The notes beneath the pieces are model-generated. The model saw only the letters and a program-made list of their open reading frames with translations, made no database searches and was not told the origin of the DNA. From NCBI RefSeq assembly GCF_000724625.1, contig NZ_CP007139.1, positions 3,162,001-3,226,000 on the forward strand: a stretch of 64,000 bases of DNA, given 5' to 3'. Origin of the DNA: Fimbriimonas ginsengisoli Gsoil 348 (GTDB lineage: Bacteria; Armatimonadota; Fimbriimonadia; Fimbriimonadales; Fimbriimonadaceae). Within the stretch, counting starts at the first letter, position 1. The number at the start of each line of letters is the position of its first letter. The translations under genes were made by a program, and so were the position numbers. Shown in pieces: positions 1 to 64,000 of this stretch.

Positions 1-575
1 ACCCGTACCGGCTCCTCTTGGAGCAGGTCGCGAAGGAGATCCGCGACGTGGACGACGTGGTCGATCATCGCCCCGCCTCCCGATTTCTCCCGCTCGATAA
101 ACCAGCCGCCTGGGCATTGCCCCCGGTTCGTGGCGCAGATCGCCCGAATCTTGCCGATCTCCCCCGCGCGAACCTTCTCCCGAAGCTCCATGTAGGCAGG
201 AACGAATCGGCACGGAAAGGCGGTCATCAGCACCACTCCCGCTTCCTTCACCGCCGCGAGCAACCGCGCGCCCTCCTCTTCCGACGTAACCAGCGGCTTC
301 TCACAGAGGATATGCTTGCCCGCCTTCGCGGCCAGGATGCCAAGCTCGGCGTGCCGCTTATTCTCGGTGGTGATGCAGACCGCGTCGCATGCCGCGAGCA
401 AGTCGTCGAAGTACCCAGTGTAGGTGATGCCCGCCTGCTGGGCAAACGTCTCCCCGCGCTCTACCTCGTCGTCCCAAATCCCCACGATCTGCGCATCCGG
501 ATGCCCCCTTAAACAAGAGACGTAGCTCCAGCAGTGCATGTGAGCGCAGGTGAGGATCCCGATTCGAAGCGGCAT
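1..575 (-). CDS. Gfo/Idh/MocA-family oxidoreductase, C-terminus beyond window
   Basis: Reading leftwards from ATG at 575 the frame stays open to base 1 (about 191 codons), so the gene is cut by the window edge. The N-terminus (MPLRIGILTCAHMHCW) has the start of a Rossmann dinucleotide fold, and the CEKPLVTS motif near residue 95 matches the EKP lysine motif of NAD(P)-dependent Gfo/Idh/MocA sugar dehydrogenases. A box TAAATT lies 7 bases before the ATG (583-588), with no Shine-Dalgarno, suggesting a leaderless start. Substrate cannot be told. A second family member lies at 2652. Confidence 0.9.
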   Translation of the reverse strand, partial: MPLRIGILTCAHMHCWSYVSCLRGHPDAQIVGIWDDEVERGETFAQQAGITYTGYFDDLLAACDAVCITTENKRHAELGILAAKAGKHILCEKPLVTSEEEGARLLAAVKEAGVVLMTAFPCRFVPAYMELREKVRAGEIGKIRAICATNRGQCPGGWFIEREKSGGGAMIDHVVHVADLLRDLLQEEPVR

Positions 576-585
576 GCCGTCCAAT

Positions 586-966
586 TTACTCCGCTCCGCC
601 GATCGGCGACGCGAACCGAATCCCGAACCCGTCTGGGTCGAGCACCGTGAAGTCCCGCAACCCGTAATACCGGTCCCCGATCGGAGCCATCACATCCAAC
701 CCGAGCCTGCTCACGCGGTCCCAAATCTCATCGACATCCGCCACCATCACCCGCACATTCGCCTGCGTCCCCCGGGGCAATAGCTCCGCCGGCCGCTCGT
801 CGAGAAACAGCTCGCACCCTTCCCAAGTCAGCACGGCAAACCCGCCATCTACCCGACCTTGCTGGAAGCCGAGCTCCGCGTAGAAAGCTAGCGACCGCCG
901 GAGATCGGACACGAAAACTTCGACCACTAACTGACGTTGCGGAGGCACGAATGGTGATTTAGACAC
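586..966 (-). CDS. VOC-family (glyoxalase/bleomycin-resistance-like) protein
   Basis: A 126-residue protein with the beta-alpha-beta-beta-beta VOC fold: an N-terminal strand, SLAFYAELGF helix, and C-terminal GLRDFTVLDPDGFGIRF typical of the second half of the module. Metal ligands are not certain, so the enzymatic or binding role is unknown. I chose GTG at 966 (VSKSPF...) over an upstream ATG at 1017 because TACCCT sits exactly 6 bases before the GTG, the spacing seen at many starts in this window, and the family domain begins just after it. It lies 10 bases downstream of the oxidoreductase start and is transcribed in the same direction. Confidence 0.8.
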   Translation of the reverse strand: MSKSPFVPPQRQLVVEVFVSDLRRSLAFYAELGFQQGRVDGGFAVLTWEGCELFLDERPAELLPRGTQANVRVMVADVDEIWDRVSRLGLDVMAPIGDRYYGLRDFTVLDPDGFGIRFASPIGGAE

Positions 967-990
967 CTTCCAAGGGTAGCATCGGATGGG

Positions 991-1044
991 CTTGGAGCGC
1001 GGTCGTCCCGCCCGCACCCCGGACTCCGGGCGTCTCGCCCGGCC
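991..1044. repeat. Dispersed GC-rich repeat, copy 1 (inverted copy at 25991-26044)
   Basis: The stretch reading GGAGCGCGGTCGTCCCGCCC, then CCCCGGACTCCGGGCGTCTC, is repeated in opposite orientation at 25991-26044 with a handful of mismatches. It contains its own small palindrome (CGGGCGTCTCGCCCG). It sits in the gap between two leftward genes. Function unknown; it behaves like a short dispersed intergenic element. Confidence 0.7.
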
Positions 1045-1178
1045 ACCGGCATGCTTCCAACTTCAGCAATGAGGGGCCTGCCCGCAGCCACGTCCATCCG
1101 GCACCTACGCCACGGGCACAACCTATTGCTGCTGCGACTCTTTCCCGAGTTGTATCACAAAACCGCACCTAATCTACG

Positions 1179-2519
1179 CTACGGATGGATTGGAGGTCGG
1201 TAGATCCTAACCCGGGAGATAGGGCCAGGGTGGCCATCGAGAGTAAATAGGTCCAGCGTGTGGCGGCCATTGCGGAGACCCTGGGCGACGGTGGTGGCGT
1301 ACTCGAGTGACGAGTCCGGCATCGGCGGAGGGAGATAGGAGTCGAGGTAGCCGGGGACGACGCGCCAGTGGACCTTAAAGCCGACGGGAGTAGCCGGCGT
1401 TCCGACGCGCTGGGCGTAGTCCAAAGTCCAGTCGACCCGGCGGATGACGATGCGGCCGGACCGGGAGACGAAGTCGGCGGCTGTGCTCCCTTGGCCGTCC
1501 CATCCGGTGACGGAGCCTCGGACATCGAAGATGAAGTTTCCGTCGGGGGCCACGGCGGTCACGGTGGCGGTCCAGTCCTCGACGAGCGGCCGGGTGCGAG
1601 GCGGCTGGAACTGGAGAATGGCGGGGAACCACGCCGCTCGAAGCGGGCTCGGCCGGGTGAAGATGTACGTCCCGATCGTGGCAGAGGGTGGTCGGCCGTC
1701 GATCAACACCCTGACCTTCGTCGTCGGGCGCGCCTTTTTTCCCGTGAAGTTCCGCCCTGGTATCAAGTCGACCCGATTGCCCTGAAAGGCAAGGCGGTAA
1801 TGTCCTTTGCTCCAGTGAATCAATCCTCCGTAAGCGACGCCCGCCCACGCCTTACGGGGCAGCGTCGGGTCGTATCGGAAGATAGGTTTGAGTAGAGATG
1901 CCATGAGGTGGTTGCCCCGCTCGTTCGGATGGGTTCCGTCCACCGTGAGGTCGAGCGGCTGGAGACCCTCTCGCAGCACCAGATCCTTCCAGGGTTGGCG
2001 GACGTTCACAAACTCGCAGCCGAATCGGCGGCAAATGCCGCGCAGCCATGTGGAGTGGCGGTCGTGCCACTCTTGTCGAGCAATGACGTTCGGCGGCTCG
2101 CCTCCCCGCAAGGGGGCCGGCTCCATGTCGTCCATCAACATCAGCTCGGCGGTCGTTTGAGAGCGGACGAACCGGACGATCGATTCGTAATCGGGCTCGC
2201 CCCCATAGTCGTGAAAGATGACCAGGTCCGGCCGGAAAGGAGCGACATCGTACTTCACGGTACGGCTTAGGAGATCGGCGGCAAAGCCGCCGATAGCTTT
2301 GTTCTCGATGGTGAGGTCGGCGTAAGGAAAGCGTCGGCGGAGGTCGCTCGCTACCTCCTTCCACCACGCGCTCTCGGTGATCGATTGGCCGTAAAACAGG
2401 ACGCGGACAGTGTTCCGGGTAAGCGGCGTGCTGGTGGCGAGCAGCCGCATGGTGCGCTGGATATGGGCGCCGACGGGCTCTTGCCCGACGAGGGCGATCA
2501 GCGCAAGGGCGAGGATCAT
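1179..2519 (-). CDS. Secreted SGNH/GDSL-type hydrolase
   Basis: A 446-residue protein beginning with a short hydrophobic signal-like segment (MILALALIALVG). Blocks of the SGNH hydrolase family are visible in order: FYGQSITES (block I, nucleophile Ser in the GDSL-like position, about residue 45), the IGGFAAD glycine block, and DGTHPNERG (block V with Asp and His, about residue 192). The C-terminal ~230 residues form an extra beta-rich region. Likely an extracellular esterase acting on an acylated polysaccharide, inferred from the family and the glycosidase-rich surroundings; substrate unknown. Confidence 0.85.
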   Translation of the reverse strand: MILALALIALVGQEPVGAHIQRTMRLLATSTPLTRNTVRVLFYGQSITESAWWKEVASDLRRRFPYADLTIENKAIGGFAADLLSRTVKYDVAPFRPDLVIFHDYGGEPDYESIVRFVRSQTTAELMLMDDMEPAPLRGGEPPNVIARQEWHDRHSTWLRGICRRFGCEFVNVRQPWKDLVLREGLQPLDLTVDGTHPNERGNHLMASLLKPIFRYDPTLPRKAWAGVAYGGLIHWSKGHYRLAFQGNRVDLIPGRNFTGKKARPTTKVRVLIDGRPPSATIGTYIFTRPSPLRAAWFPAILQFQPPRTRPLVEDWTATVTAVAPDGNFIFDVRGSVTGWDGQGSTAADFVSRSGRIVIRRVDWTLDYAQRVGTPATPVGFKVHWRVVPGYLDSYLPPPMPDSSLEYATTVAQGLRNGRHTLDLFTLDGHPGPISRVRIYRPPIHP

Positions 2520-2545
2520 GGCTAGGGGAGATGGTACAGCTTTCT

Positions 2546-2615
2546 TTGGGCGTTGGGCGTTGGGCGTTGGGCGTTGGGCGTTGGGCGTTGGGCGTTGGGC
2601 GTTGGGCGTTGGGCG
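2546..2615. repeat. Heptamer tandem repeat, TTGGGCG x10
   Basis: Ten perfect head-to-tail copies of the 7-mer TTGGGCG fill the gap between the divergent hydrolase (2519) and oxidoreductase (2652) genes. The same unit, reverse-complemented, recurs at 53647-53671, and other heptamer arrays occur at 29581 and 31051. The array is open in the frame of the downstream gene but encodes only a monotonous peptide, so it is not part of the protein. Confidence 0.95.
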
Positions 2616-2651
2616 CTAACTGCTAATCGCCCGCCTATGCCAGGATCAGGC

Positions 2652-3647
2652 ATGAAAGCCGAGGAGTTTGGAATTGGGATGGTGGGGCTGGGCGGGATTG
2701 CGAACGTTCACCTGGAAGCTTATCAAGGCGAGGGGCTGCGGGTGGTGGGAGGGGCGGACCCGGATCCGGCGGCTAGGAAGGCGAAGGAAGACCGGTTTGG
2801 CATCGCCACTTACGACGATGCCGAGGAGCTGGCGGCTCGGGACGATGTCCATGTGCTGGACGTGACCGTTCCCCACGAGGCCGAGATCCGCATCCCGCTG
2901 ATGCAGCGGCTGGTAAAGCACGGGAAGCCGATCGTGCTGCAGAAGCCGGTAGCGAATACGCATGCCGACGCTCTTCGCATTATCGAAATCGCTGAGGAGG
3001 CACGGGTTCCGCTCGTGGTCCACCACCAGTCGCTCTTCGTCCCCGCTTTTCAGGCGGCGCACGATCTTATCCAAGCGGGGCGGATAGGCGATCCGTATTT
3101 CTGCCAAATCCATAACCGAGGGTGGTGGGAATTCGATCATCCGATCTTTGGGAAGAACGAGCGGTGGGTGCTGGCTTCGATGGGGATTCACCACTTGGCC
3201 CTCCTCGATTACTGGTTTGGCGCGTGGCAAGACGTTTACGCGATGATGGGCCGGGACGCTGGCCAGAAGTGCGTTCAGGGCGATACGTGGAGCGTCTTGA
3301 ACATCCGTTACGAGAGCGGAATGAGGGCGATGGTGCAGAACAACTGGTCGTGCCGCGACGACGAAGCGCATAACCACCCAAACGAGGAAGTGATCGTTCA
3401 GGGCGACCGGGGGACGCTGACGGTGCGAGGGAATGAGGTGTCGTTGCGCACCGACGCGGGTGAGGAGCGGTTCGACGTGACGGAAAAGTGGTTTCCTCAC
3501 GCCTTCGGCCGGTTCATGCGCGCTTATCTCCAGTCGCTGGCGGAGGGGCGACCTTTCGTGACCGAGGGACGATCGAACCTACGGGTCGTCGGGCTGATGG
3601 ACGCGGCCTACCGCTCGGCAGAGCAGGGGCGGGTGGTGGCGGCGTGA
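2652..3647 (+). CDS. Gfo/Idh/MocA-family oxidoreductase
   Basis: A 331-residue NAD(P)-dependent dehydrogenase family member. Residues 10-17 (MVGLGGIA) are the Rossmann glycine motif; residues 97-99 (QKP in IVLQKPVAN) replace the more common EKP while keeping the catalytic lysine; a GxH motif (MGIHHLALLDYW) provides the usual active-site histidine region. ATG 2652 was chosen because AGGA lies 6 bases upstream; the frame runs back into the heptamer repeat, which I exclude. Probably acts on a sugar or sugar acid, in line with the neighbouring glycosidases; exact substrate unknown. Confidence 0.9.
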   Translation: MKAEEFGIGMVGLGGIANVHLEAYQGEGLRVVGGADPDPAARKAKEDRFGIATYDDAEELAARDDVHVLDVTVPHEAEIRIPLMQRLVKHGKPIVLQKPVANTHADALRIIEIAEEARVPLVVHHQSLFVPAFQAAHDLIQAGRIGDPYFCQIHNRGWWEFDHPIFGKNERWVLASMGIHHLALLDYWFGAWQDVYAMMGRDAGQKCVQGDTWSVLNIRYESGMRAMVQNNWSCRDDEAHNHPNEEVIVQGDRGTLTVRGNEVSLRTDAGEERFDVTEKWFPHAFGRFMRAYLQSLAEGRPFVTEGRSNLRVVGLMDAAYRSAEQGRVVAA

Positions 3648-3656
3648 TGGGCGTGG

Positions 3657-3687
3657 TAGCGTCGGCGTCCTCGCCGATGATCTCCGG
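3657..3687. repeat. Short dispersed repeat, copy 1 (second copy 31116-31144)
   Basis: TAGCGTCGGCGTCCTCGCCG followed by ATGATC recurs with one mismatch at 31116. The core GGCG...CGCC can pair. Both copies lie just outside genes. Related hairpins that read TCGGC...GCCGATGCTACG occur near 35976 and 53620. Confidence 0.6.
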
Positions 3688-3747
3688 AAACCGTAGCTAG
3701 GCCCGACTCTTTTCTTGCTGCGAGCCCCGGACGAGTCGGGAACCGCC

Positions 3748-3811
3748 ACCCCCAAACCCCCTCCTCCTCCACGGCGCACAAACATCGCCGCGCAAGAGGA
3801 GGGGGTCCCCT
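3748..3811. repeat. Palindromic intergenic element, divergent copy of the CCCCCTCTCC family
   Basis: CCCCCTCCTC about 35 bases before GAGGAGGGGG forms an imperfect long hairpin downstream of the oxidoreductase and upstream of the GH5 gene. It resembles the better-conserved copies at 37427, 50225 and 59884. It could also act as a transcription terminator, although no T-run follows. Confidence 0.5.
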
Positions 3812-3846
3812 AAACGATCTGGATAGATCGAAGGTTTAATCTAGAT

Positions 3847-5658
3847 ATGTTCTCGCTCGTCGCCGCCGCCGGGTTTTTGTTATCTGCTCCGTTACCGCCC
3901 TTGCATGTGCAGGGAACGAAAATGGTCGATCCGCAGGGGCATGCGGTAACGCTGAAAGGAGTGAACCTCGGGAACTGGCTGGTCAACGAGTTTTGGATGC
4001 TCGGCTTATCCGGCCTCCCGGGAACGCCGAAGGACCAATACGATCTGGAAAAGCTGCTCGCCGAGCGGTTCGGCGAGAGCGAGAAGGACCGGCTGATGGA
4101 CCTCTACCGGTCGTCGTGGATTACCGAACGGGACTTCAAGCTGATGCCCACGTTCGGATTTAACTTCGTTCGGCTGCCGATGAACTACCGGCTGATGGAA
4201 GACGACCGAACCCCGTTTCACCTCAAGCCGAACGCTTGGAAATGGATCGATCGAGCCGTCGATCTCTCCGAGCGGCATGGGCTCTACGTGATCTTGGATA
4301 TGCACGGCGCGCAGGGCGGACAGAGCCCGTACGACCACACCGGGCGCTCGGATCAGAATCACCTCAAGGACAACGTCGAAGACCAGAAACGTTTGGCCTG
4401 GCTATGGGGAGAGATCGCCAAGCGGTACCGAAACCGAGGTGCGGTGATGGCTTACGACGTCATGAACGAGCCGTACGGAACGCCCAAGCCGATTCAAGTC
4501 GACGTGTTCAAACGTGCCCTAGCCGAGATCCGGAAGAACGACCCGGAGAAGCTGGTCTTCGCCCACGGCAACTACGATGACTTCGATCACTACGGCGACC
4601 CAAAGGCGAACGGGTGGCACAACGTGGGATTCCAGATGCACTTCTATCCGGGGCTTTTCGGAGGCGGCCGGCCGACGGTGGCGACCCACATGAAGCACCT
4701 CGCTAGTCTCGCCGGCTGGGACGCCAAGGTTAAGAAGCTGAACGTGCCGTTCCTCATCGGCGAAATGAACGTGGTGTTCGACGCGGCGGGCGGAGCGCAG
4801 ATGATGCGTCGGTACTACGAGACGCACGCCGCTTATGGCTGGATGACCTCGATGTGGGCATGGAAAACCGTATCGAAGGAAGGCGGGATCCATCCGGCCA
4901 ATTGGGGAGCGGTGGTGAACCAAGAGCCGATGCGAACGATCAACTTCGCTGCCGACAGCAAGGCGGCGATCGAAGAGTATTTCGAGCGATTTGCGTCCGA
5001 GCCGCTCGCGGTGAACGAGGCGCTTCGGCGGGAATTGACTTCTAAGGAGCCGTTACCACCGCTGCCCCCGACGCCCCCCGTGCGGACGACGGCCCCTCAG
5101 GAGAGTCTGGAAGGCTGGACTGCGACCGACGTCGGCAAGCCCCTAACCGGCGGGCTGAAACTGCTTGGAAGCGGGGCGTTTGAGCTGTACGGCGGGGGAA
5201 GCGACATTTGGGGCACGAAGGACCAATTCAGATTCCTGAACCAAGCGATCGAGGGAGATTTCGAGATTCAAGTTGTGGTCGACGGCGTCGAGGACCTCGA
5301 AGACTATACGAAGGCGGGTTTGACGATAAGGTCCGGACGAGATTCCGACGCCCAGTTCGCGATGATCACCACCTTCCCGAACGCAGAGGTTCAGTTCGCC
5401 TACCGCGACACGGAGCCGGGAGAGGCTCAGGGATTGACGGCAAAAGCCGCCACGCTCCCCAACCTGCGGCTGCGGTTGGTGCGCAAAGGCGGGAAGATCG
5501 AAGGGTTCTTCGCCAAAGGAGCCGGAGAGTGGATCAGCGCCGGATCGACGGCGGACCACCTTCCGCGCAAGGTTTACGTGGGAGCGATCGCCCTCAGCCA
5601 CGACAACTCTCAACTCGTTAAGATCACCTACCGCGACCTGCGAATCATGAAGCCGTGA
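3847..5658 (+). CDS. Secreted GH5-family glycoside hydrolase with C-terminal laminin-G/DUF1349-like domain
   Basis: A 603-residue protein with an N-terminal signal peptide (about residues 1-18). GVNLGNWL (38-45) is the start of the GH5 barrel in exo-glucanase-like members; DVMNEPYG places the acid/base Glu at about 208; LIGEMNV places the nucleophile Glu at about 306. After residue ~420 a beta-sandwich region with alternating WTATDVGKP and AGLTIRSGRDS resembles DUF1349 or concanavalin-like carbohydrate-binding modules. It likely hydrolyses beta-glucan or a related plant polysaccharide outside the cell. The stop overlaps the next gene start (GTGA), so the two are translationally coupled. Confidence 0.9.
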   Translation: MFSLVAAAGFLLSAPLPPLHVQGTKMVDPQGHAVTLKGVNLGNWLVNEFWMLGLSGLPGTPKDQYDLEKLLAERFGESEKDRLMDLYRSSWITERDFKLMPTFGFNFVRLPMNYRLMEDDRTPFHLKPNAWKWIDRAVDLSERHGLYVILDMHGAQGGQSPYDHTGRSDQNHLKDNVEDQKRLAWLWGEIAKRYRNRGAVMAYDVMNEPYGTPKPIQVDVFKRALAEIRKNDPEKLVFAHGNYDDFDHYGDPKANGWHNVGFQMHFYPGLFGGGRPTVATHMKHLASLAGWDAKVKKLNVPFLIGEMNVVFDAAGGAQMMRRYYETHAAYGWMTSMWAWKTVSKEGGIHPANWGAVVNQEPMRTINFAADSKAAIEEYFERFASEPLAVNEALRRELTSKEPLPPLPPTPPVRTTAPQESLEGWTATDVGKPLTGGLKLLGSGAFELYGGGSDIWGTKDQFRFLNQAIEGDFEIQVVVDGVEDLEDYTKAGLTIRSGRDSDAQFAMITTFPNAEVQFAYRDTEPGEAQGLTAKAATLPNLRLRLVRKGGKIEGFFAKGAGEWISAGSTADHLPRKVYVGAIALSHDNSQLVKITYRDLRIMKP

Positions 5659-6452
5659 ATCGCCTCTCCACCGCCGAGGGTCGCCGCGCGTTTGGCGACG
5701 ACCCGGCCTCGTACGACGTCGCCCGTCCGGATTACCCGGCCCGGGTATACGAAGTGCTTGCCGAACGTTGCGGGCTTCGGCCGGGGGCTCGCGTATTCGA
5801 GGTTGGAGCCGGGACCGGGTTGGCGACTCGACGCCTTCTCGAGGCGGGGGCCGAAGTCGTGGCGGTGGAGCCGGATGAGCGGATGGCTTCGCACCTGAGT
5901 TCATCGGTATCGAATCCGCGGCTTCGGATCGTAACCGCGCCGTTCGAGGACGCCGAGATTGCAGCCCCATTCGACCTTGGAGTGGCGGCGACCTCGTTTC
6001 ACTGGTTGGACGAATCCCTAGCGCTGCGAAAAATCGCCCGTTTGCTTCGCCCCGGCGGTTACTGGGCGATGTGGTGGCACGTTTTCGGTGAGCCCCGTCA
6101 CACGAACCGCTTCCACACCGCGACGGACAGCATCATGATGCCGTTAGCCAGCAGCCCCTCCGAGGGAACCGACGGCCGCCCCGCGTTCGCCCGGGACACC
6201 GAGCTCCGGCTGGCCGCCCTGGAAAGGAACGGCGAATTCGAGGAGATTTGCTACGAAGAAGTCGCGTGGGTAGCGCGACTCGATTCAGTGGCGGTCCGGC
6301 GTCTCTATGGCACGTTCTCCCCGGTCACGCGACTCCCTCTGGAGGACCGAACTCGGGTGCTCGATGGGATCGAAAGGGTTGCTCGGGACGAGTTTGGCGG
6401 CCTCGTCGAGTTCCCGATCGTACTTTCGATGTACACCGCTCGGCGGCGGTAA
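5655..6452 (+). CDS. Class I SAM-dependent methyltransferase
   Basis: A 265-residue protein starting with GTG inside the GTGA overlap with the GH5 stop. VFEVGAGTGLATRRLL (about residues 49-64) is motif I, VVAVEPD the acidic loop binding the ribose, and FHWLD lies in the catalytic-site region seen in Methyltransf_11 members. Substrate unknown. Coupling with a secreted glycosidase is odd for a methyltransferase and probably reflects compact gene packing. Confidence 0.9.
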   Translation: MNRLSTAEGRRAFGDDPASYDVARPDYPARVYEVLAERCGLRPGARVFEVGAGTGLATRRLLEAGAEVVAVEPDERMASHLSSSVSNPRLRIVTAPFEDAEIAAPFDLGVAATSFHWLDESLALRKIARLLRPGGYWAMWWHVFGEPRHTNRFHTATDSIMMPLASSPSEGTDGRPAFARDTELRLAALERNGEFEEICYEEVAWVARLDSVAVRRLYGTFSPVTRLPLEDRTRVLDGIERVARDEFGGLVEFPIVLSMYTARRR

Positions 6453-6473
6453 TCGGCGGGGTGCCAGTGAGCG

Positions 6474-6479
6474 TAGAAT
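6474..6479 (+). promoter_or_regulatory. Putative -10 box TAGAAT for leaderless start at 6487
   Basis: TAGAAT ends 7 bases before ATG 6487 and overlaps an alternative ATG at 6478, which makes 6487 the likely start. No clear -35 box. One of about eighteen such boxes in the window. Confidence 0.5.
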
Positions 6480-6486
6480 GGCGGCC

Positions 6487-8682
6487 ATGCTCGACGAGCG
6501 ATTGAACGCCCCGGCGATGTGGGTTGGCGAGCCGGGAGCGGCTACCCCCGATACCCATGTCGAGTTTCGGGGAACGTTCTCGCTCGACCGGAATCAAGAG
6601 GTCGAACTGCGGCTGTTGACTACCGTTCCGGCCCTCGTTTGGTTGGATGGAGACTTGGTCTTGGAAGGTCCGCTTCGGTTTCCGCCCGCGTACCCGGAGT
6701 ATCTGCACCGTCCAGTGACGCTGACCTCAGGGTCGCATGAGGTGAGGATTCGAGCCGTCTACGAAGGGATCACCACCCGGATCATGGAGAAGATGCCGCC
6801 CTTGGTAGCGTGCGAGATTCCGGGCGCGGTCCTCACCTGGAAAGGCACGCCCCTAAATGGATTCGCAAGGGAGGCTCGGCGGATCAATCCTCAACTGGGG
6901 TGGATCGAGTGGTGGGACACTCGCGAATCGACCGAGGCGTGGGAGGCTCCGCACACAACTGCGCTCCCGTGGCCTTTGGTTTCCCGAGCCGCGGTTTCGC
7001 CCCCCAGCCTGGTTTCACACGCTCTGCATGCCTACTCGGAGGGGCCATTGGCTGAGCGGTATGGGTATGCGAACGACGATCCCGCGGCGCGGTTCTTCTT
7101 GCGAGATATCGAATGCCATGAGCTTCCCCGAGGCGGAACTTGGCGCCGGTACGACCTCGACCGGGTGCGACTGGGGAGGCCGCGGTTCTTGCTCGACCTT
7201 CCGGCGGGAGCGATCGTGGAGTTCGCCGGGTGCGAGGAGCTGGCGCATGGCCGCGTGCAGCCGTGGATCACCCTTTCGGCGGGAGCGTCTTGCAACCTCG
7301 ACCATTACGTGGCAAAGGGCGGAAGGCAGGTGTTTATGCCGGTGGTTCCCAAAGGGATGCGCTACCTGGAAGCGCATATTCTCGCTCCGCCGGAGCAGAT
7401 CCGGTTCCTGCGCGAGGAATTCGTGGAGAAAACGTACTACGGCGTTCCGGACGGAGCTTTTGAGAGTGACGACACGCTTCTAAATCGAATCTGGAGCGCT
7501 GGAATCGAGACGTTCCGCGCCTGTACGGAAGACTCGCTCATCGACAACCCGACCCGGGAACGGGGGCAATGGACGGGCGATGTGGTCACCGTCGGCATGG
7601 ACATCGCCTCCGTCGCGTACACCGACTTATCTCCGATACGACGGGCACTCGTGATGAGCGCGCATTGCGCCCGAGAAGATGGACTGATTGCCGGCCTTTG
7701 TCCCGGTGGCCCCGCCTTTCTCTCGACCTACGCCGCGCAGTGGATCTCCGCCTGCGTTCACTACTTGGAACTGACTGGCGATCGGCAGCTTTTGGTCGAG
7801 CTGTTTCCGTTTGCGGAACGGAATCTCGCCGCCTTCGAAGCGCATCTGACGCCCGACGGGCTGGGCGATGACCTGGGATGGGCGTTTATCGACTGGGGAT
7901 ATGTCCGGAACGAGGGGCCGAGCGACATGGGATTGAATTTCCACTACTTGCTTTCCCTTCGCGACATGGTTCGTTGGTGTCAGGCGATCGAGAGACCGAC
8001 CGAAGCGAAAAGATACAGTTCTCTGGCGCTTCGAATTGAACAGATTGTAAGTTCATGGGTGGCAGAGCTGGCGGCCCCGCCGGGACTGCAACGGTCGGTG
8101 CTTGCGTTGCGAGCCGGGCTTGTCGGGCGTGATCGGACTCGGGCCTACCTCGAGTTCATCAAAGCGCATTACCGAAGTTGCTTTCCGAACGACCCTCACG
8201 CCCCGCGTCTCTCAGATCCTAGTGCGGCGCAGGCGCGGTTGATCACCCCTTATTTCAGCCACTATGCCCTGTCGGAAATGTGGGAGCGTGGTGAGGCGTC
8301 TTTCGCGCTCGAGCAGTACCGGCACTGCTGGAAATGGGCGCTGGAAGGCGGGCGAACGACGTTACTGGAGGTGTTCGATACGCGCTGGTCGCACTGTCAC
8401 CAATGGTCCGGCTGCCCGACGTGGCAACTGTCGCGCTTCGTAAGCGGGTTACGTTCGCGGTTCGATATCGGGGCTGGGGTCTTTGATTTCAAGCCGCAAG
8501 TGGTCGACGTGAAGCATGCCCAAATAAAGACTCCGCTGCATATCGGGGAGCATGCGGTGACGGTCCTTTACGAACGCTTCGGACACGGCGGGAAATGGAG
8601 GATCGAGACACCGATTCCGATACGGCTGCGAATGGCGTCGGGAGAGGTCAAAGTTGAGCGATCGTACGAGCTCACGCTTTAA
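6487..8682 (+). CDS. Alpha-L-rhamnosidase-like six-hairpin glycosidase
   Basis: A 731-residue, leaderless-type start with no signal peptide, so probably cytoplasmic. The motif NPTRERGQWTGDVV near residue 355 matches the catalytic-domain signature of GH78-type rhamnosidases (compare the classical CPQRDERLGWTGD in the gene at 22383). N-terminal beta-sandwich, central (alpha/alpha)6 barrel and C-terminal beta region follow the family layout. It likely removes terminal rhamnose from imported oligosaccharides; the variant motif leaves room for another glycoside. The 3' end overlaps the convergent GNAT gene by 11 bases. Confidence 0.85.
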   Translation: MLDERLNAPAMWVGEPGAATPDTHVEFRGTFSLDRNQEVELRLLTTVPALVWLDGDLVLEGPLRFPPAYPEYLHRPVTLTSGSHEVRIRAVYEGITTRIMEKMPPLVACEIPGAVLTWKGTPLNGFAREARRINPQLGWIEWWDTRESTEAWEAPHTTALPWPLVSRAAVSPPSLVSHALHAYSEGPLAERYGYANDDPAARFFLRDIECHELPRGGTWRRYDLDRVRLGRPRFLLDLPAGAIVEFAGCEELAHGRVQPWITLSAGASCNLDHYVAKGGRQVFMPVVPKGMRYLEAHILAPPEQIRFLREEFVEKTYYGVPDGAFESDDTLLNRIWSAGIETFRACTEDSLIDNPTRERGQWTGDVVTVGMDIASVAYTDLSPIRRALVMSAHCAREDGLIAGLCPGGPAFLSTYAAQWISACVHYLELTGDRQLLVELFPFAERNLAAFEAHLTPDGLGDDLGWAFIDWGYVRNEGPSDMGLNFHYLLSLRDMVRWCQAIERPTEAKRYSSLALRIEQIVSSWVAELAAPPGLQRSVLALRAGLVGRDRTRAYLEFIKAHYRSCFPNDPHAPRLSDPSAAQARLITPYFSHYALSEMWERGEASFALEQYRHCWKWALEGGRTTLLEVFDTRWSHCHQWSGCPTWQLSRFVSGLRSRFDIGAGVFDFKPQVVDVKHAQIKTPLHIGEHAVTVLYERFGHGGKWRIETPIPIRLRMASGEVKVERSYELTL

Positions 8683-8956
8683 GATCGGAATAAGCCGAGT
8701 ACCGGCGCATGAAGACTCCGACGAAGGGGCAAAGCGGGACGATCCGCAGTCCGCGAGCGCGGATATCGTCCAGCATCTCGCGTACGAGTCGGCTGCCAAG
8801 ACCGCGTCCCTTATACTCGGAGTTCACCTCGACATGCGGAACCACGATCGCGTCGCCGCGCGGGATCGCCGAGGCGTAGCCGATCCTCTGATCTCCCCAG
8901 CGAAGCTCGTACCGGGATTTATCTGGCACGTGAACCACGCTTATACTGCCGTCCAT
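8672..8956 (-). CDS. GNAT-family N-acetyltransferase, YjdJ/Acetyltransf_CG type
   Basis: A compact 94-residue acetyltransferase. HVEVNSEYKGRGLGSRLV is the acetyl-CoA pyrophosphate-binding loop (motif A), and LRIVPLCPFVGVFMRR is the hallmark C-terminus of the short PF14542-type family, whose partners are mostly unknown. Start ATG 8956 is preceded by a weak TAGGT site. The same frame stays open far upstream across lepA, but only these 94 residues look like protein. Confidence 0.88.
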   Translation of the reverse strand: MDGSISVVHVPDKSRYELRWGDQRIGYASAIPRGDAIVVPHVEVNSEYKGRGLGSRLVREMLDDIRARGLRIVPLCPFVGVFMRRYSAYSDLKA

Positions 8957-9100
8957 ACCTATCTGACGACGGTTTTTCGCGCTACGTCGTGATCGCGGCC
9001 AATAGGCCTCCCGCTGTCGATGAGGCAGGTGCGGTATTTGCCGCTCTGAGCGTAAGGAGCCTAGGCGGTAGAATCTTAGGTAGGTTCCCCCCTGTCTCTT

Positions 9101-10897
9101 ATGGACCAGTCTCGTATTCGTAACTTCTGCATCATCGCGCACATCGACCATGGCAAGTCGACGCTGGCCGACCGCCTTATCGAGCGGTGCGGCGCGATCC
9201 GCGGTACCGCGCAGGAGCAGATGCTCGACTCCATGGACATCGAGCGGGAGCGGGGGATCACCATCAAGATGGCGGCCGTCCGGCTGCTCTACACGGCAAA
9301 GGATGGCGAGACTTACCAGCTCAACCTGATCGACACGCCAGGCCACGTGGACTTCACCTACGAAGTCTCGCGAGCGCTTTTCGCTTGCGAAGGGGCGTTG
9401 TTGGTGGTCGACGCATCCCAGGGGGTCGAGGCGCAGACGATCGCCAACGCCAGCATGGCGATGAACCAGAACCTGGAGATCATCCCGGTCATCAACAAGA
9501 TCGACCTGCCACACGCGGACATCGCCCGCGCGAAAGAAGAGATCGAAAACGCGGTCGCGATCGACGCCACCGACGCGATCCCTTGCTCGGCAAAGTCCGG
9601 CATTGGCATCGACGATATTCTGGAGGCGATCGTGGCCCGTATCCCCGCCCCCGGGGGTGACCCGAACGGCCGGCTGCGGGCTCTGATCTACGACTCTCAC
9701 TTCGACGCTTACCAGGGCGCCGTCGCCTACGTTCGCGTGAAGGACGGTCGCGTCAAGAAGGGCGATCGAATCATGATGATGGCGACGGGCAATAAGTTCG
9801 ACGTCGACTCCACCGGACACTTCGGGCCGGGACTGACCGTGAACAAGGGGCTCGACACCGGCGACGTCGGCTTTATCACCGCCGCCATGAAGTCGATCGG
9901 CGACGCGCGGGTAGGCGACACGGTTACCAATGCCGACGACCCTGCCGATGTGGCGCTTCCGGGATACCGGAAGGCGCTGAGCATGGTTTTCTGCGGCCTT
10001 TATCCGAGCGATGGCGACCAGTATGTAAGCCTCCGCGATGCGATCGATAAGCTCAAGCTTAATGACGCAAGCTTGGACTTTGAGCCGGAAACTTCGGCGG
10101 CTCTTGGCTTTGGCTTCCGTTGTGGGTTCCTTGGTCTACTCCACATGGAGATCGCCAGGGAGCGCTTGGAGCGTGAATTTGCCCTCGACCTCATCCTCAC
10201 CGCACCCTCGGTGGATTACCGGTTGACGATGAAAAATGGGGAAGAGATCCACATCGCAAACCCGGCGGATTGGCCGGATCCGAACGACATCGCCAGCGTG
10301 GAGGAGCCGATGGTCACCGCGACGATCATGGTTCCGCAGGAATACGTAGGCGCCTGTATGACGCTTTGCCAGGAGCGGCGGGGAATCTACGTGAAGACGG
10401 AGTACCCGACGCCGCAACGGGTGATCCTCCACTATGTGCTTCCGCTGGGAGAAATCCTGCTCGACTTCTTCGACAAGCTCAAGTCCAGCACTCGAGGGTA
10501 TGCCTCATTCGATTACGATTTGTCGGACTATGCCCTTTCAAACTTGGTGAAAGTCGATATTCTGCTGAACGGCGATCCGGTGGACGCGTTGTCGTTCATC
10601 GTCCACAAGGATTTTGCCTACAATCGGGGCCGCGCGATGGTGGAGAGGCTCCGCCAGGTCGTTCCCCGTCAGCAATACGAGGTTCGCGTGCAAGCGGCGA
10701 TCGGGGCGAAGGTCATTGCGGCCGACACCATCAAGCCGTTCCGTAAGAACGTTATCGCCAAGTGTTACGGTGGAGACATTACACGTAAGCGGAAGCTTCT
10801 CGAGAAGCAGAAGGAAGGTAAGAAGCGGATGAAGCAGATCGGCTCGATCGAGCTTCCGCAGGAAGCGTTCCTCAGCGTCCTGAAGGTCGCCGACTAG
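9101..10897 (+). CDS. lepA: Elongation factor 4 (translation back-translocase LepA)
   Basis: A 598-residue GTPase, the normal length of Lep[13 protein letters not shown] (about 8-19) is the G1 P-loop, DTPGHVDF the G3 and NKIDLP the G4 motif; the C-terminal lysine-rich [17 protein letters not shown] tail is specific to LepA. It binds ribosomes and remobilises stalled or mis-translocated complexes. TAGAAT at 9069-9074 may be its promoter -10, giving a leader of about 20 bases. It ends 4 bases into the convergent GntR gene. Confidence 0.98.
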
Positions 10898-11847
10898 AGC
10901 CCAATCGGCGAAGGGAACGGCATACCGATGGCGTCCGATACCTGCGACCACGCCTGCTCGTCGATCTCGAAGTCGATCGGCGCTACCCGGGAGTGTTCGC
11001 GGAGGGCGGAATGGATGGAGCCCCAAAGCTCGGGCCGCAGCAAGATCAGAGAGCGGGGCGAGATGTGGCGGGCATCGAGAAGCCGGTGGATCTCTTCCTC
11101 GACATCGCTCACGATCTTAGGCCGAAGAGAAATCGAGCGGCCGCTCGCTTCTATATCGTTCATCAGCCCCACGATTTCTTCCTCGCTCGTATCGAGGAGC
11201 CAAGCCTCTCGGACGTCTACCCCGGAGGACTGAAATGTCTTCGGAGAAATTTCCAGCGGGACAGCTTCGATTCGAATCCCACGCTTTGCGAGCGGCTCAA
11301 GCCGGGGAAGGCTAGAAGCGGTCGTAAGGACCGTCTTCACGCTTCTTGGCAATGAACGAAAGTCGGAGCCGAGCTGTTCGAACGAATAGTGGCCGACCGG
11401 CACCTGCAGACGCTCGCGAATCTCGGATGCATGCTTGCCGGCTTGGATAACTGAGCTCTCGACGAAGACCGCTTCTGGGGAGCGCGCGTATTGTTGTTCT
11501 GCTAGTCGAGTTAGATAACGAAGGGCTCCCAGCACTGAGAGGTCTTCATGGACCTGGATTCGCTTGGAAACTTCCTCGTAAAGCCCTTCCATCAAGTATC
11601 GGTTGCGGCAGACGCGCTCCAGCGCTTGACCGCCCACGACTACATATCCGGATCGTGGTTTGGATTCCGCCATGCCCATCTCGGCAAGCTTTTGGTACGC
11701 CTTCAGCACCGTGAGCCGGCTCGCGCCCCACTCCGCCTCGGCGCGCCGAACGGACGGCAGAACCTGACCTTCGCGCCAGTGACCGGTCGCGATTTCGTAG
11801 AGCACATGGAGCAAAACTCCGTCGACAGTGTTGCGATTCACGAGCAT
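10894..11847 (-). CDS. GntR-family transcriptional regulator
   Basis: A 317-residue protein. Residues 1-75 are a GntR winged helix-turn-helix: [21 protein letters not shown] covers the recognition region, [22 protein letters not shown] the wing. The ~240-residue C-terminal part is neither an obvious FadR, UTRA nor aminotransferase domain, so the effector is unknown; a periplasmic-binding-like ligand domain is possible. Target is not evident, because the gene is convergent with lepA and divergent from the TetR efflux operon 118 bases away. Confidence 0.85.
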
Positions 11848-11929
11848 GATTGTTCTATTCGGCTGGCCAGATGGCCGATCTTAACACGATTCTGACCTCG
11901 GCGGGAAGTCCCGCACTTGCACGAAATGT

Positions 11930-11958
11930 TTGACCGATCGGTCAATTTGGATTACAAT
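11930..11958 (+). promoter_or_regulatory. tetR-efflux promoter with embedded 16-bp operator
   Basis: TTGACC (11930-11935) and TACAAT (11953-11958) are separated by exactly 17 bases. The -35 box forms the left edge of the perfect palindrome TTGACCGATCGGTCAA (11930-11945), a shape typical of TetR operators. The -10 box lies 6 bases before the tetR ATG, so the transcript should begin at or next to the start codon. Autorepression by the encoded TetR is inferred. Confidence 0.8.
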
Positions 11959-11964
11959 ACATTC

Positions 11965-12540
11965 ATGCGGAAGCGGCTCGACGCAGATGCGACCCGGGAA
12001 GCGATCCTTACCGCCGCTCTAGAGAGCTTTAGCGAGCGCGGGTATGGCGCGACGTCGATTAGCCAGGTTGCGAGCCGGGCTAAGGTGACAAAGAGCCTGG
12101 TGCTTTACCACTTCGAGAGCAAGGAAACCCTGTGGCAGACGACCTTGGAAGCCCACGTCCGTCCGATGGTTCAATTGTTCTTGAAGTATGCGAATGGCGA
12201 TCCTTCGCTCTCCTTTAGAGACGTTATCAGAACGCGGTTCGACTTTATGAAGGCGAGTCCACATCTGTCGAGGCTAATGACCTGGCTCACTTTAGAATCG
12301 GCGCCGCTTCCGATCCCGATCGATCAAATCGCTCCGAGGGTTTTCGCCCGAGCAAAGGCAGAGTTACACGATTCGGGAGAGCCTGAGCTTGTCGCGGCAT
12401 TGGCCCTGGGAGCGGTCGATAGTTGGTTTCGTTATCGGTTGCTCCTCGAGCGGATGGCCCAAATACCGGCCGGTGATTCTTCGCTCGACGACCAGTACCT
12501 CGACCTCGTGCTCAAGCTCGTTCCGGAGGTGAAGCGATGA
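11965..12540 (+). CDS. TetR/AcrR-family repressor of adjacent efflux genes
   Basis: A 191-residue protein. Residues 8-55 form the TetR helix-turn-helix (AILTAALESFSERGYGATSI then TKSLVLYHFESKETLW). The C-terminal ligand domain is diverged. ATG 11965 is chosen because it starts the domain properly and lies at the predicted transcription start. ATGA overlap with the HlyD gene shows a single operon. The arrangement TetR-HlyD-ABC-2 resembles E. coli cecR-ybhGFSR, where the repressor senses drugs. Confidence 0.92.
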   Translation: MRKRLDADATREAILTAALESFSERGYGATSISQVASRAKVTKSLVLYHFESKETLWQTTLEAHVRPMVQLFLKYANGDPSLSFRDVIRTRFDFMKASPHLSRLMTWLTLESAPLPIPIDQIAPRVFARAKAELHDSGEPELVAALALGAVDSWFRYRLLLERMAQIPAGDSSLDDQYLDLVLKLVPEVKR

Positions 12541-13976
12541 AGCCACAAATGCTCGCGCCGATCGTCTTGCTGGCCGCGCTCGCGGTCGGCGGTTACTACC
12601 TGGATCGAAGCCGCGCGGAGCACCGAAACCTGATCTCCGGAACTTTTGAGAGCCAGCCGAGCCGGTTGGCGCCCAAAACGAGCGGCCGAGTGTCTCAGAT
12701 CCTTGTCCACGAAGGGGAGGCCGTAAAGGCAGGCCAGGTGCTGGTCAGGCTGACCGCTCCCGACACCGTACTCGATGCTAAGGCGGTCGCCGAACAAGCG
12801 AAGGGTTCGGAGGCCAAAAGCTCGGAAGCGCAGGCCGGGAGCCGCGCAGAGGAGATCAAGCGACAGATCGCCGCTGTCGCGGAGGCGGAGGCCGGCCTGG
12901 CAAAACTGAGGAGCGGCCCCCTTCCGCAGGAGATTGCGATTGCGGAGTCTCACCTGCAAAGCGCTCGGGCCAAATACCTCGAATTGAAGCGCGGCTCGCG
13001 TCCGGAACAGGTCCAACAGGCCCAAGCCGCCGCGAACCAGGCGGAAGCTCAGTTGGCGATCGTCCGCCGGGGACCGAATCCGGAAGAGCAACGCCAGCTA
13101 GAAGCAAAGCTCGCGGCGGCAGAGTCGGATCGGCGAACCGCCTCCCTCGAGTACGACCGGATGCGCTTCCTGGGCAAGGAAGGAGCGGTCGCTCAGCGTG
13201 ACGTCGACGCGGCTCGCAACCGGTTCGAGACCGCATCGGCCAACCGTGAAGCCGCATCGCAAGCGGTCAACCGGGCCTTGAAGGGGGCGCCGCCCGAGGA
13301 GCGACGGCAGGCGGAGGCGGCTTACCGCCAGGCCATTGCGCGCCTACGAGAGGTTCAGCATGGCTCGCGAGCGGAGGAGATTTCCGCGGCGGCCGCGGAA
13401 ATGAGAGCTCAGGAGGAGAACGTAGCGCTGCTTCGCCGAGGAAGCCGAACGGAAGACATCGCGGCCGCGCAAGCCCGGTTAGAAGCCGCGCAGGCAACCC
13501 TCGCGCAGCTTCGAGAGGGAAATCGGCCGGAGGAAGTGGCGCAAGCCCGGGCGGCGGCGCGAGCCGCACGAGCGCAGGCCGGAAGCGCCAAAGACAAGCT
13601 TCAAGAATTAGTGGTTCGCGCGCCGAAGGATGGGGTGGTCGAGCGTATTCTCGTAGCCGATGGTGATCTGGCCGGGAGCGCGATTCCGGTCGTCCAGTTC
13701 AGCGACCCGTCCGATATCTGGCTTCGGGTCTATGTGCCAGAGGCAAGTCTGGCCACAGTCCACCCAGGGGGCGCCGCGGTCCTAACCATCGACGGCATTC
13801 CCAGCTCGGTCGATGCGGTGGTCGAGAGCGTAGCGACCCAGGGTGAATTCACCCCCGCCAACCTTCAAACCACCGAGGAGAGGGGCAAGCAGGTTTTTGC
13901 CGTCCGCCTTCGGCTACGCCGGCCTGACTCTCGGGTCAAGGCCGGCATGGCGGCGACGGTTAGGCGGATCGGATGA
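12537..13976 (+). CDS. HlyD-family membrane fusion protein of ABC efflux pump (YbhG-like)
   Basis: A 479-residue periplasmic adaptor with one N-terminal membrane anchor (about 8-22), split biotinyl-lipoyl halves (RVSQILVHEGEAVKAGQVL near 51-69 and VRAPKDGVVERILVADGD near 360-377), and a very long coiled-coil hairpin between them. The hairpin shows G-x-x-x-E-E/Q/D turns at residues 101, 127, 153, 179 and again 250, 276, 302, 328, exactly 26 residues apart on both arms; the tip is around 212-220. This is longer than typical YbhG (about 330 residues). It should link the ABC permease to an outer-membrane channel. Confidence 0.92.
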   Translation: MKPQMLAPIVLLAALAVGGYYLDRSRAEHRNLISGTFESQPSRLAPKTSGRVSQILVHEGEAVKAGQVLVRLTAPDTVLDAKAVAEQAKGSEAKSSEAQAGSRAEEIKRQIAAVAEAEAGLAKLRSGPLPQEIAIAESHLQSARAKYLELKRGSRPEQVQQAQAAANQAEAQLAIVRRGPNPEEQRQLEAKLAAAESDRRTASLEYDRMRFLGKEGAVAQRDVDAARNRFETASANREAASQAVNRALKGAPPEERRQAEAAYRQAIARLREVQHGSRAEEISAAAAEMRAQEENVALLRRGSRTEDIAAAQARLEAAQATLAQLREGNRPEEVAQARAAARAARAQAGSAKDKLQELVVRAPKDGVVERILVADGDLAGSAIPVVQFSDPSDIWLRVYVPEASLATVHPGGAAVLTIDGIPSSVDAVVESVATQGEFTPANLQTTEERGKQVFAVRLRLRRPDSRVKAGMAATVRRIG

Positions 13977-13981
13977 AGCGC

Positions 13982-14392
13982 CTAACCCTGAAGCTTGGAG
14001 GCCATAGACCACGAGTGGCCGAACGAATCTTTGAGCTGCCCGTATCGGTCGCCCCAGAATTGGTCGGCGAGGGGAAACCCAACTTCCAGCCCCGCCGCGA
14101 CGGCTCTTTCCCAAGCCGCGTCGACATCCTCGACATACATGTGAAGGGTGACCGCGGTGCCGCCGATCTTCTTCGGACCGACAACGCCGTGCTCGGGAAA
14201 TTCGTCGTTGAGCATCAGCATCGAGTCACCGATTTTGAGCTGAGCATTCATCACCTTACCGTCGGGAGTATTGGCCAACGAGGTCACCTCGGCGCCAAAT
14301 GCGGCCTTGTAAAGCTCAATCGCGGCCTTGGCGTCGTCGACGACGATATACGGGGTCAGAGTGTGGAAGCCGGCGGGAATTCGAGAAGCCAT
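13982..14392 (-). CDS. VOC-family protein, PhnB-like
   Basis: A 136-residue protein of the PhnB-type glyoxalase superfamily: LTPYIVVDDAKAAIELYKAA at the N-terminus, LMLNDEFPE in the middle and DPFG-like KDSFGHSWSM at the C-terminus. It lies antisense, exactly between the HlyD and ABC ATPase genes, leaving 5 bases on one side and 17 on the other. TACGAT 6 bases before its ATG (14399-14404) suggests an independent leaderless promoter. Role unknown; antibiotic binding is one possibility in this context. Confidence 0.88.
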   Translation of the reverse strand: MASRIPAGFHTLTPYIVVDDAKAAIELYKAAFGAEVTSLANTPDGKVMNAQLKIGDSMLMLNDEFPEHGVVGPKKIGGTAVTLHMYVEDVDAAWERAVAAGLEVGFPLADQFWGDRYGQLKDSFGHSWSMASKLQG

Positions 14393-14409
14393 GGGGAGAT
14401 CGTAGCACG

Positions 14410-15348
14410 ATGAGCGCGATCGAACTAGAGGGGCTAACGCGACGGTTCGGGACGTTCACCGCCGTCGATCATCTTTCGTTCAAAGTCGAAAAGGGGTCGA
14501 TCTTCGGGTTCCTCGGGCCTAACGGAAGCGGCAAGAGCACCTGCATTCGAATGCTGTGTGGCCTCCTGCAGCCGACGGAGGGACGGGCGACCGTGAACGG
14601 ATTCGATGTCGCGAAGGATCCGGAGTCGGTCAAACGCTCGATCGGTTATATGAGCCAGTCGTTCAGTCTGTATCGCGACCTGACGGTCGGCGAGAACCTC
14701 GACTTCTTTGCCGGTATATACGGTCTTCGGGGCGCGAGGCTGGCGGATCGGAAGAAAGCGGTCATTGAACTGACGCAGTTGGGTCCGTACGTCGATCGGC
14801 AAAGTGGGCAGTTGTCGGGAGGATGGAAGCAGAGATTGGCCTTGGCGACGGCGCTCATCCACGAGCCCGAAGTGATCTTCCTAGACGAACCGACGGCGGG
14901 AATCGATCCGGTGGCTCGGCGCGAGCTATGGGATCTTCTCTTCGACCTCGCCGCAAGTGGAAAGACCCTGTTCGTCACGACCCACTACATGGACGAGGCG
15001 GAGCGCTGCAGCGATATCGCCTACATTTATCTGTCAAAGCTGATGGTAATCGGCACCCCTGCGGAGCTTAAGTCGCTGCCGGAAGTTTCGCCTCCGAACA
15101 CGAAGAGGGTTTCGGTGGCGGCGACCCCGCCAGCGGTCGGGCTTCGAGCGGCGCACAACATCGAGGGAATTTTGGATGCCACGCTCGTCGAGTCGGAGCT
15201 TCACCTCCTCGTTCCGGAGGCGATGACGAACGAAACGATCCTCGACGGGCTTCGTCAGCCGGGCCTTACGATTGGAGAAATCCGTGAGATCTCTCCTTCG
15301 CTCGAAGATGTCTTCGTGTCGTTAACCAGGAGGTTGGCCAAGGCGTGA
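14410..15348 (+). CDS. ABC transporter ATP-binding protein (drug efflux, YbhF-like half)
   Basis: A 312-residue ATPase. FLGPNGSGKST is Walker A, LSGGWKQRLALA the signature, VIFLDEPTAGID Walker B with the catalytic Glu, followed by TTHYMDEAE with the switch His. A C-terminal ~90-residue extension matches CcmA/NodI-like ATPases. ATG 14410 chosen because the domain starts there; no good ribosome site. The stop overlaps the permease start by 4 bases. E. coli YbhF carries two such domains; this protein has one. Confidence 0.95.
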   Translation: MSAIELEGLTRRFGTFTAVDHLSFKVEKGSIFGFLGPNGSGKSTCIRMLCGLLQPTEGRATVNGFDVAKDPESVKRSIGYMSQSFSLYRDLTVGENLDFFAGIYGLRGARLADRKKAVIELTQLGPYVDRQSGQLSGGWKQRLALATALIHEPEVIFLDEPTAGIDPVARRELWDLLFDLAASGKTLFVTTHYMDEAERCSDIAYIYLSKLMVIGTPAELKSLPEVSPPNTKRVSVAATPPAVGLRAAHNIEGILDATLVESELHLLVPEAMTNETILDGLRQPGLTIGEIREISPSLEDVFVSLTRRLAKA

Positions 15349-16421
15349 ACGGGTTTCTCTTCGTGGTGCGGAAAGAGGTGCTCCACTTACGGCGCGACGC
15401 CACGAGCTTGGTCATCGCCCTACTGCTTCCGCTGTTTCAGCTCCTCGTGTTCGGATTTGCCATCGACTTCGACGTGCGCCATATCGGTGCGGTCGTGGTG
15501 GATCAAGATCGATCCCGAGAGAGCCGGGCCTACATCGCTTCGCTGCGGAATACGCAGTATCTCGATCCCGACACGGAGGTAGCGACCGCCGAGGAGGCGG
15601 CCAAGCTCATTCAGAACGGGCGGGCGAGGGTCGCCGTAGTCATTCCGCCCAATTTCGGCCGGGAGGTGGCGGCGGGTCGCTCGCCGCAGGTGGGCGTACT
15701 GCTCGACGGGTCGGACAGCACGGTGTCGACCAGGGCGACCCTGGCGTTCTCGGCTCCGCCGCAGGCGGCGGTCGGCGGCCGCCCTCAGGCGCGGGTGCAG
15801 GTGCTTTTTAACCCGACCGGCCGCTCTCAAACTTCGATCATCCCCGGTCTGATCGGCGTGGTGATTCAAATCGTCGTCGTCTCTCTGACCAGCTCGAGCA
15901 TCGTGCGGGAGAAGGAGCTCGGCACGCTGGAGCAGCTCATGGTAAGCCCGATCGGGCGGCTCGGACTGATGCTGGGCAAGCTCGCCCCTTACGCGGTTCT
16001 GGCCATGTTCGAGTTCGGGGCGGTTCTGGGGGGCGCGTTTTTCTTGTTCGACGTGCGTGTAGTGGGGAGCCTGCCCGGCCTCATTGTGCTTGCCATACCG
16101 TTCGTTTTCGCCTCGTTGGCCCTCGGCTTGTTGATCAGCACGGTGGCCAAGACTCAGGCGCAGGCGCTCCAGTTGACCCTGTTGACGATGCTTCCGTCGA
16201 TTCTGATGTCCGGCTTCGTCTTTCCGCAGGAGACGATGCCGGGAATGCTATACATCGCCTCCCAAGCGATTCCCCTAACGCATTTCTTGCAGATACTGAG
16301 AGGCATCATCGTTCGCGGCTCGATGGTGGTCGAGCTTCTTCCAAGCACCCTCGCGCTTACCGCGATCGCCGTCGTGCTGGTTACGATCGCGACGACGCGG
16401 TTCAGGAAGTCGGTGGAATAG
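15345..16421 (+). CDS. ABC-2 type efflux permease (YbhR/S-like)
   Basis: A 358-residue membrane protein with GTG start overlapping the ATPase stop (GTGA). One N-terminal membrane helix (SLVIALLLPLFQLLVFGFAI), a ~150-residue periplasmic domain (DVRHIGAVVVDQDRS onward) and five C-terminal helices make the ABC2_membrane_3 layout. The EKELGTLEQLMVSP coupling helix is clear. Only one permease is encoded, so it would form a homodimer, unlike the YbhS/YbhR pair. Confidence 0.93.
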   Translation: MNGFLFVVRKEVLHLRRDATSLVIALLLPLFQLLVFGFAIDFDVRHIGAVVVDQDRSRESRAYIASLRNTQYLDPDTEVATAEEAAKLIQNGRARVAVVIPPNFGREVAAGRSPQVGVLLDGSDSTVSTRATLAFSAPPQAAVGGRPQARVQVLFNPTGRSQTSIIPGLIGVVIQIVVVSLTSSSIVREKELGTLEQLMVSPIGRLGLMLGKLAPYAVLAMFEFGAVLGGAFFLFDVRVVGSLPGLIVLAIPFVFASLALGLLISTVAKTQAQALQLTLLTMLPSILMSGFVFPQETMPGMLYIASQAIPLTHFLQILRGIIVRGSMVVELLPSTLALTAIAVVLVTIATTRFRKSVE

Positions 16422-16459
16422 CGTGGGCGTCATAATATGTGACTAACGGAGGCGCCGTA

Positions 16460-16741
16460 TTGAGCTTCGACATTCCAAGGTCTATTGAGCCGCAGATTGA
16501 GCAGTACGCCAAGGCGGAAAAGATTGGCACGACCGAAGCGGTGGTGCGTCTTATTAAAGCGGGCCTGCTTAGCCTTCCCGCATCGTCAGTTGCTAACGCG
16601 GCCGCGGAAGCCAATCATATCCCAGGTCTGACCGGCACGCCCATGAGCGACGAGGAAGCCGGCGTCATGGATGAAGTGGTTGAGTCTGCTATGCAATCTC
16701 GCAACCGGCAGCTAAACCTTGAAAACTGGCGCGAAGCCTAG
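16460..16741 (+). CDS. VapB-like antitoxin, apparently without its toxin
   Basis: A 93-residue protein closely related to the antitoxin at 21462 (LSFDIPRSIEPQIEQYA against MSFDLPASIERELEKYA). I chose TTG 16460 because GGAGG lies 7 bases upstream at 16447 and the paralogue starts at the same residue. The two loci share the upstream pattern CATAATAT...ACTAA.GGAGG. No PIN-domain gene follows. The last residues LNLENWREA resemble the C-terminus of the VapC at 21732 (IDLQNWREP), hinting that a deletion fused antitoxin to the toxin end. Confidence 0.7.
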   Translation: MSFDIPRSIEPQIEQYAKAEKIGTTEAVVRLIKAGLLSLPASSVANAAAEANHIPGLTGTPMSDEEAGVMDEVVESAMQSRNRQLNLENWREA

Positions 16742-16839
16742 AACCGGCAAAAGTCGGCGGGCGGTAAAGTCACTGACGCCAGTGAACCTTAGATGCGCGT
16801 TGGGTTAACGCGTTTAGGTTAGACTTGGCAGGCGGAAAA

Positions 16840-18984
16840 ATGCACCTTCGGTACCTCAAGGATCTTTGGAACGACGACGAGACGCGTGGGATGGACGAGC
16901 CGGAGCTGCTGCGCTACCGCTCCAACCTGCTTGGCAGCGATTTACGGCTCACTAATTTTGGCGGCGGGAACACCTCCGCGAAGGTGACGATGGCGGACCC
17001 GGTAACCGGCGAGGACGTCACCGTCCTCTGGGTGAAAGGGAGCGGCGGCGACCTGGGAACGATCAAGCGGGACGGCTTTGCGACGCTCTACCTGGACCGG
17101 CTGCTCGCGCTGAAAAACCGCTACAAAGGTGTCGACGAAGAGGACGCGATGGCGGACATGTATCCGCTCTGCACGTTTAACAACAACCCGAGAGCGGCGA
17201 GCATCGACACTCCGCTGCACGGCTTTCTGCCTTACAAACACGTTGACCACCTGCACCCGGACTGGGCGATCGCGCTGGCGGCATGCGCGAACGGACCCGA
17301 GCAGCTGAAGCGGCTGGAAGAGGAAACGGGCCTCAAGCTGGCTTGGCTCCCCTGGAAGCGGCCCGGATTCGAGCTCGGGCTTTGGCTTCAGAAAGCGGAT
17401 GCGGAGAACCCCGGCCTCGACGGAATCATTCTCGGCTCGCACGGGCTGTTTACCTGGGGGAACACTAGCCGCGAGTCGTATTTGAACACCCTTCGAGTCA
17501 TCGACGGCATTGGCCAGTACGTGATGAAGCGGGTCGACGCCAAGGGCGAGGCGCTGTTTGGCGGGGCCGTCGGCGATGTCCGCGAAGACCGCGAGCGGCT
17601 AGCCGTCGACCTACTTCCAGCGCTGCGAGGGCGGATCGGAGGAGTAATTGGCCACTATGACGCGAGACCCGAAGTCTTGCGATTTGTGAACTCGGCCAAG
17701 CTGGACGCGCTGGCTTGGCAGGGGACGAGCTGCCCCGACCACTTCGTGCGCACCAAGGTGCGGCCGATGGTGCTCAGGGACACCAGCGTGGCGGGAATCG
17801 AGGCGGCTTTCGCCAAATACCGGAACGAGTACCGCGCGTATTACGAAGAGAATCGTCTGCCCGATTCACCCGCCCTCCGGAACCCCAACCCTACGGTGGT
17901 GCTCGTCCCCGGAGTTGGCCTGTTTAGCTTTGGGAAGAATAAGACCGAGGCGCGAATCACCGGCGAGTTCTATGTCAACGCGATCCACGTGATGGAAGGA
18001 GCGACCGCGCTCGCCGGCGAGCTGCCGATGCAGGCGGGCATTCAGCCAGAGCTTGTAGTGGATAACTACGTAGCGCTTCCCCTGCGCGAGGCATTCAACA
18101 TCGAATATTGGAGCCTGGAAGAGGCGAAGCTGCAGCGGATGCCTCCAGAAAAGGAGATGAGCCGCAAGGTAGCGGTGTTGGTCGGCGCGAGCCCCGGCAT
18201 CGGCCACGGAGTCGCCGAGCTGCTCCTGAAAAACGGAGCCCACCTGGTGGTCACCGATGTCAACGCCGAACTCGCCGAGAAGACGGCGGAGGAGATGCGC
18301 GCGAAGTATGGGCGTGAAGTGGTCGCTTCCCAAGCGGTCAACATCACGGATCGAGAATCGGTGCGGCGGATGCTGGATGGAGTGGTAAGCGAATACGGCG
18401 GGTTGGACGTGCTGGTCAACATCGCGGCTGTCTTCATCGCCCCGGGACCGGACGGCAAAGTGGCGGATGAGCTGTGGAAGCGAACCTACGAGATCAACGT
18501 CGTCGGCTCAGCGATCATCGCGGAAGAGGCTCGGGCGGTGGTGGCAAAGCAGGGAACGAAAGGCTCGTTCGTCCTGGTCTCGAGCGCAAACGCCGTGGTG
18601 AGCAAGAAGGGGTCGGTAGCTTACGACACCAGCAAAGCGGCGGTGAATCACCTGGTACGAGAGCTCGCCATCGAGTTCTCACCCGATGTAAGAGTCAACG
18701 CGATCGCCCCGGCCACCGTGGTCGAAGGATCGCAGATGTTCCCGCGCGACCGAACGATCTCTTCGCTTCAGAAGTACGATATCGCCTTCGAAGAGAGCGA
18801 GTCGACGGAAGATCTGAGAGCCAAACTGGCTAACTTTTATGCACAGAGAACGCTGCTTAAACAGCCGGTCTCCCCGGCAAAGGTAGCCGAGGCGATCTAC
18901 CTTCTCGCCACCGACCGCTTCTCGCTGACCACGGGACATGTGGTGCCCGTCGACGCGGGTCTCCCCGAAGCCTTCCTCCGATAG
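16840..18984 (+). CDS. rhaEW: Bifunctional rhamnulose-1-phosphate aldolase / short-chain dehydrogenase
   Basis: A 714-residue fusion. The first ~430 residues are a class II aldolase/adducin domain (LTNFGGGNTSAKV, metal-binding His cluster in DTPLHGFLPYKHVDHLHPD, SHGLFTWG). From about residue 443 a short-chain dehydrogenase follows: VLVGASPGIGHGVAEL cofactor motif, VSSANAV serine, YDTSKAAV catalytic Tyr/Lys. In B. subtilis YuxG/RhaEW the fusion cleaves L-rhamnulose-1-P to DHAP and L-lactaldehyde and oxidises the latter. ATG 16840 follows GGCGG. The rhamnosidase starts 6 bases after its stop. Confidence 0.93.
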   Translation: MHLRYLKDLWNDDETRGMDEPELLRYRSNLLGSDLRLTNFGGGNTSAKVTMADPVTGEDVTVLWVKGSGGDLGTIKRDGFATLYLDRLLALKNRYKGVDEEDAMADMYPLCTFNNNPRAASIDTPLHGFLPYKHVDHLHPDWAIALAACANGPEQLKRLEEETGLKLAWLPWKRPGFELGLWLQKADAENPGLDGIILGSHGLFTWGNTSRESYLNTLRVIDGIGQYVMKRVDAKGEALFGGAVGDVREDRERLAVDLLPALRGRIGGVIGHYDARPEVLRFVNSAKLDALAWQGTSCPDHFVRTKVRPMVLRDTSVAGIEAAFAKYRNEYRAYYEENRLPDSPALRNPNPTVVLVPGVGLFSFGKNKTEARITGEFYVNAIHVMEGATALAGELPMQAGIQPELVVDNYVALPLREAFNIEYWSLEEAKLQRMPPEKEMSRKVAVLVGASPGIGHGVAELLLKNGAHLVVTDVNAELAEKTAEEMRAKYGREVVASQAVNITDRESVRRMLDGVVSEYGGLDVLVNIAAVFIAPGPDGKVADELWKRTYEINVVGSAIIAEEARAVVAKQGTKGSFVLVSSANAVVSKKGSVAYDTSKAAVNHLVRELAIEFSPDVRVNAIAPATVVEGSQMFPRDRTISSLQKYDIAFEESESTEDLRAKLANFYAQRTLLKQPVSPAKVAEAIYLLATDRFSLTTGHVVPVDAGLPEAFLR

Positions 18985-18990
18985 AACGCC

Positions 18991-21378
18991 ATGCGACTCC
19001 TCATCAACGAAGATCCGTTCCCGCTCGACATGACGGCGCTGCCATGGAGCGGGAGGGGGCAGTGGGAGTGTTCCTGGGTTTCCCTCGACCCGAAGCCGGA
19101 ACAACCGTTCGTGGCCGCCTACCGGCTTCTATTCGAGGCGCCGATAGACGAGATCGTGCGGGTGCACGTGACGGCCGACGAGCGGTACGAGCTTTGGCTG
19201 GACGGCCAGTACGTGGGTCGGGGAAGCGAAAGGGGCGACGGCGAGCACTGGTTTTTCGAGACGTACGAGTTGGAGTTATCGGCGGGACCGCACGTGCTCG
19301 TCGCGAAAGCTTGGTCGCTGGGTGAAAAGGCGCCCTACGCCCAAATCTCGGCGGGGCATGGATTCTTGCTCTGTCCGCAAACCGGCGACTGGCAGGAGCG
19401 GATCGGCACTGGAAAAGCCGCCTGGGAGGCCAAAGAACTACCCGGCTACGAGCTTACGAACCCGCTGACCGCCTGGGGAACTGGGTGGAACGTCGCCATT
19501 CACGGCGATGCGGTCGCCTGGGGTTGGGAGAACGGTGAAGGTGACGGATGGTCGCCAGTCGCCGTGGGCCTGCGAGGGATGAGCCCGGGCGTAAACGACC
19601 GCACTCCTTACCACCTGTTGGTGCCGGCGGTATTGCCGCCGATGCTGGAGCGGCGTTGGCCGACCACGTCCCTGGAGTTGGTCGCCGAAGCGCCCGAAGG
19701 GCCGACGAATGTGGTGGCGATCCGGAAATCGGACGATTTGATCGGAGAGCACGAGGACTGGATGCGATTGCTGGCGGACGATGAGCCGCTGACGATACCA
19801 CCCCACACCCGGCGACGCATCTTGGTGGACCTCGAGGATTACGTGTGTGCCTACCCGCGCGCGGTGCTGAGCGGAGGCAAGGGAGCCCGCCTTCGGATCA
19901 ATTGGCAAGAGTCGCTGTACGAAACCGTCGAGGGGGCGGAAAAGGGGAATCGCGACGAGATTGAAGGGAAGTTCTTCAATACTATCTGGCACAAATCCGA
20001 AGGGGTCGGCGACACTTTCGTCTCGGGAGGAAGCTCGGGTCAACGGTTCGACACGCTCTGGTGGCAGGCGGGTCGCTACGTCGAGCTGCTCGTGGAGACG
20101 CAGAACGATTCCCTGACGATCGAACGACTGGAGCTTATCGAGACGCACTATCCGTACGAGTTCGACGCGACGTTCAGTGCCAGCGACGAGCGGCTGGAGG
20201 CGATCATTCCGATCATGCGACGCGTGCTGGAGATGTGTTCGCACGAGACGTATATGGACTGCCCGTACTTCGAGCAGCTTCAGTACATCGGAGACACGCG
20301 GCTCCAGGTGCTGGTGACCTACGCTCAGACGAACGACGACCGGTTGCCGAGGAAGTCGATCCGGATGTTCGACGCGTCGAGGCAGATGTCGGGGCTTACC
20401 CAGTCCCGCTACCCGTGCCGCGTGCTGCAGATCATCCCGCCGTTTTCCCTTTGGTGGGTGACCATGCTGCACGATTTCGCGCTCTGGCGAGGCGACCTCG
20501 AGTTCGTTCGGGAGCGAATGTTGGGCGCTCGCGGCGTTTTGGATGCATATCGCGCGAAGGTCGACTCCGACCAACTGCTCGGCGGCGTGGACGGCTGGAA
20601 CTTCGTCGACTGGGTGCCGAGCTGGAATTCGGGCATGCCAAAGGACGCGGTGAGCGGAAAGAGCAGCGTGCTCAACCTGCAGTTCGCGCTAACACTGGCG
20701 AAGGCAGCGGAAATCGAGGAATGGCTCGGGGAACCCGAGATGGCGGCCCGGCATCGTCGGACCGCGAAAGGCATCATCTCGGCCGTAAACGACCATTTCT
20801 GGAGCGAGGAGCGGGGGTTGTACGCGAACGACTTGGCTCACACGGAGTTCAGCGAGCATGCTCAGTGCTTGGCGCTGTTGGCGGATGCGGTCCCGGCGGA
20901 ACGCCGCGAGTCGGTCGTTCGGCACCTCCTAGAGGACGACGATCTGGATCGGACGACGGTCTATTTCAGCCACTATTTGTTCGAAACCTACACACTTCTT
21001 GGCCGCACCGACCAGATCCTGAAGCGAATGGACCTGTGGTTCGAGCACCCGGCGAAGGGGATGAAGACGACGGTAGAGATGCCAGAGCCGACCCGCTCGG
21101 ATTGTCACGCCTGGGGAGCGCATCCGCTGTTCCACTACTACGCTTCGTTTCTGGGGATCCGCCCTACCGCCCCGGGATTCTCCGAGGTGGAGATTCGACC
21201 GCAGTTGGGTGGGCTGATGTCCGCTGAGGGGACCATGCCGACGCCTCGGGGCGAGATTTTCGTCTCCGTGGATGGATCGGGGATTTCGGTCAAATTGCCG
21301 CCGGGCATGAGGGAGGTAGTCGTGCACGACAAGAACGGTGGCACCCCCCGTATCGTTTTTACCTCTGAAGGGGTTTAG
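18991..21378 (+). CDS. Alpha-L-rhamnosidase-like glycoside hydrolase
   Basis: A 795-residue protein with the order N-terminal beta-sandwich, central (alpha/alpha)6 barrel and C-terminal beta domain. The motif YMDCPYFEQLQYIGDTRLQ near residue 420 corresponds to the catalytic CPQRDERLGWTGD segment of GH78, with Glu retained. VDGWNFVDWVPSW and DCHAWGAHPLFHYYASFLG fit the barrel. No signal peptide. Six bases separate it from rhaEW, so release and catabolism of rhamnose are likely co-expressed. The motif differs enough that specificity could be for another deoxy-sugar or substituted rhamnoside. Confidence 0.88.
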   Translation: MRLLINEDPFPLDMTALPWSGRGQWECSWVSLDPKPEQPFVAAYRLLFEAPIDEIVRVHVTADERYELWLDGQYVGRGSERGDGEHWFFETYELELSAGPHVLVAKAWSLGEKAPYAQISAGHGFLLCPQTGDWQERIGTGKAAWEAKELPGYELTNPLTAWGTGWNVAIHGDAVAWGWENGEGDGWSPVAVGLRGMSPGVNDRTPYHLLVPAVLPPMLERRWPTTSLELVAEAPEGPTNVVAIRKSDDLIGEHEDWMRLLADDEPLTIPPHTRRRILVDLEDYVCAYPRAVLSGGKGARLRINWQESLYETVEGAEKGNRDEIEGKFFNTIWHKSEGVGDTFVSGGSSGQRFDTLWWQAGRYVELLVETQNDSLTIERLELIETHYPYEFDATFSASDERLEAIIPIMRRVLEMCSHETYMDCPYFEQLQYIGDTRLQVLVTYAQTNDDRLPRKSIRMFDASRQMSGLTQSRYPCRVLQIIPPFSLWWVTMLHDFALWRGDLEFVRERMLGARGVLDAYRAKVDSDQLLGGVDGWNFVDWVPSWNSGMPKDAVSGKSSVLNLQFALTLAKAAEIEEWLGEPEMAARHRRTAKGIISAVNDHFWSEERGLYANDLAHTEFSEHAQCLALLADAVPAERRESVVRHLLEDDDLDRTTVYFSHYLFETYTLLGRTDQILKRMDLWFEHPAKGMKTTVEMPEPTRSDCHAWGAHPLFHYYASFLGIRPTAPGFSEVEIRPQLGGLMSAEGTMPTPRGEIFVSVDGSGISVKLPPGMREVVVHDKNGGTPRIVFTSEGV

Positions 21379-21461
21379 GGCAAATGCAGCTCAGGGGGTT
21401 GCTTTCCGCGCGACAAATGGCGTGCGAAGCCATAATATCGAACTAAGGAGGCCTGAACCCA

Positions 21462-21739
21462 TGAGTTTTGATCTACCCGCCAGCATAGAACGCGAGCTGG
21501 AGAAATATGCCCAGTCCGAGCATATTTCGCCCTCTGAGGCCGCGGTGAAGTTCATACAGTCCGGGCTTAAGTCCAGCCGCCGCAAAACCACGCACGAGGT
21601 CACCGAGGCGGATTTAGAAACCCTTCGCCAGAACGTTCCGATCTTCGCCTTCCTAGAAAACCTTCCGGATAACGTGATTGACGGTATGGAAGCGGCCAGC
21701 AAGCAAGTCCGCGCCGAAAGGTTCACCCCTCGTGGATAA
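21462..21739 (+). CDS. VapB-type antitoxin
   Basis: A 92-residue protein starting MSFDLPASIERELEKYAQSE, with AAGGAGG 10 bases upstream of ATG 21462. The N-terminal part looks like a ribbon/helix DNA-binding segment and the C-terminal part is acidic, as expected for neutralising a toxin. It overlaps the vapC start by 8 bases, the classic antitoxin-toxin order. Paralogue at 16460. Confidence 0.82.
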
Positions 21740-22180
21740 GGTTCTGATCGACACCAGCACCTTTTTCGACATCCGAAGGGCGGCCAAGAACATGAAAGCG
21801 CCCTGGGCACAAAACACCATCTATCACCTGGTGCGATATCAAGCCCACCACCCCAGGCTGACGGTGAGCGCGTTCACCGGATTTGAGCATTTGGATGGGC
21901 TGCATCGTCAAGGTAAGGTATCCGAAGCGGAGGACTTTAGGTTACGGGTTTTGCCCAGCCTGGAGGTGATCTACGCGCGGATGAAGCAATCCACGTCCTT
22001 GCGGCAGAAATTCACGCCGCGCTAGCCATTGCTGGGAAGGCGATCGGCGTGCCGGATACCTTCATCGCGGCCACCGCTATTACGCGAAAGCTCGCCTTGG
22101 TGAACGCCAACACGAAACACTTTTCACGGGTCCATGCCGCAAGGTTTTCTATCGACCTGCAGAACTGGCGCGAACCATGA
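21732..22180 (+). pseudogene. VapC-type PIN-domain toxin, frameshifted
   Basis: Starts at GTG 21732 inside vapB. VDKVLIDTSTFFDIRR has the first PIN-domain acidic residue; SAFTGFEHLDGL carries the Glu. At about 21978-21981 the frame breaks: the original frame ends at 22025, but the +1-shifted frame continues naturally from DEAIHVLAAEIHAALA to GVPDTFIAATAITRKLALVN and ends at 22180 with LQNWREP, supplying the remaining PIN aspartates. Adding one G in the GG at 21979 restores the gene (R-D-E-A). Either a real inactivating deletion or a sequencing error; programmed frameshifting seems less likely. Confidence 0.85.
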
Positions 22181-22382
22181 CCGCTGTTTCAGGAGTTCCC
22201 ACTCCGGAAGAAGCGGCCCATGGGCGCCGTTGCCCCTAGTCTTCCAACCGTCGGGCTGAACATCGGCACCGCGTAGATGCTACGCTCGCGGGCTCGCTGA
22301 CAAAAGCTTTGACGGGCAACTTAGCCTCTAGCGGAGAGGGTTGGCATTGGACAGGCCGCCCGTGCCACGCTAGACAAACCTC

Positions 22383-25013
22383 ATGACTCCTGTCCGCCTT
22401 CGAACTGAATACCGAGAGAACCCTCTCGGCCTCGACATTGCCATTCCCCGCCTCTTTTGGCAGCTTCAATCGGACCGGAATGGTGCTCGGCAGACGGCAT
22501 ATCAGATCCAAGCCGGAACATCGCCCGGTGCGGCGGACCTCTGGGATAGCGGGAAGGTGGAATCGTCCACGTCCATCCATATTCCTTATGAAGGAGCATC
22601 GGTCGGATCGCTGTCGCGGATTTGGTGGCGGGTTCAGGTGTGGGATGAGGCGGGTGAGGCGTCGGGTTGGAGCGAGCCATCGTTTTGGGAGACCGGGCTG
22701 CCGCCCGAGGAGTGGAGTTCCAGGTGGATCCAGGACCTGCCGATGGGCGGACCGAGGACGACCGGACCGGCGCCGTTCCTACGGACCGAGATTCAGCTCG
22801 AGAAGCCGGTGAAAGAGGCCCGCTTGGTGGCCACCGCGCTAGGGCTGTACGAATTCCGAATCAACGGCGAGCGAGTGGGAGACGACTACTTCGCGCCAGG
22901 TTGGACCGACTACAACAAGCGGGTCCAGTATCAGGTGTACGACGTCACCGGGCTCGTGCAGACGGGAGCGAACGCGCTCGGCGCAATCCTCGGCGACGGT
23001 TGGTACTGCGGACACGTGGAGTGGCGGGGCCGGCAGCTTTATGGGGATCGGCCGAAGCTCCGCGCACAGCTCCTTGTGCGTTATGAGGATGGATCGGAAG
23101 AGGTTTTCGGAACCGACGCCTCCTGGCGCGCCAGCTTCGGGCCGATCTTGGAGAGCGACATGCTCATGGGCGAGAGCTACGACGCCCGCCGAGAATTGGG
23201 GGGGTGGGATCGCCCGGAGTACCACGACGACGGATGGCGCGCCGTCGAGGAGGTCGACCTCCAAGCGAATCTCGTCGGCATGGTGGGGCCGACCGTCAAA
23301 TCTACGCAAGAGTTGGAGCCGGTCGACGAGCCGAAGGAGATGGCGAAATGGCCAAGGCCCGATTTCCTGTTCGACCTCGGCCAAAACATGGTTGGCCGCG
23401 TGCGCCTTCGCGTAAAGGGAGAGGCGGGGAAGACGGTTCGGCTCCGGTTCGGCGAGATCTTGGACGAGAAGGGGCATCTATACACCGACAACCTTCGATC
23501 TGCCAAGCAAACCGACAACTACACATTGAAAGGGGACCCGGAGGGCGAGGTCTGGGAGTCGCGCTTCACATTCCACGGGTTTCGTTATGTGGAGCTCGGC
23601 GGCGACGTGGAGAAGCCAGGGCGTGACGCGATTACGGGCATCGTCATGCATTCCGATACGCCGAAAACCGGCGATTTCGTGTGCTCGGACGAGTTGGTAA
23701 ACCAGCTCCAGCGAAATATCGACTGGGGACAGCGAGGGAACTTCGTCGACATTCCCACCGACTGCCCGCAACGGGACGAGCGACTTGGTTGGACGGGAGA
23801 TGCCCAGGTTTTTGTCCGGACCGCCGCCTTCAACCGCGACGTGGCCGGGTTCTTCACGAAATGGCAGAACGACCTGAAGGATTCTCAATCGGAAATAGGC
23901 GAAATCCCGCCCACCGCCCCGAACACCAATGCGGTCGGCGCCGATGGCGGGCCAGCGTGGGCCGACGCGGTGATGATCTGTCCCTGGACGATCTATCTAT
24001 GTTACGGCGATAAGGCTCTACTCGCGGAGCACTACGACTCCATGAAAGAGTACGTAGACTTCCTGGAGAAGGACAGCCACGATCTGATTCGCAGCCATCC
24101 CGACAAGAAGGGTTTCCATGGATTCGGTGACTGGCTCTCCACGAAAGCGGAGACGCCGAACGACCTGATCGGCACCGCATTCCTCGTCTATTCGTCTCGC
24201 CTGATGGCGAAGATCGCCGGCGTGCTCGGGCATGGAGACGATGTCGCCCGTTATGACGATCTGGCAAACCGCGCGAGGGAAGCATTTCTCCGCCGGTTTG
24301 TGTCGCCGGAGGGGTACATCGTTGCGAACACCCAAACCGCCTACGTGCTGGCGCTCCACTTCGATCTACTTCCGATGGAGCTGCGCCCAACCGCGCTTCA
24401 GGCGCTCGTCGACGATGTGGGGCGGAGTGGTTGGCACCTCTCCACTGGCTTCGTCGGCACGCCGTATATTTCGCGGGTGCTCAGCGACAATGGGCGTTTG
24501 GATGTGGCGTACAAGCTGCTTCTGCAAGAGAGCTGGCCATCGTGGCTTTACTCGGTAACTCAGGGAGCTACTACGATATGGGAGCGATGGGACGGCTGGA
24601 CCCATGACAAGGGGTTCCAAGACGTTGGGATGAACTCGTTCAACCACTACGCCTATGGCGCGATCGGAGCATGGCTATATGCCGTGGTTGCGGGAATCGA
24701 CGTCGACGAGGCGCGTCCCGGTTACGAGCACATCGTCCTTCGACCGCGTCCGGGCGGAGGGCTTACTCAGGCAAAGGGTGCGCTAGCTTCGACTCACGGC
24801 CTTATCGAAAGCGCTTGGAAGATCGAGGATGGCTCCTGGATCTGGGAGGTTCTGGTTCCGGCGAACTGTACCGCGACAGCCTATGTACCGTGCGGCGACC
24901 CGGAGCGGGTAATCCTGCCCGAGGGAAGCGCGTTGACGAACGTCGCAAACGGCGAAGTCCAAGTTGAGCTCCCGTCGGGAAGCCACCGATTCGAAGTCAA
25001 GGACTGGGCCTAG
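22383..25013 (+). CDS. Alpha-L-rhamnosidase, GH78
   Basis: An 876-residue enzyme with full GH78 architecture. After N-terminal Bac_rhamnosid_N-like sandwich domains (FRINGERVGDDYFAPGWTDY) comes the catalytic barrel, with the diagnostic FVDIPTDCPQRDERLGWTGD near residue 457 and the general acid Asp/Glu in that loop, then EMPPTAP-like EIPPTAPNTN and TIWERWDGW, and a C-terminal beta domain. No signal peptide, so probably intracellular. It hydrolyses terminal alpha-L-rhamnose. The third rhamnosidase-like gene in 16 kb. Stop overlaps the convergent SDR gene. Confidence 0.96.
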   Translation: MTPVRLRTEYRENPLGLDIAIPRLFWQLQSDRNGARQTAYQIQAGTSPGAADLWDSGKVESSTSIHIPYEGASVGSLSRIWWRVQVWDEAGEASGWSEPSFWETGLPPEEWSSRWIQDLPMGGPRTTGPAPFLRTEIQLEKPVKEARLVATALGLYEFRINGERVGDDYFAPGWTDYNKRVQYQVYDVTGLVQTGANALGAILGDGWYCGHVEWRGRQLYGDRPKLRAQLLVRYEDGSEEVFGTDASWRASFGPILESDMLMGESYDARRELGGWDRPEYHDDGWRAVEEVDLQANLVGMVGPTVKSTQELEPVDEPKEMAKWPRPDFLFDLGQNMVGRVRLRVKGEAGKTVRLRFGEILDEKGHLYTDNLRSAKQTDNYTLKGDPEGEVWESRFTFHGFRYVELGGDVEKPGRDAITGIVMHSDTPKTGDFVCSDELVNQLQRNIDWGQRGNFVDIPTDCPQRDERLGWTGDAQVFVRTAAFNRDVAGFFTKWQNDLKDSQSEIGEIPPTAPNTNAVGADGGPAWADAVMICPWTIYLCYGDKALLAEHYDSMKEYVDFLEKDSHDLIRSHPDKKGFHGFGDWLSTKAETPNDLIGTAFLVYSSRLMAKIAGVLGHGDDVARYDDLANRAREAFLRRFVSPEGYIVANTQTAYVLALHFDLLPMELRPTALQALVDDVGRSGWHLSTGFVGTPYISRVLSDNGRLDVAYKLLLQESWPSWLYSVTQGATTIWERWDGWTHDKGFQDVGMNSFNHYAYGAIGAWLYAVVAGIDVDEARPGYEHIVLRPRPGGGLTQAKGALASTHGLIESAWKIEDGSWIWEVLVPANCTATAYVPCGDPERVILPEGSALTNVANGEVQVELPSGSHRFEVKDWA

Positions 25014-25750
25014 CGTAAGGTCCAGCCGCCGTCCACGAGGAGGGTTGCCCCGGTAATAAGGCGGGCCGCGGGAGAACATAGGAACGTCACCGCTCCGGTG
25101 ACGTCTTCCACTTCGCCGATTCGTCCCATCGGGATCATGTCGAGCACGTGCCGCTCAAAATCCGCATCGGCAAGGGCGGGCCGGGTGCCGGGGGTGCGAA
25201 TGAAGGTCGGGGCGACGCAATTCACCCGAATGTGCGGAGCCCACTCGACGGCCAGGCACTTGGTGAGATGGGCGACCGCCGCTTTCGCGGCGCAGTAGAC
25301 GCTCTCCGTAGGCAGCGCCACCGCTCCGGCTTGGCTCCCGATATTGACGATCGAGCCGCCACCCTGGGCCAGCATCGCTCGCCCGACCGCTTGGGACGTG
25401 AAGAACGTGCCCTTCAGGTTGGCATCGCAGATCCAGTCGAACATTTCTTCCGTCACGTCGAGCGCGGCGGCGATCCGGCCTCCGCCGGCATTGTTGATCA
25501 GGACGTCGATCTGCCCGAACCCGTCGAGAGCTTCGGCGACGGCGGCATCGATTTGGCTCTTGTGCAGCACGTCCATCTGGAGCGGCATCGCCCGGCGACC
25601 CAGAGCTTCTATCTCGGCGATTAGCCCATCGTCTTTCGTCCGGTCCCGGAATCCTAAGGCCAGGTCATAGCCCTCGTTTGCAAGCGCAAGCGCGCACCCC
25701 CGCCCGATCCCCCGCGCGGCCCCGGTAACGAGGGCAACTTTGTTCGCCAT
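25010..25750 (-). CDS. Short-chain dehydrogenase/reductase
   Basis: A 246-residue classical SDR of FabG type: VTGAARGIGRGCALAL cofactor motif at residues 8-23, NNAGG at about 88, INIGSQAG serine, YCAAKAA Tyr/Lys pair around 150, and C-terminal GATLLVDGGWTLR. An AGGTT site precedes ATG 25750. Given convergent rhamnosidase and nearby rhaEW, a sugar or lactaldehyde dehydrogenase role is possible, but family members are too promiscuous to assign. Confidence 0.92.
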   Translation of the reverse strand: MANKVALVTGAARGIGRGCALALANEGYDLALGFRDRTKDDGLIAEIEALGRRAMPLQMDVLHKSQIDAAVAEALDGFGQIDVLINNAGGGRIAAALDVTEEMFDWICDANLKGTFFTSQAVGRAMLAQGGGSIVNIGSQAGAVALPTESVYCAAKAAVAHLTKCLAVEWAPHIRVNCVAPTFIRTPGTRPALADADFERHVLDMIPMGRIGEVEDVTGAVTFLCSPAARLITGATLLVDGGWTLR

Positions 25751-25800
25751 AGGTTGAACCTACCTGAGGGGGCTAGCGGTTGGCGGTTAGCCGTTCCAGT

Positions 25801-25835
25801 CCGATCCCTCCCGACGCGCCGTCGGGCAGGGTCCG
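25801..25835. repeat. 35-bp dispersed repeat, copy 1
   Basis: Thirty-five bases beginning CCGATCCCTCCCGACGCGCC are identical, in inverted orientation, to 56806-56840. The centre CCCGACGCGCCGTCGGG is itself a near-palindrome able to form a hairpin. Both copies are intergenic. Confidence 0.9.
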
Positions 25836-25990
25836 ACCTTTGGTCGGGCTAATCCAGACGCGGGTGTTTAGGTTTCCATCCCTCCAACTCACCTCCTCTT
25901 AGCGAACGGGACCTTGAAGGATTAGACCGCCATTTCAAGGCTATTCGTGGTCGGGGTTCTCTCGACCAGCGCTTCGCGCTTTCAGCGCTG

Positions 25991-26044
25991 ATTCGGGCGA
26001 GACGCCCGGGGTCCGGGAAGCGGACGGGACGTCCGCGCTCCGGC
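25991..26044. repeat. Dispersed GC-rich repeat, copy 2
   Basis: Inverted partner of 991-1044: reading the complement gives GGAGCGCGGACGTCCCGTCC followed by CCCGGGCGTCTCGCCCG, about 85 per cent alike by eye. Confidence 0.7.
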
Positions 26045-26065
26045 GGCTTCTGACATTGCTAGGCT

Positions 26066-26159
26066 GATGTCGCCGCTTTCAGGGCGCTGAGGTTTGGTCG
26101 GCTCGGTACCAGGGTTACGCTTCGCTTTGAGACAATGCGCCTTCAGCGCTGGTTTAGGA
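26066..26159. repeat. About 94-bp dispersed repeat, copy 1
   Basis: Shares CGCCGCTTTCAGGGC, GGTTTGGTCG, TACCAGGG, GCTTCGCTTTGAGA and GCGCCTTC in the same order as 37033-37137. Both copies lie upstream or downstream of leftward genes in large gaps. No coding potential seen. Confidence 0.7.
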
Positions 26160-26314
26160 TCTGCGCCTGGAGTCCTTCAATCGTGAGGCTTAGCGGGCGG
26201 GCGAATGTCATGCCACGAAAGGGGTCCGGGAAACGGGTTGGATACTTTCGGTCGCCGCTTTGGGCCCGGCGATCTTCTCCGACTCAAGGGCGCTTCATTT
26301 CTGTGTCGATAGCG

Positions 26315-27040
26315 TTAATGAATGCCTTCTTGCCTTACCTTCTCTAGGGCGAGTTCGAGGTCGTTAGGCGCGCCTTGGCCGTGTTCGTCGCCGCCTCTGA
26401 TCGCCTCGTAGACGAGAGCGGCGAGGCAGGCGCCTATTACGGGACCCACAAGGTAGGGCCAGTAGGCGGCGAGGGCGGGACCTCCGGCGAAGAGAGCGGG
26501 AGCGAGAGATCGGGCGGGGTTCATCGAGCAGCCGGTCAGCGGGCCGCCGAAAAGGCCGCACAGGGCTACCGCCATCCCAATGGCGAGTCCAGGAACCGCT
26601 CCGTTGGCGCGCCGATCGGTGGCCACGGAGATGATCACCAACATCAGAAAGAACGTAAGCGTCGCCTCAATGCCGAGGCACCGGGCCAGGTCCACCGTCG
26701 GCTGGGTCGCGCCGAACCCCACTGCTTTTGCCAAGCCGCCAAAGAGAACCGCGTGGAGCCCGCTTGCGGCGAGGGCGCCCGCGAGCTGAGAGGCGACATA
26801 GGTGGGAACGTACCGCCAGGGGAACCGCTTGGCGACCGCGAACGCCACCGTGACGGCCGGGTTGAAGTGGGCGGCGGAGATGTGTCCCAACGCGTAGATC
26901 GATGCGGCGACCACGAGGCCGAAGACCGCGTTAACCATCAGGTGGGCGGCGGGCTGGCCGGCGAGCGAAGCGATCGCGCCGCACCCGAAGAAGACGATGG
27001 CGAATGTGCCCAGCCCCTCCGCGACATATCGGCGCCACAT
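26315..27040 (-). CDS. MIP-family channel (aquaglyceroporin), likely arsenite channel AqpS-like
   Basis: A 241-residue six-helix MIP channel with both pore motifs: HFNPAVT (NPA 60-62) and GCSMNPARS (NPA 174-176, Arg177). The residue 15 before that Arg, His in water-specific AqpZ, is Gly162 here, as in solute-conducting GlpF-type pores. Start ATG 27040 overlaps the phosphoesterase stop by one base (TGATG), so it is the last gene of an arsR operon. AqpS of Sinorhizobium meliloti replaces an arsenite pump in an ars operon; the same downhill arsenite export is inferred here. Confidence 0.9.
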   Translation of the reverse strand: MWRRYVAEGLGTFAIVFFGCGAIASLAGQPAAHLMVNAVFGLVVAASIYALGHISAAHFNPAVTVAFAVAKRFPWRYVPTYVASQLAGALAASGLHAVLFGGLAKAVGFGATQPTVDLARCLGIEATLTFFLMLVIISVATDRRANGAVPGLAIGMAVALCGLFGGPLTGCSMNPARSLAPALFAGGPALAAYWPYLVGPVIGACLAALVYEAIRGGDEHGQGAPNDLELALEKVRQEGIH

Positions 27041-27789
27041 CACTTCGACGCCACCTGCCCGCCCGTTCGAAGGTATTCGGCGAAGTACTCGGGAAGACCG
27101 GCTTCCACGAGCCTCGAGCACGCGAGTTCGACGTCGTAATCTACGCGTATCTGTTCGCTCGTTACCGACTCTGCGTCCAGCGTAAGGGCGCAGTAGCCCG
27201 CGCGCGCGTCTCCGTCCTTCGGCCTCCCCACGCTGCCGGTGTTGATGAAGTGCACCCCGTCTACCTCCCGATGGAACGGGACATGGGTGTGCCCAAAGAC
27301 GATAACGTCCGCTTGCGCGTCGGCCTTGCCGCCGGACGTGAATTGGCGCAGGTACCCGTCGGAGCGGTTCTCGAAGAGATATTCCGTGGTCTCTCGCGGC
27401 GAGCCGTGGCAAAGGAGAACGCGAAGTCCGTTCACCACGAGCCGGATCTCACGGGGCAGTTCTCTGAGCCAAGCCTTTCGTTCGGGGGCGGTGTGCTCTC
27501 TCGTCCACAGGAATGAAACGTTCGACATTTCGATGTCGAACGGCTTCACGTAGTGGCAGCCGCAATTCTCTTTTTCAAAGCCGACCCCCTCGTCGTAATT
27601 GCCCAGGATGGTGGGGCATCCCATCGCCATTACTTCGTCCTGAACTTCGTTCGGCTGGCTCGCGTACCCGCCGAGGTCGCCGAGGCAATAAACGGCGTCG
27701 TAGCCCGCGGACTCGATGTGGGCTCGCACCGCCTGCGTGGCGGGGAGATTGGCGTGGATGTCGGAAAAGATGGCCAGTCGCGTTTTCAT
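27040..27789 (-). CDS. Metallophosphoesterase in arsenic-type operon
   Basis: A 249-residue calcineurin-like phosphoesterase of the YfcE/MJ0936 kind: FSDIHANLPA (DxH), CLGDLGGYAS (GD), ILGNYDEG (GN), LLCHGSP and VFGHTHVPF (GHTH) give the full dimetal site. Directly after GNYDEG lies ENCGCHY, a Cys pair unusual for these enzymes. TGATG one-base overlaps on both sides bind it tightly between arsR and the aquaporin gene. Substrate unknown; a phosphate or arsenate ester is an attractive idea. Confidence 0.93.
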   Translation of the reverse strand: MKTRLAIFSDIHANLPATQAVRAHIESAGYDAVYCLGDLGGYASQPNEVQDEVMAMGCPTILGNYDEGVGFEKENCGCHYVKPFDIEMSNVSFLWTREHTAPERKAWLRELPREIRLVVNGLRVLLCHGSPRETTEYLFENRSDGYLRQFTSGGKADAQADVIVFGHTHVPFHREVDGVHFINTGSVGRPKDGDARAGYCALTLDAESVTSEQIRVDYDVELACSRLVEAGLPEYFAEYLRTGGQVASK

Positions 27790-28151
27790 CAGCAGCCGGC
27801 CTCGCAATCGCACGATGCCGGTTCGCCAAGGTAGGCAGCCAGCTTGGCTACGGCGGCCCGGTTAACGTCGCAGACCATGAATTTGCCTCGCTTCTCAACG
27901 GTGATGAGCCCCGCGTCCTTTAGCTCGTTAAGGTGAAACGAAATGGTCGAGTTGACCTTTTCCTTCCCTGTGATATGGCAGCAGACTTCGCCGAACGAGG
28001 GGCCTTGGACCGGGTGCACATCCCCTTCCTCACCAACGGCAACGGCGCCGCACCGTTGTCTGAGGAAGTCGAGGATCTGCACGCGCGTCTTGTCGCCGAG
28101 CGCCTTGAACATGCGGGCACGCTGGGCCGACGCATCTTCCACAAGGGTCAT
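27789..28151 (-). CDS. arsR: ArsR-family metalloregulator (first gene of arsR-phosphoesterase-aquaporin operon)
   Basis: A 120-residue winged-helix repressor: FKALGDKTRVQILDFL, then STISFHLNELKDAGLITVEKRGK as recognition helix and wing. Candidate arsenite thiols are Cys34, the Cys57-Cys58 pair in GEVCCHI, and a C-terminal CDCEAGC cluster (114, 116, 120). TACACT lies 6 bases before ATG 28151 (28158-28163), so the mRNA may be leaderless. Likely represses its own operon and is released by trivalent arsenic or antimony. Confidence 0.93.
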   Translation of the reverse strand: MTLVEDASAQRARMFKALGDKTRVQILDFLRQRCGAVAVGEEGDVHPVQGPSFGEVCCHITGKEKVNSTISFHLNELKDAGLITVEKRGKFMVCDVNRAAVAKLAAYLGEPASCDCEAGC

Positions 28152-28157
28152 GCGACG

Positions 28158-28189
28158 AGTGTAGCAGAACGTTTCGACATTCCTAGCAA
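28158..28189 (-). promoter_or_regulatory. Putative arsR operon promoter
   Basis: On the minus strand TTGCTA (28184-28189) and TACACT (28158-28163) are 20 bases apart, the latter 6 bases before the ATG. Between them GAATGTCGAAACGTTC forms an imperfect inverted repeat that could be the ArsR operator. Spacing is longer than ideal. Confidence 0.45.
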
Positions 28190-28223
28190 CGTAGTGTTAA
28201 GGCTGCGTTACCGGCGCTTTGCA

Positions 28224-28264
28224 TATCTCCCTCACCAACCTGTTCAAGGTTGGTGAGGGAGATA
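28224..28264. terminator. Perfect 17-bp hairpin between arsM and arsR operons
   Basis: TATCTCCCTCACCAACC (28224-28240) pairs perfectly with 28248-28264 around a 7-base loop. It lies 28 bases after the arsM stop and before the next arsR start, so it probably ends the arsR-arsM transcript. No T-run follows in either direction; a role in mRNA 3'-end protection is an alternative. Confidence 0.6.
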
Positions 28265-28291
28265 GGGACGTTACTCGGTGCCGCCATGAAG

Positions 28292-29173
28292 TCAGGGCTT
28301 GGTCGCCCGGATAAAGGCGCCCATGATTCGGCCATCAAGGGCTTCGCGTTCTTCCGGCGTGAGTTCTTCGATTGCCGAGGCGGCAATCGCTGAGACCTCG
28401 AGGTCGGAGAAGCGATAGCGGCGGGTAGGTTCGATCCCGCGGTCGACGAATCCGGCGGCGGCGAGCTTATCGAGGTATTCCTCTTTCTCGAGCGCGCCGG
28501 CAACGCATCCCACGTAAGCCTCCATGTCCCGCCGCACGGCATCGGGAATGTGCCCGTCGACGACCACGTCGGAGACGGCGAAGCGGCCGCCGGGCCGTAG
28601 AACCCGGAACGCTTCGCGAATCACCTGATCTTTGTTTGCCGAGAGATTGATGACGCAGTTCGAGACGATCACGTCGACCGAGTCGTCGGGGAGCGGGATC
28701 TCTTCGATATGCCCCTTGAGGAAGCGGACATTTTCCGCACCGGCTTCGGCGCGGTTCCGCTCGGCAAGGGCGAGCATTTCGTCCGTCATGTCGAGCCCGT
28801 ACACAAACCCGGTGGGACCCACGCGTCGGGCGGAAAGGAGGACATCGATGCCGCCTCCGCTCCCGAGGTCGAGAACGGTCTCACCTTCCTTTAGCTGCGC
28901 GAGCGCAGTCGGGTTGCCGCAACCCAGCGAAGCGAGGAGGGCCGCTTCGGGGATTTCGGACGCTTCCGTGTCCGAATATAGATTGCCGGAAATCGTGTCG
29001 CTATCGCTGCAGCAGGAGCCCTTGTCGGTAGTCGATCCGCAGCAAGTCTCGGCAGGGGCCGAACCGCAGCACGTGGCCGCGTTGCCGCTGAGGACGCGCA
29101 GGGCGGCCTCTCCGTATCGTTGCCGCACGAGGTCTTGCACATCCTCGCGGGTTGTCAAGTCGTTGGTAGCCAT
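28292..29173 (-). CDS. arsM: Arsenite S-adenosylmethyltransferase
   Basis: A 293-residue methyltransferase: VLDLGSGGGIDVLLSARRVG binds SAM, and Cys85 (SLGCGNP), Cys173 (VSNCVINL) and Cys223 (YVGCVAGA) correspond to the conserved arsenic-binding cysteines of ArsM. An N-terminal insert carries three Cys-Cys pairs (35/36, 44/45, 54/55). It converts As(III) to methylated, volatile species. I prefer ATG 29173, with AAAAGGAA 8 bases upstream; ATG 29203, overlapping the arsR stop as TAATG, would add ten residues and may allow coupling. Confidence 0.95.
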   Translation of the reverse strand: MATNDLTTREDVQDLVRQRYGEAALRVLSGNAATCCGSAPAETCCGSTTDKGSCCSDSDTISGNLYSDTEASEIPEAALLASLGCGNPTALAQLKEGETVLDLGSGGGIDVLLSARRVGPTGFVYGLDMTDEMLALAERNRAEAGAENVRFLKGHIEEIPLPDDSVDVIVSNCVINLSANKDQVIREAFRVLRPGGRFAVSDVVVDGHIPDAVRRDMEAYVGCVAGALEKEEYLDKLAAAGFVDRGIEPTRRYRFSDLEVSAIAASAIEELTPEEREALDGRIMGAFIRATKP

Positions 29174-29202
29174 TTTTCTAAGTTCCTTTTGGGTGATTTC
29201 CA

Positions 29203-29538
29203 TTAGCGGCAGCCGCCGCTATCGTCGGTGAAGTAATCCGCGAGCCTGGCCAAGACTTCGCGGTCGATGCCGCACACCATATTCTTGCCCCGGCGCTCCA
29301 TGGTGATGAGCCCCGCGTTGCGGAGCTCTTTGAGGTGAAAGCTGACGGTAGAGGTGATCTTTTCCGATCCCGTTACCGAGCAGCAAACCTCGCCCACCGT
29401 GGGTCCCTCGACCGGCCGCACCTCGCCTTCCTCGCCAACGGCCACGGGGCAGCAGCAGTTGCGAAGGAAATTGAAGATGCGGAGCCGCGTCGGATCCCCG
29501 AGCGCCTTGAACATGGCCCCTTCATCGTTGTGGTCCAC
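29203..29538 (-). CDS. arsR: ArsR-family metalloregulator (arsR-arsM operon)
   Basis: A 111-residue paralogue of the repressor at 27789. FKALGDPTRLRIFNFL and STVSFHLKELRNAGLITMERRGK form the winged helix. Thiols: Cys28-Cys29-Cys30 in RNCCCPVAV and Cys52-Cys53 in GEVCCSV; the C-terminal cluster of the other copy is reduced to one Cys. GTG 29538 is 6 bases after TATGAT. Presumably controls arsM. Confidence 0.92.
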   Translation of the reverse strand: MDHNDEGAMFKALGDPTRLRIFNFLRNCCCPVAVGEEGEVRPVEGPTVGEVCCSVTGSEKITSTVSFHLKELRNAGLITMERRGKNMVCGIDREVLARLADYFTDDSGGCR

Positions 29539-29544
29539 GAGAGC

Positions 29545-29566
29545 ATCATAGCATACAGTTCTAGAA
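29545..29566 (-). promoter_or_regulatory. Putative arsR-arsM promoter and operator
   Basis: Minus-strand TATGAT (29545-29550) lies 6 bases before the GTG start. Just upstream is an AT-rich stretch with the perfect palindrome TTCTAGAA (29559-29566), unusual in this GC-rich window and a plausible ArsR site. No consensus -35. Confidence 0.5.
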
Positions 29567-29580
29567 ATATAGAAATGTTT

Positions 29581-29641
29581 GTGAGGCGTGAGGCGTGAGG
29601 CGTGAGGCGTGAGGCGTGAGGCGTGAGGCGTGAGGCGTGAG
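29581..29641. repeat. Heptamer tandem repeat, GTGAGGC x8.7
   Basis: Eight perfect copies of GTGAGGC plus a partial ninth. Followed by a related degenerate stretch. It lies upstream of the arsR-arsM promoter and downstream of argG, between two leftward genes. Confidence 0.95.
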
Positions 29642-29696
29642 CTAGTTTTTGTGCTTTACCCTTTCCTTCGCGCTTCACGCCTGAAGAAGCCCAGCC

Positions 29697-31046
<1,350 letters not shown>

Positions 31047-31050
31047 TCAA

Positions 31051-31111
31051 GGGCGGAGGGCGGAGGGCGGAGGGCGGAGGGCAGAAGGCGGAAGGCGGAA
31101 GGCGGAAGGCG
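31051..31111. repeat. Heptamer tandem repeat, GGGCGGA then GGCGGAA units
   Basis: Four GGGCGGA units, one transitional unit and three to four GGCGGAA units, all with period 7. It is directly followed by the dispersed element at 31116. It lies upstream of both argG and the Uma2 gene. Confidence 0.9.
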
Positions 31112-31115
31112 ATCG

Positions 31116-31144
31116 TAGCGTCGGCGCCCTCGCCGATGATCCGG
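31116..31144. repeat. Short dispersed repeat, copy 2
   Basis: TAGCGTCGGCGCCCTCGCCG then ATGATC, matching 3657-3687 with one mismatch. Confidence 0.6.
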
Positions 31145-31183
31145 GCGGCAGTACGCCGGACGGGAAGTCAAAGGGTGAAGGCG

Positions 31184-31189
31184 TAGAAT
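31184..31189 (+). promoter_or_regulatory. Putative -10 box TAGAAT for leaderless start at 31197
   Basis: TAGAAT ends 7 bases before ATG 31197. The preceding bases lack a recognisable -35 hexamer. Confidence 0.5.
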
Positions 31190-31196
31190 TAAGGGC

Positions 31197-31706
31197 ATGA
31201 TGGGCGCGGCGAATCCGGTGGAACTTTTAGAGCGCCTCATGTTGGCCGATCAATTCGGCGTGAAATTGGAGATCGTTCAAGGAAATCCGACGTGGGAGTT
31301 TTTCCCAGGACCGATCCATCAGGGAACGGTCGGTGACATCCATCGTAGCGTCAGGCCGCGTTCTGACTGCGAGCAAAATTACTTCTTCGCCTTGAGTGAC
31401 GCCTACGTCCAGTTCAAGGACGGGTCGGTAAAGAGGCCGGACTTGATGGTTTTCTGCGAAAAGCCCGAACTCACAAGGCAGGCGTTGACGGTTATTCCCG
31501 AGGCGGTGGTCGAGGTGCTGTCGCCGGGGACGGAGAAAAAGGACCTCGATGTGGGCCCGCCGTTTTATCTGTCGCAAGGCGTGAAGGATGTCGTGGTGGT
31601 CAACCCGGAGACTCACGTCGTCTATCACATTCGCAAGGACGGAGCCCGGAGACTCGAGGGGCCGGTGACGATTCAGCTTGAATGCGGCTGTGAGCTAGAC
31701 GCGTAA
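31197..31706 (+). CDS. Uma2-family (DUF820) putative nuclease
   Basis: A 169-residue protein with the PD-(D/E)XK-like layout of the Uma2 family: an N-terminal region, VKRPDLMVFCEKP (catalytic Asp), AVVEVLSPGTEKKDLDVGPPFY (E-x-S-P-x-T and Lys/Asp) and VKDVVVVNPETHVV. These proteins are abundant in cyanobacteria and similar phyla; function is not established although a restriction-type fold is clear. It converges on uvrC with a 4-base gap. Confidence 0.88.
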   Translation: MMGAANPVELLERLMLADQFGVKLEIVQGNPTWEFFPGPIHQGTVGDIHRSVRPRSDCEQNYFFALSDAYVQFKDGSVKRPDLMVFCEKPELTRQALTVIPEAVVEVLSPGTEKKDLDVGPPFYLSQGVKDVVVVNPETHVVYHIRKDGARRLEGPVTIQLECGCELDA

Positions 31707-31710
31707 GGCG

Positions 31711-33660
31711 CTAGAGCTCCGCTAGAAAATCCTTCACCTTGACTGCCAACGCTTTCGTCATCGTTGGCACTGCCGCCAGCTCGTCGGCGGTGGCGCGGCG
31801 GATCCCTTCTACCGAACCGAAGGTGCGGAGTAGGAGCCGCTTTCGCCGGGGGCCGACGCCGGGGATCTCGTCGAGAGAAGATCCGCCGAACTTCTTGTCT
31901 CTCAGCTTGCGGTGATAGGTGAGGGCGAAGCGGTGGGCTTCATCGCGCAGCTTTCTCAAAAGCATGAGCCCCGGAGACGTAAGCGGTAGCTCGACCTCCC
32001 GGAAACCGTAGGTCTTCGGCGCCGGGCGGTCGTAAGAATAGGGAGTATCGGCAGGGGGAGGAGCGGCGAGCGCCGCCTCCATCTCCCGGATATCGGAGAG
32101 CAATTCGCCGGCGGGCTCGACCGGGACGTAGATCAGCTCGTGGCGTTTGGCAAGCCCTACCATCGGAACCGTCAAACCTAGGTCGTCCCGCGCCTTCAGG
32201 GCGGCCGCGAGCTGCCCCTTTCCACCGTCGACCATGATTAGATCGGGCAGCTTCTGGAATTTCTCGTCCCCGTCCACGTACGCCTTCAGGCGACGGGTGA
32301 GCACCTCGTGCATCATCGCAAAGTCGTTCGGGCTCTCCGGGTGATAGCGGATCTTGAATCGGCGGTATTCGTCTTTGGCGGCTTCTCCGTTCTCCGTAAC
32401 GACCATCGAGCCGACCGGCGCGGTGCCTTGAATATTTGAGATGTCGTACCCTTCGATTCGGATGGGCGGCATATCGAGGCCGAGCGAATCCTGTAATTGC
32501 CCCATCGCTTCCTCTGCCCAGACCTCTTTCTGTTCGAGCTCTTGGGCGAACTGAGCCAGCGCTTGCTCGGCATTGGCGGCGGCCATGTCCACCAATCTTG
32601 CCTTTTCGCCCGTCTGGGGCACTTCTACCGTGACCGCGCTTCCTTTCCGCTGGCGGAGCCAGGTTTGGACGATTCCGCGCTCCTCGATTTCCATCGGCAG
32701 CAGGATCTCGCGCGGCACGTCGGGAGAGTCGGCGTAGTACTGTTTCACGAACTCGCCGACCGCCTCGGATGGCTGAGCTTCGCTCGCGCCGTCTAGAACG
32801 AACTGTCGCTGCCCAATTAGCTTGCCGCCTCGGATGTAGAGCATCTGGATCGCGGCGCCGCGGTCGTCCTTCACTACTGCGATAACATCCTGATCGATTT
32901 GGTCGTTGTTCAAGACCTTTTGGCGCGAGAGGACGGTTTGGATGGCATTGAGCTGGTCGCGAATCTTGGCCGCTTTCTCAAAGTCGAGCTCCTCGGCCGC
33001 GGCTTCCATCTCCTTCTTGAGGTCCTCGACCATCATCTCCTCTTTTCCGCCAAGGAACCGCTCGACTTTGTCGAGGATCTTGCCGTATTCAGCCCGATCG
33101 CTCAGCCCGGCGCAGGGGCCCAGGCAGCGGCCAAGGTGGTAGTAGAGGCAGGGGCGCTGAACCGGCTCTCCGGTCCAACTTTTGCCGCAAGGGATGAGGG
33201 GGAACGTCTTGTGAAGAAGCTGTAGCGTGTCCCGTACCGCGTAGGCAGAAGGGTAGGGGCCGAAGTATTTGGCTTTGTCTTTTCGCACCCGCCGGGTGAA
33301 CATGACACGGGGAAACTTCTCGTCGGTGACCGTGATGTAGGGGTACGACTTGTCGTCCCGCATCCGCACGTTGAAGGGCGGGCGGTGCTGCTTGATGAGG
33401 TTGCACTCGAGGACCAGCGCTTCGATCTCGGTGTCGACGACGATCCACTCGATGTCGCACACCTTGCGAACGAGCCGATCGATGCGCGGTCCGTGCTTGG
33501 CGGAGGATTGGAAATAACTGCGAACCCGGTTGCGGAGCAAGATCGCCTTACCGACGTAAAGCACGGAGCCGTGCTCGTCCTTGTAGATGTAGCAGCCGGG
33601 CTGCGCGGGGACGAGTTTGAGCTTTTCCTGAACCGCTTCGTTATTGTTTCGCTTCGCCAC
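31711..33660 (-). CDS. uvrC: Excinuclease ABC subunit C
   Basis: A 649-residue nuclease subunit. GIY-YIG domain at the N-terminus (GCYIYKDEHGSVLYVGKAILLRNRV), Cys-rich CLYYHLGRCLGPCAG, UVR domain (KKEMEAAAEELDFEKAAKIRDQ), C-terminal RNase H-like domain (EGYDISNIQGT, DGGKGQL) and the double HhH (LDEIPGVGPRRKRLLLR). It cuts on both sides of DNA lesions with UvrA and UvrB. Start is GTG. Confidence 0.98.
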   Translation of the reverse strand: MAKRNNNEAVQEKLKLVPAQPGCYIYKDEHGSVLYVGKAILLRNRVRSYFQSSAKHGPRIDRLVRKVCDIEWIVVDTEIEALVLECNLIKQHRPPFNVRMRDDKSYPYITVTDEKFPRVMFTRRVRKDKAKYFGPYPSAYAVRDTLQLLHKTFPLIPCGKSWTGEPVQRPCLYYHLGRCLGPCAGLSDRAEYGKILDKVERFLGGKEEMMVEDLKKEMEAAAEELDFEKAAKIRDQLNAIQTVLSRQKVLNNDQIDQDVIAVVKDDRGAAIQMLYIRGGKLIGQRQFVLDGASEAQPSEAVGEFVKQYYADSPDVPREILLPMEIEERGIVQTWLRQRKGSAVTVEVPQTGEKARLVDMAAANAEQALAQFAQELEQKEVWAEEAMGQLQDSLGLDMPPIRIEGYDISNIQGTAPVGSMVVTENGEAAKDEYRRFKIRYHPESPNDFAMMHEVLTRRLKAYVDGDEKFQKLPDLIMVDGGKGQLAAALKARDDLGLTVPMVGLAKRHELIYVPVEPAGELLSDIREMEAALAAPPPADTPYSYDRPAPKTYGFREVELPLTSPGLMLLRKLRDEAHRFALTYHRKLRDKKFGGSSLDEIPGVGPRRKRLLLRTFGSVEGIRRATADELAAVPTMTKALAVKVKDFLAEL

Positions 33661-33707
33661 TATCTAAGGGTGTACGTATTTCTACCTTTCTTTGCACGGC
33701 CCCGAGT

Positions 33708-33911
33708 TCATTTACGTCGGGACGCGTGGCAAGAAGTGCAAGGAATTCCGGCTTGAACCGGATACTTGTGCCCACCGAGCTTCACCACCGCTTTTGCGAT
33801 CGGTCCTGGAAAGGTGCTCTTCGCGCCCTTCGGGCTCTCAAAAAGGACGACCGCGGCCAGAATGGCCAAAGCGGCGGCGAGGGCGGCTCGGCGGTTCAAC
33901 TGGCGTCCCAT
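33708..33911 (-). CDS. Tiny secreted or membrane-anchored CxxCH protein
   Basis: A 67-residue protein: basic start, hydrophobic helix LAAALAILAAVVLF (about 11-24), then a short exported tail ending IPCTSCHASRRK with a single heme-type CxxCH seven residues from the end. ATG 33911 has TAGGA 5 bases upstream. If heme is attached it would be a minimal monoheme c-type peptide. It is divergent from the thioredoxin-like gene 72 bases away. Function not recognised; a spurious frame cannot be excluded. Confidence 0.6.
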   Translation of the reverse strand: MGRQLNRRAALAAALAILAAVVLFESPKGAKSTFPGPIAKAVVKLGGHKYPVQAGIPCTSCHASRRK

Positions 33912-33983
33912 AACGTCATCCTAGCTGATCGCGGCGGGATCGAGAAATCGAACATTGACTCCATAAGGCAAGTCCCTGGAGAT

Positions 33984-34577
33984 ATGAAAGCTCACCGTCT
34001 AAGTTTCGTATCGACCGGGCTGTTGGCCTTTTGTCTGGTGGGCACGGCCACGGCCCAAGGGGTCACCGTAGGAAGCCGTCCGGCCAGGTTCAGCGCGATG
34101 ACGATCGATGGAAGGCAGATTTTTATCCGGGATCTGCGAAATCAGGGAGCGCCGTTCTTCTTGTACTTCATCAACGACCGTGACAACCTCAGCAGCCGAG
34201 CTTCGACGGAAATTAATCGGATGGTTCGGGGCTACGGAAAAAGCAAGGCGAAGTGGTACGCGATCTCTAACGCCCCCGCCGACCGCGCTCGCTCCTATGT
34301 CGTCGAGTTCAAGCCGCCGTATCAGGTGTTGATGGACGACCATCTCAGTACGATTCAGGCTTTCGGCATTCAGAACGCGCCGGCAGTGGTAATGATCGAC
34401 CGGGAAGGAAAGGTCGCCAAGATATGGAAAGGGTTTAGCGGTCCGATGCTCAAAGACTTGAATCGAACGGTTGCCCGAGTGAACGGAAAACGGGTCCGCT
34501 GGTACGATTTCAGCCGGGCTCCGAGCGTGACGACTTTCGGGGAGCCATTTATCCAGTCTCGCCCCGGCGCCGGCTAA
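33984..34577 (+). CDS. Exported thioredoxin-like protein without active-site cysteines
   Basis: A 197-residue protein with a signal peptide (residues 1-24, cleaved after ATA-QG). GVTVGSRPARFSAMTIDGRQ and APFFLYFIND resemble the start of redoxin/AhpC-type folds; FGIQNAPAVVMIDREGKVAKIW has the cis-Pro loop. The mature part contains no cysteine at all, so it cannot be a normal oxidoreductase. GGAG lies 2-6 bases before ATG 33984. The 3' end overlaps waaA by 29 bases, convergently. Confidence 0.8.
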   Translation: MKAHRLSFVSTGLLAFCLVGTATAQGVTVGSRPARFSAMTIDGRQIFIRDLRNQGAPFFLYFINDRDNLSSRASTEINRMVRGYGKSKAKWYAISNAPADRARSYVVEFKPPYQVLMDDHLSTIQAFGIQNAPAVVMIDREGKVAKIWKGFSGPMLKDLNRTVARVNGKRVRWYDFSRAPSVTTFGEPFIQSRPGAG

Positions 34578-35823
34578 CCTTGGGTGCTCGGGCTGCCTCG
34601 GCCGCGATCGCGGACGCATAGCGGCGGCTGGCGCCGGCGTTTCGTCGAACGATTTGCTGGGCGGCGACTCCAAGTTGGTCTTGTCGAGAACGATCCGCGA
34701 GGAGGTCGCGGATCGCGTTACGCAGCTCTTCGGGAGTCGAGGCGATGATCGTAGCGCCTCCTTCGTGCGCTTGAGCCGCCACGTCCCGAAAGTTCTGCAT
34801 GTGAGGGCCGTGGATGACCGGTTTTCCGTGGGCCAGCGGTTGAATGATGTTCTGCCCGCCCAGGTCGGCGAACCCGCCGCCGATCACCACGATATCGGCA
34901 ACCGAGTAGATCTTGGCCAGTTCGCCGTAGGTGTCGAGAATGAGAACTCTAGCGGGCGATAACCTCTCGTTTCGGGATCTCCGGGCAACGCCGGTTCCAA
35001 GGGTCTTCTCGAGATCGTCGCCCTTCTCCACGTGACGGGGAGCGATAACGATTTGGGCGTCGGACGGCAGGGCTTGGGTGACGAAATCGAACTCTTCCGC
35101 CCGAAGCGATCCCACCACCACCACGGGGATTGCCGGATCGATTCCTAACTCGCGCCGCCATATCGCTGGGTCGGCATCGAGCCCTTCGAGGGCCTGATCG
35201 AATTTGCTGTTACCAAGTACCTCGACTTCGCGCGCTCCCAGGAAGCGGATCCGCTCGGCGTCGGCGTCAGCTTGCATGAGGCAGCGATCCATGTCGCGCA
35301 ATAGGGCGCGGTAGTAGAAGGGGAGTTTTTTCGAGCGGCGAAAGTTTTTGTCGCTGATTCGGCCGTTGATTAAAAGCGTTCGGGCGTCGAATGTTTTGGC
35401 CGCCCAAAGGAAGTTCATCCAGAGCTCGGTTTCCATGATTGCGACGACGTCGGGGCGTACCCGCTGCATGGCGGCAAGCTGGAAGCGCGCGACGTCGATC
35501 GGGAAGTAGACCAGGTAGTCGAAGAGTCCGGCGGCCTTCTCTCTCGCGGTTTGGTGGCCGCTGCTCGTGGTGACGCTGAGCACGATTTCGTGGTTCGGGA
35601 GTGCCTGTCGAAGCTCGGTGAGGATCGGCATCGAGGCGACGACTTCGCCCACCGACACGGCGTGAAACCAGATTCGCGGCCGGTCACCCCGTGGGGGAAT
35701 GGTGTAGGAACCTTGGCGCTCCTTCCAATTCACTCCTTCGTTCCGCCGCCGGGCACGGAGCAGCATCCATGGGACCCAAATCGGGGCGAGGATGGTTAGG
35801 AGGAAGTTGTAAAGGATGAACAT
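34549..35823 (-). CDS. waaA: 3-deoxy-D-manno-octulosonic acid transferase
   Basis: A 424-residue protein, as long as E. coli WaaA. N-terminal membrane anchor (LYNFLLTILAPIWVPW), then IWFHAVSVGEVVASMPIL (catalytic Glu region), METELWMNFL, INGRISDKNF and the GT-B C-terminal domain with VVIGGGFADLGGQNIIQPLA. It adds Kdo to lipid A precursor at the inner membrane, which implies an LPS-bearing outer membrane. Confidence 0.97.
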   Translation of the reverse strand: MFILYNFLLTILAPIWVPWMLLRARRRNEGVNWKERQGSYTIPPRGDRPRIWFHAVSVGEVVASMPILTELRQALPNHEIVLSVTTSSGHQTAREKAAGLFDYLVYFPIDVARFQLAAMQRVRPDVVAIMETELWMNFLWAAKTFDARTLLINGRISDKNFRRSKKLPFYYRALLRDMDRCLMQADADAERIRFLGAREVEVLGNSKFDQALEGLDADPAIWRRELGIDPAIPVVVVGSLRAEEFDFVTQALPSDAQIVIAPRHVEKGDDLEKTLGTGVARRSRNERLSPARVLILDTYGELAKIYSVADIVVIGGGFADLGGQNIIQPLAHGKPVIHGPHMQNFRDVAAQAHEGGATIIASTPEELRNAIRDLLADRSRQDQLGVAAQQIVRRNAGASRRYASAIAAEAARAPKVSRRRGETG

Positions 35824-35864
35824 GCGCTGGGTTGGCAGTTAGCAGTTAGCGGGAGCGAGGGGGC

Positions 35865-35913
35865 GCGTTTTCGTACACAACTGTATATATGAATGGCATT
35901 TGTACGAAAACGC
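35865..35913. repeat. 13-bp perfect inverted repeat with AT-rich 23-base loop
   Basis: GCGTTTTCGTACA (35865-35877) pairs perfectly with 35901-35913. The loop TGTATATATGAATGGCATT region is AT-rich, unlike its surroundings. It lies 41 bases upstream of waaA and after the purC stop side. Could be a regulator site, a terminator-like hairpin or a remnant of a small mobile element. Confidence 0.75.
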
Positions 35914-36006
35914 TTTGTTGAAGTGGGCGCAAAGATCGTGGAAGTGGTTGACGAGCTGAGCCGCCCAAATTACTTGAGCTCATCGGCTGGGAGCCGATGC
36001 TACGGA

Positions 36007-36903
36007 TTATTGGGCGCCGAAGGTCTGGCCGGTGAGGCGTTCGAAGGCCTCTACGTACTTGGCCCGGGTTCGGTCTACGATTTCGGGGGGGAGAGTGGGG
36101 CCGGGGGGGCGCTTGTCCCAGTCGATGGTCTCCAGGTAGTCGCGGACGAACTGCTTATCGTAGCTGGCCTGGGACTTGCCGGGGAGATATGCGTCCGCAT
36201 TCCAGAAACGGGACGAGTCGGGGGTGAGGGCTTCGTCGATCCAAATGATTCCATTCGCGGTACGGCCAAACTCGAATTTCGTGTCGGCGAGGATAATCCC
36301 ACGAGCGAGCGCATGGTCGGAGGCGCGCTGGTAAATCTCCAGCGTCTTTTCGCGCACGAACTCGGCGGCTTCGCGTCCGACAAGATCGACCGCTTTGTCG
36401 AATGAGATGTTTTCGTCGTGGCCTTCTTGGGCCTTGGTCGCGGGGGTGAAGATCGGCTCCGGGAGCCGCTCGGAATCGACGAGGCCGGGTGGGAGATCTA
36501 AGCCGTGGACTTTGCCGCCTTGCGCCCGGTATTCCTTGAATAGCGATCCGGTGATGTAGCCGCGGGCGACACACTCGATCGGCAACGGCTCCGCCTTGCG
36601 AGCAATGGTTGCCCGTCCGGCGAGCTCGGGCTGGGGCTGTTTACAACGTGCCTGGATGTCGGATTCGCTCACGGAAATGACGTGGTTGGGGCAGACGTCG
36701 CCGAACTGCTCGAACCAGAAGGCGCTCATTTGGTTGAGGATGCGCCCCTTGTCCGGAATCCCGTTGGCCATGACACAGTCGAAAGCGGAGATTCGGTCGG
36801 TGGCGACGATCAGGAGTTCATTGCCGAGGTCGTAGACCTCGCGAACCTTTCCGATTCTGGCGGGCGGGAGACCAAACACGGCCGTGTGCAGGAGTTCGGG
36901 CAT
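36007..36903 (-). CDS. purC: Phosphoribosylaminoimidazole-succinocarboxamide synthase
   Basis: A 298-residue SAICAR synthase: RIGKVREVYDLGNELLIVATDRISAFDCV at the N-terminus, CVARGYITGSLFKEY, and ADTKFEFGR and IWIDEALTPDSSRFW in the ATP/aspartate region. It joins CAIR and aspartate in purine synthesis. ATG 36903 is supported by TACGAT exactly 7 bases upstream (36911-36916); the longer frame to 36957 has no support. Confidence 0.97.
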   Translation of the reverse strand: MPELLHTAVFGLPPARIGKVREVYDLGNELLIVATDRISAFDCVMANGIPDKGRILNQMSAFWFEQFGDVCPNHVISVSESDIQARCKQPQPELAGRATIARKAEPLPIECVARGYITGSLFKEYRAQGGKVHGLDLPPGLVDSERLPEPIFTPATKAQEGHDENISFDKAVDLVGREAAEFVREKTLEIYQRASDHALARGIILADTKFEFGRTANGIIWIDEALTPDSSRFWNADAYLPGKSQASYDKQFVRDYLETIDWDKRPPGPTLPPEIVDRTRAKYVEAFERLTGQTFGAQ

Positions 36904-37032
36904 CAACGCAATCGTACCGCCATGGCCTCTTGGCGGTTGAAATCGCCACGGGGGCAATGGTCCACCTCCTGTCCGTTTCGTTTGAACCCGCCAAATTGCA
37001 GAAAGTAACGGAGGGACGGTGATGGTTTATGT

Positions 37033-37137
37033 GATGCCGCCGCTTTCAGGGCTCGGAAGGTTTGGTCGCCTCTTACCAGGGCTCCGCTTCGCTGTGCCCT
37101 TCGCTTTGAGATGGCGCCTTCGAGGCTGGCTTGGGAC
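37033..37137. repeat. About 100-bp dispersed repeat, copy 2
   Basis: Shares ordered blocks with 26066-26159, with an extra GCTGTGCCCTTC insertion in the middle. Confidence 0.7.
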
Positions 37138-37247
37138 GTCCGTTGGTGGCACAGCAAATTCATCCACCATCGTGAGCTGGTTGGCGGCGATGGGCATGGC
37201 GAGCCCGGTCTGATGGTCACCAACAAAATAGATTGACAATCCAGGTT

Positions 37248-37315
37248 CACCCGTAGTCCGGGGATTTATCGCCGGAGGAGCCTTGAACCGCGGCTAAAGC
37301 CACGGACTACGGGTG
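37248..37315. repeat. Hairpin element, 13-bp stem
   Basis: CACCCGTAGTCCG and its perfect complement enclose 42 bases that contain a nested CCGCGGCTAAAGCCACGG hairpin. Confidence 0.7.
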
Positions 37316-37426
37316 AAATTTGGCAGGGAAACGTAAACGTAAACGTAAACGTAATTTGTGAATGACCATGAGACCGGCGGTCCGTTGAGCCAAGACCGTC
37401 GAATATCAAGCATCAAGCATCACTTT

Positions 37427-37500
37427 CCGGACTCCCTCACCCCCAACCCCCTCTCCCTCGTTCGGCACGAACCATCCGAAGGAGGGAGAGGGGGCTCCGG
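37427..37500. repeat. Palindromic CCGGACTCCCTCACC element, copy 1
   Basis: Begins CCGGACTCCCTCACCC, has CCCCCTCTCCCTC on the left arm and GAGGGAGAGGGGG on the right, and ends CTCCGG, so the arms pair over at least 13 bp. Other copies: 50225-50295 (inverted) and 59884-59959. Confidence 0.9.
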
Positions 37501-37636
37501 AGAACTCGTTCTTTGGGTTTTCTTGAGCCGTCTGGTCGACCTTTCGGGGCTGTTAGTAGTTACGAGCCAGCCTGGGGGTGCTCGACTTCGTCGTAAGATT
37601 AAATCATCTTATTGGCTTTGACGGTCTACTACTGAT

Positions 37637-38266
37637 ATGCGGGCGATCTTTGCGATGGTGGGGTGCGGGGTGCTGGCGGCAGGAATGGCGCCGATGAGGC
37701 AACAATCGGCGGCGAAAGACTCGGAGGGCGTTCGGCAGGAGATTGGCTCCTATCGGACGTGGCAGTGCGTCACGCCGAGGCCGGTGGATATGACGCCTTC
37801 AATCGCCATGAGCTGCATTGGTCCGGCGACGTGGGATCGATCCCCAAATCCGCACTTCCAGTACGTATTCAAGGTGTATGTCAACCAACTCGGCAAGGCG
37901 GCGTTAGCAGACCCGAAGCATGGTCCGTTTCCGGTCGGATCGATCATCGTTAAGGAGAAGTACGAGGTTCGGCAGGGGCAGGATAGGTGGCGTGAGCGGG
38001 AATTGCCAAAAGGGGCCAAGCCGGTCCTGTTGACGGCGATGATCAAGCGTCCGAACGGCTTTGATCGGGCGAATGGGGATTGGCAATACATGGCCCTGTC
38101 GGGAGACATGAAGAGCCGGTCGACGACCGGGATCTCTTACTGCAGCGCGTGCCATGCGACGCAGGTGAAACACGACTACGTGTTCGGAAGCTATCTTCCG
38201 GCTCGATTTGGGACTCAGGAGGGGCGGTTTATTCCGATCAAAGGTCTCGGCGGTCGTAGCCGGTGA
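37637..38266 (+). CDS. Exported cytochrome P460-like protein
   Basis: A 209-residue protein with an N-terminal signal segment, a P460-type beta-sheet domain (HFQYVFKVYVN, FPVGSIIVKEKY) and a C-terminal heme site YCSACHATQVKHDYVF (CxxCH at about residues 172-176). Cytochromes P460 oxidise hydroxylamine or related compounds; many homologues in non-nitrifiers have unknown roles. Located in the periplasm if exported. Confidence 0.85.
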   Translation: MRAIFAMVGCGVLAAGMAPMRQQSAAKDSEGVRQEIGSYRTWQCVTPRPVDMTPSIAMSCIGPATWDRSPNPHFQYVFKVYVNQLGKAALADPKHGPFPVGSIIVKEKYEVRQGQDRWRERELPKGAKPVLLTAMIKRPNGFDRANGDWQYMALSGDMKSRSTTGISYCSACHATQVKHDYVFGSYLPARFGTQEGRFIPIKGLGGRSR

Positions 38267-38290
38267 GGGCGGGTGTACTTTGTACACCGG

Positions 38291-38333
38291 GCGCAGGTAC
38301 GAGCCAACCTGCGGCTACACGGCTTCGGCGTAG
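38291..38333. repeat. 43-bp dispersed repeat, copy 1
   Basis: GCGCAGGTACGAGCCAACCT then GCGGCTACACGGCTTCG; the first 37 bases are identical at 40367. CGCAGGT and ACCTGCG inside it can form a hairpin. It lies after the P460 gene. Confidence 0.9.
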
Positions 38334-38365
38334 GGAGGCCGGTCCGGAGATCAGTCCGTGCGACG

Positions 38366-38866
38366 TTATGTGGGGGACCAATCTTTTTTTACGGCAACGT
38401 TCATTTCCGCCACGTGGTCGCGGAGTCGCGCTTCGAAGGCGGTGAGGGCGTCGGCGAGGCGGGTGTCGGTGGCGCCGAGGATGCGGATGGCGAGGAGGCC
38501 GGCGTTTCGGCCGTTTCCGATCGCGACGGTGGCGACGGGGATTCCGGCCGGCATTTGTAGGATGGAGTAGAGCGAATCTACGCCGGACAGGGCTCGGGTT
38601 TGTACCGGGACGCCGATGACGGGCAGAGTGGTAAGGGACGCTACCATTCCGGGCAGGTGAGCGGCGCCTCCGGCGCCGGCGATGATCACCTTTAGGCCTC
38701 GGTCACGGGCGGAGCGCGCGTATTCGAACATGGCGTCCGGAGTTCGATGCGCCGAGACGACGCTCATTTCGTAGGAGACGCCGAATTCTTCCAAGGCGGT
38801 GGCCGCGGGGCTCATCGTCTCGAGATCGCTCTGACTGCCCATGATGATGCCGACTAGTGGACCCAC
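38366..38866 (-). CDS. purE: N5-carboxyaminoimidazole ribonucleotide mutase
   Basis: A 166-residue class I Pur[15 protein letters not shown] binding loop, VVSAHRTPD with the catalytic His, [15 protein letters not shown] and PVIGVPVQT. It converts N5-CAIR to CAIR in purine synthesis. GTG start at 38866 with TAATCT 7 bases upstream (38874-38879). No purK is next to it. Confidence 0.97.
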
Positions 38867-38898
38867 GGACAGGAGATTACCGCGCCCCGGATTTGTTG

Positions 38899-38904
38899 TA
38901 AGAT
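38899..38904 (+). promoter_or_regulatory. Putative -10 box TAAGAT for leaderless start at 38912
   Basis: TAAGAT ends 7 bases before the polymerase ATG; GGGAG directly before the ATG is too close to be a useful ribosome site. Confidence 0.45.
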
Positions 38905-38911
38905 ATGGGAG

Positions 38912-40198
38912 ATGGTAGACGGACTTCTACCCATAGAGCGAAAGGAGCGCCCGCTTCAGTTTCTGTTCCTCGACTTGAACTCATATTTTGCTTCGGTCGA
39001 GCAACAGGAGCAGCCCAAATTGCGCGGCCGCCCGGTGGCGGTGGTACCGGTCGACGTCGACACCAGTTTTGTCATTGCCGCCAGCTACCAGGCGAAGGCG
39101 TTCGGAATCAAGACGGGCACGATGATCCGGGAGGCGAAGGAGCGATGTCCGGAGATCGCGATCGTGAAGGCGCGGCCTCAGGTGTATTTGGCTTATCACA
39201 AGCGGGTGATCGACGTGGCGGAGTCGGTACTTCCGATAGACGACGTGTGCAGCATCGACGAGATGCGGTTTCGGCTGTTGGGCACGGAGCGTACGCCGAA
39301 GGTCGCGGAGGAGATCGGGCGGGAAATGAAGCGCGCGATTCGGGCGGGAGTGGGGAGCGAGATGTCTTGCTCGGTCGGGATCGCACCGAACGCTTTTTTG
39401 GCGAAAGTGGGGACCGAGCTACAGAAGCCGGACGGGCTGGTGATCATTCGCGCGGACGATCTGCCGCATTGCCTTCATCCGCTCAAGCTGACCGACTTTC
39501 CGGGGATTAACAAGCGGATGGCGGCTCGGTTGAACGCGGCAGGGATCTTCTCTTCCGAACAGATGTGCGCGGCGTCTCGTCCGGACTTGCACCATGCGTT
39601 CGGGTCGATCGTGGGGGAGCGTTGGTGGTATCTGCTGCGGGGGTTCGACCTTGGGATCGACGTCCACGACCGCAAGACGTTGGGGCACTCGCACGTGCTG
39701 CCGCCTAACCTACGAAATGAGAAAGGGGCGTTCGAGGTGTTGTTACGCCTGCTGCAGAAGGCGAGCGCGCGGTTGCGGGCGACCGACCTTTGGGCCACGG
39801 CGATGGCGGTTTCGGTGAAGGGGTATCGGCGAAGCTGGCAGGCGAAGGTGCGGATGCCGGCGACGCAGGACACGGTGACGATGAACGAGCATCTGGCGGA
39901 ACTGTGGGCCGATCACGACTTCGATATGCCGAGGCTCGTCGCGGTGACTTTTTACGAGCTCAGGAGCGAGGCGGAATTTACACCATCGCTTTTCACGCCG
40001 ACGAAAGATCGGGCGAAGCTCAGTCACGCCGTAGACACGGTGAACAAGAAATTCGGAAAGCACAAGGTCTTTCTCGCCGGCATGGAGAAGGTGCGGCACA
40101 CCGCCGACGAGAAGATCGCGTTCAACAAGACCTGGCTGTTCTCGGAAGGTAAGGGGGACAACGAGTGGGTCGACACCTTCCGGGGAGCCAGGGACTAG
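38912..40198 (+). CDS. Y-family DNA polymerase
   Basis: A 428-residue polymerase of the DinB/UmuC superfamily. [12 protein letters not shown] gives catalytic Asp21, SIDEM gives Asp116 and Glu117, so the metal site is intact, unlike Imu[21 protein letters not shown] is the thumb HhH. The C-terminal little-finger region is diverged and no beta-clamp motif is obvious. It probably performs error-prone synthesis over lesions. No recA/imuA partner is adjacent, and it is not the usual dinB length or sequence. Confidence 0.93.
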
Positions 40199-40252
40199 TC
40201 GTACTGAGGGTTCTGCAACCCGCTCCGGGGTCGGTTCGGACAGGCCTCTATT

Positions 40253-40283
40253 CCCCGGGTAGGAAACCCGGGGGCTAATTTTT
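40253..40283 (+). terminator. Intrinsic terminator after Y-family polymerase
   Basis: CCCCGGGT (40253-40260), loop AGGAA and ACCCGGGG (40266-40273), followed by GCTAATTTTT. A second small hairpin (CACCCTTCCAGGGTG) comes next. The block resembles an intergenic repeat type, so it may be both element and terminator. Confidence 0.65.
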
Positions 40284-40366
40284 GGCACCCTTCCAGGGTG
40301 GATGCTGGGAAATGAGCGTGTCGGTCTACTGTTCCTGAGGAACTTGCTTGGCCTTTTGGAGGCTTT

Positions 40367-40409
40367 GCGCAGGTACGAGCCAACCTGCGGCTACACGGCT
40401 TCGCCGTAA
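40367..40409. repeat. 43-bp dispersed repeat, copy 2
   Basis: Same orientation as 38291-38333, identical over the first 37 bases. Lies between the polymerase and the convergent S-layer gene. Confidence 0.9.
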
Positions 40410-40436
40410 GATGCATTCTAAATGAGGCTTGACGGT

Positions 40437-40943
40437 CTACTTGCCGGCTTTGACCTTGCCGAGGTCCTCGTGCATCTGCTTGAGGTCGCTTCGAAGGCGG
40501 TGGAGCTGGTCGAATAGGTTCTTGAACGTCACGTTCAGGCCATCGATATCTTCGCGTTGGCTGCGCATTGCGGCGACGGAGAGGCGGAGGGTCTCGATTT
40601 GTTTAGCAAACTCGGTCGTTTCGGCTTTGGTGACTTCCGGGGTCTGAGCGGGTTTGGCCTTCAGGGTGTCGACTTGGGCCTGCAGGTCGCTTAGCTTGAC
40701 TTGCTGCTGGCCGTAGAGGGCGCCGAGGGCGGCGGCCATTTCGAAGCGCGATGCCGGACGGCTGCCGCGGAATAGGCCGTCGGGATAGCCCTTCAGCACT
40801 CCGACTTTGAAAAGGTTGTCGACGGCGGAAAACGCCCAGTGGTCGCGGGGGACGTCGGCCGGGGCTCCGGATTGGCTCTGGGCAAGCGCGCTCGTCGCGA
40901 GCAGTGCGCCAAGCATAAGGGCAAGCGGCTTAATCTTTGTCAT
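40437..40943 (-). CDS. S-layer-homology domain protein with coiled coil
   Basis: A 168-residue exported protein: signal peptide (1-21, ATSALAQ), one SLH domain (VPRDHWAFSAVDNLFKVGVL then GYPDGLFRGSRPASRFEMAA, about 30-78), then a long coiled coil to the C-terminus. In diderm phyla such short SLH-coiled-coil proteins tether the outer membrane to peptidoglycan. AGAGGAAC upstream is a good ribosome site. Confidence 0.9.
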   Translation of the reverse strand: MTKIKPLALMLGALLATSALAQSQSGAPADVPRDHWAFSAVDNLFKVGVLKGYPDGLFRGSRPASRFEMAAALGALYGQQQVKLSDLQAQVDTLKAKPAQTPEVTKAETTEFAKQIETLRLSVAAMRSQREDIDGLNVTFKNLFDQLHRLRSDLKQMHEDLGKVKAGK

Positions 40944-41004
40944 GGAGTTCCTCTACTTAACCTGACGAACGGAGCGGCTCCGAAGTGCGCCACCTACCCG
41001 CATT

Positions 41005-41793
41005 CTATTTGTGAAGCTTCGGAACGACGAATTCTGAGGCTTCGAAGATCTTTGGCCTCCAGACAGGGATCCAGGCCATGGCCAGCGGCTTGTGTCCGGC
41101 TTCTTGCGCTCCGATCTGGGCGCTTACCGGAAGCTTCCGCGCACCGTCGATGTTCAACTCGATGCGTACGGGGCCTATCTTCTTGGCCTGAGCGGGCGTT
41201 CGCAGGATGAGGAGCTGATATTGCTTAAGGTTGTATTTGCCGTACTTCACCGTGCGCTCGCTCACCGACGTGGTGAAGCCGCTTCCCGGACGGCGGGCGA
41301 GGGAGACCAGCGACGAGAGAGGGGCCTCGCCTCGTATTCCACCCAGGATGTAACGGGGGAAGCCGGTGACCCAATCGGCGACTTTCTTCGCTTTGTTAAA
41401 GGCAAATGCCGAAAGGGGCATTTGAAGCCGTTTGGAGCCCTTGCCGCTGCCCGCGTATTGGAGCGTCTTTCCGTTCGCGACCAGGTTAACCCCGGAGAAA
41501 GGGACGTCGGCGCCGTTGCGGGGGTAGTGGGCGTCGGGGAAGTTTATGTTGAAGGTCTTGGAATCCTTGACTTTGACCCAGCCGCGATTGGTGCCGCTGC
41601 CGTCAAAGATGATCGCCGTCTTAATCTGCCCAAAGATATTCTTCATGCTAGCCATGCTGGCGTCCGCTTGGCGGGCAAGGGTGACGGGGGAGAGGCTCGA
41701 GGGCTTCCAGGGAGCCGCGGCGGCAGCCTGCTGGGCGGATGCCGGGGTCGGGAGCAGGCCGATCCCGATGGCGAGAACGAAGAGATGGCGCAT
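41005..41793 (-). CDS. Exported protein of unknown function
   Basis: A 262-residue protein with a clear signal peptide (MRHLFVLAIGIGLLPTPASAQQ). The rest is beta-rich with no motif I recognise; the alternation of strands loosely recalls LolA/LppX-type outer-membrane lipoprotein carriers, but this is only an impression. I chose ATG 41793 because TAACAT lies 7 bases upstream (41801-41806) and the signal peptide then starts properly; ATG 41814 would overlap the upstream gene. Confidence 0.7.
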   Translation of the reverse strand: MRHLFVLAIGIGLLPTPASAQQAAAAAPWKPSSLSPVTLARQADASMASMKNIFGQIKTAIIFDGSGTNRGWVKVKDSKTFNINFPDAHYPRNGADVPFSGVNLVANGKTLQYAGSGKGSKRLQMPLSAFAFNKAKKVADWVTGFPRYILGGIRGEAPLSSLVSLARRPGSGFTTSVSERTVKYGKYNLKQYQLLILRTPAQAKKIGPVRIELNIDGARKLPVSAQIGAQEAGHKPLAMAWIPVWRPKIFEASEFVVPKLHK

Positions 41794-41803
41794 CGCGGAC
41801 ATG

Positions 41804-43504
41804 TTACTGGGCATTAAGTTTTGCAGCGTCGGGGAGCCAAAGGCTCAGGTCTAGCTCGGCGAACGGAGCGTCTTTCTGCTGACACTCCAATAAGAACGCC
41901 GTTTCCTCTTCGGTCATTACGGCGCCGGTATGGACGCGGTCGGCGATCTCGGCCAGGCGGTCGAAGCGGTCGATATGATCTTGGAAGCGTATTTCGGCGT
42001 AGTCTTTGGCGGCAAAGGTTGAGATGAGGAACTGCCAGTCCGAGCTCTCGGCGAGCAACATCTCGCGCGCGGCTTGGGTGACGACCTCTTTCGCTGGGCC
42101 GTCGGCGTAGTCGCGGGCCATCTGACGCATTTTTCGCTCGATCGGATAGAGCTTGGCCCAGGTCCACGAATTCTCTTCGTTGATCCAGATGTAGTGATAG
42201 CCGCCCTCACCCCAGCTTCCTTCGGGAAGGTTGATGAGGTGCTTGGCGGGTTCGGTGTCCATCATGTCGCCGCCGCTCACCATCTCGATCTCGCCGTCGG
42301 CGTGGAGGCGCTTGGTCAGCTCGTAGAGGAACTCCGGGCCTTCCCACCACCAGTGGCCGAACAACTCGGTGTCGTACATGGCGACGAGGGTTCCGGTTCG
42401 GTCGGCGAGCCCTTTGTAATGGGCGAGGGTTCCCTTTAGGACGTTGACGAGGTCGGCAGCGTGGTCTTGGATTCGTTCGAACGCGTTGTAGGGGTCGTAC
42501 GGCTGCTTTTTGCCAAGGTCGCTCTTCTCCTGGGAGATCCGCCAGTAGCGGAGGCGGCCCGGATAGAGCTGTTTGTGGAACTCCAGGTAGTACTCGTCGC
42601 CCGGGTAGCCAGCTTCGCCGGACCACACTTTGACGGTAGTTTGCGGGTCGCGGGCGAACGCGGTGGTGCCGGTTGGAAGCAGGTAGTGCTCGTATTCCGA
42701 ACGAAACTCCTCGGGCGGGGAGAAGTAGCGGCTGCTACGCGCGAACATTTCAGCGAGCTGGGGGAAATTGGCGGCGTACGTGCCGAGGGGCTGGCCGCCC
42801 CGGATCATGTGGGAGTCCACGAAGAAGTACTCGAGCCCTTCCTGCTCCAGGATCTCGTCGGTTCCCATCCTTTCCCAGGCGACGGCGTTCGGCTCGACGG
42901 GGGACTTCCAGGCATATCGGGGGCGGTAGGCACATTCGGGGAGCCAAATACCGCGGGGCTTGCGTCCGAAATGCTTTTCGTAGGTTTGGACGCCGAGCCG
43001 GACTTGGGCTCGACACGATTCGTCGGTGCCAAGGAGGGGCTGGTATCCGTGGGTGGCGCCGCTCGTGATGACTTCGATGCAACCCTGGTCTTGGAAGAAC
43101 CGAAATCCTTCGATGATGCTTCGGCCCCACTGGTGCTTGAACTGAACGAGCGCCTTGGTATAGAAACGCTGCCAGAAGCCGGCGAGCCCCTGCATCCAGA
43201 GGGGACCTTCGCGCTCGAATCGCTTTGCGTCGGAGAGAGCGATGTCGATTTTCTGTTGGCAGTACTCCTCGAACCCGGTCTTGAAGGAGGGGTCTTCCAA
43301 CTGCTCGGCCAGGATCGGGGTCATGTTGATCGTCCATCGTGGACGAATCCCTTCGTGGTGGAGGCGGTCGAGGGCGTGGAGGAGCGGTAGGTAGCACTCG
43401 GCGGCCGATTCGTTAATCCAGTCCGTTCCGTGGGGGCTTACCCCGTGACTCAACACGTACGGCATGTGCGAGTGGAGGCAGAGAAGGAATCGGCCAACCG
43501 GCAT
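41804..43504 (-). CDS. GH57-family 1,4-alpha-glucan branching enzyme
   Basis: A 566-residue protein. LCLHSHMPYVL opens the GH57 barrel, GIWLPECAYRP carries the nucleophile Glu (about 192) and YDTELFGHWWWEGPEF the catalytic Asp (about 375), with the DUF1957 helical C-terminus. GH57 branching enzymes introduce alpha-1,6 branches into glycogen-like glucan. ATG 43504 has TACAAT 6 bases upstream (43511-43516). Confidence 0.93.
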   Translation of the reverse strand: MPVGRFLLCLHSHMPYVLSHGVSPHGTDWINESAAECYLPLLHALDRLHHEGIRPRWTINMTPILAEQLEDPSFKTGFEEYCQQKIDIALSDAKRFEREGPLWMQGLAGFWQRFYTKALVQFKHQWGRSIIEGFRFFQDQGCIEVITSGATHGYQPLLGTDESCRAQVRLGVQTYEKHFGRKPRGIWLPECAYRPRYAWKSPVEPNAVAWERMGTDEILEQEGLEYFFVDSHMIRGGQPLGTYAANFPQLAEMFARSSRYFSPPEEFRSEYEHYLLPTGTTAFARDPQTTVKVWSGEAGYPGDEYYLEFHKQLYPGRLRYWRISQEKSDLGKKQPYDPYNAFERIQDHAADLVNVLKGTLAHYKGLADRTGTLVAMYDTELFGHWWWEGPEFLYELTKRLHADGEIEMVSGGDMMDTEPAKHLINLPEGSWGEGGYHYIWINEENSWTWAKLYPIERKMRQMARDYADGPAKEVVTQAAREMLLAESSDWQFLISTFAAKDYAEIRFQDHIDRFDRLAEIADRVHTGAVMTEEETAFLLECQQKDAPFAELDLSLWLPDAAKLNAQ

Positions 43505-43524
43505 TTGGGGATTGTAGCCTTAAC

Positions 43525-43549
43525 CGGGACCGCTGGTCTCCAGACCGGC
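43525..43549. repeat. GGTCTGGAGACC element, copy 1
   Basis: The complement reads GCCGGTCTGGAGACCAGCGG then TCCCG; the same core occurs at 50302-50324 and 59865-59883. GGTCTGGAGACC is a near-perfect palindrome. Confidence 0.75.
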
Positions 43550-43598
43550 CTCCGATCGTCACGCCGAGGGCGTGTATTGGCAGGGGTTTCGCGCCTGT

Positions 43599-44687
43599 CT
43601 AGTGTTTGGCCGTGGGTTCGGGGCGGGGGTGGGCGGCGAACATTACCTTGTGTTTGTCTCGGAGGCGTAGGATCTCCAAGCCTAGGAGGTGTCGCAGATC
43701 GAGCTCCTCGGCTTGGGTTTTGGCGTCGAAGTGGCATTGGACCAAGACTCCGAAGGACGGCTCGCCGAAATCCTGGATGTCCACGATCGTCTTTTCGCGA
43801 ACGGTTTTCGGTTGCCGCTCAAGCCAGGCGCGGAGGTCGCGGCAGAAGGCGTCGAGCGCTTCGGGGCCGGTGTCGTAGCTGAGGCGGAGGTCCAGCTTCT
43901 GCCGGCGGTTTCGCCGCGACGATACGTTTTCTACCGAGGCTCGGATCAGGTTGGCATTGGGCAGGGTGATGACGGTGTCTTCGAACGTCCGCACGCGGGT
44001 GGACCGGAGGTTTATCTCCTCGACGATTCCCTCGGTTTTGTCGATTCGGACCCAGTCGCCGATGGCGAATGGCATGTCGAAGAGAATCGTGAGCGAACCG
44101 AAGACGTTCTCAACTGAGTCTTTGGCGGCGAGAGCGACCACAAGTCCGCCAATTCCGAGCGAGGCGAGGATGCCGCGGACGTCGGCATTGAATAGCATCG
44201 TGGCGCCCACGAGGAAGGCGACCAAGACGATCAGGGCCCGCACGAACTTGCGAGCCATCGGGACCAGCAACCGTTCGGCCCGGTCGCTGCCGGTGGCGCG
44301 GGAGGCGATGTCGTCGCATACTGCGTCCCACATCGAATACGCCAGCATTCCGAACGCGACGATCGCGATTCCGCAAAGAATCGACCGGCCAAATCCGTCG
44401 AGATGGCTCGGCAAGACGAGCTCACCGAGGATCAGATAGCTCACCGCGACGCCGGAGAGGATTCCGATCGCTCGTCGGATCGCCCTTTCGGTTTCCAGAG
44501 TCAATCGGTTTGGCAAGAAGCGAGAACGGAAGCGGAGAAGGCGCACGGCGACGATCCGGCCGAACAGGGCCGCGACGAGAGCGGCCAGGACGAGCACGAG
44601 CACTCCAATCGCCTGCCAGGCGGCAACGCCCAAGAAGCTCCATCGCAGGGGAGCGGGAAGGTGGAGGACCCAGTCTGGCCAGGTCAC
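43599..44687 (-). CDS. Small-conductance mechanosensitive channel (MscS family)
   Basis: A 362-residue channel: about four membrane helices, with the pore-lining helix ILASLGIGGLVVALAAKDSVENVFGSL, then the beta domain MPFAIGDWVRIDKTEGIVEEINLRSTRVRTFED and the C-terminal alpha/beta vestibule. It releases solutes on hypo-osmotic shock. Start overlaps the DUF554 stop as ATGA. Confidence 0.95.
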   Translation of the reverse strand: MTWPDWVLHLPAPLRWSFLGVAAWQAIGVLVLVLAALVAALFGRIVAVRLLRFRSRFLPNRLTLETERAIRRAIGILSGVAVSYLILGELVLPSHLDGFGRSILCGIAIVAFGMLAYSMWDAVCDDIASRATGSDRAERLLVPMARKFVRALIVLVAFLVGATMLFNADVRGILASLGIGGLVVALAAKDSVENVFGSLTILFDMPFAIGDWVRIDKTEGIVEEINLRSTRVRTFEDTVITLPNANLIRASVENVSSRRNRRQKLDLRLSYDTGPEALDAFCRDLRAWLERQPKTVREKTIVDIQDFGEPSFGVLVQCHFDAKTQAEELDLRHLLGLEILRLRDKHKVMFAAHPRPEPTAKH

Positions 44688-45394
44688 GCCGCCACCGCCT
44701 TCTTGGGGATTCGTCGGCCGATCAGCACGAGAAGCGGGGCGAGGAAAATGGCGGGGAGGTAGTTGGCGGTGTGCAGGTCGGCAAGACCAAGCAGCCCGAT
44801 GCCGGTTCCCAACAGGATCGCGCCGCCCGCCCCGCTCAGCTCCGCCAAGGCGTCGGGGTCTTCGGCCAAGGGGCGAAGCGGACGCGCCATCAACGTTAGA
44901 GCACCCTGGAATAAGAGAAGCAGGCCGGCAGTGACGAGGACGCCGGGCCCGAGGGCGGCGGCGAAAAAGACGGCCGCGATACCGTCCATCGTGGACTTGA
45001 GGGCAAGGAGGTCGATCTTCCGCTCCAGCGCATCTTGCAGGCAGCCGAGCAGGGTCATGGGGCCGACGCAGAAAAGCACGAAGGTGGTGATGAGCCCCTC
45101 AGCGAATGTGCTGGAGCCGTGGGCGCCGAGCTGCGCTTTCAGCCATTCCGCGAGGTGCTCGATCCCGGCATGGATGCCGAGAGCGAGACCAATGATTCCG
45201 CCGAAGGCGATGGCGATCGCCGAGATGAGCGGGTTCTTGGCGCGCAGAAACATCCCGATCCCGATCCCGACGGTGACGAGGCCCAGGCCATGAAGCGCGA
45301 CCTGTTTGTAGCTGTCGGGGATGGAGTGTCCCACGAGCAAACCAACGGACGCCCCTACCGCGACGGTGGTCGTGTTCAGCAGGGTCCCGCGCAT
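44684..45394 (-). CDS. DUF554 membrane protein (YdfK-like)
   Basis: A 236-residue protein with about seven membrane segments; MRGTLLNTTTVAVGASVGLLVG and FVLFCVGPMTLLGCLQDAL are typical of DUF554. Function in the family is unknown, possibly transport. ATG 45394 lies 8 bases after TATCCT. The frame continues upstream but only this part looks like protein. Coupled to the mscS gene by ATGA. Confidence 0.9.
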   Translation of the reverse strand: MRGTLLNTTTVAVGASVGLLVGHSIPDSYKQVALHGLGLVTVGIGIGMFLRAKNPLISAIAIAFGGIIGLALGIHAGIEHLAEWLKAQLGAHGSSTFAEGLITTFVLFCVGPMTLLGCLQDALERKIDLLALKSTMDGIAAVFFAAALGPGVLVTAGLLLLFQGALTLMARPLRPLAEDPDALAELSGAGGAILLGTGIGLLGLADLHTANYLPAIFLAPLLVLIGRRIPKKAVAA

Positions 45395-45414
45395 TAGGAA
45401 ACAGGATACCAACG

Positions 45415-46083
45415 CTATCTGCCGGACATGGCGAGCAACAGCAGTCCCCATGCTCCTTGAGCGCAGAGGAAGAGGCAGAATTGGAGGTTCGTCGGCATCG
45501 CGTAGACGCAGACCAGCATCGGAATCCAGAACGCCCAGCAGACGATGACGAGAGAGACGAAGCGGGCCACCCAGACACCGTTCCGGCTGGCTTCGACGGT
45601 CCGACGGAACGAGAAGCCGGCATCTTTCCACAGAAACACGGTCGCGCTGATGGTGATGGTAACGAGGGGGCCGAAAAGGAGCTGATCGACCAGAACCTTT
45701 TTGAGAACGATGTCCGGAGTGGTTCCGGCCCCGATCACCCTTGCCAGGAACCGGTAGAAGAGATCGATGATCACTCCCATGAACGCAAAGAAGACAAGCT
45801 GAAAAACGAGGTCCGTTCCATCGAACTTCCCTTGACGCCGAGTGATCCGGCGGGCGATCTCTGGCAGTATCGCGCCGGCGAACGCGGTCGTGAGGGCGGA
45901 GAATGGGAGTCCGCCGCGCTGCTTCAACTCGGCCATCCAAGCGGTGGCGACCGGTGCTCCAGGAAGGAGATAGTAGGCGGCGACAAGCAGGACGGCACAG
46001 GCCTGAATAAGAACGAACGGCCGCCAATTTTGGGTGACGGCCGTTCGACCCGCGGAGATCGCCTCAGCGAGGCGAGTGCTCAT
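45415..46083 (-). CDS. Mpv17/PMP22-like membrane protein
   Basis: A 222-residue protein with four or five hydrophobic segments. VLVDQLLFGPLVT and CWAFWIPMLVCVYAMPTNLQF resemble the DQ...P and W.FWP..Q..NF..VP motifs of the Mpv17 family, which is best known in eukaryotic organelles. The assignment is by motif impression only. Its ATG overlaps the serC stop (ATGA), so it is co-translated with serC. Confidence 0.65.
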   Translation of the reverse strand: MSTRLAEAISAGRTAVTQNWRPFVLIQACAVLLVAAYYLLPGAPVATAWMAELKQRGGLPFSALTTAFAGAILPEIARRITRRQGKFDGTDLVFQLVFFAFMGVIIDLFYRFLARVIGAGTTPDIVLKKVLVDQLLFGPLVTITISATVFLWKDAGFSFRRTVEASRNGVWVARFVSLVIVCWAFWIPMLVCVYAMPTNLQFCLFLCAQGAWGLLLLAMSGR

Positions 46084-47174
46084 CCGTTACGGGAGGCGAA
46101 ATCGCGCATCAGGTCGGCAAGGACCTGGCACCCTTCCTCCGGGAAGGCGTTGTAGATGCTCGCCCGGCATCCGCCGACCGACCGGTGCCCTTTTAGGCCA
46201 TCGAGCTGCTTTGCTTGCGCTTCTTTGAGGAACGCCTTCGTGAGGTCGTCGCTGGCGAGGGTGAACGTTACGTTCATCGTGGACCGCGCACTGGGAACGG
46301 CGTGCCCTTTGAAGAACCCGTTAGATCCGTCGATGGCGTCATAGAGCAGCTTCGCCTTTCGGTCGTTCCTTTCTGCGGCGGCTTCGAGGCCGCCGGTGTC
46401 GAGCAGGTGCCGGTAGACGAGGCCGCAGATGTAGATGCCCCAGGTGGCGGGAGTGTTGTACATGGAGTCGTTTTCCGCATGCACCCGGTAGTCGAACATC
46501 GGGGGGAGGCCGTCCGGTCCCTTCGCCAGCATTTCGTCACTGATCACGACGATGGCGACTCCGGCCGGGCCCATGTTCTTCTGCGCGCCGGCGTAGATCA
46601 GGTCGTACTTACTAATGTCGACCGGGCGGGAGAGGATGTCGGAGGACATATCGCAGACGAGCGGGCCGCCCCAGTTCGGATCGGTGCTGAAGCGGACGCC
46701 TTGGATCGTCTCGTTGCTCGTGAAATGGGTGTAGGCGACGTCGTCACTGGCATCTAGGGCAAGGTCGTTTGGGACGTCGTTGTAGTTGCCACTCTTGCCG
46801 TCCCATACGACTTCCGCGTCGCCGAGGATCTTGGCCGACTCGAGCGCTTTTTTGCCCCACGAACCAGTGATGACGTACCTGGCCTTTTTACCGGCGGGGA
46901 GGTAGGACATGGGGATGGTGGCGAACTGGGTGCTGGCTCCGCCTTGAAGGAAGAGCACCTTATATCGATCGGGAATTCCGAGCAGGGCTCTGAAGTCGGC
47001 TTCCGCGTTGTGGAGAACCTCTTCGAACGGGGCGGAGCGGTGGGACATTTCCATCAGGCTCATCCCGGTTCCTCGGAAATTCATCATTTCCGCCTGGGCT
47101 TTCTCCAACACTGGGACCGGGAGCGTCGATGGTCCGGCCGAAAAGTTAAAGACGCGGTCGTATGGCTGCGGCAT
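46080..47174 (-). CDS. serC: Phosphoserine aminotransferase
   Basis: A 364-residue class V aminotransferase: FNFSAGPSTLPVPVL at the N-terminus, SHRS substrate loop, YAGAQKNMGPAGVAIVVI with the PLP lysine (about 197), and HRSVGGCRASIYNAF near the end. It forms 3-phosphoserine in serine synthesis. TAAACT sits 6 bases before ATG 47174 (47181-47186). Confidence 0.98.
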   Translation of the reverse strand: MPQPYDRVFNFSAGPSTLPVPVLEKAQAEMMNFRGTGMSLMEMSHRSAPFEEVLHNAEADFRALLGIPDRYKVLFLQGGASTQFATIPMSYLPAGKKARYVITGSWGKKALESAKILGDAEVVWDGKSGNYNDVPNDLALDASDDVAYTHFTSNETIQGVRFSTDPNWGGPLVCDMSSDILSRPVDISKYDLIYAGAQKNMGPAGVAIVVISDEMLAKGPDGLPPMFDYRVHAENDSMYNTPATWGIYICGLVYRHLLDTGGLEAAAERNDRKAKLLYDAIDGSNGFFKGHAVPSARSTMNVTFTLASDDLTKAFLKEAQAKQLDGLKGHRSVGGCRASIYNAFPEEGCQVLADLMRDFASRNG

Positions 47175-47212
47175 GGCGCGAGTTTACACGGCCCAAGTAA
47201 CCTATAGGCCGG

Positions 47213-47764
47213 ATGCGCGGAGCCGAACTAAGAACCGGACGATTGGTGGTGCGCACGCCGATGAAGGGCGACGGAGTCAAATACGCCCGTTATTACACGC
47301 TGAACCGCGAGTTTCTTCAGCCGTATTCGCCCAAATTCGACGCCGGTATGTTCTCGGCTTCAGAGTGGGAGTCGAGCATCCCGTTGATTCAGCAGCAGTT
47401 CGCCAACGGGACCACGGCTCGATTCGTTCTGATGCTTGGGGATGAGTTGATCGGCGTAGCCAACCTGACCCAGATCCAGCGCGGTCCTTCGTACTCCGCG
47501 ATCCTCGGCTACACCCTTTCCGAGGAGCACCAAGGGCACGGGTACATGAAGGAGGCGCTTGGAGAAGTCGTTCGCTATATGTTCGAGGCGCGAAACCTTC
47601 ACCGAATCGTCGCCAACTACATGCCGCGCAACGAGAGGTCCGGCCGTCTTCTGCGAAGCCTCGGCTTTCAGGTCGAGGGGTATGCGCGCGACTATCTGCT
47701 GATAGACGGGGTCTGGGAAGACCACGTGCTTTCCGCCCGGACGAACCCGGACTGGAAGGGATAA
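47213..47764 (+). CDS. RimJ/RimL-family N-acetyltransferase
   Basis: A 183-residue GNAT. LRTGRLVVRTPMKGDG opens the domain, LSEEHQGHGYMKEALGEVV is the acetyl-CoA loop, and RIVANYMPRNERSGRLLRSLGF with YARDYLLIDGVWEDH is typical of RimJ, which acetylates ribosomal protein S5. Two bases before tgt, so an operon. Confidence 0.92.
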   Translation: MRGAELRTGRLVVRTPMKGDGVKYARYYTLNREFLQPYSPKFDAGMFSASEWESSIPLIQQQFANGTTARFVLMLGDELIGVANLTQIQRGPSYSAILGYTLSEEHQGHGYMKEALGEVVRYMFEARNLHRIVANYMPRNERSGRLLRSLGFQVEGYARDYLLIDGVWEDHVLSARTNPDWKG

Positions 47765-47765
47765 T

Positions 47766-48866
47766 TTGCCCAACGTTCGTTACGAGCTCATCGCGACGTG
47801 CCCGCATACGAAGGCGCGACGAGGGCGTTTGCACACTCCGCACGGTACGGTGGAAACCCCGTTCTTTATGCCTGTTGGGACCCAGGGGACGGTGAAGACG
47901 GTCGGAAGCGAGGATATCGAGGGGCTTGGTTTTGAGCAAGTCTTGTCCAATACCTATCATTTATCCCTCCGGCCGGGCGCGGATTTGGTGGAGCAGCTCG
48001 GTGGTCTTCATCGCTTCATGTCTTGGAACGGCGCGATCTTGACCGACTCCGGGGGGTACCAGGTGATGTCGCTCTCCAACACGCGGAAGATCGATGATCA
48101 GGGGGTGACGTTTCGCTCCCACCTGGATGGGTCGCTTCATTACCTGCCGCCGGAACGATCGATCGAGATTCAGGGGCAGCTCGGGGTCGATATCAGCATG
48201 TGCCTGGACGAATGCCCGCCGTATCCGTGCACTCGGGACGAAGCCGCGAATGCGATGCGCCGGACCCACCTGTGGGCGCCACGGAACTTGGCGGTTCGGC
48301 GGGAGACGCAGGCGGTGTTCGGAATCGTTCAGGGGGGAGTGCATGAAGACCTCCGGCGGGAGTCGGCGGAATTCATTTCCTCGTTGCCGTTCGATGGGGT
48401 GGCGATCGGGGGAGTCAGCGTCGGGGAGCCGACGGAGATGCAGTACCCGGTGGTGGAGTTCACGGCTCCGCTGCTTCCGGCCGACAAGGCGCGCTACCTT
48501 ATGGGTGTCGGCCACCCGAAAGATATCTTGCACGGGGTGGCGTCGGGAATTGACATGTTCGATTGCGTGCTGCCGACCCGCATGGCGCGGCACCATGCCC
48601 TGTACACGCTGGACGGTCGGGTGAATATCCGTGCCAAACGGTGGGCAGACCACAATGGACCGGTCGACGAGGGGAGCGTGTTTCCGCAGACGGAGCGGTA
48701 CTCGGCCGCCTATATGCGCCACCTTTTCGTGGCGGGCGAGGCGCTTGGGGCTCGGCTGGCGACCTTGCATAACTTGGCGTTTTACGCCCGGCTGATGCGC
48801 GAGATCCGCGAAGCGATTGAGCAGGGAACTTGGCCCGAGTTGGCGGCCCGCTACGCGCAGGCCTGA
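47766..48866 (+). CDS. tgt: Queuine tRNA-ribosyltransferase
   Basis: A 366-residue TGT: TPHGTVETPFFMPVGTQGTVK, TYHLSLRPG, LTDSGGYQVMSL with the catalytic Asp, GGVSVGEP substrate loop and VLPTRMARHHALYT. The zinc-binding C-terminal Cys/His set is not obvious (MRHLFVAGEALGARLATLHN lacks the usual C-x-C-x-x-C), which is odd for a bacterial enzyme. TTG start at 47766 with GGAAGGGA upstream. It exchanges guanine 34 for preQ1. Confidence 0.93.
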   Translation: MPNVRYELIATCPHTKARRGRLHTPHGTVETPFFMPVGTQGTVKTVGSEDIEGLGFEQVLSNTYHLSLRPGADLVEQLGGLHRFMSWNGAILTDSGGYQVMSLSNTRKIDDQGVTFRSHLDGSLHYLPPERSIEIQGQLGVDISMCLDECPPYPCTRDEAANAMRRTHLWAPRNLAVRRETQAVFGIVQGGVHEDLRRESAEFISSLPFDGVAIGGVSVGEPTEMQYPVVEFTAPLLPADKARYLMGVGHPKDILHGVASGIDMFDCVLPTRMARHHALYTLDGRVNIRAKRWADHNGPVDEGSVFPQTERYSAAYMRHLFVAGEALGARLATLHNLAFYARLMREIREAIEQGTWPELAARYAQA

Positions 48867-48872
48867 CCTGAA

Positions 48873-48975
48873 GTGGCATGGGCTTCCAGCCCATGTGTCC
48901 CAAGGGCATCTTGCCCTTGGCGGACTCACACGACCAGGATGGTCGTGATACACATGGGCTGGAAGCCCGTGCCAC
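48873..48975. repeat. Composite three-hairpin intergenic element
   Basis: Outer arms 48873-48898 and 48950-48975 pair over 26 bp with one mismatch. Inside are two more hairpins, CAAGGGCATCTTGCCCTTGG and CACGACCAGGATGGTCGTG. Each arm (GGGCTTCCAGCCC) is also a small palindrome. Follows tgt and may terminate it, though no T-run is present. Confidence 0.85.
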
Positions 48976-49053
48976 GTAGGAACAAGGTTTGGCGTTCTTC
49001 GTCGGTAGGTTGGGGCGAGCGTGGCGGAAGGTCGGCGGCTCCGGGAGTGGACC

Positions 49054-49566
49054 ATGAAGACGCTGAAAGATCTCTTTGAAAACACGGTTAAGGACATGTA
49101 CAGCTCCGAGAAGCTGCTGCTTAAGGCGATGCAGGATATGCGCGATGCGGCACAAAGCAATCGCCTTAAAGAGGCGATTCATAACCACATCGGCCAGACC
49201 GAGGAGCACGTGCGGAGAATCGAGCAGATCGCCTCAATTCTTCACTTCGATCCGAGTGGGGTGACGTGCCAGGGCACGGTGGGTCTCGTGAAAGAGGCTC
49301 AGGAGCATCTTCAGGAGTTCGGCGGCACTCCGGCCGGAGACGCGGCGATCATCGCCTGCGCTCAGAAGGGCGAGCACTACGAGATCGGGAATTACGGAAC
49401 CGCGCTCGAGTGGGCCGAGCAACTTGGCTACGAGGAGGTGGTCCAGCTCCTGGAAATGACCCTCAACGAAGAGGAAGAGGCGGACGACCTCCTAACGGAC
49501 ATCGCCGAAGAAGACGCAAACCCGCGGGCGATGGCCGGCAGCATGGGGGGCGCGAGCCTGATTTAG
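49054..49566 (+). CDS. DUF892 ferritin-like protein (YciE/YciF family)
   Basis: A 170-residue helical protein. LFENTVKDMYSSEKLLLKAMQDM and EEHVRRIEQI give the paired ExxH-like metal ligands; EHYEIGNYGTALEWAEQLG is the family signature in the third helix. GGGAG precedes ATG 49054. These ferritin-like proteins respond to stress; iron role not proven. First of a tandem pair. Confidence 0.92.
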   Translation: MKTLKDLFENTVKDMYSSEKLLLKAMQDMRDAAQSNRLKEAIHNHIGQTEEHVRRIEQIASILHFDPSGVTCQGTVGLVKEAQEHLQEFGGTPAGDAAIIACAQKGEHYEIGNYGTALEWAEQLGYEEVVQLLEMTLNEEEEADDLLTDIAEEDANPRAMAGSMGGASLI

Positions 49567-49579
49567 GAGAGCAAAACCA

Positions 49580-50188
49580 ATGGAGACGATGCAACAACTA
49601 ATCGAAGAGTGCGTGAAAGACCTATATAGCGTCGAGAAACAGCTTACGAAGGCGCTTCCGAGGTTGATCAAGGCGGCGCAGCATCCGCGTCTGAAGGCTT
49701 CGTTGCAGACCCACCTAGAGGAGACGACCGCTCATGTCAAGCGGGTGGAAGAAGCGGCCAAGGCGATGGGATTCAAGCCGAGCGGAATGCTTTGTAAAGG
49801 GATGCAGGGAATCATCGAGGAATGCTCCGAGCACCTGAAAGAAGCGAAGCCGGGGCCGGTCGCCGACGCGATGATCATCGGTCTCGCCCAGAAGGCGGAG
49901 CATTACGAAATCTGCGGGTACGGGACGCTCTTGGAGTACATGAAGTCGGCCGGCATGCGCGAAGGGTTCGATCTTCTGAAGGAGAATATGGCGGAGGAGG
50001 AGCGATGCGATCAGCTTCTTAGCCAACTGGCCGAATCGGAGATCAACCGAACGGCGTCCCAGGTTCAGCCTGCAGAGAAGCCGAAGGGGCCGCGCCGAGC
50101 GTCGTCGTCGACAAAGGCTTCCTCCAACGGGAAACCGTCTTCCAATGGGAAGGCGAAGTCGCCGCGAGATAAAGTCAGCGTGCGTTAG
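49580..50188 (+). CDS. DUF892 ferritin-like protein with Ser/Lys-rich tail
   Basis: A 202-residue paralogue of the previous gene (LIEECVKDLYSVEKQLTKALPRL, EHYEICGYGTLLEYMKSAG), 13 bases downstream with AGGAGAG before the ATG. After the four-helix domain (~155 residues) it has a low-complexity Ser/Lys/Gly tail that could bind DNA or be flexible. Probably forms a mixed oligomer with its neighbour. Confidence 0.92.
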   Translation: METMQQLIEECVKDLYSVEKQLTKALPRLIKAAQHPRLKASLQTHLEETTAHVKRVEEAAKAMGFKPSGMLCKGMQGIIEECSEHLKEAKPGPVADAMIIGLAQKAEHYEICGYGTLLEYMKSAGMREGFDLLKENMAEEERCDQLLSQLAESEINRTASQVQPAEKPKGPRRASSSTKASSNGKPSSNGKAKSPRDKVSVR

Positions 50189-50224
50189 CGGGTGGTAAGC
50201 CTGAGGTCGTTGGCTCGGGGTTAT

Positions 50225-50295
50225 GGAGCCCCCTCTCCCTCCTTCGGATGCATGTGCCAAACGAGGGAGAGGGGGTTGAGGGTGAGGGAGTCCGG
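50225..50295. repeat. Palindromic CCGGACTCCCTCACC element, copy 2 (inverted)
   Basis: GGAGCCCCCTCTCCCTCCTT on the left and GAGGGAGAGGGGGTTGAGGG on the right, ending GAGTCCGG: the reverse orientation of 37427-37500 with a different loop. Confidence 0.9.
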
Positions 50296-50301
50296 AAAGA
50301 G

Positions 50302-50324
50302 CCGGTCTGGAGACCAGCGGTCCG
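50302..50324. repeat. GGTCTGGAGACC element, copy 2
   Basis: GCCGGTCTGGAGACCAGCGG then TCCG, directly next to the palindromic element; the same two elements are adjacent again at 59865-59959. Confidence 0.75.
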
Positions 50325-50499
50325 TCCCCTGGTATGGGAGTGTCACGCAAAGTCGCCAAGGCGCGAAGGGGGAGTGTCAATGACTCGGCGTAGGAGAAGA
50401 AGTGTGCTTGTAATACTTCCTCGATGAGCCGAGACGATATTGCCATATGGATAGAAAAGTGCTTCCTTCCTATCCATATCGGCAGATGCGTGGAGGATG

Positions 50500-51426
50500 T
50501 TACCGGCGGACTTTGGTGAAGTAGATGGGGCCTTGTAGGTCGGGGCTGGTGGCGAAGACTCCGGCGGGTACGCCGTTTAGGGCGTAGGCGAGGAGCTCGT
50601 TGGTAGCCGCGGAGGTTACGAGAAGGTTTCCGGACGGGGTGAAACCGACTCCGATGGGGCCTGATATTCCACCCGAGTGCTCAGGGACGATGAAGTCCAT
50701 GAAGGCGCCCGTCGTTCCGTTGTAGCGCAGGACCATGCCGTTGGTGGTGGCAACCGGGTTGGTGTCGTGCTGGGTGACGTAAAGGTTGCCGTCCGGTCCG
50801 AACGCGAGCCCCGAGGGACCGGCATTCGGCGTACCGAGCGGATCGCCCTCAGTCACCACGCCAAGTAAGGCGCCGGTGTTCACGTTGTACTTCAGCACCT
50901 GGAACGAATCTTGGCTAGAGAGATAGAGATTTCCGTCGGGTCCAATCGCCATACCGTCGGGTCCGTTCAGGGGGCCACCCTCGATGAAGGTGTGGAAAGC
51001 GCCGTTCGTGTACTTCACCACACGGCCGGTTGGGTGAGGGGCAGGACTGGGCGAGAAGTTTTCCGATACCAAAAAGTCGCCGTTCGGCAGGACGAGCAAA
51101 TCGAACGGGGTGCCGGCTAGCGTCCCAAGCTCGCGCTCGAAGGCTCCTTTTTGCGAATAGAGCAAGATTTTGTGGTTGACGAAGTCCCCGACGACCACCT
51201 CTCCAGTTGGCAACTGGCCCAGGCCGTTCGGACTCACCAACGGCCCCCCTTGCGCGAACACGCCTAGATAGGCTCCGGTTGCCGCGTTGTACCGAAGAAT
51301 CTTTCCATTGCCGGAGCTTCCGACGAGCAGCTCTTCGTGGGTCGAGCTTCCCGAACCAGAACCTCCGCAACCGGCAAGCGCCATTGCCAAAGCAACGACA
51401 TAGGCGAACAAAACGAAACGACGCAT
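50500..51426 (-). CDS. NHL-repeat beta-propeller lipoprotein
   Basis: A 308-residue protein. Lipobox LAGC ends the signal peptide (residues ~12-20, MALAGCGG), followed by a Gly/Ser linker and about six NHL/SMP-30-like blades (GPDGMAIGPDGNLYLSSQDS, PSGLAFGPDGNLYVTQHDT, GPIGVGFTPSGNLLVTSA). Membrane-anchored; ligand unknown. ATG 51426 has GAGGGGG upstream; the frame extends further but not plausibly. Confidence 0.88.
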   Translation of the reverse strand: MRRFVLFAYVVALAMALAGCGGSGSGSSTHEELLVGSSGNGKILRYNAATGAYLGVFAQGGPLVSPNGLGQLPTGEVVVGDFVNHKILLYSQKGAFERELGTLAGTPFDLLVLPNGDFLVSENFSPSPAPHPTGRVVKYTNGAFHTFIEGGPLNGPDGMAIGPDGNLYLSSQDSFQVLKYNVNTGALLGVVTEGDPLGTPNAGPSGLAFGPDGNLYVTQHDTNPVATTNGMVLRYNGTTGAFMDFIVPEHSGGISGPIGVGFTPSGNLLVTSAATNELLAYALNGVPAGVFATSPDLQGPIYFTKVRR

Positions 51427-51472
51427 CGATAACCCCCTCGGGGCAAGGCCCCGTGATAGGATACTAAGCGCC

Positions 51473-53587
51473 ATGTCTACCATGCGGCCCTCGCTACTCA
51501 TTTTTGCCCTTTTAAGCGTGACCGCCTACGCCCAGGACACTCTTCAGACCATGCCCCGATACGACCGTTACGAGAAGCTTCGCCGTGAGATTGCCGGTTC
51601 CGTCAAGCGAGGAAATCTCGTAACCGACTGGTCGGAAGATTCCAAGTTCATCACCTACTCTCGCGATGGGAAGCGGTACCGCTTCGATGTGGAGAAAGGG
51701 GTGGAGAGTGAGGCGACCGAAGATGGGTCGGGTAGCGGACGCCAGGCAAACCGGCCGCGCCGCAATCCGGAGCGTGGCCGCCAGTTCGACACTGCGTTCA
51801 GCGCGGATGGGAAGCGCAAAGCGGTAACTCGCGACCGAAACGTTTACGTGAGCGATGCCGCGGGGCGGAACGAGGTAGCGGTGACCACGGATGGAAGCGA
51901 GAAAGACCGAACCAAGTACGGCATCGCGAGCTGGGTCTACGGCGAAGAGCTAGGGGTGCGGGAGGCGATGTGGTGGTCGCCGGATGGATCGAAGCTTGCC
52001 TTCTACAAGTTCGACGAATCGAAAGTTAAGGACTACTACCTGCAGTATTCCCAGACCAAGGTTCAGGACACGTTGGACGTGGAAGCGTATCCAAAGGCGG
52101 GAGCTCCGAACCCGGTGGTGACGCTGTTCGTGTACGACTTGGCTTCGAAGAAAACGACGACCATCGACACGCGGTTCGACGCTCCGACGATGGGCGAATA
52201 TGTGTTCGACGTGCGCTGGTCGCCCGATGGGAAGGCGCTGCTCTTTAACCGAACGAACCGGAAGCAGAACGTTCTACAGCTTTGCGCGGCCGACCCGGAG
52301 TCGGGCACTCCTCGGGTGATCGTTAGCGAGTCACAGACTCAGAGTTGGGCGGAAAATCATCCGGCGATGCAGTTCTTGAAGGATGGACACCGGTTCATCT
52401 GGGGTTCTGAACGCAACGGTTTCGACAATCTATATCTGTACGATATCGATGGCAAACTGTTAAATAATATTACACAACACTCCTTCGACGTCGAACGGGT
52501 GGTGCGGGTATCGGAGGACGAGAAGACGGTTTGGTATACCGCGCGAAGCGGAGAAAACCCTTACCTGATGCAGCTTCACCGGGTGGGAATCGACGGGCGT
52601 GGCGATAAACGCTTGACCGACCCGAAGCTTAGCCATTCGATCTCGTTGTCTCCCGATACTCATCGCTTCGTCGACGTGCAGCAAGCGGTGGACGTGGCGC
52701 CTTCCACGCTGCTCAGAGACGAAGACGGAAAGGAGATCAAGACGCTCGCAACGAGCGATACTTCTAAGTTCGATGAGCTGAAGCTACGCAAAGTCGAGCG
52801 ATTTACCTTTCCGGTGGCGGACGGGAAGACGCAGTGTTATGGGACGATGTCGTATCCCTCCGACTTCGATCCGGCCAAGAAATACCCTTTGATTGTCTCG
52901 GTCTACGGAGGCCCCGAATCGAGTGGGGGCGCGGAGACGTTCCAGACTCCCAATCCGATTACCGAGCTCGGCTTCTTGCACGTTTGGCTTGATGGGCGGG
53001 GGACCAACGGGCGGGGAAAGGCGTTTCGCGACGCGGTGTACGGGAAGCTTGGGGTGGTAGAGATCGACGACCAGGCGGCGGGCGTTCAGGAGTTAGCTAA
53101 GAGACCTTACGTCGACGGAAAGCGGGTCGGGATCTACGGAACGTCGTACGGGGGGTACGCCTCGGTCATGGCGATCCTTCGCCACCCGGAGACGTTCCAA
53201 GTGGCCTGTGCGAGCTCGCCGGTTACCGATTGGCTGAACTACGACTCAATCTACACGGAGCGGTTCATGGGGCTCCCGTGGGAGAACGAGAACAAAGCAG
53301 GCTACGACGCGGGTTCGGCGATGACCTATGCCAACAAACTCGCCGGCAAGCTGATGCTGTACTACGGCACGGCCGACAACAACGTGCACCCCGCGAACAC
53401 CATCCAGTTGGTCCAGGCACTGGAGACTCATGGTAAACGGTACGACCTCCAGATCGGGCCGGACCGGGGGCATACCGGCATGAACTCGACTCGGATGTGG
53501 GAGTATTTCGTGACCCACCTCATTCTCAATGAGCCGAAGACGGATGCGTTGGCGGTGGTGTGGAAGGGGAGAGGTGCTAGGCGCTAG
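51473..53587 (+). CDS. Dipeptidyl peptidase IV-family serine peptidase (S9B)
   Basis: A 704-residue exported enzyme with signal peptide (LLIFALLSVTAYAQD). The N-terminal beta-propeller holds YGEELGVREAMWWSPDG, the double-Glu motif that binds the substrate N-terminus in DPP IV. The C-terminal alpha/beta-hydrolase domain has GTSYGGYASV (Ser near 558), TADNNVHPANT (Asp near 633) and RGHTGM (His near 665). It removes X-Pro dipeptides from peptides in the periplasm. Confidence 0.95.
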   Translation: MSTMRPSLLIFALLSVTAYAQDTLQTMPRYDRYEKLRREIAGSVKRGNLVTDWSEDSKFITYSRDGKRYRFDVEKGVESEATEDGSGSGRQANRPRRNPERGRQFDTAFSADGKRKAVTRDRNVYVSDAAGRNEVAVTTDGSEKDRTKYGIASWVYGEELGVREAMWWSPDGSKLAFYKFDESKVKDYYLQYSQTKVQDTLDVEAYPKAGAPNPVVTLFVYDLASKKTTTIDTRFDAPTMGEYVFDVRWSPDGKALLFNRTNRKQNVLQLCAADPESGTPRVIVSESQTQSWAENHPAMQFLKDGHRFIWGSERNGFDNLYLYDIDGKLLNNITQHSFDVERVVRVSEDEKTVWYTARSGENPYLMQLHRVGIDGRGDKRLTDPKLSHSISLSPDTHRFVDVQQAVDVAPSTLLRDEDGKEIKTLATSDTSKFDELKLRKVERFTFPVADGKTQCYGTMSYPSDFDPAKKYPLIVSVYGGPESSGGAETFQTPNPITELGFLHVWLDGRGTNGRGKAFRDAVYGKLGVVEIDDQAAGVQELAKRPYVDGKRVGIYGTSYGGYASVMAILRHPETFQVACASSPVTDWLNYDSIYTERFMGLPWENENKAGYDAGSAMTYANKLAGKLMLYYGTADNNVHPANTIQLVQALETHGKRYDLQIGPDRGHTGMNSTRMWEYFVTHLILNEPKTDALAVVWKGRGARR

Positions 53588-53671
53588 GCGTTATGGCGCT
53601 GGGCATGAAAGATATTAGGTTCATCGGCAAGGTGCCGATGCTACGACGCCCAACGCCCAACGCCCAACGCC
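53575..53671. repeat. Heptamer-type repeats flanking a hairpin
   Basis: GCTAGGCGCTAGGCG (53575-53589) is a short degenerate heptamer run; CGCCCAA x3.5 (53647-53671) is the complement of the TTGGGCG unit at 2546. Between them TCGGCAAGGTGCCGATGCTACG resembles elements at 3657 and 35976. The array ends at the stop codon of the BNR gene. Confidence 0.8.
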
Positions 53672-56600
53672 TACCCTTCCTCTTCCTCCTCTCCGCCTCC
53701 GCGGCGGCCGCCGGCGGTGTTTAGGGGGACTTCTTTCGGGGTTACGGGGCTGATGCTCTTGCCTTTGAGAAGTGCGTTGAATCCGGTCACCTCGCGGGTC
53801 TCTAGTCGCTTCAGAGAGTCTAGTTGGACCTGGAGCTGCTTTGAGAGGATGCGGAAGACCTCGCGGGCTTGCGTTGAGGGGCGCATGTTGCCGGAGAGGA
53901 CGGTGCCGAGGACGCCGGCGAGTTTGTCGTTGAGCTTGATCGGGAAGTTCAAAGGGTCTTGGCCGCTTCGGCTTCGGTATTGATAGATCTCCCCTTCGAC
54001 GGCGGTTAGTTGGTCTTTAAGGGCGGTTCCGTGCGCGGTTACGGTCGCATCCCCCTTGCTGTCCGCGATCGCGCGGTCGATCTGGGCTTTCGTGTCGCGG
54101 ATCCGGACCACGGCCAAGTTCGCGTCGTTGACGCGGTTGGATATCTGCGTAGCAAGATCGAACTGCTCCTGGAGATCGGCTTCGCTCGCCTCCACTCGCG
54201 GATCTTTCAGCAGACGGAACGATTTCGACTCGCTGACGCCGTCCGCCGTCATCTTCACCGCATACGTTCCCGGCGGAGCCGAGATCGGGCGGGAGAAGCC
54301 GGCCCAAAAGATCATTCCGGGGAAGGTGCCGAAGCCGGGCTTGCTCAGGCCGGCGGTTGCGGTGTGGAAACCTGGATCGGTGTCGCCCGCGACTGCCCCC
54401 AACTTCTCGCCCCGCCGATCGAAGAATTCAAAGTTGACGCTCTTTGCGGCGGCCGGCAGGTAATAGTCGATTTGGGCGCGAGCTCCGCCCAGGCGGTAAC
54501 GGTCGATCGGGTCGTAAAGAATCGGTTTGGTCGCAGGTCCGGCGGTGAGGTGGGCGAGACGGGAGGTGCCGTGCATGATCCAGAACGACCGCCCGTGGGT
54601 AGCGGCGATCAGGTCGTCGTCTTTCAGCGCGAGGTCGTGGACCGGGCAGAGGGGGAGATTCTTTTGGAGCGACCGCCAGCTTCCACCATCGTCGAAGCTG
54701 ATGTAGGCACCGCTTTCGGTCCCGGCGTAAAGCAGGCCGGGGCGATGGAGATCCTCCCGGCAGACCCTCGCGAAGGCTCCATTCGGAATTCCGCGGACGA
54801 TCTTGGTCCAGGTGCGGCCATAGTCGTGCGTTCGATATATGTAGGGCGTAAGGTCGTCGTTCTGGTAGTTATTGGCGGCGACGTAGGCGGTTGCCGGATC
54901 GTGCGGGGAGGCCTCGACGATGCTGATCCTTGCCCAGGTTGGAAGCCCGGCGGGGGTTACGTTTTGCCAGTTCCGGCCCCCGTTCTGCGTGACCTGAACA
55001 AGTCCGTCGTCGGTACCGACCCAGATCACTCCTTTTCGGCGAGGCGACTCGGCGACGGTGAAAATGGTGTCGTAGTACTCGATGCTCGTGTTGTCTTGCG
55101 TCAGCGGCCCACCGGACGAGGCTTGCTTCGTTCGGTCGTTGCGCGTGAGGTCGGGGGAGATCCGTTGCCAGCTATGCCCTCGGTCTGAGGTTTTCAGCAG
55201 GTATTGCGAGGCAGTGTAGAGCACGTTCGGGTCGTGAGGGGAGGTCACGATTGGGAAAGTCCACTGGAAGCGGTGAACGAGGTCCGCGGCTCCGTGGCCC
55301 ATGGGGTTGTCCGGCCATGGGTCAATCTCGCGCGATTGGCGTGTGCGAGAGTTCACTTCGGAGATGTTCCCGCCGTAGTTGCCGCCGTAAACGACGTCCG
55401 GATCGTCCCAGCGGACCGCGATGTAGCCGCTTTCGCCGCCGGCGGTTCCTTCGAAGTTTCGCTTATCCGGGGTGTCGACTTGGTCGGGCGACAGCTTGAC
55501 CGAGCTGTTGTCCTGCTGGGAGCCGTAGATTCGGTACGGGAAGGCGTTATCGGCGACCACGTGGTAGAGCTGGGCGGTCGGCATCGTTTCCCGAGTCCAA
55601 GTTTTGCCGCCATCCGTGGACACATTCGCGCCGCCGTCGTTCGACTCGATCATGTGGGACGGGTCGTCGGGATTGATCCAGAGGTCGTGGTTATCGCCGT
55701 GCGAAGGGCGCAAAGAGCTCCACGTCTTGCCACCGTCGGTGGATCTGCCGAAGCCGACGTTGAGGCAGTAGACCTTGTCGACCTCCTTGGGATCGGCGTA
55801 GATGTGGGTGTAGTACCAGGCGCGCTGGCGGTATTCGCTGCTCTCGTTCACGCGGGACCACGTGGCGCCGGCGTCGTCCGATCTAAAGATGCCGCCGTCG
55901 GCGGCTTCGATGTTCGCGTAGATGCGTTCCCGTTTCGCGGCCGAGACGGAGACGCCGATTTTTCCCACAACGCCCTTGGGCAACCCGGGCATCCGAGTGA
56001 TGTCGACCCAGGTACGACCGGCGTCCGTGCTCTTCCAAAGCTTGCTTCCCGGACCGCCGCTGCTCAGTTTGTAGGGGGTTCGCCAAGCCTCCCATGTGGA
56101 GGCGTAAAGCGTGTTCGAGTCGGCCGGGTCCATCACCAGGTCTACCGCTCCGGCCTGTTCGCTTTCGTATAACACTTTGGTCCAAGTTCCGCCGCCGTCG
56201 GTGCTCTTGAACACTCCTCGCTCCGGAGTTTTTCCGTAGACGTGGCCGAGGGCGGCGACGTAGACGACGTCGGGATTTTTGGGGTCCACGACAATTCGGG
56301 AGACGGTGCGCGTTTGCGCGAGGCCGAGATGACGCCAGGTCTTGCCAGCGTCAGTCGACTTGTAGATTCCATCGCCTTCGGAAATGTCTCCGCGGATGTC
56401 GCGCTCGCCCATCCCGGCGTAAATCACATCCGGGTTCGATTCGCTTACCGCCACCGCGCCCACGGATGAGGAGCTGAAAAATCCGTCGGAGACGCAGCTC
56501 CAGGAAGCACCGGCGTCGGTGCTTTTCCAAAGCCCGCCTCCGGTCGCGCCGAAATAGAACTCGTTGGGACGGGTTCTTACGCCGGTGCAGGCGACTGAGC

Positions 56601-56721
56601 GTCCGCCGCGGTTAGGACCGACGAGGGTCCAGGAGAGATCCTTGTAGTTGGCGGGGTCGAAACCCTGAGCCAAACCGGATGCGACTAGGGAAAGAGCGAG
56701 ACACGAGAGCGGAATCTTCAT
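53671..56721 (-). CDS. Large exported BNR/VPS10-type beta-propeller protein
   Basis: A 1016-residue protein with signal peptide (LSCLALSLVASGLAQG). At least eight Asp-box repeats of form S-T-D-A/G-G-x-T-W (KSTDAGASW, KSTDAGKTW, KSTDGGGTW, RSDDAGATW, RSTDGGKTW and others) make one or two sortilin-like propellers over residues 30-720, followed by a beta-sandwich and a C-terminal helical part ending in a Glu-rich tail. Such proteins are abundant in Acidobacteria-like phyla; role unknown, probably binding or cleaving extracellular polymers. TACGGT lies 6 bases before the ATG. Confidence 0.92.
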   Translation of the reverse strand: MKIPLSCLALSLVASGLAQGFDPANYKDLSWTLVGPNRGGRSVACTGVRTRPNEFYFGATGGGLWKSTDAGASWSCVSDGFFSSSSVGAVAVSESNPDVIYAGMGERDIRGDISEGDGIYKSTDAGKTWRHLGLAQTRTVSRIVVDPKNPDVVYVAALGHVYGKTPERGVFKSTDGGGTWTKVLYESEQAGAVDLVMDPADSNTLYASTWEAWRTPYKLSSGGPGSKLWKSTDAGRTWVDITRMPGLPKGVVGKIGVSVSAAKRERIYANIEAADGGIFRSDDAGATWSRVNESSEYRQRAWYYTHIYADPKEVDKVYCLNVGFGRSTDGGKTWSSLRPSHGDNHDLWINPDDPSHMIESNDGGANVSTDGGKTWTRETMPTAQLYHVVADNAFPYRIYGSQQDNSSVKLSPDQVDTPDKRNFEGTAGGESGYIAVRWDDPDVVYGGNYGGNISEVNSRTRQSREIDPWPDNPMGHGAADLVHRFQWTFPIVTSPHDPNVLYTASQYLLKTSDRGHSWQRISPDLTRNDRTKQASSGGPLTQDNTSIEYYDTIFTVAESPRRKGVIWVGTDDGLVQVTQNGGRNWQNVTPAGLPTWARISIVEASPHDPATAYVAANNYQNDDLTPYIYRTHDYGRTWTKIVRGIPNGAFARVCREDLHRPGLLYAGTESGAYISFDDGGSWRSLQKNLPLCPVHDLALKDDDLIAATHGRSFWIMHGTSRLAHLTAGPATKPILYDPIDRYRLGGARAQIDYYLPAAAKSVNFEFFDRRGEKLGAVAGDTDPGFHTATAGLSKPGFGTFPGMIFWAGFSRPISAPPGTYAVKMTADGVSESKSFRLLKDPRVEASEADLQEQFDLATQISNRVNDANLAVVRIRDTKAQIDRAIADSKGDATVTAHGTALKDQLTAVEGEIYQYRSRSGQDPLNFPIKLNDKLAGVLGTVLSGNMRPSTQAREVFRILSKQLQVQLDSLKRLETREVTGFNALLKGKSISPVTPKEVPLNTAGGRRGGGEEEEEG

Positions 56722-56805
56722 AACAAGACCGTAATGGATCGTACGTTACCTGTGGCGTGGGTGGCGAGCCCATCGTATTTGGAGGGGAATTGCCCGGCCG
56801 GTGGC

Positions 56806-56840
56806 CGGACCCTGCCCGACGGCGCGTCGGGAGGGATCGG
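56806..56840. repeat. 35-bp dispersed repeat, copy 2 (inverted)
   Basis: Exact reverse complement of 25801-25835. It lies in the 136-bp gap between two leftward genes. Confidence 0.9.
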
Positions 56841-56857
56841 GTAGCGTTCCACGTACG

Positions 56858-57649
56858 TCAGGACTTCTTGGCTCGTTCTTCGCGGGCGGTGTGGCGTTGT
56901 TTTTGCCAGTAGTAGTCGGCGGGTTTTTCGCGGGGGGTGGCGGGGAGGCCGCCCATCATGATCCAGGCTCGCCGCGGGATGTCGGAGACGTTTCCCGGAG
57001 CGTAGTGGAGGGTTCGCTGGTGGTGGATGGTGCAGCCACCGGCGCGAAGCGGCGCGCCGACGGCGCCGCTGAGGTCGAGATTGAATGCCGGGTCGAGCTC
57101 CAGGCCGTGGACTCGGGGGTCGTTACCGATCGGCCGGTGGGGGTGGATTTCCGATTTGTGGGAACCGGGGACGAAGTGCATGCATCCGGAGGCGGCGTCT
57201 ACGTCTTGGAGCGGCATCCAGATACTTAGGGAGGTGTAGTCGAGCGCGGGGTCCCAATACGCTTCGTCTTGATGCCAAGGGGTCGGCGAGCCGTAGCGGG
57301 CCGGTTTGAGAATCGCGTGGTCGCCTCGTCCGGCTCCTTCCTGTCCCCAAAGCTGCGCCATGATCGCGCCGCCGTTCGCCCAAGCGAGGGTTTCCAGCAT
57401 TTCGGGAGCGTATTGGCTGGGACCCAAGATTTGGGGCAGCTTCGCGGTTTCTCCCTCTTCGTCGGCGCCGGCGAGGTCGAACTGATCCCCTTTTTCGCGG
57501 CCCGCCCGCTCGGAGAAGAGTCGGTCGTAGATCTGGCGAAGATTTTCGAGTTCGTCGGGAGTCGAAATCTGGTCCAGCACCAGGTACCCGTTCTCGTGAT
57601 AAAAGTGGATCTGCTCGTCGGTGAGTCGGATCGTCGGTTCAATCGGCAT
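56858..57649 (-). CDS. Phytanoyl-CoA dioxygenase-family protein
   Basis: A 263-residue Fe(II)/2-oxoglutarate oxygenase. PTPWHQDEAYWDP carries the first His and Asp of the iron triad, CTIHHQRTLHYAPGNVSDIPRRAW the distal His and the 2-oxoglutarate-binding Arg. The substrate is unknown; family members hydroxylate lipids, ectoine or secondary metabolites. ATG 57649 has TAACCT 6 bases upstream (57656-57661), in the 28-bp gap to the divergent gene at 57678. Confidence 0.93.
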   Translation of the reverse strand: MPIEPTIRLTDEQIHFYHENGYLVLDQISTPDELENLRQIYDRLFSERAGREKGDQFDLAGADEEGETAKLPQILGPSQYAPEMLETLAWANGGAIMAQLWGQEGAGRGDHAILKPARYGSPTPWHQDEAYWDPALDYTSLSIWMPLQDVDAASGCMHFVPGSHKSEIHPHRPIGNDPRVHGLELDPAFNLDLSGAVGAPLRAGGCTIHHQRTLHYAPGNVSDIPRRAWIMMGGLPATPREKPADYYWQKQRHTAREERAKKS

Positions 57650-57677
57650 GAACCTAGGTTAATCTAATCGAGGATCT

Positions 57678-58070
57678 ATGCCAACCATTCGTACGATCGA
57701 CGAAACCGCCGCCGGCGCCAAGGTCGAGGGGCCTTCGTTGCAACTCGATCGCGACGAGATGACGGTGCGCGACCTGATCGCGCTGCGGGTTCGAGAAGAG
57801 GTGCGCCGATACAACCGCGACCGGCCGGAGAAGTACTACGGCTTGGTCCAGCCAACCGACGTGGAGACGATGTTGAACGGGCCCGCGGCCCGGCGTTTCC
57901 AACTGGTCGACGCCGACCACCAAGTACAGGTTGCCCTGAAGGCGTTTCGCGATCAGCGTTTCATCGTGCTCTTGCCGGATGGCCAAGCGGAATCGCTGGA
58001 GGACCGGGCGCAATTCTTCGAAGGGGACCAAGTGAGTTTTCTCCGACTGGTGCCGCTGGTTGGTGGCTAA
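57678..58070 (+). CDS. Small beta-grasp-like protein ending in Gly-Gly
   Basis: A 130-residue protein not assigned to a named family by me. The C-terminal part (FIVLLPDGQAESL...FEGDQVSFLRLVPLVGG, stop directly after the two glycines) resembles the last strands and tail of MoaD/ThiS and other ubiquitin-like proteins, in which the terminal Gly-Gly is activated by an E1-like enzyme. The N-terminal half (MTVRDLIALRVREEVRRYNR) is helical. GAGG precedes the ATG. No E1, JAB peptidase or molybdopterin gene is nearby; the next gene is decayed. Confidence 0.75.
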   Translation: MPTIRTIDETAAGAKVEGPSLQLDRDEMTVRDLIALRVREEVRRYNRDRPEKYYGLVQPTDVETMLNGPAARRFQLVDADHQVQVALKAFRDQRFIVLLPDGQAESLEDRAQFFEGDQVSFLRLVPLVGG

Positions 58071-58072
58071 GA

Positions 58073-58554
58073 TTGAGCCTTTTCGACCGGGTTAAGAAGG
58101 CGATCGCAGGGTTCACTCCGGAAGTTGCGCGGAGTAGCGACCCATTGGACGCTGAGTTTCGTGCGGTCGATTGATTGCTGGACTTTTACTTGGCGATGGT
58201 CCCTCCCAATGCCGTTGGAGGGCAGTTCCTTATTCAACGTCTGGATCAATCGCGGCCAGAAGTTCGGCAAGTGTTGAGGGCTGAAGGCGAGGCCAGGGGG
58301 CGGATGGCGATCGCATTGATCGAACGTCGGAGGAATTTCCAGTCGACTGATTGGAGGGACTCTAGACCTTTCTACATAAGGCAGGATATCACCGGCATCG
58401 CCAGTTCTGAGAAAAGTGGTCGAAAGGGGCGCGGCCGCTCTACCTGCCGTTCGAGGGAGATGGTGTGCTGGCAATTATTCTCAGCAAGGCAATGATGCTG
58501 GCGAAGGACGACAAGATAACCGACGCCTCGATCGTGCACCAGATAAAGAGATAA
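58073..58554 (+). pseudogene. Decayed gene downstream of the Gly-Gly protein
   Basis: From TTG 58073 (LSLFDRVKKAIAGFTPEVAR) the frame meets TGA at 58172-58174, then continues sensibly (LLDFYLAMVPPNAVGGQFLI, EARGRMAIALIERRRNF). At the A-run 58412-58415 it must shift to read GARPLYLPFEGDGVLAIILS and ASIVHQIKR before TAA 58552-58554. Restoring one A and changing TGA to CGA gives one ~160-residue protein. Two independent lesions make true decay more likely than sequencing error. It could be the N-terminal remnant of a larger protein; family not recognised. Confidence 0.7.
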
Positions 58555-58836
58555 CTAGGTTCCGTTGTCGGTGCCGTACGCCCCGGGGACGGGGTGGTTT
58601 CCCTTGTCTAGCTCGCCCTGGAAATCGTCGTGCCGGCCCGGCAGCTTGCCGCCGTCGATGGCAAGCTCGCCGTCGCGTGTGAGTACCCCTTCCTGCTGTT
58701 CCGGATGAGCGGCGCCTTCGCCGGTGACGACTTCGCTAAAGCCGTGATTCCCGATATGTTCGTCTCGCCCGCGGTTCTTGTTGGGTCGTGCGGTGTTCGA
58801 TTCGGTCGAGTTGGTTCGTCCTGCGTTGGTCGACAT
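58555..58836 (-). CDS. Small hydrophilic protein of unknown function
   Basis: A 93-residue, Asn/Gly/Asp-rich, hydrophobic-poor protein (MSTNAGRTNSTESNTARPNK, GTDNGT at the end), likely disordered. Strong ribosome site GGAGGG 5 bases before ATG 58836 supports translation. Composition recalls stress or spore-type hydrophilins, but no homology is claimed. Convergent with the pseudogene and divergent from argB 94 bases away. Confidence 0.6.
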   Translation of the reverse strand: MSTNAGRTNSTESNTARPNKNRGRDEHIGNHGFSEVVTGEGAAHPEQQEGVLTRDGELAIDGGKLPGRHDDFQGELDKGNHPVPGAYGTDNGT

Positions 58837-58929
58837 AGATGCCCTCCGGCTGCCGATGGGCAGCGTTTCGTAACGGTTCTGACCCGTATCCGCTCGTCTG
58901 CGTTCCGGCGAACCGGTACCCTGATCGGA

Positions 58930-59784
58930 ATGTTCGATCCCCAGCTACAGGCCGACGTCCTTAATCAGGCGCTTCCTTATATCCAGGCGTTTCGCGGGCA
59001 AACGTTCGTGGTGAAGTACGGAGGAAGCGCGATGGGGAACGCGGCGCTGATGGAAGGGGTGATCCGAAACGTCCTTCTGCTTCAATTGGTCGGCGTTCGC
59101 CCGATCCTCGTGCACGGCGGGGGACCGGAGATCGACTCGTGGCTCAATAAACTCGGTATTGAGAAGCGAACGCTCGGCGGGCTGAGGGTGACGGACGAAC
59201 CGACAATGGACGTGGTCGAGATGGCGCTCGCCGGCAGAGCGAACAAGTCCCTCGTGGCCGAGGTTCAGCGGCTAGGGGGGCGGGCGATCGGATTATCGGG
59301 CCGCGACGCCGATCTGCTCCAGGCGGTGCCGGTCTCCTCGGAGCTCGGGCGGGTCGGGGCGGTTACTCAGGTCGATCCGGATGTGCTGAAGGTGGCGACC
59401 GAGGCCGGTTACATCCCGGTCGTCTGTTCGGTGGCGACGGACGCCGAGCACCGTGCCCTCAACGTAAACGCCGACACGGCGGCGGCGGCGATCGCGGGCG
59501 CGGTTGGGGCCTCCAAGCTGATCTTGCTTACGGACACGGATGGGGTTCTGGCCGACAAGGACGATAAGGAATCGACGATTTCGACGCTGACTCAGGCGGA
59601 GGCGCAGTCGATGATCGATACGGGAAGAGCGGATCGGGGGATGATCCCGAAGCTAGAGGCGGCACTTACCGCGCTGAAACATGGCGTCGGGAGCGTGCAC
59701 ATGATCAACGGCGGAACCCCGAACGGGCTTCTGATCGAGGTCTTCACCGATCGAGGGATCGGGACGATGATGGCGGCTCACTAG
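58930..59784 (+). CDS. argB: Acetylglutamate kinase
   Basis: A 284-residue amino-acid kinase: FVVKYGGSAMGN, ILVHGGGPEIDSWL, RVTDEPTMDVVEM, LNVNADTAAAAIAGAVGA and GMIPKLEAALTALKHGV are the family blocks. It phosphorylates N-acetylglutamate in arginine synthesis. ATG 58930 starts the family homology and has TACCCT 7 bases upstream; the frame continues upstream into non-coding sequence. Confidence 0.97.
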   Translation: MFDPQLQADVLNQALPYIQAFRGQTFVVKYGGSAMGNAALMEGVIRNVLLLQLVGVRPILVHGGGPEIDSWLNKLGIEKRTLGGLRVTDEPTMDVVEMALAGRANKSLVAEVQRLGGRAIGLSGRDADLLQAVPVSSELGRVGAVTQVDPDVLKVATEAGYIPVVCSVATDAEHRALNVNADTAAAAIAGAVGASKLILLTDTDGVLADKDDKESTISTLTQAEAQSMIDTGRADRGMIPKLEAALTALKHGVGSVHMINGGTPNGLLIEVFTDRGIGTMMAAH

Positions 59785-59864
59785 GGATTCGGGTGTTTGG
59801 TTTGAGGCATCGGGGTGCGTGGTAGGGAGCCGTAGGTTATGAGTCAACCGGCGGCTTCGGCGTA

Positions 59865-59883
59865 GCTGGAGACCAGCGGTCCG
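59865..59883. repeat. GGTCTGGAGACC element, copy 3 (partial)
   Basis: GCTGGAGACCAGCGGTCCG, immediately before the palindromic element, as at 50302. Confidence 0.7.
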
Positions 59884-59959
59884 CCGGACTCCCTCACCCC
59901 AAACCCCCTCTCCCTCGTCGGGCACATGCATCCCGAGGAGGTAGAGGGGGCTCCCGAGG
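59884..59959. repeat. Palindromic CCGGACTCCCTCACC element, copy 3
   Basis: CCGGACTCCCTCACCCCAAA and CCCCCTCTCCCTC on the left; GAGGAGGTAGAGGGGGCTCC on the right with one mismatch and one short insertion in the arm. Same orientation as 37427. Confidence 0.88.
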
Positions 59960-59982
59960 CTTGGGTTTGGAGGGGCTTTGGG

Positions 59983-60702
59983 TTATTCGGGGCGAGGGAA
60001 CGGGATGAGGCGTCCTGAGAATCCGTTGCTTGGAGACCACTCGTACATGCCTGCGTAGCGGGAGTGGGAGCCGCCTTGGCATACGGCGGTGTGTCTCACG
60101 AAGACCGGCTCGGGGAGCACGGTGTGGGAATGGCCGCCGAGGATGGCGTCGAAGATCGGAACCTGCTCGGCTAGTTCGAGATCTTGGCGGTGGCCGATAT
60201 GAGTGAGAGCGATGAGAAGGTCGACTTGCGGTCGAAGCTGTTCGCCCAGCTCGCGAGCGGTGGGGATCGGCGGATCCCAGAGGTAGGCGCTCACGGCTTG
60301 AGAGCGCATTCGCTCGGTCACCATCGGCACCATTACGGCGACGATCCCGATTCGAATGTCGTTCGACTCCAGCACGAGTGTCCGCGGGAGCGGGTAGGTC
60401 CCGTCCTTCCGGCGCAGATTTCCGCAGAGCACCGGATGGGCGGCGCCGGCGATCTTGGCGTGAAACGCCGACTCGAGGACATGGGTTTCCCGGTTTCCGA
60501 GCACACTCGCGTTGCAACGAAGCCGATCGAGCTCCGCCCAAACGGGCTCCCGCTTCATTGGGATCCCCAGGTTTCCAGTTCGAATGGCGTCGCCGGAATC
60601 GAAATAGAGGTCGGCGCTTTGGCGAAGGGCGGACAGGCTGGCCGCCCGTTCCGGAGTCAACGTGCCGTGCAAATCGTTTGTGTGGAGAATTCGCACCGGC
60701 AT
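59983..60702 (-). CDS. Metallophosphatase, 5'-nucleotidase (UshA/CpdB) N-domain type
   Basis: A 239-residue stand-alone phosphoesterase domain: RILHTNDLHGTL (DxH), YFDSGDAIRTGN (GD), SVLGNRETHV (GNxE/H), IALTHIGHRQD and ILGGHSHTV (GHSH). It lacks the C-terminal substrate-binding domain of UshA and any signal peptide, so it is probably cytoplasmic with broad specificity. ATG 60702 has GGAG 6-9 bases upstream. Confidence 0.92.
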   Translation of the reverse strand: MPVRILHTNDLHGTLTPERAASLSALRQSADLYFDSGDAIRTGNLGIPMKREPVWAELDRLRCNASVLGNRETHVLESAFHAKIAGAAHPVLCGNLRRKDGTYPLPRTLVLESNDIRIGIVAVMVPMVTERMRSQAVSAYLWDPPIPTARELGEQLRPQVDLLIALTHIGHRQDLELAEQVPIFDAILGGHSHTVLPEPVFVRHTAVCQGGSHSRYAGMYEWSPSNGFSGRLIPFPRPE

Positions 60703-60741
60703 GGGATGCTCCAAATTATCCTTATTCTGCGACAAGGCACG

Positions 60742-60769
60742 TATAATGGAACCGGCCCTATGGGCCGGT
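60742..60769 (+). promoter_or_regulatory. Promoter -10 box and leader hairpin of YHS gene
   Basis: TATAAT (60742-60747) is a perfect -10 box. Directly after it ACCGGCCC (60751-60758) and GGGCCGGT (60762-60769) form an 8-bp hairpin that would sit at the very 5' end of the mRNA, about 20 bases before ATG 60792. Likely stabilises the transcript. Confidence 0.6.
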
Positions 60770-60791
60770 ACGTTACTAAACGAGAAGACCT

Positions 60792-61079
60792 ATGAACAAG
60801 ATCGCGATTTTAGCCATCGTCTCCGCCGCCCTCGTTGGCAGCGCGTTCGCCCAGGGGGGCGCCAAGAAGGCCGCTACCCCCAAGACCATCAAGTGCGCCG
60901 TGATGCCGGGTAACAGCCTGGACATCGCCAAGGCCACCAAGGCCGGCATGTTTGCCGATTATAAGGGCAAGCGCTATTTCTTCTGCTGCGCCGGCTGCCC
61001 GGACGCCTTCAAGAAGGATCCGGCCAAGTATGCCAAGGGCGCGAGCATCCCGACCCCTAAGAAGGCCGCCAAGAAGTAA
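60792..61079 (+). CDS. Exported YHS/TRASH-like metal-binding protein
   Basis: A 95-residue protein with signal peptide (residues 1-20, SAFAQG), then a YHS-type module: KCAVMPGN...DYKGKRYFFCCAGCPDAFKKDPAKYA, with Cys at about 35, 65, 66 and 69, and a Lys-rich tail. Such domains bind heavy metals (Cu, Hg). Strongly expressed features: perfect -10, leader hairpin, intrinsic terminator. Confidence 0.9.
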   Translation: MNKIAILAIVSAALVGSAFAQGGAKKAATPKTIKCAVMPGNSLDIAKATKAGMFADYKGKRYFFCCAGCPDAFKKDPAKYAKGASIPTPKKAAKK

Positions 61080-61096
61080 GTCGAAAGACTAAGCGA

Positions 61097-61140
61097 AGCG
61101 GGGGCGCGATCCTTGTTGGATCGCGCCCCCGCTCTTTTTT
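61097..61140 (+). terminator. Strong intrinsic terminator
   Basis: A 16-bp perfect stem (61097-61112 with 61118-61133), loop TTGTT, then CTTTTTT. It ends the YHS mRNA. Confidence 0.97.
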
Positions 61141-61153
61141 ATTGGTTTGGCGC

Positions 61154-61396
61154 TTACTTGTTGATCAGCCGATTGCCGACGGCGTCGATCAGCAGCATCA
61201 GCGCAAGGAAGGAGATGCCGGTGATCAGCGTGGCTCTCGACATATAGTCGTCGAAGCTCGCCTTGCCCTTGAACGTCGTACGCACGCTGCCGCCGCCCGA
61301 CATGGCATCGCCTTTGCCGGTGATAAGGACCAGGAGCGAGAAGAGAACCGCCACCAGAATGGCGAACCCAATTAAGACGTTGTACAGAGTATTCAA
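61154..61396 (-). CDS. secG: Preprotein translocase subunit SecG
   Basis: An 80-residue protein with two membrane helices: TLYNVLIGFAILVAVLFSLL and SRATLITGISFLALMLLIDA, joined by the SecG-type loop with MSGGGSVRTTF. TTG at 61396 with GAGG 8 bases upstream is preferred; a longer start at 61474 would overlap the upstream gene. It assists SecYE in protein export. Confidence 0.9.
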   Translation of the reverse strand: MNTLYNVLIGFAILVAVLFSLLVLITGKGDAMSGGGSVRTTFKGKASFDDYMSRATLITGISFLALMLLIDAVGNRLINK

Positions 61397-61434
61397 GTGC
61401 GTAGCCTCGGAACGGTGGAGTTTACCTCGCTCCG

Positions 61435-62571
61435 TCAGGCGATGTTCCAGCCGAAGATCTGAGAGAGTCCCCAAACGACGAAGGTGACCAGCGCACTTCC
61501 GGCGAAGATATGAAAGAGCCCGCTATTCCACAGCCGCTGAGGAATCGTCGGCGCCGCCACGCGAGCCTGCGAATACTTTTCGAGCAGCTCGTTGGCGGCG
61601 TCGATGCCGCTTTGGATTTGCTTCTCCGTGGGCCGCCGGGTGGTGACGTACTGCTGCATCCACGAACCGAGCGGAACCCACAACATTCTGGCTGTGAGTC
61701 CAGCGACCACAAGCCGGATTCCCTCGGAAGAGACCCAGGGGGTGGTGTAGATGAATGTAAACAGCAAGGCGCCCACCGCGATATTCGTACCGCACCTTGG
61801 ATGGACGCGGGGCATGCGGCGAACGACGGAAGGGGTGAGCTCTTCACCCCGCTCGATCGCGTGCACCACCATATGCTCGGCGCCGTGGGTTCCCGCCAGC
61901 GGCAGGATTCTCATCACGGCAAAAAAGACGGCAAGGGACAGCACCGACGCGACGACGTAGGCCGGCGTCTCGTGCATCCCCAGTTTCTCTAGCCATGCAC
62001 CCATCGGATTGAGGGCGAGGTTGGCCAGGATGAGGAGGGTGGAGAGCAAGATGCCGGTGGTGACCAGCGGCAGACCCCGAGCGCCGGCCGGGATCGCACC
62101 ATTCGTCAGGTACACGCCGAAAGGGGTGGCCATTCCACCCACCACTCCGGGGCGAGGGAGCGATCGCCGGCGCGGATAGAGGTCGGCGGCAGCGATGATC
62201 CCCATAGGGCGGCCGAAGTCGTCGACGACGACGAGCGGTAATCCATCGCCATCGGCAAGGCGGCGCAATGCTTCCGCCGCCGTCGCGTACGGAGCGATCG
62301 TCTCGGCGGAAATCGCGGCCCGCTCCGCCGGTTCGAGGTGGGGGATCGCGTCGATCAATGCGCGGGCGAGCGAGGCGTCGGTGACGACTCCGCGCAATAT
62401 TCCGTGTTGGACCACGGGCAGCAAACCGCAGCCATTTCTCAACAATTCCGAAGCCGCTCGCTCGAGCGTATCCTCGGGCGCGATATCGGTGGTCGGGCGC
62501 ATGAGCGAGCCAACCGGGGCGGCCAGAGAGACGGGTTGATACGAAGCTGTCAGCACGGTAGGGGCGCGCAC
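61435..62571 (-). CDS. CBS-domain / DUF1385 fusion membrane protein
   Basis: A 378-residue protein. Residues ~20-135 are a tandem CBS pair (VGSLMRPTTDIAPEDTLERA, VTDASLARALIDA, GLPLVVVDDFGRPMGIIAAA). The rest is DUF1385: four membrane segments with GTHGAEHMVVHAIERGEEL and RMPRVHPRCGTNIAVG. DUF1385 usually occurs without CBS; some family members are needed for metal or heme homeostasis, but the function is unsettled. Nucleotide sensing by CBS is inferred. GTG start. Confidence 0.9.
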   Translation of the reverse strand: MRAPTVLTASYQPVSLAAPVGSLMRPTTDIAPEDTLERAASELLRNGCGLLPVVQHGILRGVVTDASLARALIDAIPHLEPAERAAISAETIAPYATAAEALRRLADGDGLPLVVVDDFGRPMGIIAAADLYPRRRSLPRPGVVGGMATPFGVYLTNGAIPAGARGLPLVTTGILLSTLLILANLALNPMGAWLEKLGMHETPAYVVASVLSLAVFFAVMRILPLAGTHGAEHMVVHAIERGEELTPSVVRRMPRVHPRCGTNIAVGALLFTFIYTTPWVSSEGIRLVVAGLTARMLWVPLGSWMQQYVTTRRPTEKQIQSGIDAANELLEKYSQARVAAPTIPQRLWNSGLFHIFAGSALVTFVVWGLSQIFGWNIA

Positions 62572-62631
62572 GTATTCTACTTACGCCGCGACTCGCTTCG
62601 CGCTTCGACCATAATCGGCTCCATCAGCCAG

Positions 62632-63594
62632 ATGAAGAGAATTGGTGTCATCACAAGCGGAGGGGACGCTCCGGGGATGAACGCGGCGCTTCGAGCCGTC
62701 GTAAGGGCGGCCTTGGGACGTGGGGCGGAAGTGATCGGCTTCAACCACGGGTACGAGGGGCTTATCAACGACGAGAGCCGCAACCTCGATTCCCCCAGTG
62801 TGGGCGGAATCATCGACCGGGGCGGCACTATTCTTCGCACCGCACGCAGCGCTGCCTTTATGACCAGGGAGGGGCGCGATCAGGCGATGGCCGTTTTGAT
62901 CAAAAACGGGTGCGAGGGGCTCGTGGTCATCGGCGGAGATGGTTCGCTGACCGGGGCTTTAAAACTTCAAGAAGAATTTGACTATCCGGTTTGCGGGGTT
63001 CCAGGCTCCATCGATAACGATATTTCGGGCACCGATTTTTCGATCGGGTTCGATACGGCGGTGAATACCGCGGTCGATGCCATCGACCGGGTACGAGATA
63101 CCGCTTACTCGCACGAGCGGGTCTTCGTCATCGAGGTGATGGGGCGCCGGAACGGCTTTATCGCGTTGGAAGCCGGCCTTGCCGGGGGCGCGGAGGCGAT
63201 CCTTGTGCCCGAAATGCCGTTCTCTTTGCCGGATATCGGAGCGGAGCTTTTGGAAGCCGCCAGCAAAGGGAAGCGAAGCTCGATTATCGTGGTCGCCGAA
63301 GGGGCCGCGAAGGCCGACGACGTTCGGGAGGCGCTTTCGGAATGCACCGGTTTTGAATGCCGCGCAGTGGTGCTGGGGCACATGCAGCGGGGCGGGAGTC
63401 CTACCGCGTTCGACCGCGTTTTGGCCCTTCGGCTCGGCCACCTGGCGACGAACCGCCTTCTCAGTGGCTTTCGCGGCGAAATGGCCGGCCTGGCCGGAAA
63501 TCTGCTGGTCAGCCATCCGCTCACCTTCGTCTTAAGCAGCGAACGTCAGATCGATCCGGAGAAGCTGCTTTTATCGGAAGCGATGGCGCAGTAG
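62632..63594 (+). CDS. pfkA: 6-phosphofructokinase, ATP type
   Basis: A 320-residue group A PFK. RIGVITSGGDAPGMNAALRA at the N-terminus, VVIGGDGSLTGA (the Gly in GGDGS marks ATP rather than PPi use), VPGSIDNDISGTD with the catalytic Asp, EVMGRRNGFIAL and LGHMQRGGSPTAFDR. It commits fructose-6-phosphate to glycolysis. ATG 62632 begins the family homology; the frame extends upstream without support. Confidence 0.97.
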   Translation: MKRIGVITSGGDAPGMNAALRAVVRAALGRGAEVIGFNHGYEGLINDESRNLDSPSVGGIIDRGGTILRTARSAAFMTREGRDQAMAVLIKNGCEGLVVIGGDGSLTGALKLQEEFDYPVCGVPGSIDNDISGTDFSIGFDTAVNTAVDAIDRVRDTAYSHERVFVIEVMGRRNGFIALEAGLAGGAEAILVPEMPFSLPDIGAELLEAASKGKRSSIIVVAEGAAKADDVREALSECTGFECRAVVLGHMQRGGSPTAFDRVLALRLGHLATNRLLSGFRGEMAGLAGNLLVSHPLTFVLSSERQIDPEKLLLSEAMAQ

Positions 63595-63602
63595 GGCGCT
63601 CT

Positions 63603-64000
63603 TTACAACGTAAACCAAAACGTGGCGCCCGATCCTTCGATCGCCTCGGCGCGAACCGTGCCTCCATGGCGTTCGATGATCCGTTTGACGTTGGCGAGCC
63701 CGATCCCGGTGCCGGGATATTCGTCTTCCCGGTGCAGCCTTTCGAATGGGCGGAAGAGCTTATCGACAAACCGCGGATCGAAGCCGACGCCGTTGTCCCG
63801 AACGAAGAAAGCCCCTTCCTGGATTCCGAACTCGATCACCGCGGTTTCCCGGCTGCGGCTGAACTTGACCGCGTTTTCCAGTAAGTTTTGCAATGTGAGA
63901 CGCAACAACTGCCCGTCGCCCTGAACGGTGAGGTTCCGACAAACAATGAACTCGATCTTCCGGTCCGAGTGACGGTCCTTAAGCTCGGCGGCGAGCGAGG
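63603..64000 (-). CDS. Sensor histidine kinase, C-terminal part
   Basis: Frame open to the window edge. The visible ~132 residues are the GHKL ATPase: LLENAVKFS (N box), VRDNGVGFDPRFVDKLFRPF (G1/F box) and GTGIGLANVKRIIERHGGTV (G2). The upstream phospho-accepting His and sensor lie outside. The short distance between boxes fits phytochrome-type kinases. Confidence 0.92.
   Translation of the reverse strand, partial: SLAAELKDRHSDRKIEFIVCRNLTVQGDGQLLRLTLQNLLENAVKFSRSRETAVIEFGIQEGAFFVRDNGVGFDPRFVDKLFRPFERLHREDEYPGTGIGLANVKRIIERHGGTVRAEAIEGSGATFWFTL

Follow-up and report, generated by a model that had tools for sequence, protein, structure and literature searches.

Fimbriimonas ginsengisoli Gsoil 348 possesses an orphan gene for a 130-residue protein with a predicted ubiquitin/MoaD fold and a terminal Gly-Gly pair. 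It is the relic of a module in which this small ubiquitin-like (Ubl) protein is combined with a large DUF4132 protein, and its direct intact partner is missing. Both the identity of the Ubl protein and this history of partner loss in F. ginsengisoli are well supported. The family to which it belongs is unnamed and spans about ten bacterial phyla, Streptomyces included. The window analyzed here is a stretch of 64,000 nucleotides (contig NZ_CP007139.1, positions 3,162,001 to 3,226,000), and the following features are numbered from its first letter.

56858-57649, minus strand: phytanoyl-CoA-dioxygenase-like gene (position from the open reading frames, product named by reading the sequence)
57670-57673, plus strand: candidate ribosome-binding site GAGG of the Ubl gene, read off the sequence
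57678-58070, plus strand: Ubl gene, 130 aa, predicted ubiquitin/MoaD fold, terminal Gly-Gly (homologues, AF2 model and fold matches)
58032-58067, plus strand: C-terminal tail VSFLRLVPLVGG of the Ubl protein, its most conserved stretch
58073-58410, plus strand: probable relic of the partner gene's 5' portion (position, frame and weak collinear profile match)
58411-58554, plus strand: surviving 3' end of the partner gene, encoding the last part of DUF7737, with its stop codon (PF24879 match and identity to partners)

The Ubl gene and the remnant of its partner

The Ubl gene and the dioxygenase-like gene are arranged head-to-head with 28 nt between them; the latter is not counted within the Ubl module. 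A first-pass annotation of this DNA had described a 130-residue protein ending exactly in a Gly-Gly sequence, and the reading frame at 57678-58070 does end in VSFLRLVPLVGG. It had also remarked on the absence of molybdopterin and thiamin genes nearby, and none were seen around the Ubl gene. Whole-genome search (one contig, 5,231,762 bases) found the gene in single copy.

Downstream of the Ubl gene, an in-frame stop is present at 58172-58174 and the frame changes near 58411. The recognizable remainder of the partner consists of its last 36-38 residues, LYLPFEGDGVLAIILSKAMMLAKDDKITDASIVHQIKR, encoded at 58438-58551 and followed by the stop codon at 58552-58554. In comparisons with intact partners this stump mostly shows 60-71% identity (E 1e-10 to 4e-15), and it matches positions 59-103 of PF24879 (DUF7737) with E 6.4e-12. 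The distance from the Ubl stop codon to 58554 is about 484 nt as against about 2,460 nt in relatives, which indicates a large internal deletion of about 2 kb comprising all of DUF4132, beyond any point lesion. The downstream gene had been annotated as carrying a premature stop and a frameshift; it is indeed broken, but the damage was understated, and the stump of about 38 residues together with the large deletion rules out a gene that is merely frame-shifted. The segment 58073-58410 is collinear with the N-terminus of the partner (positions 23-81, E 0.0045, 4-sequence set). Since its BLAST similarity does not exceed that of shuffled controls (15 of 100 shuffles gave an equal score), we infer its origin from the partner.

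Profile search revealed no DUF4132 in the entire F. ginsengisoli genome. With the partner reduced to a C-terminal stump the Ubl protein is an orphan, and the module as such cannot work in this strain. The earlier suspicion that a two-gene or larger system had been lost was thus borne out: the partner was a DUF4132 and DUF7737 protein, and the nearest intact loci add an E1 gene. A second relic was found in the same genus (L141:354-560, genome G090), where a sequence resembling the start of a Ubl protein, PSIQVIDETTT, in another frame, runs nearly straight into the last ~36 residues of the partner. This larger collapse suggests that the module has probably been lost by internal deletion more than once.

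Family and predicted fold of the Ubl protein

Within the same family and order there are full-length homologues of 55-58% identity, while identity elsewhere in Armatimonadota is roughly 27-46%. The Ubl profile matched 24 of 291 Armatimonadota genomes (E<=1e-5), and together with the full-length homologues this shows that the reading frame does not exist by chance. To the distant relative L032, the window protein is 46.2% identical while the intact neighbours L030 and L031 are 38.5% and 34.6% identical; to L033, the corresponding values are 46.2%, 37.7% and 42.3%. Compared with its intact neighbours, the window protein has thus not drifted further from distant relatives, and it shows no accelerated decay.

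Searches assigned the window protein to no Pfam, NCBIfam, PADLOC or PDB sequence family. None of the 24 family members matched ThiS/MoaD in Pfam, and a single sub-threshold match to TIGR01687 was obtained for the family (E 0.065). PDB sequence matches to designed beta-trefoils (E >= 0.0038) were rejected, as no stretch passed alone and they contradict the predicted fold. Four candidate homologues (L049, L052, L053 and L054) were likewise discarded as chance matches, being unrelated proteins of wrong length in which the tail is absent.

The Ubl protein is predicted to be a beta-grasp (ubiquitin/MoaD-fold) protein. Its AF2 model, built from a 24-sequence alignment, has a mean pLDDT of 84.5 and a pTM of 0.79, and falls below 50 pLDDT only at residues 62-70, within an insert after the first helix. 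The modelled order of secondary structure elements is b-b-b-a-(insert)-a-b-b-b. The Foldseek list for this model was composed mostly of ubiquitin and SUMO with modest E values of about 0.01. In VIA, the model aligned with human MOCS2A (5mpo_A), a MoaD homologue, over 77 residues at 3.0 A with Z 8.0, and with NEDD8, HOIL-1 UBL and ubiquitin at Z about 7-7.7. Almost all top-ranked VIA rows were ubiquitin-fold proteins, at Z scores of 7-8 that are modest. The predicted fold is thus beta-grasp, which the first-pass annotation had named as a check; its likening of the protein to MoaD/ThiS holds by fold and fails by sequence-family profiles.

Conservation of the C-terminal tail

The Gly-Gly pair is terminal in all 91 Ubl loci with a short partner (group A). 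After removal of redundancy at 80%, these loci gave 38 sequences, in which tail residues 119-130 showed a mean column entropy of 0.64 bits compared to 1.65 for the remainder of the protein. F121, L124, L127, G129 and G130 are invariant among them. Members with a long partner end in GG in 11 of 16 cases, and the other five end in GA, GA, GL, SS and SGRLW. The conservation of Gly-Gly among homologues, proposed earlier as a check, was hence complete in the short-partner group and partial in the long-partner group. Those long-partner members which lack GG and have a visible neighbour still adjoin a DUF4132 gene, so at least at those loci pairing needs no Gly-Gly.

On a Bacteroides finegoldii plasmid (L152:638-1057) the Ubl protein extends past the usual end (LAMLSGRLW), and its gene is flanked by genes for a rhomboid protease and a DUF4132 protein. 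A divergent Armatimonadota member of 123 aa (L143:5946-6317, minus strand) has the tail ICFIRLYPLEEP without Gly-Gly; it directly precedes a reading frame resembling protein-L-isoaspartate methyltransferase, and DUF4132 is absent nearby.

Pairing with DUF4132-DUF7737 proteins across phyla

The partners fall in two size classes. The short form is an alpha-solenoid of about 750-1,130 aa with C-terminal DUF4132 (PF13569) and DUF7737 (PF24879), and the long form of about 1,600-1,740 aa has the organization DUF5724-DUF4132-DUF7737. Partners of the relatives match DUF4132 and DUF7737 well over cut-off. The model of one partner (825 aa, pLDDT 83.6) begins with an alpha-solenoid, behind which lies a half of mixed structure matching no recognized fold, and fold search with the whole partner returned generic helical-repeat matches only. 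Its invariant residues include Cys774 and His758 (numbering of the L031 partner) along with many tryptophan, arginine and aspartic acid residues.

The partner adjoins the Ubl gene in 94 of 101 distinct loci, downstream in 89 and upstream in five of planctomycete type; contig ends account for most of the seven loci without it. Where the partner is downstream, spacing mostly lies between a 3-nt overlap and a gap of about 50 nt. All 22 Armatimonadota genomes in which DUF7737 is strongly matched (E below 1e-25) carry the Ubl gene, which is found in only two of the remaining 269, namely F. ginsengisoli and the weak outlier L143 (Fisher p 4e-31, which serves as a guide only since the genomes are related). 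No Ubl gene was found in the surroundings of the divergent DUF7737 proteins L147, L148 and L149. Going by record titles, further members come from Actinomycetota, Planctomycetota, Verrucomicrobiota, Chloroflexota, Myxococcota and Gemmatimonadota. The family is present in Pseudomonadota, Deinococcota and Bacteroidota as well. Within one genus its distribution is patchy, with repeated loss.

Across these phyla no third gene recurs beside the pair, and no E2, JAB or rhodanese gene does so either; PADLOC gave no model match for the Ubl protein or the partner. Thioredoxin was considered as a linked neighbour and set aside as coincidence, being present at two loci only. Two loci, L032 (G010) and L142 (G216), have two tandem DUF4132-type genes beside one Ubl gene. 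In Streptomyces sp. WM6386 (L122:9389-9532) an intact Gly-Gly Ubl protein is accompanied by a partner cut to ~49 N-terminal residues, and the partner reading frames of the Streptomyces loci L085, L113 and L126 are not continuously open; these four broken partners could reflect either sequencing error or genuine decay.

E1 genes beside the Ubl gene

Genes matching the MoeB/ThiF profile of E1 enzymes lie near the Ubl gene in 3 of 110 loci (L031, L042 and L043), which are all three intact Ubl loci of the bacterial family represented in the window. There the E1 gene is head-to-head with the Ubl gene with start codons about 29-50 bp apart, the position occupied in F. ginsengisoli by the dioxygenase-like gene. 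The three adjacent E1s grouped in a single clade (support 0.996). Neither the phylum's MoeB-rhodanese enzymes nor the additional E1s that two of these genomes encode separately fell within it. The adjacent E1s have no rhodanese domain and retain the glycine-rich ATP loop, both CxxC pairs and a cysteine at the presumed E1 active-site position. Their presence in these loci supports C-terminal activation of the Ubl protein. F. ginsengisoli itself has a single E1, a MoeB-rhodanese enzyme encoded at 1.63 Mb, and none beside the Ubl gene. The neighbourhood survey suggested in the first-pass annotation, for E1-like, JAB or large downstream genes, therefore revealed the large partner at most loci and E1 genes at a few, and no recurring JAB gene.

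At another locus (L059:2738-3547, minus strand), a MoaD-like sequence ending in VIGAIAGG is convergent with the only E1 gene of its genome, a MoeB-rhodanese; the two are likely a housekeeping Ubl/E1 pair.

The Deinococcus member DR_A0165

In Deinococcus radiodurans the DUF4132 gene is DR_A0166, and the preceding DR_A0165 (SEP068184) matches the Ubl profile (E 3e-29, 46-sequence set) and has the tail LLLLRLTALAGG. A DdrO operator has been published for drA0165 (PMC8533742). It occurs without mismatch at L150:771-790, about 60 nt upstream of the DR_A0165 reading frame, and this exact copy ties the drA0165 name to the Ubl-family gene. A radiation/desiccation response motif (RDRM) at drA0165 has been denied (PMC9650054), in contradiction to PMC8533742 and to the sequence of L150. 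A copy of the DdrO operator with three mismatches precedes the D. psychrotolerans gene.

DRA0166 is raised by mitomycin C in an IrrE-dependent manner (PMC8533742), and DR_A0165 is induced by radiation and H2O2 (PMC9650054). Deletion of DR_A0165 increases resistance to H2O2 while its overexpression decreases it, the protein binds Trx1, and 157 proteins co-purify with both its N- and C-terminally tagged forms (PMC9650054). Its predicted fold was found to resemble MoaD/SAMP1, and the authors thought the protein to be restricted to Deinococcus (PMC9650054). Upstream of the Ubl genes of Streptomyces, Micromonospora, Armatimonadota and planctomycetes, known LexA-type, Alphaproteobacterial SOS and DdrO boxes were not clearly over background, so control by damage is demonstrated for Deinococcus only.

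Comparison with known systems

The module shares with MoaD, ThiS, SAMP and Urm1 the predicted ubiquitin fold, the pre-exposed C-terminal Gly-Gly and an available MoeB/ThiF-type E1, adjacent in three relatives. Unlike these proteins, the Ubl protein has no sequence-family match, has about 30 extra residues inserted behind the first helix and is accompanied by a constant large DUF4132 partner, with no cofactor-biosynthesis neighbours. DR_A0165 belongs to the same profile family and is likewise upstream of a DUF4132 gene, but its partner is intact and of the long DUF5724 type; its literature connects it neither with DUF4132 nor with Gly-Gly chemistry. The DUF4132 domain is shared by E. coli YehI/MolR, whereas yehI (L157, a plasmid record) has no Ubl gene beside it and is followed by a MoxR ATPase gene and a DUF5682 gene. 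BilABCD, CBASS Cap2/Cap3 and the polyUbl/E1/E2/JAB operons resemble the module in that one operon encodes a bacterial Ubl, an E1 or both. The Ubl loci have none of their E2, JAB or nucleotide second-messenger components, and their partner is a solenoid-DUF4132 protein. The combination by which Bil, polyUbl and CBASS loci are recognized, E1 with E2 and/or JAB in one operon, was not found as a recurring feature of the Ubl loci.

Possible function of the module

The explanation we favour, with a probability of about 0.5, is a stress-linked module of the Ubl protein and the DUF4132-DUF7737 solenoid in which the tail is used in an E1-dependent manner. The C-terminal glycine would be adenylated by a MoeB/ThiF-type E1, either the adjacent one in relatives of the Fimbriimonadaceae type or a housekeeping MoeB elsewhere in the genome. 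The charged or free tail may then pass to, or be inserted into, the solenoid's conserved C-terminal half, which could use it as a sulfur or acyl donor or convey the Ubl protein to target proteins. Such a module would work in stress physiology, which in Deinococcus means oxidative and DNA damage. The orphan of F. ginsengisoli may be heading for loss, or it may remain a substrate of the housekeeping MoeB-rhodanese. C-terminal activation is favoured by the existence of a dedicated E1 clade and by the invariance of Gly-Gly among short-partner members. Against it stand the restriction of E1 adjacency to a single family, the lack of a recurring E2, JAB or rhodanese gene, the missing fold match for the partner's C-terminal half and the recovery of the same 157 proteins with C-tagged DR_A0165, since neither conjugation nor sulfur loading would be expected of a protein whose C-terminus is blocked. 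The natural variants without Gly-Gly and this tag-insensitive interactome argue that long-partner members can do with docking alone. These observations give a possible, though less favoured, alternative: a non-covalent subunit which folds or regulates the solenoid and plugs into it by its hydrophobic tail, E1 chemistry playing no part and Gly-Gly being retained in the majority of lineages for packing. Translational coupling, typical of complex subunits, and the absence of a nearby E1 from 107 of 110 loci fit this view, in addition to the variants that retain their partner and the shared interactors of both tagged forms (PMC9650054). However, an unbroken Gly-Gly in group A across many phyla exceeds what packing is expected to need, and the nearest intact loci have a dedicated E1 head-to-head with the Ubl gene.

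The more specific readings are less probable, and two of them, sulfur transfer and conjugation, are versions of the favoured E1-dependent explanation, so that the confidences overlap. It is rather doubtful that the module constitutes a new phylum-spanning Ubl system, with its own E1 in some lineages and the DUF4132 solenoid as a new ligase or acceptor in the oxidative and DNA-damage response. A dedicated sulfur carrier, whose thiocarboxylate is made by E1 and used by the DUF4132 protein as MoaE does for MoaD, is suggested by MOCS2A among the top fold matches, by the MoeB/ThiF-type E1 in one family and by the sulfur-loading type of the only E1 of F. ginsengisoli, but appears unlikely given a large alpha-solenoid with no recognized MoaE-like or sulfur-inserting fold, adjacent E1s without rhodanese and no biosynthetic neighbours. 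Protein conjugation by a Urm1/SAMP-like modifier under oxidative stress, with the solenoid as ligase or adaptor, would suit the predicted fold with pre-exposed Gly-Gly and the stress induction and broad interactome in Deinococcus (PMC9650054); the lack of E2 and JAB genes beside the pair, the unchanged interactors of C-tagged DR_A0165 (PMC9650054) and the absence of reported conjugates make it quite improbable. An anti-phage defence module, gained and lost in the manner of defence genes, is very unlikely: the patchy occurrence and repeated loss within one genus point in this direction, whereas PADLOC matches neither protein, the flanks have no recurring gene and the studied member lies in a DNA-damage regulon and is linked to oxidative and DNA-damage stress, not phage (PMC8533742, PMC9650054).

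Implications for the family

In that part of the DUF4132 literature which was open to examination (subscription papers and preprints lay outside the search), no link between DUF4132 and a ubiquitin-like protein was found, and the literature searched within the same bounds did not mention DUF5724. The terms solenoid and HEAT are absent from a 2006 survey of prokaryotic ubiquitin-like operons. DUF4132/DUF7737 proteins, including their DUF5724 versions, thereby gain a constant small partner of predicted ubiquitin fold, and DR_A0165/SEP068184 is reinterpreted as one member of a family present in about ten phyla and in Streptomyces too. The F. ginsengisoli locus shows that the partner can disappear with the Ubl gene left intact.
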